Of a stretch of DNA of 38,957 nt, positions 1 to 38,957 are shown piece after piece. Source of the stretch: Paludibacteraceae bacterium. Its GTDB lineage: Bacteria; Bacteroidota; Bacteroidia; Bacteroidales; Paludibacteraceae. The notes under the pieces are model-generated. The model searched no databases and was not told where the DNA came from. It was given only the letters and a program-made list of their open reading frames with translations. Location: assembly GCA_017444065.1 (NCBI GenBank), contig JAFSXJ010000077.1, positions 1 to 38,957 of the forward strand. The letters run 5' to 3'. A program made the position numbers and the translations under genes. Every line of letters begins with the position of its first letter. Within the stretch, counting starts at the first letter, position 1.

Positions 1-1
1 A

Positions 2-2098
2 TACACGTTCTTCCGCTGGGAGGACGACGAGGACGGAAACTTCAGTAATCCGCGAGTAGTAAGTATCGATCTTGAGAATACCGAGCAGACCTACACAGCC
101 CTCTTCCTGCCATGCACGGATACGGAAGTGACAGCGTGGAGCACATCCGGTTTGACAGTCAATACCGAATCGCTCAATCTCGGCGGCTCAACCACCAAGA
201 TTTATACGACCGACGGCACGCAGCTTGCGTCAACCGCAATCAGCGTGGCTGACTATGGCGAATACAACATATCGGCCGGAAGCACCGACCTCTCGGCTCA
301 CGCCGGAGATACCTTGCGTATCGTTTACTTCTGCGAAGCAGGTACACGTGCGCTGTGGCAGACCGATGCCGTAGTACCGGTGATTGTCAGTGGAACGAAA
401 GCGGTCAGCGAGCTGTCGCTGCCCGACAATATAGCCACCACCGGCATCCATGTACTTAACGGCGGCAAACTGACCTTCGATCAGAATCTGGCCTTCGGAG
501 CACTCACCATCTACGCAGGTGGCAAGGCTGTCGTGCCCTCGGGCAAGACGGTCAGTGCCTCTTCGGTTACGATGCGTGGCGACGGTCTCAGCGACCTCTT
601 CCCGCAACTCGTGGTCAACGGCAGCCTCAGCAACACCAACAGCGATACCGTCTACTACGACTACACGCTCGATTACCATGCCTACTATCCGCTGGCAGTG
701 CCGTACACGGTGGATCACAACGCTATACGCACACGCTTTGGCCGCACGGCATCGTTCGAGATAGGCGATTACGACGGCTCGCTACGCTCAACCGGCGCAT
801 CCGGATGGGGAGGGGTATTTGACGATGCTCACAACGACATCCCTGCCGCCGAAGGATTTACCGTGTTTGCCGTACCTCGCAAGTGGAACGGAGTACGTCC
901 GGCCAAGACCGTTGTACGCTTCCCCATGCGGGCTAACCTCAGCGCAGGCGAATCCCAAAAGACAGTAAGCGTAAGCACCTACGGCGACGAAAATACGGCC
1001 GTCAATGACCGCAACTGGAACTTCATAGGCAACCCCTACCTCGCCGACTTCACCAATCTGGGCAACGATCTGATGTCCGATGAGGGAGTGAACGTCAGCG
1101 TAGGCATGTTCGAGCAGACACTGGTTGACGGCGTTTGGAACGGGCAATGGCAATACACAGGTGACCTCAGGTACGTAACTATTCCTTCCGACGGATTTAC
1201 TTCGTATACGCAAGAACCTGTAACCACGGCACTATTGCGTTCGTACAATTCGTTCTTTGTACAAGCGGCTAACAATGGTTACTTGAGCTTCGAACTCGGG
1301 CACCGCGCACAGAACGCTCCCAAACGCAGCAACGCAGCCCAAGAGCATCAGACCGCGGAAGAACTCTCCGCCGGTATAACCCTGAGCCAGGGCAACAGTC
1401 TCGACCATGCAGGATTGCTCATCGGTAACGACTTCACCGGCCGCTACGACTACAATGCCGACCTTGTCAAGTTGTTCGGAAGCAATCAGGGATTGTCAGT
1501 ATACATGCTCGATTGCGACGACGCGCAAAACCCGACAGCACAAGTGCCGCATGCCTATCTGGCACTGCCCGCACTGCTACAGGGCGGAGCACCGTCAACC
1601 GCAGTTGCAGGCGCAAGCGTGCGCGAACAGATTATACCTGTGGGCTACAGCGGTGCCAAATCCGAAGATATGACGTTCGACTACGACGCCATGCGCTACA
1701 ACTTCCTGACGGCACATAACGGCACTGAAATCACAGCCGGGAACAATGCACGTATCGTGGCTATGCTCCTGCACGACAATCACACAGGCGAAGTAACCGA
1801 CCTGCTGACAGCATCGTATACATGCCGTGCTATTGCAAACAGCGACGACACACGCTTCACGCTAACCGTGCGCTACCTGTATCCCGATGACGGCAACGGA
1901 CAGTTGGATGTCACTACCGGTACGGCCGAGACGACAACGCAGTCAGGCAATGACGGACAGATAACCGGCAATACCGGCTCTGACCTCTACGACGTACTGG
2001 GCAGAAAGATTGCAACAGGCGAGAACGTCAGCAATCTGCCGACAGGCGTATACATTGTCGTTGACAACGGGGATGCGAGAAAGGAGGTAGTGCAATGA
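2..2098 (+). CDS. Large exported surface protein with T9SS-like C-terminal tail (5' end outside window)
   Basis: The reading frame is open from base 2, so the gene starts upstream of the window and only the last ~698 residues are seen. The first residues (YTFFRWEDDEDGNFSNPR) resemble the end of an InlB-type B repeat (Flg_new family), a module common in Bacteroidales surface proteins. The middle is beta-rich. A segment near base 1015 (NWNFIGNPY) followed by an FFVQ motif near base 1255 recurs in the protein at 36562-38583, so the two share a module. The end (DLYDVLGRKIA, then LPTGVYIVV) matches the pattern of T9SS type A sorting tails, which direct export across the outer membrane via PorU/PorV; that role is inferred from family knowledge. 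Its stop overlaps the next start (ATGA), which suggests translational coupling. Substrate and function are unknown. Confidence 0.8.
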   Translation, partial: YTFFRWEDDEDGNFSNPRVVSIDLENTEQTYTALFLPCTDTEVTAWSTSGLTVNTESLNLGGSTTKIYTTDGTQLASTAISVADYGEYNISAGSTDLSAHAGDTLRIVYFCEAGTRALWQTDAVVPVIVSGTKAVSELSLPDNIATTGIHVLNGGKLTFDQNLAFGALTIYAGGKAVVPSGKTVSASSVTMRGDGLSDLFPQLVVNGSLSNTNSDTVYYDYTLDYHAYYPLAVPYTVDHNAIRTRFGRTASFEIGDYDGSLRSTGASGWGGVFDDAHNDIPAAEGFTVFAVPRKWNGVRPAKTVVRFPMRANLSAGESQKTVSVSTYGDENTAVNDRNWNFIGNPYLADFTNLGNDLMSDEGVNVSVGMFEQTLVDGVWNGQWQYTGDLRYVTIPSDGFTSYTQEPVTTALLRSYNSFFVQAANNGYLSFELGHRAQNAPKRSNAAQEHQTAEELSAGITLSQGNSLDHAGLLIGNDFTGRYDYNADLVKLFGSNQGLSVYMLDCDDAQNPTAQVPHAYLALPALLQGGAPSTAVAGASVREQIIPVGYSGAKSEDMTFDYDAMRYNFLTAHNGTEITAGNNARIVAMLLHDNHTGEVTDLLTASYTCRAIANSDDTRFTLTVRYLYPDDGNGQLDVTTGTAETTTQSGNDGQITGNTGSDLYDVLGRKIATGENVSNLPTGVYIVVDNGDARKEVVQ

Positions 2099-2544
2099 GA
2101 CGGACATTGCTCAGTATAATCATGATTCTTGGCTGCCTGAATATGGCAGCCAAGAGCGGTTTGCCTATAATGCCCTTCACAAGCACCGGAAGTATGCATA
2201 CTTCAACAAATGCATCGAATTCCTTCATGGTAAAATCGGATGGCGGGACACAGTCAATGCAACCGCTGCCGACGGTGTTCGACAGAAACAGTTACACCCT
2301 CCCCGTAGCCGCCAAGAATGTCAAGGGCGGCGTACTGTCCACACCATCATCCTCAGCACCGGGATACCGGCGGGTAATCTCTGACGACGACGATGATCTG
2401 CGTCCGGGGTACGATCGTGAGGATCCGTTCAGCACACCGGTAGGAGACCTGCCGATAGCATTCATGACACTACTCGCACTTGCCTACGCTGCGGTCATCC
2501 TACGCCGCCGGCTGAAAGGTTACAAAGTAGGTGTGCCGGCGTAG
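2095..2544 (+). CDS. Small exported protein with C-terminal PVGD / membrane helix / arginine tail
   Basis: A 149-residue protein that begins in a 4-base ATGA overlap with the preceding surface-protein gene. It has an N-terminal signal sequence (residues 1-20), a Ser/Thr/Pro-rich middle, an acidic stretch (DDDDD near residue 97), then PVGD, a hydrophobic helix of about 18 residues and RRRLKG. That three-part end (short motif, helix, basic cluster) is the architecture used by sorting signals such as LPXTG and PEP-CTERM, and similar tails occur in small Bacteroidales proteins next to secreted proteins. I do not recognise a named family. The coupling suggests it anchors or assists the upstream protein, which is inference. 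Its last 25 bases overlap the convergent end of the TolC-like gene. Confidence 0.75.
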   Translation: MRRTLLSIIMILGCLNMAAKSGLPIMPFTSTGSMHTSTNASNSFMVKSDGGTQSMQPLPTVFDRNSYTLPVAAKNVKGGVLSTPSSSAPGYRRVISDDDDDLRPGYDREDPFSTPVGDLPIAFMTLLALAYAAVILRRRLKGYKVGVPA

Positions 2545-3830
2545 TAGTGGAGGATGCGGAGGCGGAAGAGGTAATTGTACTGCGCCTGAAGCAGCGAGGT
2601 TTGCGCCTTGGCAAAAGTTGTTTTGGCGGTTGTATATTCATACGAGGAGGCTCGGCCTGCCTCGTACTTCTTCTGCAAGTAATCGAGTGCAACCTGTGCG
2701 TTGGTGAGCGCCTGTCCGGCAGCCTGCGCCTCAGTCAGGGCGTTGAGGGCGTTGAAGTACGCCTGCTCAACTTCCTTGCGGATATCCTGCTTCTGCTGCT
2801 CAAGGCTGAGGCGGGCATTCTCCAGGGCAATCTGCTGTTGCTTGACAGCATAAGGCGTCTGCATCTTGTTGTAGATAGGAATGGACAGCGTAAGTCCCAC
2901 ATTGCCTTGCAGGTGATCGCCTAACTGCTTGCCGAAGGCATCATTGCTCGCTCCCTGGACGTTGTAGTAGCTTGTTCCCAGACCAGCGTTGGCGGAGAGT
3001 GTGGGCGAATAGGCGGCTTTCTGCTGCTTGAGCATAGCCTGCTGGGCATCAATCATGTACTGCTGCGCCTTGATCTCGGGACGTTGTGAGAGCGCCAGCA
3101 CCAACACCTCGTCGCGCGAAGGCAGAGTAGTGCCTTCCTGCAATTGTTCGAGCGGGATATCAACGATGTCGAAGCCCTGCGGATCGACGTTCATCGCCTG
3201 CGCAAGGTTAAGCAGAGCGAGTTGGACGTCGTTACGATGCTGGATGGCTTGCAGTTGCTCGTTGCCGAGTTGGGCAATAACAGCGTAAATCTCCCCTTCG
3301 GCGAGACGGTTGGCTTGCAGGAGAAGCGAATCCTTGTGCAGGGTGCGCTCGGTATCTTCGACCTGCTGTTCGGCAGCAAGCAGGAGTTGTTTGTTAAGCA
3401 ACACTTGCAGGTACATTGAGGAGATGTTCAGTTGTAGCTGTAGTTCGGCGGCTTGGACGGATGCTTCGGAAGAAAGCATCGAAGCGCGTGCCTCGTCGAT
3501 GGCGAACTTCATACCCAGACCATCGAAGAGCAACAAGGATGCCGAGAGGTTGAACGAAGTGGTTGCTGAGTTGGTGGACGATGTGATATTATCCGCACCC
3601 GTCGAGCGCCCGAACGTCCAGTTCTGCCCTACTCCGGCATTGATGTTCGGCGAGAGGTTGGCGAGCGACTGCTTGTACTGGATGGTGGATGTGGCGTAGG
3701 TGTTCTTCTGCTTGAGCAGGGATATGTTGTTCGCCACAGCAGTATCAATGCATTGCTGCAAGGTATAGACCTCTGCGGAAGCCATAACAGCTACAAGGCA
3801 GAAAACGATGAGGCAGGAATATTTTCTCAT
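2520..3830 (-). CDS. TolC-family outer membrane efflux protein
   Basis: A 436-residue protein with an N-terminal signal peptide (MRKYSCLIVFCLVAVMASA) and the two-repeat, alpha-helical layout of outer membrane efflux proteins (OEP family). Typical features are YTLQQCIDTAVANN at the start of the mature protein, QRPEIKAQQ in the middle and a long helical Ala/Gln-rich C-terminal repeat ending RILHYYAGTPTL. TolC-like trimers form the outer-membrane channel of tripartite exporters. It is the last gene of the set ATPase-permease-permease-adaptor-channel, 86 bases after the adaptor gene, so it most likely serves that exporter. The gap carries a heptad repeat (3837-3866). It is convergent with, and overlaps by 25 bases, the small protein gene on the plus strand. 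Confidence 0.93.
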   Translation of the reverse strand: MRKYSCLIVFCLVAVMASAEVYTLQQCIDTAVANNISLLKQKNTYATSTIQYKQSLANLSPNINAGVGQNWTFGRSTGADNITSSTNSATTSFNLSASLLLFDGLGMKFAIDEARASMLSSEASVQAAELQLQLNISSMYLQVLLNKQLLLAAEQQVEDTERTLHKDSLLLQANRLAEGEIYAVIAQLGNEQLQAIQHRNDVQLALLNLAQAMNVDPQGFDIVDIPLEQLQEGTTLPSRDEVLVLALSQRPEIKAQQYMIDAQQAMLKQQKAAYSPTLSANAGLGTSYYNVQGASNDAFGKQLGDHLQGNVGLTLSIPIYNKMQTPYAVKQQQIALENARLSLEQQKQDIRKEVEQAYFNALNALTEAQAAGQALTNAQVALDYLQKKYEAGRASSYEYTTAKTTFAKAQTSLLQAQYNYLFRLRILHYYAGTPTL

Positions 3831-3836
3831 TTTATC

Positions 3837-3866
3837 ATTTACCGTTTTATCATTTCTTATTTCGGC
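3837..3866. repeat. Heptad-type AT-rich intercistronic repeat, copy 1
   Basis: Two 15-nt units (ATTTACCGTTTTATC and ATTTCTTATTTCGGC) lie between the adaptor stop and the tolC-like start. They belong to a loose family built from 7-8 nt words of the form ATTtAcc / ATTtGGtC, seen also at 9221, 10274, 21321, 30671 and inside tex at 34210. Confidence 0.5.
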
Positions 3867-3916
3867 TTACAGCTTCAAACAGTCTGCTTCGCCGTATAAT
3901 TCAGCTATTTGGCCAT

Positions 3917-5035
3917 TTATTTCTTGGGGAACTGCATGGGTGTTTCGGACTTTTCGTTGCCACGGACGAGGTCTCCTTCGTCGAGGCCGGAGGTTATCTC
4001 GATGCGGATACCGTCAGACATGCCGGTAGTGACGATGCGCGGTGTGACGGATTGGGCTACGGAGTCATTGGCGAGCTCAACGTAGGTGCTGTCGGCGGTG
4101 ATATGCACAGCAGCCTCTGCCAGGGTGAGCACGTCGTGACGCGAAGCGAGGACAATCTCGGCGTTGGCGCTATAGCCTGCACGGACGAGGACGCTGTCGG
4201 GGATGCGCGCGGCAGCACGGATCTCGAACATCATCGCGCCGTTGGACTCGGTGCCTTTAGGTGCGATGTACTCAAGTTTGGCGGTGAATCGCTGGTCGTT
4301 GAGTGCACCGATAATCAGATCCATCGGCATACCTTCACGCAACTTGCCGACCTCGGTCTCGTCCATCTTGCCGACGAAGAGCATATCAGACATATCCGCC
4401 ACGGTGGCGATGGTTGTACCTTCGCTGAATGCGCCGACACTCTGCACGGAGTTTCCGACCTTAACAGGGATCTCGAGGATCGTGCCGGATATACTGGAAC
4501 GAACGATGGTGTTACCGGACTGGCGTGTAGCAGCCGTCACGCCCTCCTTGACTATGGAGAGGTTGTCCTTGGCGGTCTGCAACTCCTCGATGGCGTTGGC
4601 GTACTGGAGTTCGGATTTGTCGTACTCCTCGAGGGAGATTACCTTCTGCAGATAAAGAGCCGAGTCACGCTGATAGACATGGTGTACGTTACGGAGGTTA
4701 ATCTCCGCCAATCGCACACGCGACTCGGCGCTACTGAGCGACTGCATATCGGGCACGACGCGGATGACAGCGATGGCTTCGCCCTTGGTGACCGATTGGC
4801 CGGGTTCCTTGTACAGTTCGGCGATGATGCCCTGAATCTGTGCCTTAACCGCCACTTCGTCGCGCGGTTCGACCTTACCGGTGACGATGGTGCGCTTCTC
4901 CAGATTGCCGCGCTCGACGCGGAGCACCTCGTACTGCACGGGTTTGGGCTGCTGGCGTTTCCAAAGAACGACGAATGTTCCGATTACTCCTGCTATGAGG
5001 AGAATGATGATGATCCAATGAAAGACTTTTTTCAT
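3917..5035 (-). CDS. HlyD/MacA-family periplasmic adaptor of an efflux system
   Basis: A 372-residue membrane-fusion protein. The N-terminus has one membrane helix (residues ~7-24, WIIIILLIAGVIGTFVVLW), followed by a beta-barrel/lipoyl half-motif (VEPRDEVAVKAQIQGIIAEL), an alpha-helical hairpin (~90-165), the second lipoyl half (SGTILEIPVKVGNSV) and beta-barrel domains. This is the standard layout of adaptors that link an inner-membrane pump to a TolC-type channel. It follows two MacB-type permease genes and precedes the TolC-like gene, so it completes a MacAB-TolC-like exporter. The substrate cannot be read from sequence; family members export macrolides, peptides, heme or siderophores. A 20-bp palindrome sits in the gap upstream (5053-5072). 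Confidence 0.93.
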   Translation of the reverse strand: MKKVFHWIIIILLIAGVIGTFVVLWKRQQPKPVQYEVLRVERGNLEKRTIVTGKVEPRDEVAVKAQIQGIIAELYKEPGQSVTKGEAIAVIRVVPDMQSLSSAESRVRLAEINLRNVHHVYQRDSALYLQKVISLEEYDKSELQYANAIEELQTAKDNLSIVKEGVTAATRQSGNTIVRSSISGTILEIPVKVGNSVQSVGAFSEGTTIATVADMSDMLFVGKMDETEVGKLREGMPMDLIIGALNDQRFTAKLEYIAPKGTESNGAMMFEIRAAARIPDSVLVRAGYSANAEIVLASRHDVLTLAEAAVHITADSTYVELANDSVAQSVTPRIVTTGMSDGIRIEITSGLDEGDLVRGNEKSETPMQFPKK

Positions 5036-5052
5036 ATATTGGGGTGTTTGGA

Positions 5053-5072
5053 ATCAGCCAAATGCGGCTGAT
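5053..5072. repeat. Intercistronic 20-bp palindrome, copy 1
   Basis: ATCAGCCAAATGCGGCTGAT: 7-bp perfect arms (ATCAGCC/GGCTGAT) around 6 nt. It lies between the permease stop (5081) and the adaptor start (5035). Related copies occur at 6325-6344 and 12458-12477. The arms are the same in all three. Confidence 0.7.
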
Positions 5073-5080
5073 GCATATTG

Positions 5081-6316
5081 TTATTCTTCGCTGAGGGCTT
5101 CTACGGGTTTGATTTTCAGGGCACGGAGCGCAGGGAGTAAGCCTGCCAGTATGCCGATGACGATGATGATAACCAGGCAGGTGATTGCCACGCCAAAGCT
5201 GATGTTCGGCGCTTTGATGAACGTGTCGGCATGTTCCAGCACGCGTGCCGTCAGCAGCACCGCCCCTACGCCCGCCATGATACCGGCAAGTCCTGCAAGC
5301 GATGTGAGAACGACACTCTCGGCGATGATCTGGCGCATAATCACCCACGGCGACGCACCTATAGCGCGTCGGATACCAATCTCCTTTGTCCGTTCGCGCA
5401 CCGTGACGAGCATAATATTACTTACTCCGACCGCACCGGAGATGAGCGTGCCGAGACCGATGAGCCAGATGAGTGCACTCAGGCCTATTCCGAGGTACGT
5501 AAGGGCTTTCATTTCTTCTTCGGCATTGAATCCCCACAGCGCCTTGTCGTCATCGGGTGCAATATTGTGAAGGAGTTTCAGTTCGTCCTTGATAGCTTTC
5601 TCAATCTGCGAGACTGGAATGCCATCTTTCGCTACTGCCATAAGGATATGCACGGACTCGCCGAGGTTGTATGCCTTCTGGATGGTTGTGACCGGCGCTT
5701 GTACCATCTCATCGGGATTGCCGCCGATATATACGTTGTTCTCGTTCTGCTTGCGGACGCCGACGATGTTAAAAGGAATACTGCCACAGAAGATTCTTTG
5801 TCCGATGGGATTGCCTCCTTTAGGGAAGAGTTTGCGATAGACATCAATGCCAATGACGCACACCTTTCGCTTGTCGCGCATGTCAATCTCATTGATAAAA
5901 CGTCCGTAGAGTAACGGCGAAACCATGACCTTGGGGTATTCGGCTGTTATACCGACGAGATTGAAGTCACCGTGGCTCTCACCGATGGAGATAGTTTTCT
6001 CTCCGGCAAAGACCATCGGCGACAAGGCTTCGATGCCCTCGACATGCTGACTGATAACGTCAAGGTCGCTCAGGTAGATTGACCATTGCCGTCCACGCTG
6101 GAAGCCTTTGTATGGTTTGCCTGTTACAGACGCACCCATGGTACAGGAGTTCATGGCAAAGCCATCTACTTGGGAGTAGATGCCACCGGTAAGTGCGTTG
6201 CCGAGGCCGATGAGCACGATAAGCATGAGCATGCCCCAGAACACACCGAAGGCTGTGAGCAAGGACCGCGAGCGGTTCTTGGTGATTGTCTGCCATATTT
6301 CGGAGAGGAAGTCCAT
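5081..6316 (-). CDS. MacB-type ABC transporter permease (second of two)
   Basis: A 411-residue permease with the MacB/FtsX layout: one N-terminal helix (residues ~20-40, LLTAFGVFWGMLMLIVLIGL), a large periplasmic MacB_PCD domain (~50-270) and three C-terminal helices. The diagnostic cytoplasmic loop SGAVGVSNIMLVTVRERTKE with IGIRRAIGA follows the second helix. It lacks an ATPase domain, which is supplied by the gene at 7604-8266. It is a paralogue of the next permease (6348-7604), and two such half-permeases next to one ATPase is a common Bacteroidota arrangement. The protein ends PVEALSEE, the usual end of this family. The pair probably forms a heterodimer with the ATPase. Confidence 0.93.
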   Translation of the reverse strand: MDFLSEIWQTITKNRSRSLLTAFGVFWGMLMLIVLIGLGNALTGGIYSQVDGFAMNSCTMGASVTGKPYKGFQRGRQWSIYLSDLDVISQHVEGIEALSPMVFAGEKTISIGESHGDFNLVGITAEYPKVMVSPLLYGRFINEIDMRDKRKVCVIGIDVYRKLFPKGGNPIGQRIFCGSIPFNIVGVRKQNENNVYIGGNPDEMVQAPVTTIQKAYNLGESVHILMAVAKDGIPVSQIEKAIKDELKLLHNIAPDDDKALWGFNAEEEMKALTYLGIGLSALIWLIGLGTLISGAVGVSNIMLVTVRERTKEIGIRRAIGASPWVIMRQIIAESVVLTSLAGLAGIMAGVGAVLLTARVLEHADTFIKAPNISFGVAITCLVIIIVIGILAGLLPALRALKIKPVEALSEE

Positions 6317-6324
6317 TGTTAGGG

Positions 6325-6344
6325 ATCAGCCAAAATTGGCTGAT
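6325..6344. repeat. Intercistronic 20-bp palindrome, copy 2
   Basis: ATCAGCCAAAATTGGCTGAT: 9-bp perfect arms around AA, in the 31-nt gap between the two permease genes. Same family as 5053-5072 and 12458-12477. Confidence 0.7.
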
Positions 6345-6347
6345 GTA

Positions 6348-7604
6348 TTATTTTTCGTAGTTCAATGCTTCGATGGGTTTGATGCGCATGGCGCGTACGG
6401 CAGGTATGGCACCGGCGACCACGCCCACGACGATGAGGATGAACGTAGCGATACTGACCGCCGGTATATCGACCGTCGGGTTGCGGAAGGGGAAATCAGC
6501 TCCCGGGGGCAGCATGGTGTTGATCAGCTCCATGATACCTATTCCGACGAACATGCCTATGTACCCGAATAGTGCCGTAATGAGCACACTCTCGCCTACC
6601 ACGGTGAGCAGGATGACACGCGGCGGTGCCCCTATCGCCTTGCGTATGCCGAACTCCTTCGTCCGTTCGCGCACACTGACGAGCATAATATTACTTACGC
6701 CAACCGCGCCTGATATAAGCGTACAGATACCGATGATGAGCACGAACAGGCGTATAGCGTTCATTACGCCTTCTGTCTGCTCTACCCTTTCAGCCTGGTT
6801 CCAGACCCACAGCGCGCCATCGTCGGCAGGGTCGAACTGCATCATTGGCGACAGCAGGTTGCGCAGTTTTTGCTCAAAGGGGCTTGGCGGACGCTCCCAG
6901 GGTTTTTGTCTGGAACTTGTCTTCGGCGAACGCACATCCGCCCCGATGGTGGTCATGACCATCTTGTTGATGTGCCTGTCGGTGGCGAAGATGGCCATGC
7001 AGGTTGACAGAGGGATATGAGCCGACGCCCCTTCCCAGCGGTCACCGTTGGCACAAATACCAACCACCAGGAACGGCACATCGCCGATGTGGATATACTT
7101 GCCGAGCAAGTCCTGATTGCCCAGTTCCTCCACTGTTCGTTTGTCCAGCACGCATACCTTGGTGCGCTCCACGTCGTCATGGGCATTGAGAAATCGTCCG
7201 GCTTCCACATGCTTGCGCAAGATCTGCTGGTAGTCAGACTCCACGCCCAAGATGCGCACCGCAGAATAGGCAGTGCCGTAACTGAGCGTTCCGTTGGTCT
7301 GCACCACAGGCGAGAAATGCTCTATCTCGGGCAAAAGGCGCACCCTATTCACCTCACGAAGGGTGAAGAACAACTGGCGGTTCTTCGGCAAGCCTTTGTA
7401 GGGCAGTTCCGCCCAACCGGCATTGACCTCCACCGCATTGCTGGCCTTGCTGCCGTAACTATCCTGAATACCGTTCTGCAGACCATTGCTGGCACCGAGC
7501 AGCACCACAAGGATAAATATTCCCCATGCTACAGCGAAACCCGTCATCGCAGTGCGAAAACGGTTCTGACTGATACTACTCCATATTTCCGAAAGAATGC
7601 CCAT
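6348..7604 (-). CDS. MacB-type ABC transporter permease (first of two)
   Basis: A 418-residue permease of the MacB/FtsX class. An N-terminal helix (residues ~18-40, MTGFAVAWGIFILVVLLGAS) is followed by a periplasmic domain and three C-terminal helices with the loop SGAVGVSNIMLVSVRERTKE and FGIRKAIGA. The C-terminus (RIKPIEALNYEK) is typical. Its start overlaps the ATPase stop by one base at 7604, which points to translational coupling. It belongs to the tripartite exporter encoded by 2520-8266. Sequence alone does not show what is exported; the periplasmic domain contains an unusual basic, proline-rich stretch (SSRQKPWERPPSPFEQK, near bases 6880-6930). Confidence 0.93.
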   Translation of the reverse strand: MGILSEIWSSISQNRFRTAMTGFAVAWGIFILVVLLGASNGLQNGIQDSYGSKASNAVEVNAGWAELPYKGLPKNRQLFFTLREVNRVRLLPEIEHFSPVVQTNGTLSYGTAYSAVRILGVESDYQQILRKHVEAGRFLNAHDDVERTKVCVLDKRTVEELGNQDLLGKYIHIGDVPFLVVGICANGDRWEGASAHIPLSTCMAIFATDRHINKMVMTTIGADVRSPKTSSRQKPWERPPSPFEQKLRNLLSPMMQFDPADDGALWVWNQAERVEQTEGVMNAIRLFVLIIGICTLISGAVGVSNIMLVSVRERTKEFGIRKAIGAPPRVILLTVVGESVLITALFGYIGMFVGIGIMELINTMLPPGADFPFRNPTVDIPAVSIATFILIVVGVVAGAIPAVRAMRIKPIEALNYEK

Positions 7605-8266
7605 CAGACGATATTCCCGTCCTTGATACGAATGATGCGGTTGGTGGCGTCTGCAACCGACTGCTCGTGGGTAACAATGATGGTAGTTATGCCTTCTGCA
7701 TTGAGTTGCTTGAATATGTCCATGACCTCGGTAGTTGTCTTCGAATCCAGGGCACCAGTCGGCTCGTCGGCAAGCAGAATCTTCGGTTTGCTGACAATAG
7801 CACGCGCTATAGCCACTCGCTGGCGTTGTCCGCCGGACATCTCATTAGGCAGGTGGTCAGCCCATTGGGCAAGCCCCATCCGCTCCAGCTCTTCCATCGC
7901 GCGCCGCTGACGCTCGCGACGGCCTACGCCTTTGTAGTAGAGCGGTAAAGCCACATTATCCAACGCAGACTTGAAGTTCAGCAGGTTAAACGACTGAAAG
8001 ACGAAGCCGATGAGTTCGTTACGGAGCCTGGCTGCCTCGGTTTCTGACTGCGACTTAATCAGCCGTTCAGCCAAACGGTACTCGCCCTGGTCGTAATTGT
8101 CAAGTATGCCCAGAATGTTCAGCAGCGTACTTTTGCCACTGCCGGATGCTCCCATGATGCTGACGAACTCGCCGTCTGCTATATCCAGATTGATACCTTT
8201 GAGCACATGCAACTCGTTAGGGCGGCCAAGGTTGTAGGATTTATGAATATCTCGTAATTGAATCAT
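7604..8266 (-). CDS. ABC transporter ATP-binding protein, MacB/LolD type
   Basis: A 220-residue ATPase. Walker A is GASGSGKS (near residue 38), the Q-loop is FVFQSFNLL, the signature is MSGGQRQRVAIARAI, Walker B is ILLADEPTGALD and the switch His is in IVTHEQ. The YNLG insertion after HKSY and the exact motif spacing are those of the LolD/MacB/FtsE group that drives mechanotransmission exporters. It energises the two downstream permeases by cytoplasmic ATP hydrolysis. It starts 16 nt after the WYL regulator gene, so the regulator and the exporter are probably co-transcribed. Confidence 0.96.
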   Translation of the reverse strand: MIQLRDIHKSYNLGRPNELHVLKGINLDIADGEFVSIMGASGSGKSTLLNILGILDNYDQGEYRLAERLIKSQSETEAARLRNELIGFVFQSFNLLNFKSALDNVALPLYYKGVGRRERQRRAMEELERMGLAQWADHLPNEMSGGQRQRVAIARAIVSKPKILLADEPTGALDSKTTTEVMDIFKQLNAEGITTIIVTHEQSVADATNRIIRIKDGNIV

Positions 8267-8282
8267 TGTCAGAGGTTAGAAA

Positions 8283-9215
8283 TCAGTTTGCATATCGCGC
8301 AAGCAACTGTTCGGCATCAGTCTGCATCTGTTTGGCAAGGCTGAGCGGCGCCAGCACACGCAGTTCTGCGCCAAAGGTACGCAGTTGCTGGATGAAGTCG
8401 AATGTAGGTGCAACGAAGTACTCGAACACAATGTTCTCCGGCTCGCGGCTGAACGCCGCCGCCTCAACTGACGTGAGTTCGCGTTGTGAGCGGTGCAAGG
8501 GCAGCGAACGGAGGAACAGCGCGGCACGCTGTGACGCCTCAATACGCAACAGGCAAGGCTCAGCGTTGAGGAACACGCCATAGTAGTCCGAGAAGAACTT
8601 CTGCGGCGTAAAGCTTTTCGGGATGATAAAATCGTTGTCCAGCACATGCAAATCCACTACTCTGTCCAAAGCATAGACGCGAATCTCTCCCGGATGGGTC
8701 GATGCTTCGCCCACAACGTACCATCGTTGTTTGAACACCCTCAGGCAGTAAGGAGAGAAGAACATGTCGTAGTCGCTGTTGCGGTCATAGGAATGATAGG
8801 TAATCAGCAACTGCTTACGCGCACGTATCGCGCGCATAATAGTAGTAAGGTACTGCGTACCGGCGGGTATCGGCTCAAACAATATACTATCCTCCATATC
8901 CTCCGCCTCGTCAAGTGTCGCCTTGAACGAGAAAGCGGTAACGATGTACCGGCGCATGTCGTCCCAGCGCTGCAAATCATCGTCGCCCTCTATATAGTAG
9001 TAGCCCGCCTTGCGATTGCATCGGATATTAATACCAAACAGGGTCAGTATATCCTCCTTATAGCGGTGGAACTTCCGCGTGGGGAAGATGTTCTCGCCGA
9101 ACTCGTTGACCGCCGAGTGCGCCCAACGACGGTCGATATCATCCTTACTCAGATGACCGGAGGATATTGTATCCACGAGCCAGATGTAGATCTTGAAGAC
9201 TTGAGCGGGACTCAT
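8283..9215 (-). CDS. WYL-domain transcriptional regulator
   Basis: A 310-residue protein with an N-terminal winged-helix-like part (residues ~1-85; FPTRKFHRYKEDILTLFGI) and a WYL domain (~130-215; LITYHSYD..., then FSPYCLRVFKQRWYVVGE, with YALDRVVDL). In this family the WYL domain binds nucleotides or other small ligands and switches DNA binding; the conserved W-Y pair here is RWYVVG. The C-terminal WCX-like extension (~225-310) is also present. It lies directly upstream of the exporter genes, in the same direction, so control of the exporter is plausible but not shown. WYL proteins also regulate DNA-damage and defence genes; no defence genes are seen here. Confidence 0.88.
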   Translation of the reverse strand: MSPAQVFKIYIWLVDTISSGHLSKDDIDRRWAHSAVNEFGENIFPTRKFHRYKEDILTLFGINIRCNRKAGYYYIEGDDDLQRWDDMRRYIVTAFSFKATLDEAEDMEDSILFEPIPAGTQYLTTIMRAIRARKQLLITYHSYDRNSDYDMFFSPYCLRVFKQRWYVVGEASTHPGEIRVYALDRVVDLHVLDNDFIIPKSFTPQKFFSDYYGVFLNAEPCLLRIEASQRAALFLRSLPLHRSQRELTSVEAAAFSREPENIVFEYFVAPTFDFIQQLRTFGAELRVLAPLSLAKQMQTDAEQLLARYAN

Positions 9216-9220
9216 AAAGA

Positions 9221-9254
9221 CATTTACTATTTGGTCATTTACTATTTGGTCATT
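9221..9254. repeat. Heptad-type AT-rich intercistronic repeat, copy 2
   Basis: Two identical 15-nt units (CATTTACTATTTGGT) in tandem plus CATT. They fill the space between the sufE stop and the WYL-gene start, and the sufE stop codon (9250-9252) lies inside the repeat. Confidence 0.6.
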
Positions 9255-9666
9255 GATTGAGCAGTGCCAATGCGTAGAGTTTCATCTGCCGTAGCATGGC
9301 GGCGAGACCGTTGCTGCGCGTGGGTGAGAGATGCTCCTGCAGGCCTATCTCTTTGATAAAGTACAGGTCAGCATCCACTATGTCTTTCGGGGTCTGGTTG
9401 TTCAGCACATGCAGCAGCAGGGCTACTATACCCTTCACCAGTATGGCATCGCTGTCCGCCTGATAGACGAGCCGGCCGTCCTGCAGCGATGCTGTGAACC
9501 ACACCTGCGACTGACAGCCGTCAATCAGGTTCTGCCCGGTGCGCAGCTCTTCGGGAAACGGAGGCAGACCGCGGCCGTACTCCACAAGCAGTTCGTAACG
9601 ATCCATCCAATCGTCGAACATAGCGAACTCGTCGATGATTTCGTTCTGTATCTCGTTAATCGTCAT
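9250..9666 (-). CDS. sufE: SufE-family sulfur acceptor protein
   Basis: A 138-residue SufE-like protein. The hallmarks are MDRYELLVEYGRGLPPFPEELRTGQNLIDGC with the persulfide-accepting Cys (Cys51 in LIDGCQSQVW) and later GIVALLLHVLN and HLSPTRSNGLAAM. SufE takes sulfur from the cysteine desulfurase SufS and passes it to the SufBCD scaffold for iron-sulfur cluster assembly in the cytoplasm. Length is normal for the family. No other suf gene is in the window; it sits between aroK and the WYL regulator as part of a long minus-strand gene run. The last codons and the stop fall inside a tandem repeat. Confidence 0.94.
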   Translation of the reverse strand: MTINEIQNEIIDEFAMFDDWMDRYELLVEYGRGLPPFPEELRTGQNLIDGCQSQVWFTASLQDGRLVYQADSDAILVKGIVALLLHVLNNQTPKDIVDADLYFIKEIGLQEHLSPTRSNGLAAMLRQMKLYALALLNQ

Positions 9667-9712
9667 TGTTGTATAGAAGAAAGATAAAAGTCGAAAGGGA
9701 AAAGCCTAATTA

Positions 9713-10267
9713 CTATTCGCCGACAATCTTTGCATAGAGCATTTCTGCCAGTTGTTCATCTTCGGTACCGTCGAGCGGCATGTCAAGCGTTGCGGGTGCG
9801 TCAATGATGTAGTCCGCCTGCTCGTAGTATGGGATTCGCGCCTCCAGTTGCGGGGCAATCACTTCAAGAATCTCTCCCGCATCCTTGCCGTGCAGCAGAG
9901 GCCGTTCGCTCAGGTCGGTCAGTGCCAGACGCTCCGCCAGATGATGCGGATGCCATCGCAGATAGAACGATGTGCCGAGCTCCTTCAGGCACTCCATGTT
10001 GTCCTCCCAGCAGGGATAGCCTCCGCCGGTGGCATAGACGACCTTCTCTATCGGCAGTTCGGCGAGGTCCTCAACCACATACTTCTCCTTCCGCCGGAAC
10101 GCCTCGATGCCATAGGTGCGGATATAGTCTGCAGGCGAGAGACCGTGAATCTCGTGGAACGCCTCATCCAGATCGACGAAGTGCCATCCGAGCCGTTCGG
10201 CAAGCAGACGACCGACAGTTGTCTTGCCGGCACCCATGTAGCCTATGAGATAGACAGGATAGGACAT
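9713..10267 (-). CDS. aroK: Shikimate kinase
   Basis: A 184-residue kinase when started at the ATG at 10267 (MSYPVYLIGYMGAGKTTVGR). A longer in-frame extension exists but would run into the upstream gene, whereas this start lies 19 nt after that gene's stop. Walker A is GYMGAGKTT, the shikimate-binding aspartates are in FVDLDEAF, the Arg/Glu region is GIEAFRRKE and the glycine loop is ATGGGYPC; the lid Arg is in SERPLL. The enzyme phosphorylates shikimate in chorismate (aromatic amino acid) synthesis. It follows ispF and the DUF3256-like gene. The spacer holds a heptad repeat. Confidence 0.95.
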   Translation of the reverse strand: MSYPVYLIGYMGAGKTTVGRLLAERLGWHFVDLDEAFHEIHGLSPADYIRTYGIEAFRRKEKYVVEDLAELPIEKVVYATGGGYPCWEDNMECLKELGTSFYLRWHPHHLAERLALTDLSERPLLHGKDAGEILEVIAPQLEARIPYYEQADYIIDAPATLDMPLDGTEDEQLAEMLYAKIVGE

Positions 10268-10273
10268 CTTATT

Positions 10274-10303
10274 ATTTACCATTTGGTCATTTAGCGTTTT
10301 GCC
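10274..10303. repeat. Heptad-type AT-rich intercistronic repeat, copy 3
   Basis: Two related 15-nt units (ATTTACCATTTGGTC and ATTTAGCGTTTTGCC) between the DUF3256-like gene and aroK. The stop codon of the DUF3256-like gene (10287-10289) lies inside it, as for copy 2 and sufE. Confidence 0.55.
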
Positions 10304-10712
10304 ATCGGGAGGACTCATCCTCAACGAAGTTGTCCCGCCAGCGCAGTTCGCCGTTCTCCACATACGCCTCCGGCAGAATCATCGTGCGCGGTGTAGGAAT
10401 GTTACGGATGAGCGACCAATCTTCGGCATAGACGCGCGCAAACGAAGAGCACAGAGGCGCACACTGCGAACGTATCAGCAGCACGCTATCGCCCGGCTCG
10501 TAATAATAGAGGTCAATGTACGTGCTGTCTGTCAGGATGAACCGCGTGGTCTCGCCATGCTGTGTTATATTCAGGTCACCGCCGACAAGATACAGATACT
10601 CCTGCGGAAGAATCGAGCCATTGGCCCGAATCTTCATGTCCGTGTTCTGCGCCTTGAGCGAATAGCAGAACAGCAGGAAAAGCACCCATATTATCAGCGA
10701 ACGGCTGTTCAT
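10287..10712 (-). CDS. Exported DUF3256-like protein
   Basis: A 141-residue protein with an N-terminal signal sequence (LIIWVLFLLFCYSLKAQ). The part from FILTDSTYIDLYYYE through VLLIRSQCAPLCSSFARVYAEDW resembles the C-terminal half of DUF3256 proteins of Bacteroidales (pattern LTDSYI..., then C-P-C and a drift to W); this assignment is from memory and moderate. Two cysteines, in CAPLC, could form a disulfide outside the cytoplasm. Its start overlaps the ispF stop by 4 bases (ATGA), so it is translationally coupled to ispF. No function is known. The C-terminal end (SSRWQNAK) is encoded within a repeat. Confidence 0.7.
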   Translation of the reverse strand: MNSRSLIIWVLFLLFCYSLKAQNTDMKIRANGSILPQEYLYLVGGDLNITQHGETTRFILTDSTYIDLYYYEPGDSVLLIRSQCAPLCSSFARVYAEDWSLIRNIPTPRTMILPEAYVENGELRWRDNFVEDESSRWQNAK

Positions 10713-11179
10713 TGCAGCAATGCTATAGCGTATGCGGATATACCCTCCTTGCGTCCCACAAAACCGAGATGTTCGGTGGTGGTGGCTTTGACGTTGACCT
10801 GATCAGGCTGCACACCCATGACTTCAGCGAGTGTGCGCTGCATGTCGGGGATGAACGGCAGGAGCTTGGGGGCTTGCGCACAGACGGTGCAGTCACAGTT
10901 GCCTAACTCGTAGCCTGCCTCACGCACCATAGCCATGACGCGGCGAAGGAGAATCTTCGAGTCGATGCCCTCGTACTCATTGCCCTTGGTGTCCGGGAAA
11001 TGGTAACCTATATCCCGCATCGCTGCAGCGCCGAGTATGGCGTCACAGAGTGCGTGGATCAGAACGTCGGCATCGGAGTGACCTTCCAAGCCTAACTCAT
11101 ACGGAACGCAAATGCCGCCCAACCACAACCGGCGGTTGGGGGCAAATGCGTGAACGTCATAGCCAAAGCCTATTCGCAT
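10709..11179 (-). CDS. ispF: 2-C-methyl-D-erythritol 2,4-cyclodiphosphate synthase
   Basis: A 156-residue IspF. The start at 11179 gives MRIGFGYDVHAF, the invariant N-terminus with metal ligands Asp8 and His10; a TTG 12 nt upstream is less likely. The third ligand region and active site are GHSDADVLIHALCDAILGAAAMRDIGYHFPD, and the C-terminal signature is VKATTTEHLGFVGRKEGI. The enzyme forms the cyclic diphosphate intermediate of the MEP isoprenoid pathway. It starts 12 nt after the porV stop and overlaps the next gene by 4 nt, so it is tied into the porU-porV gene run. Confidence 0.97.
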   Translation of the reverse strand: MRIGFGYDVHAFAPNRRLWLGGICVPYELGLEGHSDADVLIHALCDAILGAAAMRDIGYHFPDTKGNEYEGIDSKILLRRVMAMVREAGYELGNCDCTVCAQAPKLLPFIPDMQRTLAEVMGVQPDQVNVKATTTEHLGFVGRKEGISAYAIALLQ

Positions 11180-11191
11180 GACAATTGACAA

Positions 11192-12421
11192 TTACTTCTT
11201 GTTATTAACCAAGTCTTTGATACCAGCCAGGTCAAAGCCGAGCGTGAAGCGCATCGTCTGATCCAAGGGGTTCGTCGGAGCGGTAGCAATCGTGTAGGCG
11301 AAGTCGAGCATGAAGATGGACAAGTGGAAACCTGCACCTACCTGCACCAGACGACGGTTACCCTTGATGAAGTCCTCGTGCGAGTAACCCAGACGAGCGA
11401 AGAACTGACGGTTGTAGGAATATTCGGCACCAATGCCCCATCCTACCTCTTTGAACTCCTCGGCAGCACCGCCCGGAGCGTCGGCGAACGACTGGAACAG
11501 TCCCGCCATCGAGTTCAGGTCGGAATATGCCTGGGTGGAATATTGGTTCGTGGTGGAGTTGTACGGGTCAGCGGGATCAAAGGTGATATTGCCGCCATCG
11601 TCCTTAGCGAACTTCGACTTCTTGGAGGGCACCATCAGTTTGCGTGCCTCAACGGTCATCTGCAGACGGTTGTAGTCGTCGAACGGAATCTCGTAGGCAG
11701 CACCCAGACGGAGCGTTGCAGGAATGAAATTACGCGTACGGTCGTTGTACGAGAGTTTGCCACCGAGGTTCTGCAGGTTAAGACCTGCGCTGATATAACT
11801 GTCGCCCATCGGCAATGAGATCGGTTGCTTGTAGTACACCGACACATCAGCAGCAGCGGTTACGGCAGGGTGATAAATCTCAGCGTTGTTGTCCGTGGAG
11901 GCCTTCATGCCGTTGGTCAGGTCGGAGTAGATGAACCGCAATGCCACACCCATCGACACGTACTCATGCAGTTTACGCGAATACGAGGCATCGAGTGAGA
12001 ACTCATGAGGACGCGCCTCGCCGAGCAGACGTGCCTCCTGGTCGGTCATACTAACCTCACCCATCGAGAAGTAAGTAAGTGACATGGCTACAGCCTGCAC
12101 ATCGTCCCACTTGTAGAAGCCGGAGATATAGGCGAGGTCAATATCGGTCACACCCAGTTTGCGCAACCAAGGGGTGTACGAAGCATTGATACCGCCGCGC
12201 ATGTCCATAAACGCGTACTTGGCGGGGTTCCAGTACTACGAGTTCATGTCAGGGTTGGTAGCCACGCCGGCGTCACCCATTGCCGCACCGCGGGCGTCAG
12301 GGGTGATACTAAGAGAAGGTTGACCTGTGATAATCGGGTTGTTGTAATCTGTTGGGAATTGTGCAACTGCCGGCATAACTGCCAGCATTGATGCTACGAT
12401 AACTAAAAAGGATTTTTTCAT
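11192..12421 (-). pseudogene. porV: PorV, T9SS outer membrane shuttle protein, interrupted by in-frame TAG
   Basis: Read through one stop, this is a 409-residue PorV/LptO-family beta-barrel. Residues 1-61 hold the signal peptide (MKKSFLVIVASMLAVMPAVAQ) and the family start (SLSITPDARGAAMGDAGVATNPDMNS). Codon 62 is TAG (12236-12238). The same frame continues at once as YWNPAKYAF and then the full barrel to GFDLAGIKDLVNNKK. A CAG-to-TAG change (Gln62) would explain it. An internal ATG at 12208 could only give a product without signal peptide. PorV carries T9SS cargo to the PorU sortase and is needed for T9SS function in studied species. It lies downstream of porU, as in Porphyromonas. It could be a real null allele, a suppressed stop, or a sequence error. 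Confidence 0.88.
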
Positions 12422-12457
12422 TTTATTGTTTAGTTTGTTTTTGTTTCTGTTGTGTTA

Positions 12458-12477
12458 ATCAGCCAAATTTGGCTGAT
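12458..12477. repeat. Intercistronic 20-bp palindrome, copy 3
   Basis: ATCAGCCAAATTTGGCTGAT, a perfect 10+10 palindrome, in the porU-porV gap 37 nt upstream of the porV start. Same family as 5053 and 6325. Confidence 0.75.
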
Positions 12478-12527
12478 GATTAAAACTTTCTTAGAGTTGC
12501 TTCATAGGCATTTTGTTTATATCTTTC

Positions 12528-12563
12528 AGCGCAGCGGTCTTTGTTCTTTGAGCGCAGCGGTCT
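12528..12563. repeat. 13-bp direct repeat after porU
   Basis: AGCGCAGCGGTCT occurs at 12528-12540 and 12551-12563 with a 10-bp spacer, immediately after the porU stop codon (12565-12567) on the minus strand. It is part of a 143-bp porU-porV spacer that also has the palindrome at 12458. Confidence 0.6.
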
Positions 12564-12564
12564 G

Positions 12565-15500
12565 TTATTTCTCTATCACTATCAGTTTGCCGGCTCTACC
12601 GGTCAGATCTCCATTGGTTGTGGTGAGCGATACGCGGTACATATATACTCCCGGCGTGAGGCGCGCATCGTCAATGCTGAAGGTGTACTGCTCAGTACCC
12701 TTGCGCTGAGCATGGTACACACGTTCGCCTTGCGGCGAGAATACGTACACGTTCATCTCCATCAGTTCGTCCGGCTGGTCATAATCAATGGTGAAGTGCA
12801 GCACCTCATTGACGCGCACGGGATTAGGATAACTCATTACGGAGTACATCGTCGGTTCCAATCCTTTCACCACTTCAAAGTTCAGCGACTTGGAAGAACT
12901 ATTGTTAAGCATGTCCCATGCGCGGAACGTCAGTGTGTGCGCCCCTTCCTCCAGTTCGTCCAGACGGTAGCTGACCTGTCCTGACTGATAGCTGCCGCTG
13001 GAAGCGTAGTAGTCGTTGACTACATACATCTTGTTCGGGTCAGCATCAATGGTCAGCAGCAGGTCGTGACCTATACCCGAACCGGCGGTATTGATTCCGT
13101 GTTCGTCATAGATGTCCGCGAAGAAGTGCGGCTGCTCAGTGGTCTTGTCGCCGTTGACGAAGCTTGGCGAATTGAGGTAGATGCGCAAATCCGGACCTAT
13201 GGTGTCAACTATCTCTACCGATGATGAACCGCCGACCACAAAGTCCTCATAGTGCCCTACTCCCTCGCCGTTGATGCTGTCCATAGCGTAGTAGGTGATA
13301 CGTCCGTTGCCGTAGTTGTAGCGGATATCCTTCGGCATCATAAACGTGTAGTTGAAATGCCCGTTTGTGACGCGTGCCTGCCCTTGGAACAGGGTGTTCG
13401 GGTAGTCATTATAGGTATGGAGGGTCTTTTTCTCCTCATCAGCCTCATCGTTGTCACGGGTGGTAATCTGCTGGAGCTTGTCCATGAGAGTGATGTTCAC
13501 GCTGCCATTGAACTCCTGTGCCGTGTCGCCGTCAGACGTCTCCACCCAACCGGTGAATGTATGCAGTGTCAGGGCGTTCAGCGTATCGGATGCCTGCTCG
13601 GTGCGCACACGGTAATCCGTCGGGTAATGCAATCGAATAGCCGGATCGCCGAGCAGGATATAGGACATTTTGTTCTCGTCAATGTTCCCCGTATTGTTCT
13701 TTGCCATGCGGCAAGCGTCGCCGATAGTCATATTGTAGGAGAAATCGTTCGTATGGCTGAACAGGGTGTCGCATAACTGTCGGTTGAGAACTCTGTTCTG
13801 GCTGGCATAGACCGTACGGCAAGCAGACATCACTGCTATAGCACCGCCGTCGGGATTGATGACGGCTTCCTCACTGGCACTCTGCTCATAGGCATCGAAG
13901 TGCGCGAAACCGCAGGTGGCTAACATCCAGAATCCCTGATTGGCATTGGTCATCATCCTGCAGTCGCGCAGGGTCAGAAGGGCTTCGGAGGAGATGTTGT
14001 TGTAGCCGCCGTGACCGGAGTAATCGAAGAACAGCACACCCTCGTTCAGCAGATTCAGGAAACGGTTCTTGGCCAACGGATAACTCTCGCCCGAGGCACT
14101 CGCCTCCTGCATGTAGGCGTCAAGATAAATCTTGTTCACCACCAGCGACTTGTTTTTTATCCGTACGCTCTCCGCCGCTTCGTCACCGATACGCGTATGC
14201 AGGTTGCCGTCGCCATCATCTGCCACGAACATCAGCTGCTGACGCCACTTGCCGGGATTGTCGTTGCGCAGGTATGTGGCGATTTTTCTTGCCACACCTT
14301 CAGCCGACGCCACGGATGAAACAGGCAGACGTCCGACGCCTATATCCATGCGGGCACTTGTATCGGAAGTGCCTTCGTCATCATCCAGAAAACCGAAGTA
14401 ATCATCTGACGCATAGGCTTTTGTCTCAATCTCGCTGTTCACCGCCTGATAGGTGAGCAGGGTGTTCGGTCCGGATGTGGGCATCAGTTTGCGGTTATCA
14501 TACGAACCGTCACCGAGCAGCAGCAGCCACTTGGGGCGGTTTGTAGCGCTTGTGGCGCGGTCGTACAGCATCTTCATAATCCAGCGATACGCCGTGGCGT
14601 CGGGTGTGCCCGACGAGAACTCGTTGAACACCTGCTGGTCGGTCACGATGGCTGTTGTGATGGCATCGTACTGCTCGTGAGCATCAGCAATGACCTGCGC
14701 GGCAGAGCGGAACTCTTCCGGACAGATTATTACCAGGTCGATGTTCTTCAGCGCATGCAGGTTCTGGTTAGCCACCTCACCCATCACTTGCGGCTTGCGC
14801 CAGCCGTCAGCCGTGTTCGGCTTGACGGCAAGAAGCGTCTGCAAGGTAGAGTTGTACCCCACATAACTCAGTGCAATGTTCAGCGTAGCAGGCTCACGCC
14901 CGGAAGGCACACGCGTAACATTACCGGGCACTGACACATCCCAAATCTCCGTGTCGTTAGATGCATTGTCAAGCGTGTAGCGTGTATTGCCGGCCTTGCC
15001 CAAGTGCTCGACGTTAGTCAGCAGCATCTCCTGTCCGCGCATCACCATCCGACAAGTGGCAGCCATCTCAATATAGTTGAGGTAACCGCGGCTGCCGGAC
15101 AGACTGTTGCTGTACGACAGGCTGAACACCTGCTCACCCGTGCCATCGGCGGGCAGGCTGAAGCGGTCATTGATGTTCTTCGTCGCTTTAGTATAGAAAT
15201 CGCTGACGCCTATCCCCTCTGTTATGCAGGTGAACCGGCTGTCGCCGACCGACATGGTAAAGGTCGAACTGTTCGTAGAGGCGGCAGCAACACGGCAGCA
15301 TATGTCCAGTTTCGAACCGGCGACTATATCACTGAACGGGAACGTGACCTGCAATTTCGACCTCGCGCTGTTCAGCTGTTCGCCGTAGAAAGTACGTCCG
15401 CCGCCCGCCTTGCCGGACGGTTCGACCAGATTGACGGAATCGAGGTCGTGAAGCATATAAGCCGTGTAGGTATCAGCGGCGTAAGCGGCATCCGTCAGAG

Positions 15501-15954
15501 CCTCGGCGTCCTGTATGAAACGCTGCTCGCCTGCGTCGTCACTCAGGAAATAATAGCCGTAACTGCTGTACGGGTTGCGCGTATGCACAAAATGACCGTC
15601 CTTATACTCCCAACTGTCCACGCCTTGGGCGTAGAACAGGATATAATCGCCTTTGCCGAACACGCCGTCCGAACCTTTGTTCATGTAGAACGCTACCGGC
15701 GGCAGGTCGTCAATCTTGTCGAGGCTGAAGTCCTGACTGAGCATCGCTCCACCGTAACCGTAGATTCGGACATCGGCGGGATTCAGTCCGGCGGATGCCA
15801 ATTCGTCATAAGTCAGGCAGTACACCCCGGACTCCTGCACGCGGATCTTCACCCACTTGCCGTTAGCCAGAACGGATTGCGAGGTGTAGGTATGCGCCGC
15901 GAAGCTTGCCAGGGCAAACGTCAACAGGCTTAGTATGATGGTCAGTCTTTTCAT
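12565..15954 (-). CDS. porU: PorU, T9SS C-terminal-signal peptidase (gingipain-like sortase)
   Basis: A 1129-residue protein, close to the ~1150 residues of known PorU. It has a signal peptide (MKRLTIILSLLTFALASFA), a long beta-rich N-terminal region, a gingipain-type (C25) catalytic domain (~400-775) and a C-terminal domain ending YPNPVRVNEVLHF...GVYMYRVSL...KLIVIEK. The catalytic pair is visible: His648 in FFDYSGHGG and Cys681 in LATCGFAHFD; LLLLGDGSYDN and YILLGDPAIRLHYP frame the fold. PorU removes the sorting tail of T9SS cargo and attaches the cargo to anionic LPS at the cell surface; PorV is its partner and is the next gene. Its start overlaps the upstream stop (ATGA). Confidence 0.96.
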   Translation of the reverse strand: MKRLTIILSLLTFALASFAAHTYTSQSVLANGKWVKIRVQESGVYCLTYDELASAGLNPADVRIYGYGGAMLSQDFSLDKIDDLPPVAFYMNKGSDGVFGKGDYILFYAQGVDSWEYKDGHFVHTRNPYSSYGYYFLSDDAGEQRFIQDAEALTDAAYAADTYTAYMLHDLDSVNLVEPSGKAGGGRTFYGEQLNSARSKLQVTFPFSDIVAGSKLDICCRVAAASTNSSTFTMSVGDSRFTCITEGIGVSDFYTKATKNINDRFSLPADGTGEQVFSLSYSNSLSGSRGYLNYIEMAATCRMVMRGQEMLLTNVEHLGKAGNTRYTLDNASNDTEIWDVSVPGNVTRVPSGREPATLNIALSYVGYNSTLQTLLAVKPNTADGWRKPQVMGEVANQNLHALKNIDLVIICPEEFRSAAQVIADAHEQYDAITTAIVTDQQVFNEFSSGTPDATAYRWIMKMLYDRATSATNRPKWLLLLGDGSYDNRKLMPTSGPNTLLTYQAVNSEIETKAYASDDYFGFLDDDEGTSDTSARMDIGVGRLPVSSVASAEGVARKIATYLRNDNPGKWRQQLMFVADDGDGNLHTRIGDEAAESVRIKNKSLVVNKIYLDAYMQEASASGESYPLAKNRFLNLLNEGVLFFDYSGHGGYNNISSEALLTLRDCRMMTNANQGFWMLATCGFAHFDAYEQSASEEAVINPDGGAIAVMSACRTVYASQNRVLNRQLCDTLFSHTNDFSYNMTIGDACRMAKNNTGNIDENKMSYILLGDPAIRLHYPTDYRVRTEQASDTLNALTLHTFTGWVETSDGDTAQEFNGSVNITLMDKLQQITTRDNDEADEEKKTLHTYNDYPNTLFQGQARVTNGHFNYTFMMPKDIRYNYGNGRITYYAMDSINGEGVGHYEDFVVGGSSSVEIVDTIGPDLRIYLNSPSFVNGDKTTEQPHFFADIYDEHGINTAGSGIGHDLLLTIDADPNKMYVVNDYYASSGSYQSGQVSYRLDELEEGAHTLTFRAWDMLNNSSSKSLNFEVVKGLEPTMYSVMSYPNPVRVNEVLHFTIDYDQPDELMEMNVYVFSPQGERVYHAQRKGTEQYTFSIDDARLTPGVYMYRVSLTTTNGDLTGRAGKLIVIEK

Positions 15955-16511
15955 TTGATTTTACAATATAACAGTTCATTTTCGCCGTTCATGCAGCGGA
16001 TAACATCATTCGTTTGCAGTTTCCACGGCTCCACGTTGTGCGCCACATAAATGAGGTCGCCCTGACGGATGGTCAGTAGTTCGCTGGCGCGCGCTACGGC
16101 TCGGTCAAACTCCTCTTGCAGGTCGTCCGTCCATGCCGTTTGTTCCAGCGTCTTCTCCCCGCGCTGCAGCAACCATGTGCCTGCGGGAGTATCCTGCCAC
16201 GCTCCGATGGCGAGCGAGCCTTCAAACGCTGACGCCTCCGTCCACGGCTGGCCTGCTGCCTTGGCGGCACACAACAGGTCTGCACCGAAGAAATCCATGC
16301 CCGCCGCCACGGCATCGTAGTATCGCGATGCAAAGCGCGGAGCAATACACTTGCCCAATCGCGATACACGCAACACCCAACAAGGCAAGCCTTGCAGGTC
16401 GCTTATCGCTTCCGGGACAAACAACGGCTTGCGGTTGACCGTCATCGAACTGTCGCTCTTCAGCAGCAGATTCTCACAGCCGTCGTAATATGTTATGCCT
16501 ACTATCTTCAA
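15951..16511 (-). CDS. Fumarylacetoacetate-hydrolase-fold protein, probably inactive
   Basis: A 186-residue protein resembling the small FAH-family proteins of Bacteroidota, which often sit beside porU. Recognisable parts are NRKPLFVPEAI, LRVSRLGKCIAPRFASRYYDAVAAGMDF and FEGSLAIGAW. The segment that normally carries the acidic metal ligands (E-x-E just before the RLGK block) reads GLPCWVLRVS here (residues ~41-50), with no acid, and the usual C-terminal GTP-x-GVG loop is replaced by AHNVEPWKLQ. That suggests loss of catalysis. It overlaps porU by 4 bases (ATGA) and is the first gene of the minus-strand run, with a promoter ~23 nt upstream. Confidence 0.7.
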   Translation of the reverse strand: MKIVGITYYDGCENLLLKSDSSMTVNRKPLFVPEAISDLQGLPCWVLRVSRLGKCIAPRFASRYYDAVAAGMDFFGADLLCAAKAAGQPWTEASAFEGSLAIGAWQDTPAGTWLLQRGEKTLEQTAWTDDLQEEFDRAVARASELLTIRQGDLIYVAHNVEPWKLQTNDVIRCMNGENELLYCKIK

Positions 16512-16533
16512 GGGCTTTACACAAAAAAGCCCA

Positions 16534-16565
16534 CAAAGATACTAATAATTTCTGATATTTGCAAG
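16534..16565 (-). promoter_or_regulatory. Bacteroidetes-type promoter of the FAH-porU gene run
   Basis: On the minus strand TATCTTTG (16534-16541) is preceded by a 20-nt gap and CTTG (16562-16565, one mismatch to TTTG). It fits the Bacteroidetes sigma factor consensus and places the transcript start a few bases before the ATG at 16511. Confidence 0.65.
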
Positions 16566-16621
16566 AGCACCGAAAGAATTGTACACTTTTTGACAAAATT
16601 CGACACTTTGCTTTGCATATG

Positions 16622-16656
16622 CGGGGTCCCCACAAACTTCATGCAGTGGGGTGTCA
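16622..16656 (+). repeat. Hairpin repeat (CGGGGTCCCC ... GGGGTG), copy 1
   Basis: CGGGGTCCCC is followed by a stem CCCCAC (16628-16633), a 12-nt loop and GTGGGG (16646-16651), then TGTCAG. It lies in the 207-bp spacer between der and the FAH gene. Copy 2 at 21242 has the same geometry with a compensatory base-pair change. No T-run follows on either strand. Confidence 0.65.
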
Positions 16657-16718
16657 GCGGAGGCAGGCTGAGCTTTAAGGTCGCAAAGCGGGCTTCAGCG
16701 CGATGCCTTGCCGAACGC

Positions 16719-18032
16719 TCATTTGGCGCGAATGAATATCTGCACCGGTGTGCCGGTGAAGTCCCACCACTCGCGCAGTTTGTTCTCCAGGAAGCGGCGA
16801 TAGGGTTCTTTCACATACTGCGGCAGGTTGGCGAAGAACACGAATGTCGGGATTTGCGTGTTCGGCAACTGCGTACAATACTTGATTTTGATGTACTTGC
16901 CCTTCGTGGCAGGCGGCGGATAGTTCTCTATCAGCGGCAGGAAGTTCTCGTTGAGCTTGGCGGTAGGAATCTTCCTGTTCTTGTTCTCATACACATGCAG
17001 GGCAGTCTCCATGACCTTGAAGATGCGCTGCTTCGTCACCGCCGAGGTGAAGATGATCGGGAAGTCCGTGAACGGCGCCAGACGGTCGCGGATAGCGTTC
17101 TCGTAGCCTTTGATGTCGGCGTTCGTCTTGCTCTCAATCAAGTCCCACTTGTTCACGCACACCACCAGGCCTTTCTTGTTCTTCTGGATGAGCGAGAAGA
17201 TGTTCAGGTCTTGGGCTTCTATGCCGCGTGTCGCGTCAATCATCAGTATGCACACGTCGGCGTTCTCTATCGCACGGATGGAGCGCACCACACTGTAGTA
17301 CTCAAGGTCTTCCGTCACTTTCGCCTTCTTGCGGATACCCGCCGTGTCAACGAGGTAGAACTCCTTGCCGAACTTGTTGTAACGGGTATAGATACTGTCG
17401 CGCGTTGTGCCCGGAATGTCCGTCACGATGGTACGTTCCTCGCCGATGAAGGCGTTCAGGATGCTCGACTTGCCGGCGTTCGGACGGCCCACTATTGCAA
17501 ACCGCGGCAGGTCGTCAATCTCCTCCTCGCCCGTGTCGGACTTGAAGCGCGAACAGATCTCGTCCAGCAGGTCGCCGGTGCCGAGGCCGTTCTCCGCGCT
17601 CAGGATATACGGTTCGCCCAGTCCTAACTTGTAGAACTCCGGCGCGCCGTACTGCTGCTCGAACGAATCGACCTTGTTCACCGCCAGAACGGTCGGTTTG
17701 CCGGCCTGACGGAGAAGATGCGCCACCTCCTGGTCGAACTGCGTCACACCTTCATTCACATCCACCACCAACAACACTACATCCGCTTCGCGAATAGCCA
17801 AATCTACCTGACGGTTAATCTCGCTCTCGAACGTGTCTTCGGAGTTCACCACCCAGCCGCCGGTATCAATCACGCTGAACTCGCGTCCGCACCACTCGGC
17901 TTTGCCGTACTGACGGTCGCGCGTCGTTCCGGCAGTGTTATTCACAATGGCACGTCTGGTGCCGGTCAGTCTGTTGAACAGGGTCGATTTCCCGACATTG
18001 GGACGACCCACTATCGCCAAAATATTCGCCAT
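16719..18032 (-). CDS. der: Ribosome biogenesis GTPase Der (EngA)
   Basis: A 437-residue protein with the two tandem GTPase domains unique to Der. The first has G1 GRPNVGKST, switch TAGTTRD, G3 DTGG and G4 NKVD; the second has G1 [17 protein letters not shown]3 DTAG and G4 NKWD. A KH-like C-terminal domain follows ([16 protein letters not shown]...), ending [12 protein letters not shown]. Der is an essential GTPase for maturation of the large ribosomal subunit. It begins 49 nt after the OmpA-family gene and is probably co-transcribed with it and the TonB-domain gene from the promoter at 20066. Confidence 0.98.
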
Positions 18033-18081
18033 AGTTTGTATTGTATTTATTAATGTTTTGCCTTGCGCACTTTTGCGCAGA

Positions 18082-19572
18082 TTACTTCTTCACAAATTCC
18101 ACACGCCTGTTCTTTGCGCGTCCTTCGTCGGTCGAGTTGTCCGCAAGCGGCGCACTCTGACCTTTGCCGACGCCTGTCAGGCGGTCGGCGCTGATGCCCA
18201 TCTCCACAAGTTTGTTGACTATCGCCTGTGCGCGCTGCTCGGAGAGTGTCTGGTTGAGTGTGGCGCTGCCGGTGTTGTCCGTGTGCCCCTGCACCTCAAA
18301 ACGGAGCGACGGGTCGTCGTTCATCAGTTGCACGATGCGGTTGATCTCGCCCATCGACTCCGGCTTGATAACGGCCTTGCCCACATCAAACGTGATACCG
18401 TAGGTGATGATGCGTCCTTCCGATGCCACGCGGTCGTACAGAGGTACAGCACCTTTGGCTATACGTACATTCTTCACGAAGAACAGCCGTTGATTGGCGT
18501 TCGTGCCGTTGATTGTCAGCCACTTAGGTGCCATGGCATTGGGGATGTTCGCCACGCGCTGGTTGTCGAAGTATATCTTGTATGCACGTTTGTTAAACGA
18601 GATAGCTATATGATGCCAAGCCTCATGCTCCACCGAGCGCAGCTGGTACTCGCCGTTGCGGGTCTCGCCGTTGGCGCGCCAGTTGTACATAACACGCTGG
18701 TCGGCAGTCTTGGTATTGGCATCCTCATCCATCTGCATGGGCAGATAGATGTTGAGCGACGCCTCGCCGCGGTCACTGCTCGCTACTTTGTCCGATGTGT
18801 AGAGGTGGATGTTGTAATCGCCCCAGCCGTGGAGGTCTTCGCCCATCTCCTGTTCCCAAACTTTCTCGTGACGGTAATACAGATCCATCTCGATCGTGCA
18901 GACGTCGGTCAGATAGGTCTTGTTGTTCTGATAGAGCGGTGTGATCTCGGCGTCCTGAAGATTGATACACTTTACGCCGCTGATCTGCACTATCTCCGCC
19001 GCACCGTTGAACGCGTCCCACATAGCGGGGAACTCGCCGAGAGGCTCATTGGCGTTGTTGTCCTCGAAGATGATTTCGTCGCCGGCAACAAAGTCGTAGT
19101 TGTTCCAGGCCAAAGTGTTCTGAACAATTTGCTGTGCGCCTCGCGGAGAACCGCACTCGTTGCAGAACTTTCCCGTGTTACCCGCATGTCCGCACTTGGC
19201 ACAGGTCCACGACTCGGCTTGCTGCGGCTCAGGTCTCTTGGCGCCGCACTCCGAGCAGAACTTGCCCGTATTGCCCTTGGCACCGCATGCCGGACAGGTC
19301 CAGCCTTCGGCTTCTGCCTGCGCTTGTTGCTGCTCAGGCTCAACGGCTTCGCCTTCCTGACCTTCGCCTTTCTTCTCCTTGCCCTGATATGTCTTCGGGT
19401 CAAAGGCTTTGTCCACGCCTTTCTGAACGGCCTTGTTCACGTTCTTCTGAACAGCCTTCTCGGCGGACTTCTCCGCACTCTTAATCAACTGGTCAAAGAA
19501 CTGCGCCTCGGCAGGCATCACCAGCGCCACGGCTATCGCCAGCACCGGCAGTCGTTTGAGTAACGTTTTCAT
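18082..19572 (-). CDS. Exported OmpA-family protein with two zinc ribbons and a lectin-like domain
   Basis: A 496-residue protein. Residues 1-23 are a signal peptide. Residues ~27-58 form an Ala/Lys-rich helix and ~60-90 a Glu/Gln-rich linker. Two near-identical zinc ribbons follow: Cys93-x2-Cys96, Cys106-x2-Cys109 and Cys124-x2-Cys127, Cys137-x2-Cys140, each with GNTGKFC. A beta-rich region (~153-380; [20 protein letters not shown]) looks like a LamG/concanavalin-type domain. The OmpA C-terminal peptidoglycan-binding domain (~390-496) has [11 protein letters not shown] and [18 protein letters not shown]. Zinc ribbons on an exported protein are unusual, because eight cysteines must be kept reduced or metal-bound outside the cytoplasm. 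Probably outer-membrane or periplasm located; function unknown. Confidence 0.85.
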
Positions 19573-19610
19573 ATGCGTAGGTTTTTTGTTTTCTGCGAAA
19601 TATCAATTGC

Positions 19611-20039
19611 TTAATGCAGACTGAAGTTCACGGGCATGTGGTACAGCACTCGTACAGGCTTGCCGTCCTGTTCGCCGGGAATCCATTTCGGCATCTTCTT
19701 CACTACGCGCACAGCCTCTTTGTCCAGCGACTTGTGCACGGACTTTTCAATCTTCACGTCGGTCACCGAGCCGTCCTTGTCCACCACGAACTGCACAATC
19801 ACCTTGCCTTGGATGCGCTTCTGCTCCGCATAATACGGGTAGCGCACGTTCTCCGACAGGTAACGGTACAGCCCGCTCTGCCCGCCGGGAAACTGAGGCA
19901 TCTTTTCGGAAACCTCAAGCACTTCATCTGCCTGCGCCGCATCGGCTGACGCATCCGTCACAACAGGCTTCGCTCCCCAAATGTTTCCGGCCGACAGCAA
20001 CGCCAGACACAGCAGCATTGCGTTCAAATACTTTTTCAT
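19611..20039 (-). CDS. Exported TonB C-terminal domain protein
   Basis: A 142-residue protein. I start it at the ATG at 20039 (MKKYLNAMLLCLALLSAG), because the promoter's -7 element lies at 20066-20073 and longer starts would precede the transcript. It has an N-terminal signal or anchor and a TonB C-terminal domain: EKMPQFPGGQSGLYRYLSEN, then YPYYAEQKRIQGKVIVQFVVDKDGSV and AVRVVKKMPKWIPGEQDGKPV. Such short TonB-domain proteins are common in Bacteroidota; with no proline-rich spacer it may not act as a true energy transducer. It is followed 38 nt later by the OmpA-family gene. Confidence 0.85.
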   Translation of the reverse strand: MKKYLNAMLLCLALLSAGNIWGAKPVVTDASADAAQADEVLEVSEKMPQFPGGQSGLYRYLSENVRYPYYAEQKRIQGKVIVQFVVDKDGSVTDVKIEKSVHKSLDKEAVRVVKKMPKWIPGEQDGKPVRVLYHMPVNFSLH

Positions 20040-20065
20040 CTTACGCGCATAATTTAATTCCGCCG

Positions 20066-20097
20066 CAAAGATACGAAAACTTTTTGACATTTGCAAA
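20066..20097 (-). promoter_or_regulatory. Promoter of the TonB-domain / OmpA / der genes
   Basis: On the minus strand TATCTTTG (20066-20073) and TTTG (20094-20097) are separated by 20 nt, a full match to the Bacteroidetes consensus. The predicted transcript starts ~20 nt before the ATG at 20039. Confidence 0.8.
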
Positions 20098-20129
20098 TCC
20101 TCGCGCATTTTTTGTATAAATTCCCATTT

Positions 20130-20227
20130 TCTCACTCCAAAATTTGCATATTTGAGAAATATTTCGCACCTTTGCAGTTCTCACTCCATAATTTGCATAT
20201 TTGAGAAATATTTCGCACCTTTGCAGT
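20130..20227 (+). repeat. 49-bp tandem duplication
   Basis: Two adjacent 49-bp copies (20130-20178 and 20179-20227) begin TCTCACTCCA and end CCTTTGCAGT. They differ at one base (CCAAAATT versus CCATAATT). Each copy carries a complete promoter-like pair on the plus strand. There are only two copies and no spacers. Confidence 0.95.
20143..20223 (+). promoter_or_regulatory. Two tandem promoter-like elements in the 49-bp duplication
   Basis: TTTG at 20143-20146 is followed after 20 nt by CACCTTTG (20167-20174); the same pair recurs at 20192-20195 and 20216-20223. Spacing equals that of the other promoters in this window; the -7 box departs from TAnnTTTG by one base (C for T). They point away from the tonB-domain gene into 20228 onward. 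Confidence 0.55.
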
Positions 20228-20515
20228 CGGAATTGCAAGACTTAGTATCGGTTATCGACCAAATTTGGGCGATTATTGATTTTGCATTCATTTTCCCTTT
20301 CTGGCGCATAATTGCGGCTGTTCTTTCCGCCAATTGCGCCCGCAACGAATGCGGGCATCTGACCGGTTTCTGCACCTTGCTGCACTTGGGTACGATTTCT
20401 GTACGATTCAAGTACACATTGAGTAGACCCGGAGTCGACTCAAAACGGGGTGATTACAGGGTTGTTTCAACGTCGTTAGGGGGTAATTAGAGGGAGATTA
20501 TCCCAATTACTCTAC
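20228..20515 (+). ncRNA. Possible structured non-coding RNA downstream of the tandem promoters
   Basis: This is the start of a gene-free region (20228-20804). It can form a 13-bp interrupted hairpin at 20303-20340 (GGCGC, AATT, GCGG pairing with CCGC, AATT, GCGCC), a 7-bp hairpin GCCCGCA/TGCGGGC at 20338-20356 that competes for 3 bases with the first, a TGTAC/GTACA hairpin near 20399-20415, the palindrome GAGTCGACTC near 20433, and a closing hairpin at 20483-20510 (GTAATT + GGGA / TCCC + AATTAC). No convincing ORF is present; a 112-codon frame begins inside the promoters and has no recognisable similarity. The remainder, 20516-20734, shows nothing I can name except a half palindrome (ATTTGGCTGAT) near 20542. 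The exact ends are guesses. Confidence 0.3.
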
Positions 20516-20734
20516 AAGATAAGTAAAAGACTGTCGGCCGGATTTGGCTGATTTAGACACATATTTTATCTACAAAAACCGTGCCAAACTACATCAAGAC
20601 CCAAAACAATCATTCAAACATTCTACTCCTGCACATTCATCTACTCGCAGACACACGCAACAAGCCCCCAAATGCAAACACAAATTACCAATTTGCAGAA
20701 ACTCGCCCAGCGGAGACATTTTTTCGGCAGAATA

Positions 20735-20766
20735 TTTGCAAATACAAAATACTTTTTGTACCTTTG
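20735..20766 (+). promoter_or_regulatory. Promoter of the yceD-rpmF genes
   Basis: TTTG (20735-20738), a 20-nt gap and TACCTTTG (20759-20766) match the Bacteroidetes consensus. The transcript would start ~30 nt before the ATG at 20805. Confidence 0.8.
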
Positions 20767-20804
20767 CGTGCTTTTTGCGGTCGTAAAGCCGAAACAGCCG
20801 ATAC

Positions 20805-21266
20805 ATGACACAGCTGAATACCGATATGATCCTGCAACTGAATGAGTTGGAGCAAGGCAAGCACCACTACTCGTTCAATCTGGACGACGCCTACTTCAAG
20901 GCCATCGAGAAGAGCGAAGTGATTGGCGGCAACGTGGCTGTTGAGGCCGACCTGGCGCTGCGAGAAAGCGACTACAGTCTTCATATCAAGGCTACAGGCG
21001 AGGTGCAGCTCATCTGCGACAGATGTCTCGCGCCGATGACCTACGCCATTGATGCAGAGGACGACATCCAGTCCGGCGAGGAGGACGACCTGAGTGGCTC
21101 CGGACCCAATCAGCCATGCGGCAATGACACGCTCGACCTCGGATGGATAGCATACGAAACGATAACAATCAATCTTCCGCTGGTGCACAGTCACCCGGAC
21201 GGTGAGTGCACGCCCGACATGCAACAACTTCTCCAAGCATTCGGGGTCCCCGCAAGCAACGCGTAG
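20805..21266 (+). CDS. YceD/DUF177-family protein, C-terminus possibly truncated
   Basis: A 153-residue DUF177 protein. It has the family CxxC-type core (LICDRCLAPMTYAID) and the conserved end region (DLGWIAYETITINLPLVHSHPDGECTPD). Members of this family precede rpmF (L32) in most bacteria and are linked to 23S rRNA processing or accumulation; the same order is seen here. Bacteroidota homologues usually continue with an acidic linker and a DPRW-L-K-like tail. Here the protein ends AFGVPASNA, and those last codons and the TAG stop lie inside a hairpin repeat (21242-21276). The repeat may have replaced the normal 3' end. Confidence 0.85.
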   Translation: MTQLNTDMILQLNELEQGKHHYSFNLDDAYFKAIEKSEVIGGNVAVEADLALRESDYSLHIKATGEVQLICDRCLAPMTYAIDAEDDIQSGEEDDLSGSGPNQPCGNDTLDLGWIAYETITINLPLVHSHPDGECTPDMQQLLQAFGVPASNA

Positions 21267-21276
21267 CGGGGTGCCA
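21242..21276 (+). repeat. Hairpin repeat (CGGGGTCCCC ... GGGGTG), copy 2
   Basis: CGGGGTCCCC is followed by stem CCCCGC (21248-21253), a 12-nt loop and GCGGGG (21266-21271), then TGCCAG. It aligns base for base with 16622-16656, with A-T replaced by G-C in the stem. It overlaps the last codons and the stop of the yceD-like gene. Confidence 0.65.
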
Positions 21277-21320
21277 GTCACCTCTGTAGCACAGCAGAAG
21301 AGCCCGAATGATTATTATAT

Positions 21321-21354
21321 AAATGAACAAATTGTAAATGATTAAATTGTAAAT
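21321..21354. repeat. Heptad-type AT-rich repeat upstream of rpmF, copy 4
   Basis: Two 15-nt units (AAATGAACAAATTGT and AAATGATTAAATTGT) plus AAAT lie directly before the rpmF start at 21359. On the other strand they read ATTTACA/ATTTAATC, as in copies 2 and 3. Confidence 0.5.
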
Positions 21355-21358
21355 AATT

Positions 21359-21541
21359 ATGGCACATCCTAAACGTAGACAATCGCACACCCGTCAAGCG
21401 AAACGTCGTACTCATGACGTGGCAAAGATGCCGGCATTGGCAATCTGCCCGAACTGCGGCGCTCACTACATCTACCACACTGTATGCCCGAGTTGTGGCT
21501 ACTACCGTGGCAAGCTGGCAGTTGAGCAGGCTGCAGAGTAG
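21359..21541 (+). CDS. rpmF: 50S ribosomal protein L32 (bL32)
   Basis: A 60-residue protein with the L32 start MAHPKRRQSHTRQAKRRTHD and a zinc ribbon made of Cys30-x2-Cys33 and Cys43-x2-Cys46 (CPNCGAHYIYHTVCPSCGYYRG). L32 is a large-subunit protein. The four-cysteine form needs zinc; a cysteine-free paralogue for zinc starvation was not seen in the window. It follows the yceD-like gene by 92 nt, the usual pair, and shares its promoter at 20735. Confidence 0.98.
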   Translation: MAHPKRRQSHTRQAKRRTHDVAKMPALAICPNCGAHYIYHTVCPSCGYYRGKLAVEQAAE

Positions 21542-21622
21542 CGTTCGGCAACGCGGCCGCGCATATGCCGCACAGATGCATAAAAGCGACGCGTGCCTTC
21601 GCTCTCCCGACAGGCAAAAGAC

Positions 21623-21651
21623 ACGGGCTCTACCGATGAGGTAGAGTCCGT
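21623..21651. other. Strong stem-loop between rpmF and the pseudouridine synthase gene
   Basis: A 12-bp stem (ACGGGCTCTACC / GGTAGAGTCCGT with one G-T pair) closes a GATGA loop. It is 81 nt after the rpmF stop. No T-run follows on the plus strand, so it is more likely a processing or RNA-stabilising hairpin or a weak terminator. Confidence 0.5.
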
Positions 21652-21719
21652 TCACAAAGAAAACAAACAAAGACTACATACCATTTTACCTGAACCGTCA
21701 CCATTTTATTATTACAACC

Positions 21720-22796
21720 ATGTACGACAACTACCGGTCTAACAATCACAGACCGGCGTTCCGTCCCGATGCGAATCCGGGCGAGTACGCCAACCCGACA
21801 TCCGAACAGCGTGCGCCACGCCAGCGCACACGTATCGTCCGTAACGGCAGTTCCGTTTACGGACGACAATCAACCGGCGCCTATCGTCCCGCCGAAGGAC
21901 GTTACACCCGGACTTCAACTGATGGCGCATACAGCCGGCCTCACCGCGAAGGACAAGGCGGGCAGCGTCCGATGAACGGTCGTCCGCAGCAGCGACCGAA
22001 CCGGCCTGCACCGCAACGCCACAGCAGCGTCTATTCCCAGCGCAAGCAGATCGAGTACCGCGAGCGTTATGAAGACCCGACGAAACCAATCCGCTTGAAC
22101 AAGTACCTCGCGAACGCAGGGTTCTGCAGCCGCCGTGAGGCTGACGACTTCATCCAGGCCGGCGTTGTGACCGTGAACGGCGAAGTGGTGGACAGCCTCG
22201 GCGCAAAAGTGCTGCCGACAGACAAAGTGATGTTCCACCACCAACCCGTGCGTCGCGAGCGCAAAGTATATATATTACTGAACAAGCCCAAGAACACCGT
22301 CACCACGACCGACGACCCCGAAGAGCGCCGCACGGTAATGGACATCGTCAAGAACGCATGCTCGGAGCGCATCTACCCCGTAGGACGCCTTGACCGGAAC
22401 ACCACGGGCGTGCTGCTGCTCACCAACGACGGCGACCTCGCCGCCAAGCTCACGCACCCGAAGTTCGGGAAGAAGAAAATCTACGCCGTGACACTCGACC
22501 GCGACCTGGAAGAGGAGGACGAACTGACCATCCGCCACGGCATAACGCTGGACGACGAGGAGATCATCCCCGACGCACTGGAGTTCACCGACAAAGACCG
22601 CAAGCACCTCGGGCTGGAGATTCACTCCGGACAGAACCGCGTTGTGCGCAGGATATTCGAGAAGGTAGGCTATAAGGTGGTGACTCTTGACCGCGTGAGC
22701 TTCGCCGGACTGACGAAACGGAATGTGCCGAGAGGACGCTACAGATTTTTAACGGAACGCGAAGTTGCCATGTTGCAGATGGGAGCATTTGAATAG
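21720..22796 (+). CDS. RsuA/RluB-family pseudouridine synthase with long basic N-terminal extension
   Basis: A 358-residue protein. Residues 1-~120 are a low-complexity extension rich in Arg, Pro, Gln, Gly and Asn, probably disordered and RNA-binding. An S4 domain follows (~123-170; IRLNKYLANAGFCSRREADDFI), then the catalytic domain with Asp225 in VGRLDRNTTGVLLLTNDGDL, and the KKKIYAVTLDRDL and SGQNRVVRRIFEKVGYKV motifs. The class converts specific uridines in rRNA to pseudouridine; RluB-like activity on 23S rRNA is the likeliest, but RluB, RluE/F and RsuA cannot be separated here. It sits 178 nt after rpmF. Confidence 0.93.
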   Translation: MYDNYRSNNHRPAFRPDANPGEYANPTSEQRAPRQRTRIVRNGSSVYGRQSTGAYRPAEGRYTRTSTDGAYSRPHREGQGGQRPMNGRPQQRPNRPAPQRHSSVYSQRKQIEYRERYEDPTKPIRLNKYLANAGFCSRREADDFIQAGVVTVNGEVVDSLGAKVLPTDKVMFHHQPVRRERKVYILLNKPKNTVTTTDDPEERRTVMDIVKNACSERIYPVGRLDRNTTGVLLLTNDGDLAAKLTHPKFGKKKIYAVTLDRDLEEEDELTIRHGITLDDEEIIPDALEFTDKDRKHLGLEIHSGQNRVVRRIFEKVGYKVVTLDRVSFAGLTKRNVPRGRYRFLTEREVAMLQMGAFE

Positions 22797-22808
22797 GTCA
22801 CCGTTCTC

Positions 22809-23906
22809 ATGAAACGAATAATCTTTATATGTATTTGCGCGGTGTGCGTCATGTGCGTACAGGCACGCACGACATACAAGGCTGACGACAGCAGGATAAC
22901 CTATGTCGGACGCACATTAGCGAACGCCGACGGCGTAAGCTTCGACTACAGCGCGACCTACGCACGCCTCACATTCACAGGCAACTACCTAGCCGTCACC
23001 GCCTCGTCGGTTGAGCCGATAGAGTTCAATCTGTGGATTGACAGCCCGTTTGCCGCCAATCCTGACAAGGTCATACGCCTGGACGGTCAGAACCAGACAC
23101 TCGTGCTCTACTCTACCCCGAAGCGTGACAAGAAAGAGCACCGGCTGCTCATCCAGCGCCGCGTGGAAGGCGAGCACGGCATAACCACGTTCCACAGCTT
23201 CGAGCTCGACGGCGAATTGCGTCAGGCTCAGGCACTTGCAGAGCGTCAGATTGAGTTCGTGGGCGACAGTTACACCTGCGGCTACGGCACGGAGAACAGC
23301 GTTCGCACAGACCCGTACACCATCGAGACGCAGAACCCCGCCAAGACCTACGCGGCTATCCTCGCACGTTACTTCGGTGCCGACTACTGGACGGTAGCCC
23401 ACTCCGGCATGGGTATATGCCGCAACTACGCATCGAAAGTGCCCGGCTGGTACATGCCCGACCGCTACACCCAGACCTTCGACCGTTCGCACGACAGCGC
23501 ATGGGTGGCTGCGGCTCATCCGTTCAAGCCGCAACTGACCGTTATCTATTTAGGAACGAACGACTTCTCCACACATCTGCTGCCGCACAGAGAAGATTTT
23601 GTGGCGAACTACATCCGCCTGCTCAAGAGCATCAAAGCCAACTACGGCGAGGAGCATCCGATCCTCTGCGTGGCATCGAAAGCCAGCGAGCAGATGTTCG
23701 AATATGTGCGCGCCGCCGTGCATGACAGCGGAATGAAAAACGTCTATGTGACCGGTCTGTTCGAAGGCATCCACTACAACACCAACGAGAATCTCGGTGC
23801 CAGCTGGCATCCGAACTATCTCGGGCATCAGAAGATTGCCTACAGCCTGCTGCCCTACGTATCGACACTCACCGGCTGGCCTGTTACGGACAATCCGGTC
23901 AAGTAG
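22809..23906 (+). CDS. Exported two-domain SGNH/GDSL hydrolase, CE2-like esterase
   Basis: A 365-residue protein with a signal peptide (residues 1-19), an N-terminal beta-sandwich (~25-140) and an SGNH domain (~147-360). Block I is FVGDSYTCGYG with Ser154 as nucleophile, block III is LGTND (residues 248-252) and block V is HPNYLGHQ with the catalytic His334. This two-domain layout is that of carbohydrate esterase family 2, which removes acetyl groups from hemicellulose sugars; the substrate here is inferred. It starts 12 nt after the pseudouridine synthase stop, so the two are probably co-transcribed although functionally unrelated. Confidence 0.88.
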   Translation: MKRIIFICICAVCVMCVQARTTYKADDSRITYVGRTLANADGVSFDYSATYARLTFTGNYLAVTASSVEPIEFNLWIDSPFAANPDKVIRLDGQNQTLVLYSTPKRDKKEHRLLIQRRVEGEHGITTFHSFELDGELRQAQALAERQIEFVGDSYTCGYGTENSVRTDPYTIETQNPAKTYAAILARYFGADYWTVAHSGMGICRNYASKVPGWYMPDRYTQTFDRSHDSAWVAAAHPFKPQLTVIYLGTNDFSTHLLPHREDFVANYIRLLKSIKANYGEEHPILCVASKASEQMFEYVRAAVHDSGMKNVYVTGLFEGIHYNTNENLGASWHPNYLGHQKIAYSLLPYVSTLTGWPVTDNPVK

Positions 23907-23998
23907 CAGGATCGGGCGCAACAGAAGCACAATTTTACCCATAAATTATCGCGCAGAAGTGCCGAATTGCACTTTTTTGAAAAAAAAGTCTCGAATTG

Positions 23999-24030
23999 TT
24001 TGCAAATTCGGGATTTTTTTTGTATCTTTG
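23999..24030 (+). promoter_or_regulatory. Promoter of the pdxJ-exb genes
   Basis: TTTG (23999-24002), a 20-nt gap and TATCTTTG (24023-24030) fit the Bacteroidetes consensus exactly. The transcript would start ~40 nt before the pdxJ ATG. Just upstream, ACTTTTTT/AAAAAAGT (near 23971-23989) can form an A/T hairpin. Confidence 0.85.
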
Positions 24031-24079
24031 TAGCGCATTTTGTGCGAACGCCCGAAATGCGCGTATTTAACGAATAAGA

Positions 24080-24796
24080 ATGACCCGTCTGAGTGTCAAC
24101 ATCAATAAGATAGCCACGCTGCGGAATGCACGTGGCGGGAACGTTCCCGACGTCGAGCAGTTCGCCAAGGACTGCGAGCGGTTCGGTGCGCAAGGCATCA
24201 CCGTTCATCCGCGTCCGGACGAACGGCACATCCGCCGCAGCGACGTCTATGCGCTGAAAGATTGCGTGACAACGGAACTGAACATCGAGGGCAATCCCGA
24301 ACCGGCGTTCATAGAGATGGTGTGCGAGGTGCGTCCGGCGCAGGTGACGCTCGTTCCTGACGGGCATGAGCAGTTGACATCGAACCACGGCTGGGACACA
24401 ATCAAGCATCGGGAATTCCTGACAGAGGTGACGAAGCGCTTTCATGAAGCGGGAATACGGGTGTCGATTTTCGTGAACCCGATACCCGAGATGGTGGAAG
24501 GTGCCAAAGCCGTGGGCGCAGACAGAGTGGAGCTCTACACCGGACCGTACGCAGAGCTGTTCGAACAGAACCCCGAGGCGGCAATAGAGGAATATAGAGC
24601 CGCAGCGGAGAAGGCGCGCGAGGTCGGCCTAGGACTGAATGCCGGTCATGACCTGAGCACGACGAACCTGCCTGCACTGCTGCAAGCGTTCCCGTGGATT
24701 GACGAGGTCAGTATCGGGCACCAGCTCATAGCCGACGCACTCTACTGGGGAATAGAAGAGACAATCAAGCGATACCTCGCCTGCTGCAAACAATAA
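24080..24796 (+). CDS. pdxJ: Pyridoxine 5'-phosphate synthase
   Basis: A 238-residue PdxJ. The N-terminus (MTRLSVNINKIATLRNARGG) gives the phosphate-binding and NxNK-type start; GITVHPRPDERHIRR, TELNIEGN, VTLVPD, VELYTGPYA and LNAGHDLSTTNLP are the other conserved blocks. The enzyme condenses 3-amino-1-hydroxyacetone phosphate with deoxyxylulose phosphate to form pyridoxine phosphate (vitamin B6). In Bacteroidota pdxJ is commonly followed by exbB, exbD and a tonB-like gene, as here. It is the first gene of that cluster. Confidence 0.97.
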   Translation: MTRLSVNINKIATLRNARGGNVPDVEQFAKDCERFGAQGITVHPRPDERHIRRSDVYALKDCVTTELNIEGNPEPAFIEMVCEVRPAQVTLVPDGHEQLTSNHGWDTIKHREFLTEVTKRFHEAGIRVSIFVNPIPEMVEGAKAVGADRVELYTGPYAELFEQNPEAAIEEYRAAAEKAREVGLGLNAGHDLSTTNLPALLQAFPWIDEVSIGHQLIADALYWGIEETIKRYLACCKQ

Positions 24797-24819
24797 GAAT
24801 AATCTAAAAACAAACGAAT

Positions 24820-25509
24820 ATGTTACTACAAATCGACACAACGGCTCTGGTGGAGCAGATTGTTCCTGCCGAAGAGCCTGTACAAGAGTCCATCAACCTG
24901 CTGACCATGGCGCAATACGGCGGATGGATCATGGTTATCCTGGCTGTACTGCTGGCATGGGCGATCTACATCTTTATTGAGCGACTGATCATCCTGCACA
25001 AGGCGACGAAGGAGGACAGTTCGTTCATGGACCGCATCAAGGATTATATCCACGACGGCAAGATTGACTCCGCCCTCAACCTCTGCAAGCAGGCGGCTAC
25101 CCCGTCGGCACGAATGATTGAGAAAGGTATCAGCCGTATCGGACGTCCGATGCAGGATGTGCAAGTGGCTATCGAGAACGTGGGCAACCTCGAGGTGTCT
25201 ATCCTGGAGAAAGGTCTCGTCATCATGGCCACCATTGCAGCCGGCGCACCGATGTTGGGTTTCCTCGGCACAGTACTGGGTATGGTTCAGACGTTCTACA
25301 ACATGGCGCAGAACGCGAGCGGCGTGATTGAGATGTCCGCATTGAGCGAAGGTATGTATCAGGCTATGGTCACCACCATCGGAGGTCTGATTGTAGGTAT
25401 CATCGCAATGTTCATGTACAACTTCCTGGTGTCAAGAATCGACCGCGTGGTACGTCAGCTGGAAGGACGGACGCTGGCATTTATGGACTTACTTAATGAG
25501 CCGGCTTAA
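24820..25509 (+). CDS. exbB: MotA/TolQ/ExbB proton channel family protein
   Basis: A 229-residue inner membrane protein with three predicted helices at ~31-52, ~137-160 and ~175-198. The conserved central block is LVIMATIAAGAPMLGFLGTVLGMVQTFYNMA and the third helix begins MVTTIGGLIVGIIAMFMYNF. ExbB pentamers form, with ExbD, a proton-driven motor that energises TonB-dependent outer-membrane transport (or TolA in the Tol system). It starts 23 nt after pdxJ and precedes exbD and a TonB/TolA-like gene. ExbB and TolQ are hard to separate by sequence alone. Confidence 0.94.
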   Translation: MLLQIDTTALVEQIVPAEEPVQESINLLTMAQYGGWIMVILAVLLAWAIYIFIERLIILHKATKEDSSFMDRIKDYIHDGKIDSALNLCKQAATPSARMIEKGISRIGRPMQDVQVAIENVGNLEVSILEKGLVIMATIAAGAPMLGFLGTVLGMVQTFYNMAQNASGVIEMSALSEGMYQAMVTTIGGLIVGIIAMFMYNFLVSRIDRVVRQLEGRTLAFMDLLNEPA

Positions 25510-25530
25510 TCTTCAAATTCGCAAATCCGT

Positions 25531-25944
25531 ATGAGTCTAAAGAAACGAAATAAGGTTGAGGCGACGTTCGCGATGTCATCGATGACGGACCTGATCTTCC
25601 TGCTGCTGCTGTTCTTCGTGATGGCGAGCACGATGTCGTCACCCAACGACATCAAGATCAACCTGCCGCAGGCACGCGCCAAGACGAACACCAAGCAGGT
25701 GGTTGCCAAGGTGAGCATCGACAATCTCGGGAACTACTTCGTGGCACTGGGCAAAGAGAAACCGATAGCCATAGAGCCCGAGGATCTGGAGCCCTATCTG
25801 GCATCCGTACAGCAGCAGGATTCGGCGATGTACATCGCCTTACATGCCGATGAAGATATTGCGTACAAGGAGGTTGTGCGCGTTCTTGATATCGCCAATA
25901 GTCATCACATGAAACTCGTAGTTGCAACACGCAACGGCAAATGA
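25531..25944 (+). CDS. exbD: ExbD/TolR-family biopolymer transport protein
   Basis: A 137-residue protein with a short cytoplasmic N-terminus, one membrane helix (~17-36; SMTDLIFLLLLFFVMAST) and a periplasmic domain. The proton-carrying Asp of this family is in MTDLIF (Asp19), and SSPNDIKINLPQA follows as expected. It works with ExbB as the stator of the Ton motor. It begins 21 nt after exbB and overlaps the next gene by 4 bases (ATGA). Confidence 0.94.
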   Translation: MSLKKRNKVEATFAMSSMTDLIFLLLLFFVMASTMSSPNDIKINLPQARAKTNTKQVVAKVSIDNLGNYFVALGKEKPIAIEPEDLEPYLASVQQQDSAMYIALHADEDIAYKEVVRVLDIANSHHMKLVVATRNGK

Positions 25945-26777
25945 TGGATAACAAGAAGAAAGCTAAAATAGAATCCGGACTGCTGACCGCGCTTATCATG
26001 GCGCTGATCCTGCTGCTCCTGTGGTACGTCAGTATCGACGCGCCGCGCGAGACGGAAGAGGAAGGCGTGGAGGTGGCTTTCGGCGACAACGAGAACGGCG
26101 GCGGCAGTGAGCCTGACGTCATTCCGATGCCTGCCGAGCCCGTCACACAAGCTCCGCCTCCAACGCCGCAGGCACCCTCGGACAACGACCTGGTGGTGCA
26201 GGACGACGAGGAGTCGCTGGCACTCGCCAAGCAACGTGAGGAGGAGCGTAAGAAACGCGCCGAGCAGGAGGAGCTCATCCGCAAGCAACGGGAGGAAGAG
26301 GCCCGCATAGAGGCGGAGCGTCGCGCCGAGGAGCAGCGTATAGCCGAGGACCGTGCACGTCAGGCTGCCATCGAACAGGAGAAACGTGACAAGGCTGCAA
26401 ATACGATGGCCGGTCTGTTCGGCAACAACCAGCAAGGCGCACAGGGCAGCGGCACAACACAAGGCGCATCGCAGCAAGGCGGTCAGAACCCTGTCGGACA
26501 CGGCACAATGGGTGGCAACAGTTGGAGCCTCGCCGGACGAAACATCAAGACACTGCCCAAACCTTCCACACAATTCAACCAGGAGGGCAAGGTCGTGGTG
26601 AACATTCAGGTGAACGATGCAGGAAAGGTCATCTCCGCCAGCGTGGGCGAAGGAACGACCGTCAGCGACTACCAGACACGCCAAGTGGCACTGGAGGCTG
26701 CACGAAAAGCAGAGTTCTCGCCTTCGGAAAACAAGATTCAAGTAGGAACAATTACATACACATTCAAACTCAATTAA
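25941..26777 (+). CDS. TonB/TolA-like energy transducer
   Basis: A 278-residue protein. One membrane helix lies at ~14-30 (LLTALIMALILLLLWYV). It is followed by a Pro/Glu-rich stretch (~35-80), a long charged helix rich in Glu, Arg, Gln and Ala (~88-155), a Gln/Gly-rich segment (~160-195) and a TonB-type C-terminal domain (~205-278; EGKVVVNIQVNDAGKVISASV, then ARKAEFSPSENKIQVGTITYTFKLN). The charged helix is more TolA-like and the C-terminus more TonB-like. Overlap with exbD shows coupling, so it is very likely the transducer of this Exb motor. Confidence 0.88.
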   Translation: MMDNKKKAKIESGLLTALIMALILLLLWYVSIDAPRETEEEGVEVAFGDNENGGGSEPDVIPMPAEPVTQAPPPTPQAPSDNDLVVQDDEESLALAKQREEERKKRAEQEELIRKQREEEARIEAERRAEEQRIAEDRARQAAIEQEKRDKAANTMAGLFGNNQQGAQGSGTTQGASQQGGQNPVGHGTMGGNSWSLAGRNIKTLPKPSTQFNQEGKVVVNIQVNDAGKVISASVGEGTTVSDYQTRQVALEAARKAEFSPSENKIQVGTITYTFKLN

Positions 26778-26779
26778 GT

Positions 26780-27307
26780 ATGAACTATCTCTTTCTTGAC
26801 AACGGCTTCGAGGAGATTGAGGCTTTGACCACAGTCGATCTCCTTCGTCGCGCCAACATCGAGTTAACAACCGTGAGTATGACCGGCGCAAAGCAAGTGA
26901 CCGGCGCGCACCGGATCACCGTGCTCGCTGACAAGCTCTTCGACGACTGCAACTTCGCTGACGCTGAGATGCTCATCCTGCCGGGCGGTCCGACTCATCT
27001 GGAGACGCATCAGAACCTCTGCGACCTGCTCATCAAGCACAATGCGGAGAACAAACTCATAGCAGCCATCTGCGCCGCACCGTCGGTACTCGGACGACTG
27101 GGCATACTGGAAGGCAAGCAGGCTACATGCTACCCGGGCTTCGAATCGTTCCTTGGCGAGAGTTATATAGGCGGTCTGGTGGTGGAGAGCAAGAACGTGA
27201 TTACCGCCAAAGGTCCCGGACTGAGCAGCGACTTTGCGTTCTGCATCATTGAGAAACTGGCAGGCAGCGAGATTGCGGATGCGGTGTATGATGCGGCGCA
27301 GTATTGA
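26780..27307 (+). CDS. DJ-1/PfpI (YajL/ThiJ) family protein
   Basis: A 175-residue protein started at the ATG at 26780, two bases after the preceding stop; a longer in-frame extension would lie over the TonB-like gene. It has DNGFEEIEALTTVDLLRRA with the conserved Glu (Glu11/12), LILPGGPTHLE and the nucleophile elbow AAICAAPSVLG with Cys98, then KGPGLSSDFAF. DJ-1-like proteins act as glyoxalases, chaperones or deglycases; the exact activity is uncertain. It closes the pdxJ-exb-tonB operon, a frequent neighbour of this cluster in Bacteroidota. Confidence 0.92.
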   Translation: MNYLFLDNGFEEIEALTTVDLLRRANIELTTVSMTGAKQVTGAHRITVLADKLFDDCNFADAEMLILPGGPTHLETHQNLCDLLIKHNAENKLIAAICAAPSVLGRLGILEGKQATCYPGFESFLGESYIGGLVVESKNVITAKGPGLSSDFAFCIIEKLAGSEIADAVYDAAQY

Positions 27308-27360
27308 CGCGTTCGGCAAAAAGTAAAACACAACAAATACATAACAAATAACACAAAACA

Positions 27361-28521
27361 ATGAAAAAAATCTTTACTTTTATAGCATGCATCCTGTTCG
27401 GAGCAGGTATGTATGCTCAAGATGTTGACAAAGCAACCGTAGAAGGACAAGCGGCAGCCGCCAAGAACGCTGCAGGCGACCTAAAATCGATTGACACCGG
27501 TGAGAAGAACTGGAAGTTCGACGGTGTGGTTGGTCTGAACGCTGCCGCTACCGGTCTGGTGAACTGGGCTGCCGGTGGCAACAACAACGTCAACGGTGTG
27601 GCTTATGCCAAGTTACACCTGCTCTACCACAAGAACGCTATCGCGTGGGAGACGAACTTCGATACCGATTTCGGATTGACATGGATTGACCAGGAGAATG
27701 ACGCCCTGCAGAAGTCGAGTGACAATATCAAACTCGCCACGAAGTTCGGTTGGGAGTTCAAGGAGAGCTGGTATCTGACCGCTCTCGGAAGTTTCCAGAG
27801 TCAGTACGCTTTCGGCCGTGCATATACAGGCGACGCCTTGTACGACCAGATTATCTCCAAGTGGCTTGCTCCGTCGTACACCGACATCTCTGTCGGTATT
27901 GACTGGAAGAAGAGCGTCAATGGTGCTGACTTCTCCATCTACCTTTCTCCTATTGCCGGCCGCATATCCACGGCATGGGTAAGCAACGCTACGAACGCGA
28001 AGATTAACGCCGAGTACGACAATGCCGTCGGTGCAGGCACAGGTTACGATTTCCGTACCGACCTGCAGCAGCGCTATGGCACATACGGCTACAATCAGAC
28101 TACCGGTCTGAAGGACTATCGCGACTTCCGCGCTGAGCTCGGTCTGTCATTCAAGGGTGCTATCGCATACAAGTACGAAAACCTGACACTGAGCACCACA
28201 CTCGGTCTGTTCACCCCGTATCAGGGCAAGGGATTTGACATGAAGAAGCTCTATGACGAAGCCAATGGTGACGGCGCATGGGACGCACAAGCTGATGCCG
28301 ACAAGTATTTCAAGTACTCGAACAACAACCGTCAGTTCGGTAACTTCGATATTGACTGGGATGTGGCGATCAGCTACCAGTTCCTCAAAGTGCTGAATGT
28401 GACGCTGAACACCAACCTGAAGTATTATCCCGGCGTACTCATTGCTGACAAGAACGGCAATATGAAGGAGCGCGTACAGTTCAAGTCCGTACTTGGTCTG
28501 GGTATAGGCTACAGCTTCTAA
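27361..28521 (+). CDS. DUF3078 family predicted outer-membrane barrel
   Basis: A 386-residue protein with a signal peptide (MKKIFTFIACILFGAGMYAQ). The rest alternates short beta strands with aromatic girdles and ends in Phe (VLGLGIGYSF), typical of an outer-membrane barrel. The DUF3078 blocks are visible: WKFDGVVGLNAAATGLVNWAAGGNNNVNGVAY and WETNFDTDFGLTW. The family is restricted to Bacteroidota and has no assigned role. Codon use is more biased than in its neighbours (recurrent GGT, CTG, ACC), consistent with high expression. It is 53 nt after the DJ-1 gene in an A-rich spacer. Confidence 0.88.
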   Translation: MKKIFTFIACILFGAGMYAQDVDKATVEGQAAAAKNAAGDLKSIDTGEKNWKFDGVVGLNAAATGLVNWAAGGNNNVNGVAYAKLHLLYHKNAIAWETNFDTDFGLTWIDQENDALQKSSDNIKLATKFGWEFKESWYLTALGSFQSQYAFGRAYTGDALYDQIISKWLAPSYTDISVGIDWKKSVNGADFSIYLSPIAGRISTAWVSNATNAKINAEYDNAVGAGTGYDFRTDLQQRYGTYGYNQTTGLKDYRDFRAELGLSFKGAIAYKYENLTLSTTLGLFTPYQGKGFDMKKLYDEANGDGAWDAQADADKYFKYSNNNRQFGNFDIDWDVAISYQFLKVLNVTLNTNLKYYPGVLIADKNGNMKERVQFKSVLGLGIGYSF

Positions 28522-28526
28522 CCGAC

Positions 28527-28805
28527 GTGGAGTATTTGCAGGAGATTGAGCAGAACGTGTCACGTCTCGTCGCAGCATACGAGCAGACGAGACGTGACAA
28601 CGCCGCTCTGCAAGAACAAATCAAGCAGCAGAGCGACGAATTGTTCGCCTTGCGCACCGAAATCAAACAGGCACAAGCCGACCTGAGGAACCTGCAGATA
28701 GCACACGCACTAACCGTGGATTCACCACAACGAACAAAAGCAAAGAATCACATCCGGTCACTCATCACGGATATCGACCGAACGATTGATGTACTGAAAC
28801 GCTGA
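28527..28805 (+). CDS. Small coiled-coil protein upstream of zapA
   Basis: A 92-residue, nearly all-helical protein. It must start at GTG 28527, because no ATG exists in frame; the gap to the previous stop is 5 nt and to zapA 5 nt. Residues ~5-60 form a heptad coiled coil (ETRRDNAALQEQIKQQSDELFALRTEIKQ-like pattern, starting EQTRRDN). The C-terminal part (HIRSLITDIDRTIDVLKR) is conserved in my recollection of Bacteroidota genes in this position. Location before zapA suggests a division-associated, ZapB-like role, which is inference only. Confidence 0.8.
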   Translation: MEYLQEIEQNVSRLVAAYEQTRRDNAALQEQIKQQSDELFALRTEIKQAQADLRNLQIAHALTVDSPQRTKAKNHIRSLITDIDRTIDVLKR

Positions 28806-28810
28806 TTACT

Positions 28811-29143
28811 ATGGCAGAGCAGACTCCAAGCACTATCAATATCACCTTGCAGTTAGGTGACCACACCTTGCGTTTTCCTGTGGCTTGGAATGAGGAGAAG
28901 TACTACCGCGACGCCGCTGCCCACCTCAACCAACGGTTTCAATACTATAGTTCAGGCATGAAGTCCAAGTCGGCGGAACAGATTTGGGTTTATGTGGCAT
29001 TGGAAGCCGCCGTGAACCTGCAACGCGAAAATGCACGATACGACATTGAGCCGGTCATGCAACGCATCAATACCATCAACCAAACAATCATCAATGCGCT
29101 CACCAAGGGTGACAGCGCCAATAACATAAAAGAACAACTATGA
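28811..29143 (+). CDS. zapA: Cell division protein ZapA
   Basis: A 110-residue ZapA. The globular N-terminal part has [38 protein letters not shown] and the conserved helix [20 protein letters not shown] is followed by a C-terminal coiled coil. ZapA cross-links FtsZ protofilaments and helps Z-ring assembly. It lies between the coiled-coil gene and rny and overlaps rny by 4 bases (ATGA); the order zapA-rny is common in Bacteroidota. Confidence 0.9.
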
Positions 29144-30669
29144 CTCAAACAATGATAATCCTCATCGCAGTCGCAGCATTCCTGTTGGGAATCATCGTCT
29201 GCTTTATCATATGCCGTTTTGCCCGTAACGGACTGTTCAAGAAGGCTCTCGCCGAAGCCGAAATCATCAAGAAGAACAAGATCGTCGAGGCCAAGGAGAA
29301 GTTCATTGCCCTGAAGACCGAACATGAGAACATGGTCCGTCAGCAGGAGCAGAAACGCCAGCAGGCAGAACAACGCCAGCAGCAGCGCGAACAACAGCTC
29401 AACCAGCGTCAGGGTGAGTTGCAGCGCCAGCAGAACGAACTGCGCACACGCACGCAACAGATTGAGAAGCAACAGCAAGTAATCGATTATATGTCGTCCG
29501 AGACCGAGAAGCTCCATCAGCAGGCTCAGCAGCAACTGGAGGAACTCTCGGGCATGTCGGCTGAGGAGGCGAAGAAGCAGCTTGTCGAGAGCCTGAAGGA
29601 CGAGGCACGCACAGAGGCCATGTCATACATCAACGAGACGATGGACGAGGCGCGGCTCAATGCCAACCTGGAGGCAAAGAAAGTTATCATCAAGACCATC
29701 CAGCGCGTAGCCTCAGAGGCTACGGTAGAGAACGCTGTGAGCGTGTTCCACATCGACAACGACGAGGTCAAAGGCCGCATCATCGGTCGTGAAGGACGAA
29801 ACATCCGCGCATTGGAGGCAGCCACCGGCGTTGAAATCGTGGTAGATGACACGCCCGAGTGCATCACATTGTCCGCCTTCGACCCCGTACGCCGCGAGAT
29901 AGCACGACTCAGTCTGCACCAGCTCGTACAGGACGGACGTATCCACCCTGCGCGTATCGAAGAGGTTGTAGCTAAGGTTTCCCAGCAGATTGAGGAAGAG
30001 ATCATCGAGATTGGCAAACGCACGACTATCGACCTCGGCGTGCATGGTCTGCACCCCGAACTGATCCGTCTGGTGGGCAAGATGAAGTACCGCTCGTCAT
30101 ACGGGCAGAACCTGCTCCAACACTCACGCGAGACAGCCAACCTCTGCGCTACTATGGCATCCGAACTCGGACTGAACCCCAAGGTGGCACGTCGCGCCGG
30201 ACTGTTGCACGATATAGGCAAGGTGGCTGACGAAGACTACGAACTGCCGCACGCTGAGGTCGGAATGAAGCTCTGCGAGAAGTACGGCGAGAAACCCGAG
30301 ATATGCAACGCCGTCGGTTCGCACCACGACGAGATGGAGATGGATACACTCATAGCTCCTATCGTACAGGCGTGTGACGCCATCTCCGGAGCCCGTCCCG
30401 GCGCACGCCGCGAGATTGTGGAGACTTATATCAAGCGTCTGAACGATCTGGAGAACATCGCCATGGCGCATCCGGGAGTAATCAAGACCTATGCGCTCCA
30501 GGCAGGACGCGAACTGCGCGTAATCGTAGGTGCAGACAAGATTAGCGACAAGGACACCGAACTGCTGTCGTATGACATAGCCAAGAAGATCCAGGACGAG
30601 ATGACCTATCCCGGACAAGTCAAGATAACTGTCATCCGTGAGACGCGAGCTATCTCGTACGCGAAATAA
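29140..30669 (+). CDS. rny: Ribonuclease Y
   Basis: A 509-residue RNase Y. It has an N-terminal membrane helix (~3-24), a long Gln/Glu/Arg-rich coiled coil (~30-180), a KH domain (~205-265; [33 protein letters not shown]) and an HD domain (~320-415) with the metal-binding pair His357-Asp358 in LLHDIGK and a second region GSHHDEMEM. RNase Y is a membrane-bound endoribonuclease that starts mRNA decay in many bacteria. It ends [12 protein letters not shown], the family end. A heptad repeat follows the stop codon at 30671. Confidence 0.97.
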
Positions 30670-30670
30670 A

Positions 30671-30701
30671 GCCATTGGTCATTAGCCGTTAGCCATTGGC
30701 T
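30671..30701. repeat. Heptad repeat after rny, copy 5
   Basis: GCC followed by ATTGGTC-ATTAGCC-GTTAGCC-ATTGGCT, four 7-nt units directly after the rny stop. The words match those inside tex at 34210-34242. Confidence 0.65.
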
Positions 30702-30738
30702 GTCGGCAATTTAACGAACCCAATTACAACACCCTGAT

Positions 30739-32199
30739 ATGGAAAACGAAAAACTTACTATCGTAGAACAACTGCGAACCTTACTGAACGAAGGAGACGT
30801 AACCGCTGTCAAAGAGCAAGTAGCTGAACTGAAGAACCACTTCTACCGTATCGTGCATCAGGAGCAGGAGACACTGCGCAAGGCTGAAGAAGATGCAGGC
30901 GAGACATTCGAGGCCGTTGCCGATGAAGCCGAACAGACATTCCGCCAACTGCTGAACGATTATAAGGTCCGTCGTGACGAGATGCTCAAAAAACAGACTG
31001 CCGAACAGGAGCAGAACCTGCTGCGCAAGGAGAACATCGTCGCACAGATGAAGGAACTCGCCAATCCCGAGACCGCCGATGTGATGGCTGACCTCAAGAA
31101 GATGCGCGACCTACAGGCTGAGTGGAAAACCATCGGTCCTGTGCCCGCTCCCAAGGTGCAGGAGCTCTGGCGGCAATACAACCTCTATCAGGAGCAGTTC
31201 TACGACCTGGTGAAGATAAACATCGAGCTGCGCGACCTGGACTTCAAGCGTAATCTTGAACTCAAGACCGCACTATGCGAAAAAGCCGAGGCACTGGACA
31301 AGAACAACAACATCGTTGAGGCTAACCGCCAGCTCCAGCAACTGCACAACGAGTGGGCGGAGATCGGTCCGGTGGCACGTGACCAGCGCGAGGCACTATG
31401 GGAGCGATTCAAGGCAGCATCCACAATCATCAACAAGAAGCACCAGGCATATTTCGACCAGTTGCACCAGCGCGAGGAGGAGAACCTCAGGAAGAAGCAG
31501 GCACTCATCGAGCGGATGAAAGCCATCGACATCGCCAAACTCAAGTCCAACAAGGCATGGGAAGATGCTGCTGCACTCGTGCAATCCATCCAGCAGGAAT
31601 GGCGTACGATAGGCTTTGCACCGAAGAAGTTCAACCAGGCCATCTATGACGAGTACCGCGCACTCTGTGAGCAGTTCTACAAAGCCAAAGCCGGATTCTA
31701 CAAGTCCACGCGTGACATGTTTGCCGAGAACCTGAAGCTCAAGCGCGAACTGCTGGCTAAGGCCGAGGAACTCAAGTCCAGTCAGGAGTGGCAGGAAGCG
31801 ACGCAGGCTTTTGTCGAACTGCAAGACAAGTGGAAGAAGGTCGGTCCGGTGGCACGCAAGTACTCCGACGACATATGGAAACAGTTCACCGCAGCATGCG
31901 ACTCGTTCTTCGAGGCGAAACGCGAAGCAACCAAGCAGGAGCGCGAAGCCTTCAAGCAGCGCAGAGAGAAAGCGAGCGAGAAGTGGCACAAGGGACTGGA
32001 GAACATGACCGACCGCAACCGCCTCATCCGTATGTACGAAGGTCTGCAATCGGAGATTCGCACTGCCGAGAACAATATCATGTTCTTCACTTCCAAGAGC
32101 GGCAACGCACTCGTTGCAGGATTACAGAAGAAGATTGATGAACTGAAGAAGCAGGCGGAAGAGATTGAGAACAAAATCAACGCAATGGACAATGAGTAA
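30739..32199 (+). CDS. DUF349 repeat protein
   Basis: A 486-residue, highly charged, helical protein with four DUF349-type repeats. The repeat signature W-x-x-I/V-G-P/F-x-P/A recurs at WKTIGPVPAPKVQELW (~130), WAEIGPVARDQREALW (~205), WRTIGFAPKKFNQAIYDEY (~290) and WKKVGPVARKYSDDIW (~365). A C-terminal coiled coil ends the protein. The family is common in Bacteroidota and of unclear role; some DUF349 proteins elsewhere have been linked to stress or division, which I would not transfer. Its stop overlaps the ftsE start by 8 bases (ATGAGTAA), which shows translational coupling. Confidence 0.88.
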   Translation: MENEKLTIVEQLRTLLNEGDVTAVKEQVAELKNHFYRIVHQEQETLRKAEEDAGETFEAVADEAEQTFRQLLNDYKVRRDEMLKKQTAEQEQNLLRKENIVAQMKELANPETADVMADLKKMRDLQAEWKTIGPVPAPKVQELWRQYNLYQEQFYDLVKINIELRDLDFKRNLELKTALCEKAEALDKNNNIVEANRQLQQLHNEWAEIGPVARDQREALWERFKAASTIINKKHQAYFDQLHQREEENLRKKQALIERMKAIDIAKLKSNKAWEDAAALVQSIQQEWRTIGFAPKKFNQAIYDEYRALCEQFYKAKAGFYKSTRDMFAENLKLKRELLAKAEELKSSQEWQEATQAFVELQDKWKKVGPVARKYSDDIWKQFTAACDSFFEAKREATKQEREAFKQRREKASEKWHKGLENMTDRNRLIRMYEGLQSEIRTAENNIMFFTSKSGNALVAGLQKKIDELKKQAEEIENKINAMDNE

Positions 32200-32857
32200 G
32201 ATTATTCAGTATCATAACGTCTCCATCCACCAATCGGAACAGATCGTGCTGCGTGACGTCAATCTGGAGATTGGCGAGGGCGAGTTTGTCTATCTGCTCG
32301 GGCGCGTTGGGTCGGGCAAGTCGTCGTTCATGAAGACGATGTACGGCGAGCTGCCCATAGCCTCCGGCGAGGCACACATCCTTGACTACGACCTTGCCAA
32401 ACTCCGCCGCAAACAAGTGCCGTACCTCAGGCGTAAGCTCGGCGTCGTATTTCAGGACTTCCAGCTTCTCACCGACCGCAATGTTGAGGAGAACCTGCTG
32501 TTCGTGCTGCGCGCCACAGGCTGGCGCGACAAGAATGCGATGAAGTCACACGTCATGGATGTACTCGACCAGGTCGGCATGGCAAACAAAGCCTACAAGA
32601 TGCCCTACCAGCTGTCCGGTGGCGAACAGCAGCGTGTGGTTATTGCGCGTGCGCTGCTGAACATGCCATCGCTCATACTCGCCGACGAGCCCACGGGAAA
32701 CCTTGACCACGAGACGGGCAAGGAGATCATGGAACTGCTGTACAGCATATCCAAGGCGGGTATCACAATCGTCATGTCCACGCACAACATCATCTGGCCC
32801 GAACAGTACCCCGGACGCAAACTCAACTTCGCAGGTGGACTAATAACAGAAGAATAA
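32192..32857 (+). CDS. ftsE: FtsE-type ABC transporter ATPase
   Basis: A 221-residue ATPase when started at ATG 32192 (MSKIIQYHNVSIHQSEQIVL); an in-frame start 27 nt earlier lies deeper in the DUF349 gene. Walker A is GRVGSGKSS, the Q-loop FQDFQLL, the signature LSGGEQQRVVIARALL, Walker B LILADEPTGNLD and the switch MSTHN. FtsE works with the permease FtsX at the divisome to control peptidoglycan hydrolases. No ftsX is in the window; in Bacteroidota the two are often separate. The C-terminus (YPGRKLNFAGGLITEE) differs from the E. coli form. Confidence 0.9.
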   Translation: MSKIIQYHNVSIHQSEQIVLRDVNLEIGEGEFVYLLGRVGSGKSSFMKTMYGELPIASGEAHILDYDLAKLRRKQVPYLRRKLGVVFQDFQLLTDRNVEENLLFVLRATGWRDKNAMKSHVMDVLDQVGMANKAYKMPYQLSGGEQQRVVIARALLNMPSLILADEPTGNLDHETGKEIMELLYSISKAGITIVMSTHNIIWPEQYPGRKLNFAGGLITEE

Positions 32858-32878
32858 TCCGATTTTTCTGCCAAAAGA

Positions 32879-32910
32879 TTTGCAAATGTTCAAAACATTT
32901 TGTACTTTTG
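32879..32910 (+). promoter_or_regulatory. Promoter of rpsU
   Basis: TTTG (32879-32882), a 20-nt gap and TACTTTTG (32903-32910) match the Bacteroidetes consensus. It gives a leader of ~178 nt before rpsU. Confidence 0.85.
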
Positions 32911-32917
32911 CAACCCA

Positions 32918-33095
32918 TTTTTGAGAAAATTAAAATAATTTATAAAATAATCCGAATCAGCCAATCCCGAAAAAACGGCTAACAGCGCTAGCGTAGTGTC
33001 GGTTTTTCGGAGAGCGGAGACAATGGTGCGATTTATGTCGCACGGCGACATCCGGTAGCACCATTTGGCGAACGCGAGAAAGGAGGTGTATTGCA
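32918..33095 (+). promoter_or_regulatory. Structured rpsU 5' leader with a perfect Shine-Dalgarno sequence
   Basis: The leader folds into two strong elements. Helix A pairs CCGAAAAA (32967-32974) with TTTTTCGG (33003-33010). Helix B pairs ATGGTGC (33023-33029) with GCACCAT (33058-33064) and contains an inner hairpin ATGTCGC/GCGACAT (33035-33041, 33045-33051) with a 3-nt loop. The ribosome-binding site AAAGGAGGTG (33079-33088) is fully complementary to the 3' end of 16S rRNA, 7 nt before the ATG. Nearly all other genes in the window lack a Shine-Dalgarno, as expected for Bacteroidota. Autoregulation by S21 is inferred from published work on Flavobacterium. Confidence 0.75.
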
Positions 33096-33290
33096 ATGAT
33101 CATCGTACCTGTAAAGGAAGGCGAGAACATCGAGAGAGCGATTAAGAAATTCAAACGTAAATTCGATAAGACGGGCGTCATCAAGGAGCTGCGTCGCCGC
33201 CAGCAATTCGAGGCACCAAGCCAGATCAAACGTGTGAAGATGGCCCACGCCAAGTACGTACAGCAATTGCACGTCAATGACGAGATCTAA
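33096..33290 (+). CDS. rpsU: 30S ribosomal protein S21 (bS21)
   Basis: A 64-residue, basic S21: MIIVPVKEGENIERAIKKFKRK, then DKTGVIKELRRRQQFEAPSQ. S21 sits near the 3' end of 16S rRNA. In Bacteroidota it helps hide the anti-Shine-Dalgarno sequence, which explains why most genes there do not use it. The gene stands alone with its own promoter, a structured leader, a perfect Shine-Dalgarno and a terminator at 33301, so it is an independently controlled unit. The next gene, tex, is convergent. Confidence 0.97.
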   Translation: MIIVPVKEGENIERAIKKFKRKFDKTGVIKELRRRQQFEAPSQIKRVKMAHAKYVQQLHVNDEI

Positions 33291-33300
33291 TCTCCCGAAA

Positions 33301-33329
33301 AAGGAACTCCGCAAAGAGTTCCTTTTTTT
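33301..33329 (+). terminator. Rho-independent terminator after rpsU
   Basis: A 9-bp stem AAGGAACTC/GAGTTCCTT with a 6-nt loop is followed by a T-run. On the minus strand it is preceded by the tex stop (33328-33330) and followed by TTTTTCGGG, so it can serve both convergent genes. Confidence 0.92.
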
Positions 33330-35418
33330 ATTTCAGTTTCAACGATATACGGTTACGCTCGTGGTCGATGCTGAGGACTTCGGCTTGGATGTGCTGGTGG
33401 AGTTGTACAGATGTACCACGGAGTTGCGACACGTGAATTAGGCCGTCCTTGTGAATGCCGAGATCGACGAAGGCGCCGAAGTTGCTGATGTTTGTCACGA
33501 TGCCTGGAAGCACCATTCCTTCCTGGAGGTCGTCGATGGTATGCACGGCATCGGAAAAGCGGAACTCCTCAATCTGCTGACGTGGGTCGCGCGAGGGTTT
33601 CTCTAACTCCCGCCAGATGTCCTGCAATGTAGGCAAGCCGACTTTGTCCGTCACGTAATCCTCCAGATGCACGTCTTTGCCGGAGGCTTTCGCCTTTTGC
33701 AGCACGGCAGCCACAGCATAACTTTCAGGATGTACGGCCGTGTTATCCAACGGGTTGGTGCCTCCGGCTATACGCAGGAAGCCTGCACACTGCTCAAAGG
33801 TTTTCGCGCCCATCTTCGGCACTTTCATCAATGACTTGCGGTCGGGGAACGCGCCGTTCTCCGCGCGGTAGCTGACGATGTTCTGCGCGAGCACGGGTCC
33901 TACGCCGGAGATATACGTCAGCAGATGCTTGCTGGCGGTATTGACATCCACACCCACATAGTTCACCACGCTCTCAACAGTCCGGTCAAGGCTGCGCTTC
34001 AGCTCGGTCTGGTCCACATCGTGCTGGTACTGCCCTACCCCGATGCTCTTCGGGTCAATCTTCACCAGTTCGGCAAGCGGGTCCATCAGCCTCCTGCCTA
34101 TGCTGACAGCACCGCGAACAGTCACATCCTCGTCAGGGAACTCCTCACGCGCAATCTTCGATGCCGAATAGACGGATGCGCCGCTTTCGCTGACCACGAA
34201 AACGGGAATATTGGCCATTGGCTTTTGGTCATTAGCCATTGGATGATGCTTGAGCACTTCCCGCACAAATGCCTCTGTTTCGCGGCTCGCTGTACCGTTG
34301 CCGATAGCGATGGCCTCGATAGTAAAGCCTAGGATAACCCGCGTAAGCTCCGCCTCCGCCTCGCTCCGCCTACCGACCGGCGGGTGAGGATAAATGGCAG
34401 TATAATAGAGCAAGTCACCTTGTGCGGAGAGGCAGACGAGCTTGCAGCCCGTGCGGAATCCCGGGTCAAGCGCAAGGACGCGTTTCTGACCCAACGGACT
34501 TTCCAGCAGCAGCTGGCGGAGGTTGGCGGCAAACACACGGATAGCCTCTGCATCGGCCTTCTCCTTTGAGGCGGCGGCAAACTCCGTCTCAATGGCAGGT
34601 TTCAAGAGGCGTTTGTAACTGTCCTCCATAGCCTGCTCCACTTCGTAGGCGGCGTTGGACGAATTGCGTAGCCAGAGACGCGCGAGTTTGTCAAGAGCCT
34701 TCTCCTGATCACAACTTATATCCACACGGATGAATCCTTCGGCTTCGGCGCGACGGATAGCCAGCAGCCTATGCGACGAGATGCGGCGTAGCGGTTCGTC
34801 CACGTGGAAATACTCGCGGTAGTTCTGCGCCTCCTGCGCCCGTTGCCCGGTCAGCTGCCTGATCTCCTTGGTGCGGATCATGGCGGTATAACTGAACTCG
34901 CGGCGGACGGCGTTACGCGAACGCTCATCCATACTGATTTGTTCGGCTATTATATCCCGTGCACCCTGCAGGGCTTCGTCTGTGCTGCCGTACTTCTGCG
35001 CCTCGCGGCGGCAGTCGGTACGCGGGTCTTGGCGCAGCAGCAGGTCGGCTAGCGGTTGCAAGCCCTGCTCACGGGCTTTGTCTGCACGCGTCTTGCGGTG
35101 GGGCTTGTAGGGCAGGTAGATATCCTCCAGCTCCACACCGTCCTCACACGCCTCGATGCGTGCGCGCAACTCATCCGTTAATTGCCCTTGCTCCTCAATA
35201 GTCGAAAGGACTGTTTGCTTGCGGCTCTCCAGCTCTTCGAGCTTGGTGTTCTCCGCCTCAATGGCGGCAATCTGCACCTCGTCGAGCGAGCCTGTGCGCT
35301 CCTTGCGGTAGCGCGCGATGAACGGGATTGTGGCACCCTCGTGCAACAATCCTACTACGGCTTGCACCTGCTTCTCGCCCAAGCCAAGACGGCGACTGAT
35401 AACGGATGGGATGTTCAT
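33328..35418 (-). CDS. tex: Tex-family RNA-binding transcription accessory protein with in-frame repeat
   Basis: A 696-residue Tex. It has the N-terminal helical region (GLGEKQVQAVVGLLHEGATIPFIARYRKERTG), a YqgF-like domain (~320-450; RVLALDPGFRTGCKLVCL, then VVSESGASVYSASKIAREEFPD), helix-hairpin-helix motifs (~490-560; LTYISGVGPVLAQNIVSYR) and a C-terminal S1 domain (~625-696; GMVLPGIVTNISNFGAFVDLGIHKDGLIHVSQL). Tex binds nucleic acids and affects transcription in several bacteria. Between residues ~393 and 403 the peptide PMANDQKPMAN is encoded by the same heptad repeat found in intergenic spacers (34210-34242). It has its own promoter at 35471. Confidence 0.95.
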   Translation of the reverse strand: MNIPSVISRRLGLGEKQVQAVVGLLHEGATIPFIARYRKERTGSLDEVQIAAIEAENTKLEELESRKQTVLSTIEEQGQLTDELRARIEACEDGVELEDIYLPYKPHRKTRADKAREQGLQPLADLLLRQDPRTDCRREAQKYGSTDEALQGARDIIAEQISMDERSRNAVRREFSYTAMIRTKEIRQLTGQRAQEAQNYREYFHVDEPLRRISSHRLLAIRRAEAEGFIRVDISCDQEKALDKLARLWLRNSSNAAYEVEQAMEDSYKRLLKPAIETEFAAASKEKADAEAIRVFAANLRQLLLESPLGQKRVLALDPGFRTGCKLVCLSAQGDLLYYTAIYPHPPVGRRSEAEAELTRVILGFTIEAIAIGNGTASRETEAFVREVLKHHPMANDQKPMANIPVFVVSESGASVYSASKIAREEFPDEDVTVRGAVSIGRRLMDPLAELVKIDPKSIGVGQYQHDVDQTELKRSLDRTVESVVNYVGVDVNTASKHLLTYISGVGPVLAQNIVSYRAENGAFPDRKSLMKVPKMGAKTFEQCAGFLRIAGGTNPLDNTAVHPESYAVAAVLQKAKASGKDVHLEDYVTDKVGLPTLQDIWRELEKPSRDPRQQIEEFRFSDAVHTIDDLQEGMVLPGIVTNISNFGAFVDLGIHKDGLIHVSQLRGTSVQLHQHIQAEVLSIDHERNRISLKLK
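34210..34242. repeat. Heptad repeat inside tex, copy 6
   Basis: ATTGGCC-ATTGGCT-TTTGGTC-ATTAGCC-ATTGG: five heptads, 33 nt, in frame with tex and encoding PMANDQKPMAN. The word content equals that of the spacer repeat at 30671-30701. Confidence 0.7.
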
Positions 35419-35470
35419 AATATAAGAGGTCAGATGTCAGTATTCAGAGAGAGGTCAGAAAAATTTCTAT

Positions 35471-35502
35471 GCAAAGGTACAAAAAATATAGCACATTTAC
35501 AA
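35471..35502 (-). promoter_or_regulatory. Promoter of tex
   Basis: On the minus strand TACCTTTG (35471-35478) and TTTG (35499-35502) are separated by 20 nt. The transcript would start ~45 nt before the tex ATG at 35418. Confidence 0.82.
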
Positions 35503-35549
35503 ATTATTCGTAGCAAATAATAACAAATGTAAAAATATTTTATAAAATA

Positions 35550-35581
35550 TTTGCAAATACGGATTATTTTTTGTATCTTTG
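35550..35581 (+). promoter_or_regulatory. Promoter of the surface-protein pair 35623-38583
   Basis: TTTG (35550-35553), a 20-nt gap and TATCTTTG (35574-35581) match the consensus. It is back to back with the tex promoter. It fixes the first gene's start at 35623, since longer in-frame starts would precede or overlap the promoter. Confidence 0.88.
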
Positions 35582-35622
35582 TGTCGAAAAAGCATTGGAG
35601 CAACTTTCTCAACCGAATTCTT

Positions 35623-36528
35623 ATGCAAACACGCATTTCTCACATGCTATTTACCTGCCTGCTGATGCTGGCCTTCTATATTGCGCCTATTCAGGCGGAG
35701 GCTCCTGAGTTCCCGCCCGACCCGGGCGAGTTGTATATACCTCCAGTCATTGTGATTATGGGCGATACGGTCAATGTTGCCGACTCGTCATCGGTAGTGA
35801 CCGAGGTGGATGTCCGTGGCGACTCGACCATCGTATATAACCTGGAGGAGAACGTGCTGACCCTCAACGGCGCGACGTTGGAAGTGGGCGACAGCCTTAT
35901 GACTGCCATTAGTTACACGGGTACAGATACTCTGAAGATTGTGCTCAGCGACTCGTCCACCATTGTGGCGGATACGGTCATCAGTTCGCAGTCGGATGTT
36001 GTCATCTCCGGCGAAGGGACACTGGTTGCGGAAGGTATAGTACCTATCAAGGGCGTACGAACAGCCAACATCACCTTTGACTCGGTAACCATGCACGTTC
36101 GTTCGCTGCCCACGCCTGCTTCGGTGCGCCGTCGTATCAAGGATGGCAAGAAATTGGACGAGACCGGCGGTCCGGCACTATCCGGCTTCGGTTCAGCTGA
36201 CTTCAACAAGACCAATGTCTCCCCGAGCGATGCAGAATATGGTCCGTTGCCTTGCGAAGGAGACGACTGCGAGTGCAACGACGAATATGAGGATTGCGAG
36301 GAAGAGGAGGAGAATGTTCTGTACGTTGTCGGCGAGGACGGCGAAGTGGAGGTTCTGACGGAGTTTGATTTGACTGCTGAGGCTGACGGTGAGAGTGCCC
36401 TGCCGGACACAAAGGTTTACCATGCTCTGAATCTCAACCTGCCGATGTACAACATTCTGGGCCTGCAGGTGGATGCCACATACAAAGGCCTCGTCATCCA
36501 GCACGGGCAGACCTATCTGCTGAAATAA
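35623..36528 (+). CDS. Exported protein with acidic Cys cluster and T9SS-like tail
   Basis: A 301-residue protein started at ATG 35623, after the promoter. A signal peptide (~1-26, ending PIQAEA) is followed by EFPPDPG, a motif that recurs as DFPSDPG at the mature start of the next protein. Residues ~50-170 are beta-repeat-like (Asp/Ser/Thr/Val rich: DSSTIVADTVISSQSDVVISGEGTLVA), similar to pectate-lyase or adhesin beta helices. Near residue 210 there is a highly acidic segment with four cysteines (CEGDDCECNDEYEDCEEEEE). The end, MYNILGLQVDATYKGLVIQHGQTYLLK in two parts (MYNILGLQVD / YKGLVIQHGQTYLLK), fits T9SS-type tails of Prevotella-like bacteria. Function unknown. Confidence 0.8.
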   Translation: MQTRISHMLFTCLLMLAFYIAPIQAEAPEFPPDPGELYIPPVIVIMGDTVNVADSSSVVTEVDVRGDSTIVYNLEENVLTLNGATLEVGDSLMTAISYTGTDTLKIVLSDSSTIVADTVISSQSDVVISGEGTLVAEGIVPIKGVRTANITFDSVTMHVRSLPTPASVRRRIKDGKKLDETGGPALSGFGSADFNKTNVSPSDAEYGPLPCEGDDCECNDEYEDCEEEEENVLYVVGEDGEVEVLTEFDLTAEADGESALPDTKVYHALNLNLPMYNILGLQVDATYKGLVIQHGQTYLLK

Positions 36529-36561
36529 CACAAGCAAATTATTTTATTAAACCCTATTTAT

Positions 36562-38583
36562 ATGAAGAAGTTCTCTACTTTAACTGCTATTTTCGCGATG
36601 CTGTTCAGTGCATCAGCGATAGCTCAGGATTTCCCAAGCGATCCGGGTACCGTTCTGGTTGACTTGGAGACCGTTGCTGTTGACAGTTCCAATGGTGACT
36701 CTATCAGCGGTCAGGCACCTACCGGAGCCGGTTCGTACACTCTGGGTGACACGGTTACCGTTACCGCTCGCGAGATCCAAGGTTACACATTCCAACAGTG
36801 GGATGACCAATCGACGGATAATCCTCGCAAGGTTGTGATGGATCAGTCGAAATCAGTCACGGCATTATACTCGCATGACAAATACGTCATCATGTTCCTC
36901 AATGCCAACAACGACACCATTGTTGCGAACGAGTATTATTACGGCGAAGAGGTTAGCACGCCCGAAGCTCCGGAGCAACAGCCTACCGAACAATACACGT
37001 TCACCTTTGCCGGCTGGAATCCTGAGATTACCGAAGTTACCGGCGACCAAACCTATCGCCCCGTTTACGACACTATCGTCAACAGCTATGCCATCACGTT
37101 CTATGACTACGACAGCATAACCGTTCTGAAGAGGGACACGGTAGATTACGGCCAGATGCCTACTCCTCCTGCTGACCCGACTCGCGAAACAGCTGACGGC
37201 GTTATCTACACCTTCGTTGGTTGGGCTCCGACCATCGCGGCAGTAACAGGCGAGACGAACTATTACGCCCAGTTCAGCACTGAGGACATCATCTACAAGG
37301 TAGTGTTCACTATGAACTTCACCGACGGCAAAACACCTATCACAGACACGATTTCCACGACCTATAACGGCGAGGCTATCCTGAACATTGAGATTCCTGA
37401 CGGCTATCACTTCATCGGTTGGGCTGACGGCTATGAGGATATTTATCCGCGTACCGTCGCAGGTATTGTCAGCGACACATCGTTCGTTGCCAATGCCGGT
37501 CCGTCGTACATCGACATCGAGGTTGCCGCCAACGCGTGGACGTTCTTCTGCCTGCCCGAAATCATGATTGGTGACGGTTGGCAGTCCGAGATGCTTATCA
37601 CTGACTCGCTTGCCGGTGTCGCATGGGGCACCTACGATGGCGCACGGCGTGCAAGCGCACAATCCGGATGGGTAACTCCCGAAGAGTACTTCGCTACTCA
37701 AGGCTACATCATCTACAGTACAAAGGCCGGCGTACTCCGTCTGAATGCATACCCCGAGCAAGTGACAACGGACGAAGTGACTGTAGCATTGCAGACCTAC
37801 GAAGCCGCCCACGAGCAGAACGCTAACTGGAACTTCATCGGCAACCCGTACAACGTGGCTATTGCTGCATCGAATATTGAAGTCTCCTCCGACACCGAGC
37901 TCTCCGCCACCATCTGGAACGGCACAGGTTACGACAACGAGCTCCTCAGCAGCGCGACACTCGCCTTTGAGCCTTTGCAGGCATTTTTCGTTCAAGGTGC
38001 AGGTGAAGGACAGATTACGTTCACTCAATCCGGCAATCCCGCTCCTCGCCGCGCACAAGCAGTCGTTCCCGAGAACAGCCGCATCGACATCCAGGCTACC
38101 GCAGGCGGTTACACCGACAAGGCACGTGTCATCTTCCGCAGCAACTCCAGCATACGCTATGAGGCTGGACGCGATGCCAGCAAGTTCATCACGGCTACTG
38201 CTCCCGTACAGATGTACTTCATTGACGTGGATAACGTTGAGTGCGCTCAGATGGTTCGTCCGGCAGGTGAGGATAATATCCGCCTCGGCTACATGCTCCG
38301 CAACGCCGGTGAGTTGACCATCGAGATGCCTGTTTATGCAAACGACTACGAGCTCTACGATGTTCTGACGAACAACAGCTATAATCTCAACGAGACCGTG
38401 ACCGTTTACTCGGATAAGGGTACGTTCAACAACCGCTTCGAGCTCCGCCCGATAAAGAAGGTTGTCACCGCTATCGAGGACAACAGCACCGTTGCCGGAA
38501 CAGCCAAACTGTTCATCAACGGCCAGCTGTACCTCATCCGTGACGGCAAGACCTTCACCGTACAAGGCATCGAGACCAAGTAA
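36562..38583 (+). CDS. Large exported protein with InlB-type repeats and T9SS-like tail
   Basis: A 673-residue protein with a signal peptide (~1-21, ending SAIA-QD) and the mature start DFPSDPG. InlB B-type (Flg_new) repeats follow at ~60-260: YTFQQWDDQSTDNPR, YTFTFAGWNPEITEVTGDQTY, YTFVGWAPTIAAVTGETNYY and YHFIGWADGYEDIYP. The second half shares NWNFIGNPY and FFVQ motifs with the protein at 2-2098. The C-terminus (LFINGQLYLIRDGKTFTVQGIETK, in parts LFINGQLYLIRDG / KTFTVQG) is a frequent end of Bacteroidales secreted proteins. It lies 33 nt after the previous gene and is followed by a strong terminator, so the two form an operon. Likely surface exposed; binding target unknown. Confidence 0.85.
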   Translation: MKKFSTLTAIFAMLFSASAIAQDFPSDPGTVLVDLETVAVDSSNGDSISGQAPTGAGSYTLGDTVTVTAREIQGYTFQQWDDQSTDNPRKVVMDQSKSVTALYSHDKYVIMFLNANNDTIVANEYYYGEEVSTPEAPEQQPTEQYTFTFAGWNPEITEVTGDQTYRPVYDTIVNSYAITFYDYDSITVLKRDTVDYGQMPTPPADPTRETADGVIYTFVGWAPTIAAVTGETNYYAQFSTEDIIYKVVFTMNFTDGKTPITDTISTTYNGEAILNIEIPDGYHFIGWADGYEDIYPRTVAGIVSDTSFVANAGPSYIDIEVAANAWTFFCLPEIMIGDGWQSEMLITDSLAGVAWGTYDGARRASAQSGWVTPEEYFATQGYIIYSTKAGVLRLNAYPEQVTTDEVTVALQTYEAAHEQNANWNFIGNPYNVAIAASNIEVSSDTELSATIWNGTGYDNELLSSATLAFEPLQAFFVQGAGEGQITFTQSGNPAPRRAQAVVPENSRIDIQATAGGYTDKARVIFRSNSSIRYEAGRDASKFITATAPVQMYFIDVDNVECAQMVRPAGEDNIRLGYMLRNAGELTIEMPVYANDYELYDVLTNNSYNLNETVTVYSDKGTFNNRFELRPIKKVVTAIEDNSTVAGTAKLFINGQLYLIRDGKTFTVQGIETK

Positions 38584-38598
38584 GCTCCGGCCCTTGCC

Positions 38599-38634
38599 AA
38601 AGAAAGCTGCTCATTCGGGCAGCTTTCTTTTTTC
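38599..38634 (+). terminator. Rho-independent terminator of the surface-protein operon
   Basis: A 12-bp perfect stem AAAGAAAGCTGC/GCAGCTTTCTTT with an 8-nt loop is followed by a T-run, 15 nt after the stop codon. Confidence 0.95.
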
Positions 38635-38659
38635 TGTTTCGCAATCTATATATATACAA

Positions 38660-38687
38660 TCAGCCCCGCTCTGTTGAGTGGGGCTGA
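38660..38687 (-). terminator. Stem-loop after the DUF4295 gene, possible terminator
   Basis: TCAGCCCCGCTC and GAGTGGGGCTGA pair over 12 bp (one G-T) with a TGTT loop, 40 nt beyond the DUF4295 stop on the minus strand. A weak alternating T/A tract (TTGTATATATATAG) follows on that strand. Between it and the gene is the perfect palindrome CGCGTACGTACGCG (38701-38714). Confidence 0.5.
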
Positions 38688-38726
38688 CTGTTGGTTCTTA
38701 CGCGTACGTACGCGAGCCTTAAATAA

Positions 38727-38879
38727 TTACTTGAAGAACTCTTGTACCTTTTCGTTCTCTACGATTTCCTCCTGGAAGATGTAAGCACCGGTCTTCGGGC
38801 TCTTGACCATCTTGATGCACTTCGTGTGATTACGTCCGGCGTTGCCGGTGTGAAGTGTTGCAACCGCTTTCTTTGCCAT
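38727..38879 (-). CDS. DUF4295 small basic protein
   Basis: A 50-residue protein: MAKKAVATLHTGNAGRNHTK, then CIKMVKSPKTGAYIFQEEIV and ENEKVQEFFK. This is the DUF4295 family of Bacteroidota, always small and lysine-rich and encoded after rpmB and rpmG (L28, L33). The context here fits, since the end of rpmG lies 35 nt upstream. It is probably ribosome-associated, which is inferred from its position and composition; no activity is known. Confidence 0.93.
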   Translation of the reverse strand: MAKKAVATLHTGNAGRNHTKCIKMVKSPKTGAYIFQEEIVENEKVQEFFK

Positions 38880-38914
38880 TGTTTAATCTCCTTCTAAATT
38901 AGCATCAACATGGA

Positions 38915-38957
38915 TTACTTAATCTCCTTGTGGATGGTGTAACGTTTCAGATACGGG
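38915..38957 (-). CDS. rpmG: 50S ribosomal protein L33, C-terminal end (5' part outside window)
   Basis: The last 13 codons on the minus strand read PYLKRYTIHKEIK followed by TAA (38915-38917). This is the usual C-terminus of bacteroidotal L33. The order rpmG then DUF4295 is the standard one, which supports the call despite the short length. The rest of the gene, probably preceded by rpmB, is beyond the window edge. Confidence 0.85.
   Translation of the reverse strand, partial: PYLKRYTIHKEIK

Follow-up and report, generated by a model that had tools for sequence, protein, structure and literature searches.

Amber codons in porV and sprA suggest a recent loss of type IX secretion in a probable rumen Paludibacteraceae bacterium

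Two genes of the type IX secretion system (T9SS), the characteristic secretion machine of Bacteroidota, are each interrupted by one in-frame amber codon in the same genome. One is porV, in the window (the whole stretch of DNA analyzed, 38,957 nucleotides, contig C17 of the assembly), and the other is sov/sprA, on contig C79. Judged from sequence comparisons, both TAG codons are probably genuine, very young nonsense mutations, and type IX secretion was probably inactivated recently. The source genome comprises 2.42 Mb in 145 contigs and is 80.6% complete. The nearest named porV genes come from uncultured Bacteroidales/Paludibacteraceae metagenome-assembled genomes (MAGs) whose sources include goat reticulum, sheep rumen, and red deer, which suggests that the genome is probably that of an uncultured member of the Paludibacteraceae of rumen origin.

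The porV frame (Table 1) runs on the minus strand through 61 codons, TAG, 347 codons, and a terminal TAA with no frameshift; the interrupting codon reads cta on the plus strand and TAG on the minus strand. A preliminary description of this DNA had reported an amber codon in an unshifted frame, followed by a complete PorV barrel and lying next to an intact porU. All three points held. The letters of both strands and the translation agree, and the 347 open codons after the stop matched the NCBIfam PorV model NF033710 at 348 bits (cut-off, 250) over the residues after codon 71. PorU gave 1032 bits with NF033707, the match covering profile positions 1 to 1094 of 1095. The gene is thus a porV by family match, with the frame from signal peptide to barrel interrupted by the TAG at codon 62. 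The downstream gene, ispF, begins almost immediately after porV, and therefore it is possible that the early porV stop is polar on ispF.

Table 1. Positions of the interrupted T9SS genes and of the genes flanking porV (window coordinates unless a locus is given)
Feature	Position	Strand	Description	Basis
porV frame	11192..12421	-	409 codons plus stop, single interruption	Frame translation
In-frame TAG, porV codon 62	12236..12238	-		Translation and comparison with relatives
porV codons 1-61	12239..12421	-	Signal-peptide-like N terminus (by eye) and first conserved stretch	Translation, relatives' rows
porV codons 63-409	11195..12235	-	Open, PorV family match	Translation and profile
porU	12565..15954	-	Intact T9SS sortase gene, same strand as porV and upstream of it	NF033707
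ispF	10709..11191	-	Directly downstream of porV	Gene calling and profile
In-frame TAG, sov/sprA	L183:4931-4933, contig C79 of the same genome			Frame translation, TIGR04189

The same description had proposed comparing porV among relatives and searching for a second copy. Codon 62 was compared in 78 porV rows from related genomes, certain of which were counted more than once. It encodes Gln in 69 rows (57 CAG, 12 CAA) and another amino acid in 8, and it is TAG only in the window. None of the 77 other rows has a stop at this position, so the conserved stop by which programmed readthrough would be recognized is absent from them. No second porV was found in the 80.6%-complete source genome. A genus-wide search with the part of porV after the stop gave matches in 169 of 178 genomes. 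This query begins after codon 62, and thus the window's own TAG and any earlier stops in other genomes are invisible to it. Among the 150 matches listed, internal stops were flagged in five, G119 (TAG) and G016, G024, G183, and G203 (TAA). The flags in G016 and G024 were rejected because they mark natural gene ends rather than lesions; similar flags occur on the porV of G183, G203, G020, and G054.

Whether sov/sprA and porK/L/M/N are intact elsewhere in the genome was a further check that had been proposed. The result was mixed: porK, porL, porM, and porN, together with porP, are intact on contig C115, with all five above their NCBIfam cut-offs, whereas sprA carries an in-frame TAG. The T9SS genes covered were porV, sprA, porK, porL, porM, porN, porP, and porU. 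Of the genes that a working T9SS should have intact, porK/L/M/N/P and porU are present as such and sov/sprA is not. The latter is a single frame of 2,536 codons with one TAG (codon 914, counted over the stop-to-stop frame), and its two halves matched TIGR04189 at 1048 and 1582 bits. Seven near relatives have Gln (CAG in three, CAA in one) or Glu (three) at the site. In 30 more distant relatives it is occupied by Ser (15), Glu (6), Ala (4), Asp (2), Thr (2), or Gly (1), and in none of these 30 by Gln or a stop. Within the genus, sprA was matched in 169 of 178 genomes, and among the 150 matches listed, some of them partial, this genome's row is the only one with an internal stop. The control gene, rpoC, gave matches in 144 of the 178 genomes; among the matches listed, a stop was seen in that of G027 (TAA) and no other, and this genome's rpoC has no internal stop.

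In Flavobacterium johnsoniae, the 36-strand barrel of SprA has a lateral opening on which PorV docks (PMC10994853). Therefore, the products of the two interrupted genes are direct partners. A null allele, suppression, and a base-call error had initially been left side by side as explanations for the porV stop. The null allele gains most from a second amber codon in the gene for PorV's partner, and the second TAG also makes an isolated base-call error less likely.

How unusual two such stops are was evaluated with two scans. In the homology scan, relatives' called genes were aligned to sampled stretches with a frame control; a version without called genes and frame control was discarded because shadow frames gave rise to very many false stops. 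In this genome 13 stops were flagged in 35,337 aligned codons, and the two judged to be mid-gene were those in porV and sprA. Seven relatives gave 4 flags in 38,654 codons, none judged mid-gene, and the congener G063 gave 8 in 20,346 codons, with 2 judged mid-gene. The flags dropped by eye (11 of 13 in this genome, 6 of 8 in G063, and 4 of 4 in the relatives) were gene ends, upstream extensions, and shadow frames.

The coding-potential scan covered 951,786 bases (39% of the genome). At a stricter threshold it missed both T9SS stops, and looser settings were then used. Thirteen candidates remained after a start-codon filter, and three were taken as mid-gene: porV, sprA, and a BRO-like gene. With the filter, 787 of 2000 simulated CAG-to-TAG changes were recovered (sensitivity, 0.39); without it, the sensitivity was 0.73 (68 candidates) or 0.71 (98 candidates, judged by eye). 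The scan may thus have missed real nonsense codons. The TAG at L208:6737 (contig C20) lies in a gene that we take to be BRO/DinD-like. It was set aside as a lesion in an intact gene because the gene looks degenerate at both ends. The gene had no relative in the loci searched, its two pieces had no match in Pfam, and it is perhaps a relic of a mobile element.

The two mid-gene stops of G063 (locus L033, sheep rumen MAG RGIG6711) include one in porV. Its TAG is at codon 93 (L231:12774-12776, contig C31), where the other 75 rows have Asp (73) or Glu (2), and it is at least two bases away from Asp codons. After codon 93 the G063 PorV is 94.6% identical to that of the window. The porV DNA of G119 in the genus search is identical to that of G063, and the two were treated as the same genome; no sprA was found in G119 in that search. 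The same 14.6-kb contig of G063 has a TAG in a TonB-like gene (L231:6434-6436), at a site that is Tyr and His in the two relatives found. These TAGs may mark another natural loss, or the contig may be of poor quality.

The TonB-like region differs between the genomes in other respects. In the window, the TonB-like gene has at its upstream end (20129-20227) two tandem copies of a 49-base unit that are 98% identical, and a short TonB_C protein is encoded at 19611-20135. G063 has a longer, different protein at the same place (L231:5933-6859). The copies of this long protein in G063 and G007 are 98% identical, though the PorV proteins of these two genomes are 84% identical; exchange of the gene is possible.

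Neither interrupted gene has a sign of relaxed selection, as judged from unique residues and dN/dS, and neither has a frameshift. At porV residues that are otherwise invariant, this genome has no amino acid of its own (0 of 399 codons); each of the other 14 rows has between 0 and 12 (15 rows in all, at least two pairs of which seem to be the same genome included twice). In sprA there are 14 such substitutions in 2,432 codons, the third lowest count of eight (others, 3 to 56). Relative to G073, dN is 0.040 and dS 1.124 for porV, and dN is 0.065 and dS 0.855 for sprA. Therefore, the stops are very young, suppressed or otherwise harmless, or artefactual. These results are difficult to reconcile with a T9SS that was lost long ago and left porV and sprA as relics. 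Two interrupted genes in one pathway would fit such an old loss, but the unrelaxed dN of both genes, the absence of frameshifts, and the intactness of the other T9SS genes checked make it extremely unlikely.

The lack of decay around either stop would also be expected if one or both TAGs were base-call errors, or minority alleles that entered the consensus, and the T9SS of the living population were intact. The source assembly is fragmented and incomplete. In addition, a single contig of G063 holds both of its TAGs, one of them in a place where several adjacent bases depart from the relatives, and this can mean a problem contig. However, errors should fall anywhere, and among the 98 eye-judged candidates (282,731 codons at a sensitivity of about 71%) there was no further clear nonsense codon in an intact gene. 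With these candidates, the upper 95% rate of nonsense codons is about 1.5e-5 per codon at a sensitivity of 0.71. At that rate, chance would place a stop among the 2,535 sense codons of sprA with a probability of no more than about 0.04, and somewhere in the other seven T9SS genes covered (sprA, porK, porL, porM, porN, porP, and porU) with one of about 0.08. The other 149 sprA matches listed for the genus also have no stop. An artefact thus appears unlikely, though it deserves to be kept in view.

Genome-wide reassignment of TAG was judged unlikely in the preliminary description, which had also suggested a search for an amber suppressor tRNA. The judgment stands, and the search gave no CUA anticodon among the 35 tRNAs found in the 80.6%-complete genome. 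TAG ends 112 of 668 called open reading frames (ORFs) (17%) in the sampled stretches of this genome, 18 of 149 in G063, and 15 of 130 in other relatives; the counts for this genome and G063 include the interrupted frames themselves (e.g., the sprA half-frame). Release factor 1 is intact (prfA, 445 bits against a cut-off of 423, no internal stop). In-frame TAG is not spread over many conserved genes either, the two mid-gene cases in the 35,337 aligned codons both being T9SS genes. Recoding throughout the genome was rejected on terminator use, release factor 1, the tRNAs, and this lack of spread. TAG is recoded to Gln in crAss-like phages. They resemble the present case in having TAG where relatives have Gln, but here no suppressor tRNA was found, TAG is a normal terminator, and the codon is not spread over the sampled genome.

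A more restricted possibility is that a suppressor tRNA or leaky termination yields a low, possibly regulated amount of full-length PorV and SprA. Such decoding would fit the purifying selection on both frames and the position of the TAGs at sites where relatives have Gln (69 of 77 porV rows, four of seven near relatives for sprA). About one-fifth of the genome is missing, and tRNAs for Trp, Phe, Tyr, and Ile, among others, are not among the 35 found. Against it, no CUA anticodon was detected in these or in the 31 tRNAs of G063, release factor 1 is intact, and TAG serves as an ordinary terminator. The TAGs are absent from the compared relatives, the sprA site is never Gln in the 30 more distant ones, and the TAGs of G063 are at Asp and Tyr/His sites. 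The base after TAG is T in both porV and sprA, and T after TAG is not known to be a leaky termination context. We consider decoding of this kind improbable. It is still less probable that amber codons in T9SS genes are partially decoded in this small gut clade, with suppression setting a low level of PorV and SprA, so that translation would restrict secretion without abolishing it, although this would explain two young TAGs in translocon genes (three with the congener) without surrounding decay. That all of the stops are TAG needs no special cause: of the 99,300 one-step changes in these genes that create a stop, 51,775 give TAG, which makes it the nonsense codon most easily reached.

The cargo side of the system was evaluated with TIGR04183, the type A sorting tail. 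It gave 19 matches in the genome, 15 of them over the cut-off, and no stop lies inside the matched tail stretches. The window had been thought to encode several proteins with T9SS-like tails. This did not hold up: on this contig TIGR04183 matches only the tail of PorU itself. A protein with Listeria-Bacteroides repeat domains (Flg_new) at 36562-38580 likewise has no TIGR04183 tail match.

If the stops are genuine and terminate translation, as we think probable, PorV would end after 61 residues, ahead of its barrel, and Sov/SprA would end at about one-third of its length. Both truncations together should abolish type IX secretion, with the genes for the motor, ring, and sortase remaining intact. 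With PorV lacking its barrel and SprA cut at about one-third, cargo would be expected to stay in the periplasm. The likeliest cause may be selection against a surface or secretion feature, with phages as one possible agent by analogy with phage-exposed Flavobacterium columnare. According to PMC9233685, the gliding/T9SS genes of phage-exposed F. columnare isolates were in most cases disrupted by a premature stop or a frameshift, and mutants in gld and spr genes were resistant to phage. A stop codon in sprA is described there for three isolates, all from one replicate, and sprA indels for others.

Some observations do not sit easily with a recent null. There are two lesions where one would suffice; selection is not relaxed; and 15 cargo tails over the cut-off are in open frames. 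One possibility is that sprA was lost first and porV was then without use. Alternatively, two null strains of one population might co-occur, each contributing one contig, or suppression might make both lesions tolerable. If the reading is correct, natural T9SS loss could be tested in rumen metagenomes, given the paired young stops in translocon partners of a gut commensal and a further one in the porV of a congener. Candidate causes (phage, the cost of secretion, and cheating on secreted enzymes) would be testable as well.

The described T9SS losses that we found are laboratory mutants and phage-exposed clones, and the literature searched yielded no report of nonsense alleles of T9SS genes that arose naturally in gut Bacteroidales. 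The phage-selected alleles of F. columnare (PMC9233685) resemble the present case in having premature stops in core T9SS genes, including sprA. They arose in clones with known phage exposure, whereas here the organism is an uncultured gut member of the Bacteroidales, porV and sprA are interrupted together, and there is no known selecting agent. Deletion of the porV gene CHU_3238 in Cytophaga hutchinsonii (PMC8564354) likewise removes the PorV shuttle. That deletion was engineered and its cargo is released instead, in contrast to the natural nonsense codon and the additional interruption of sprA here. The two mutually binding proteins of the SprA-PorV translocon (PMC10994853) are the very two whose genes are interrupted in this genome, where both would be truncated.
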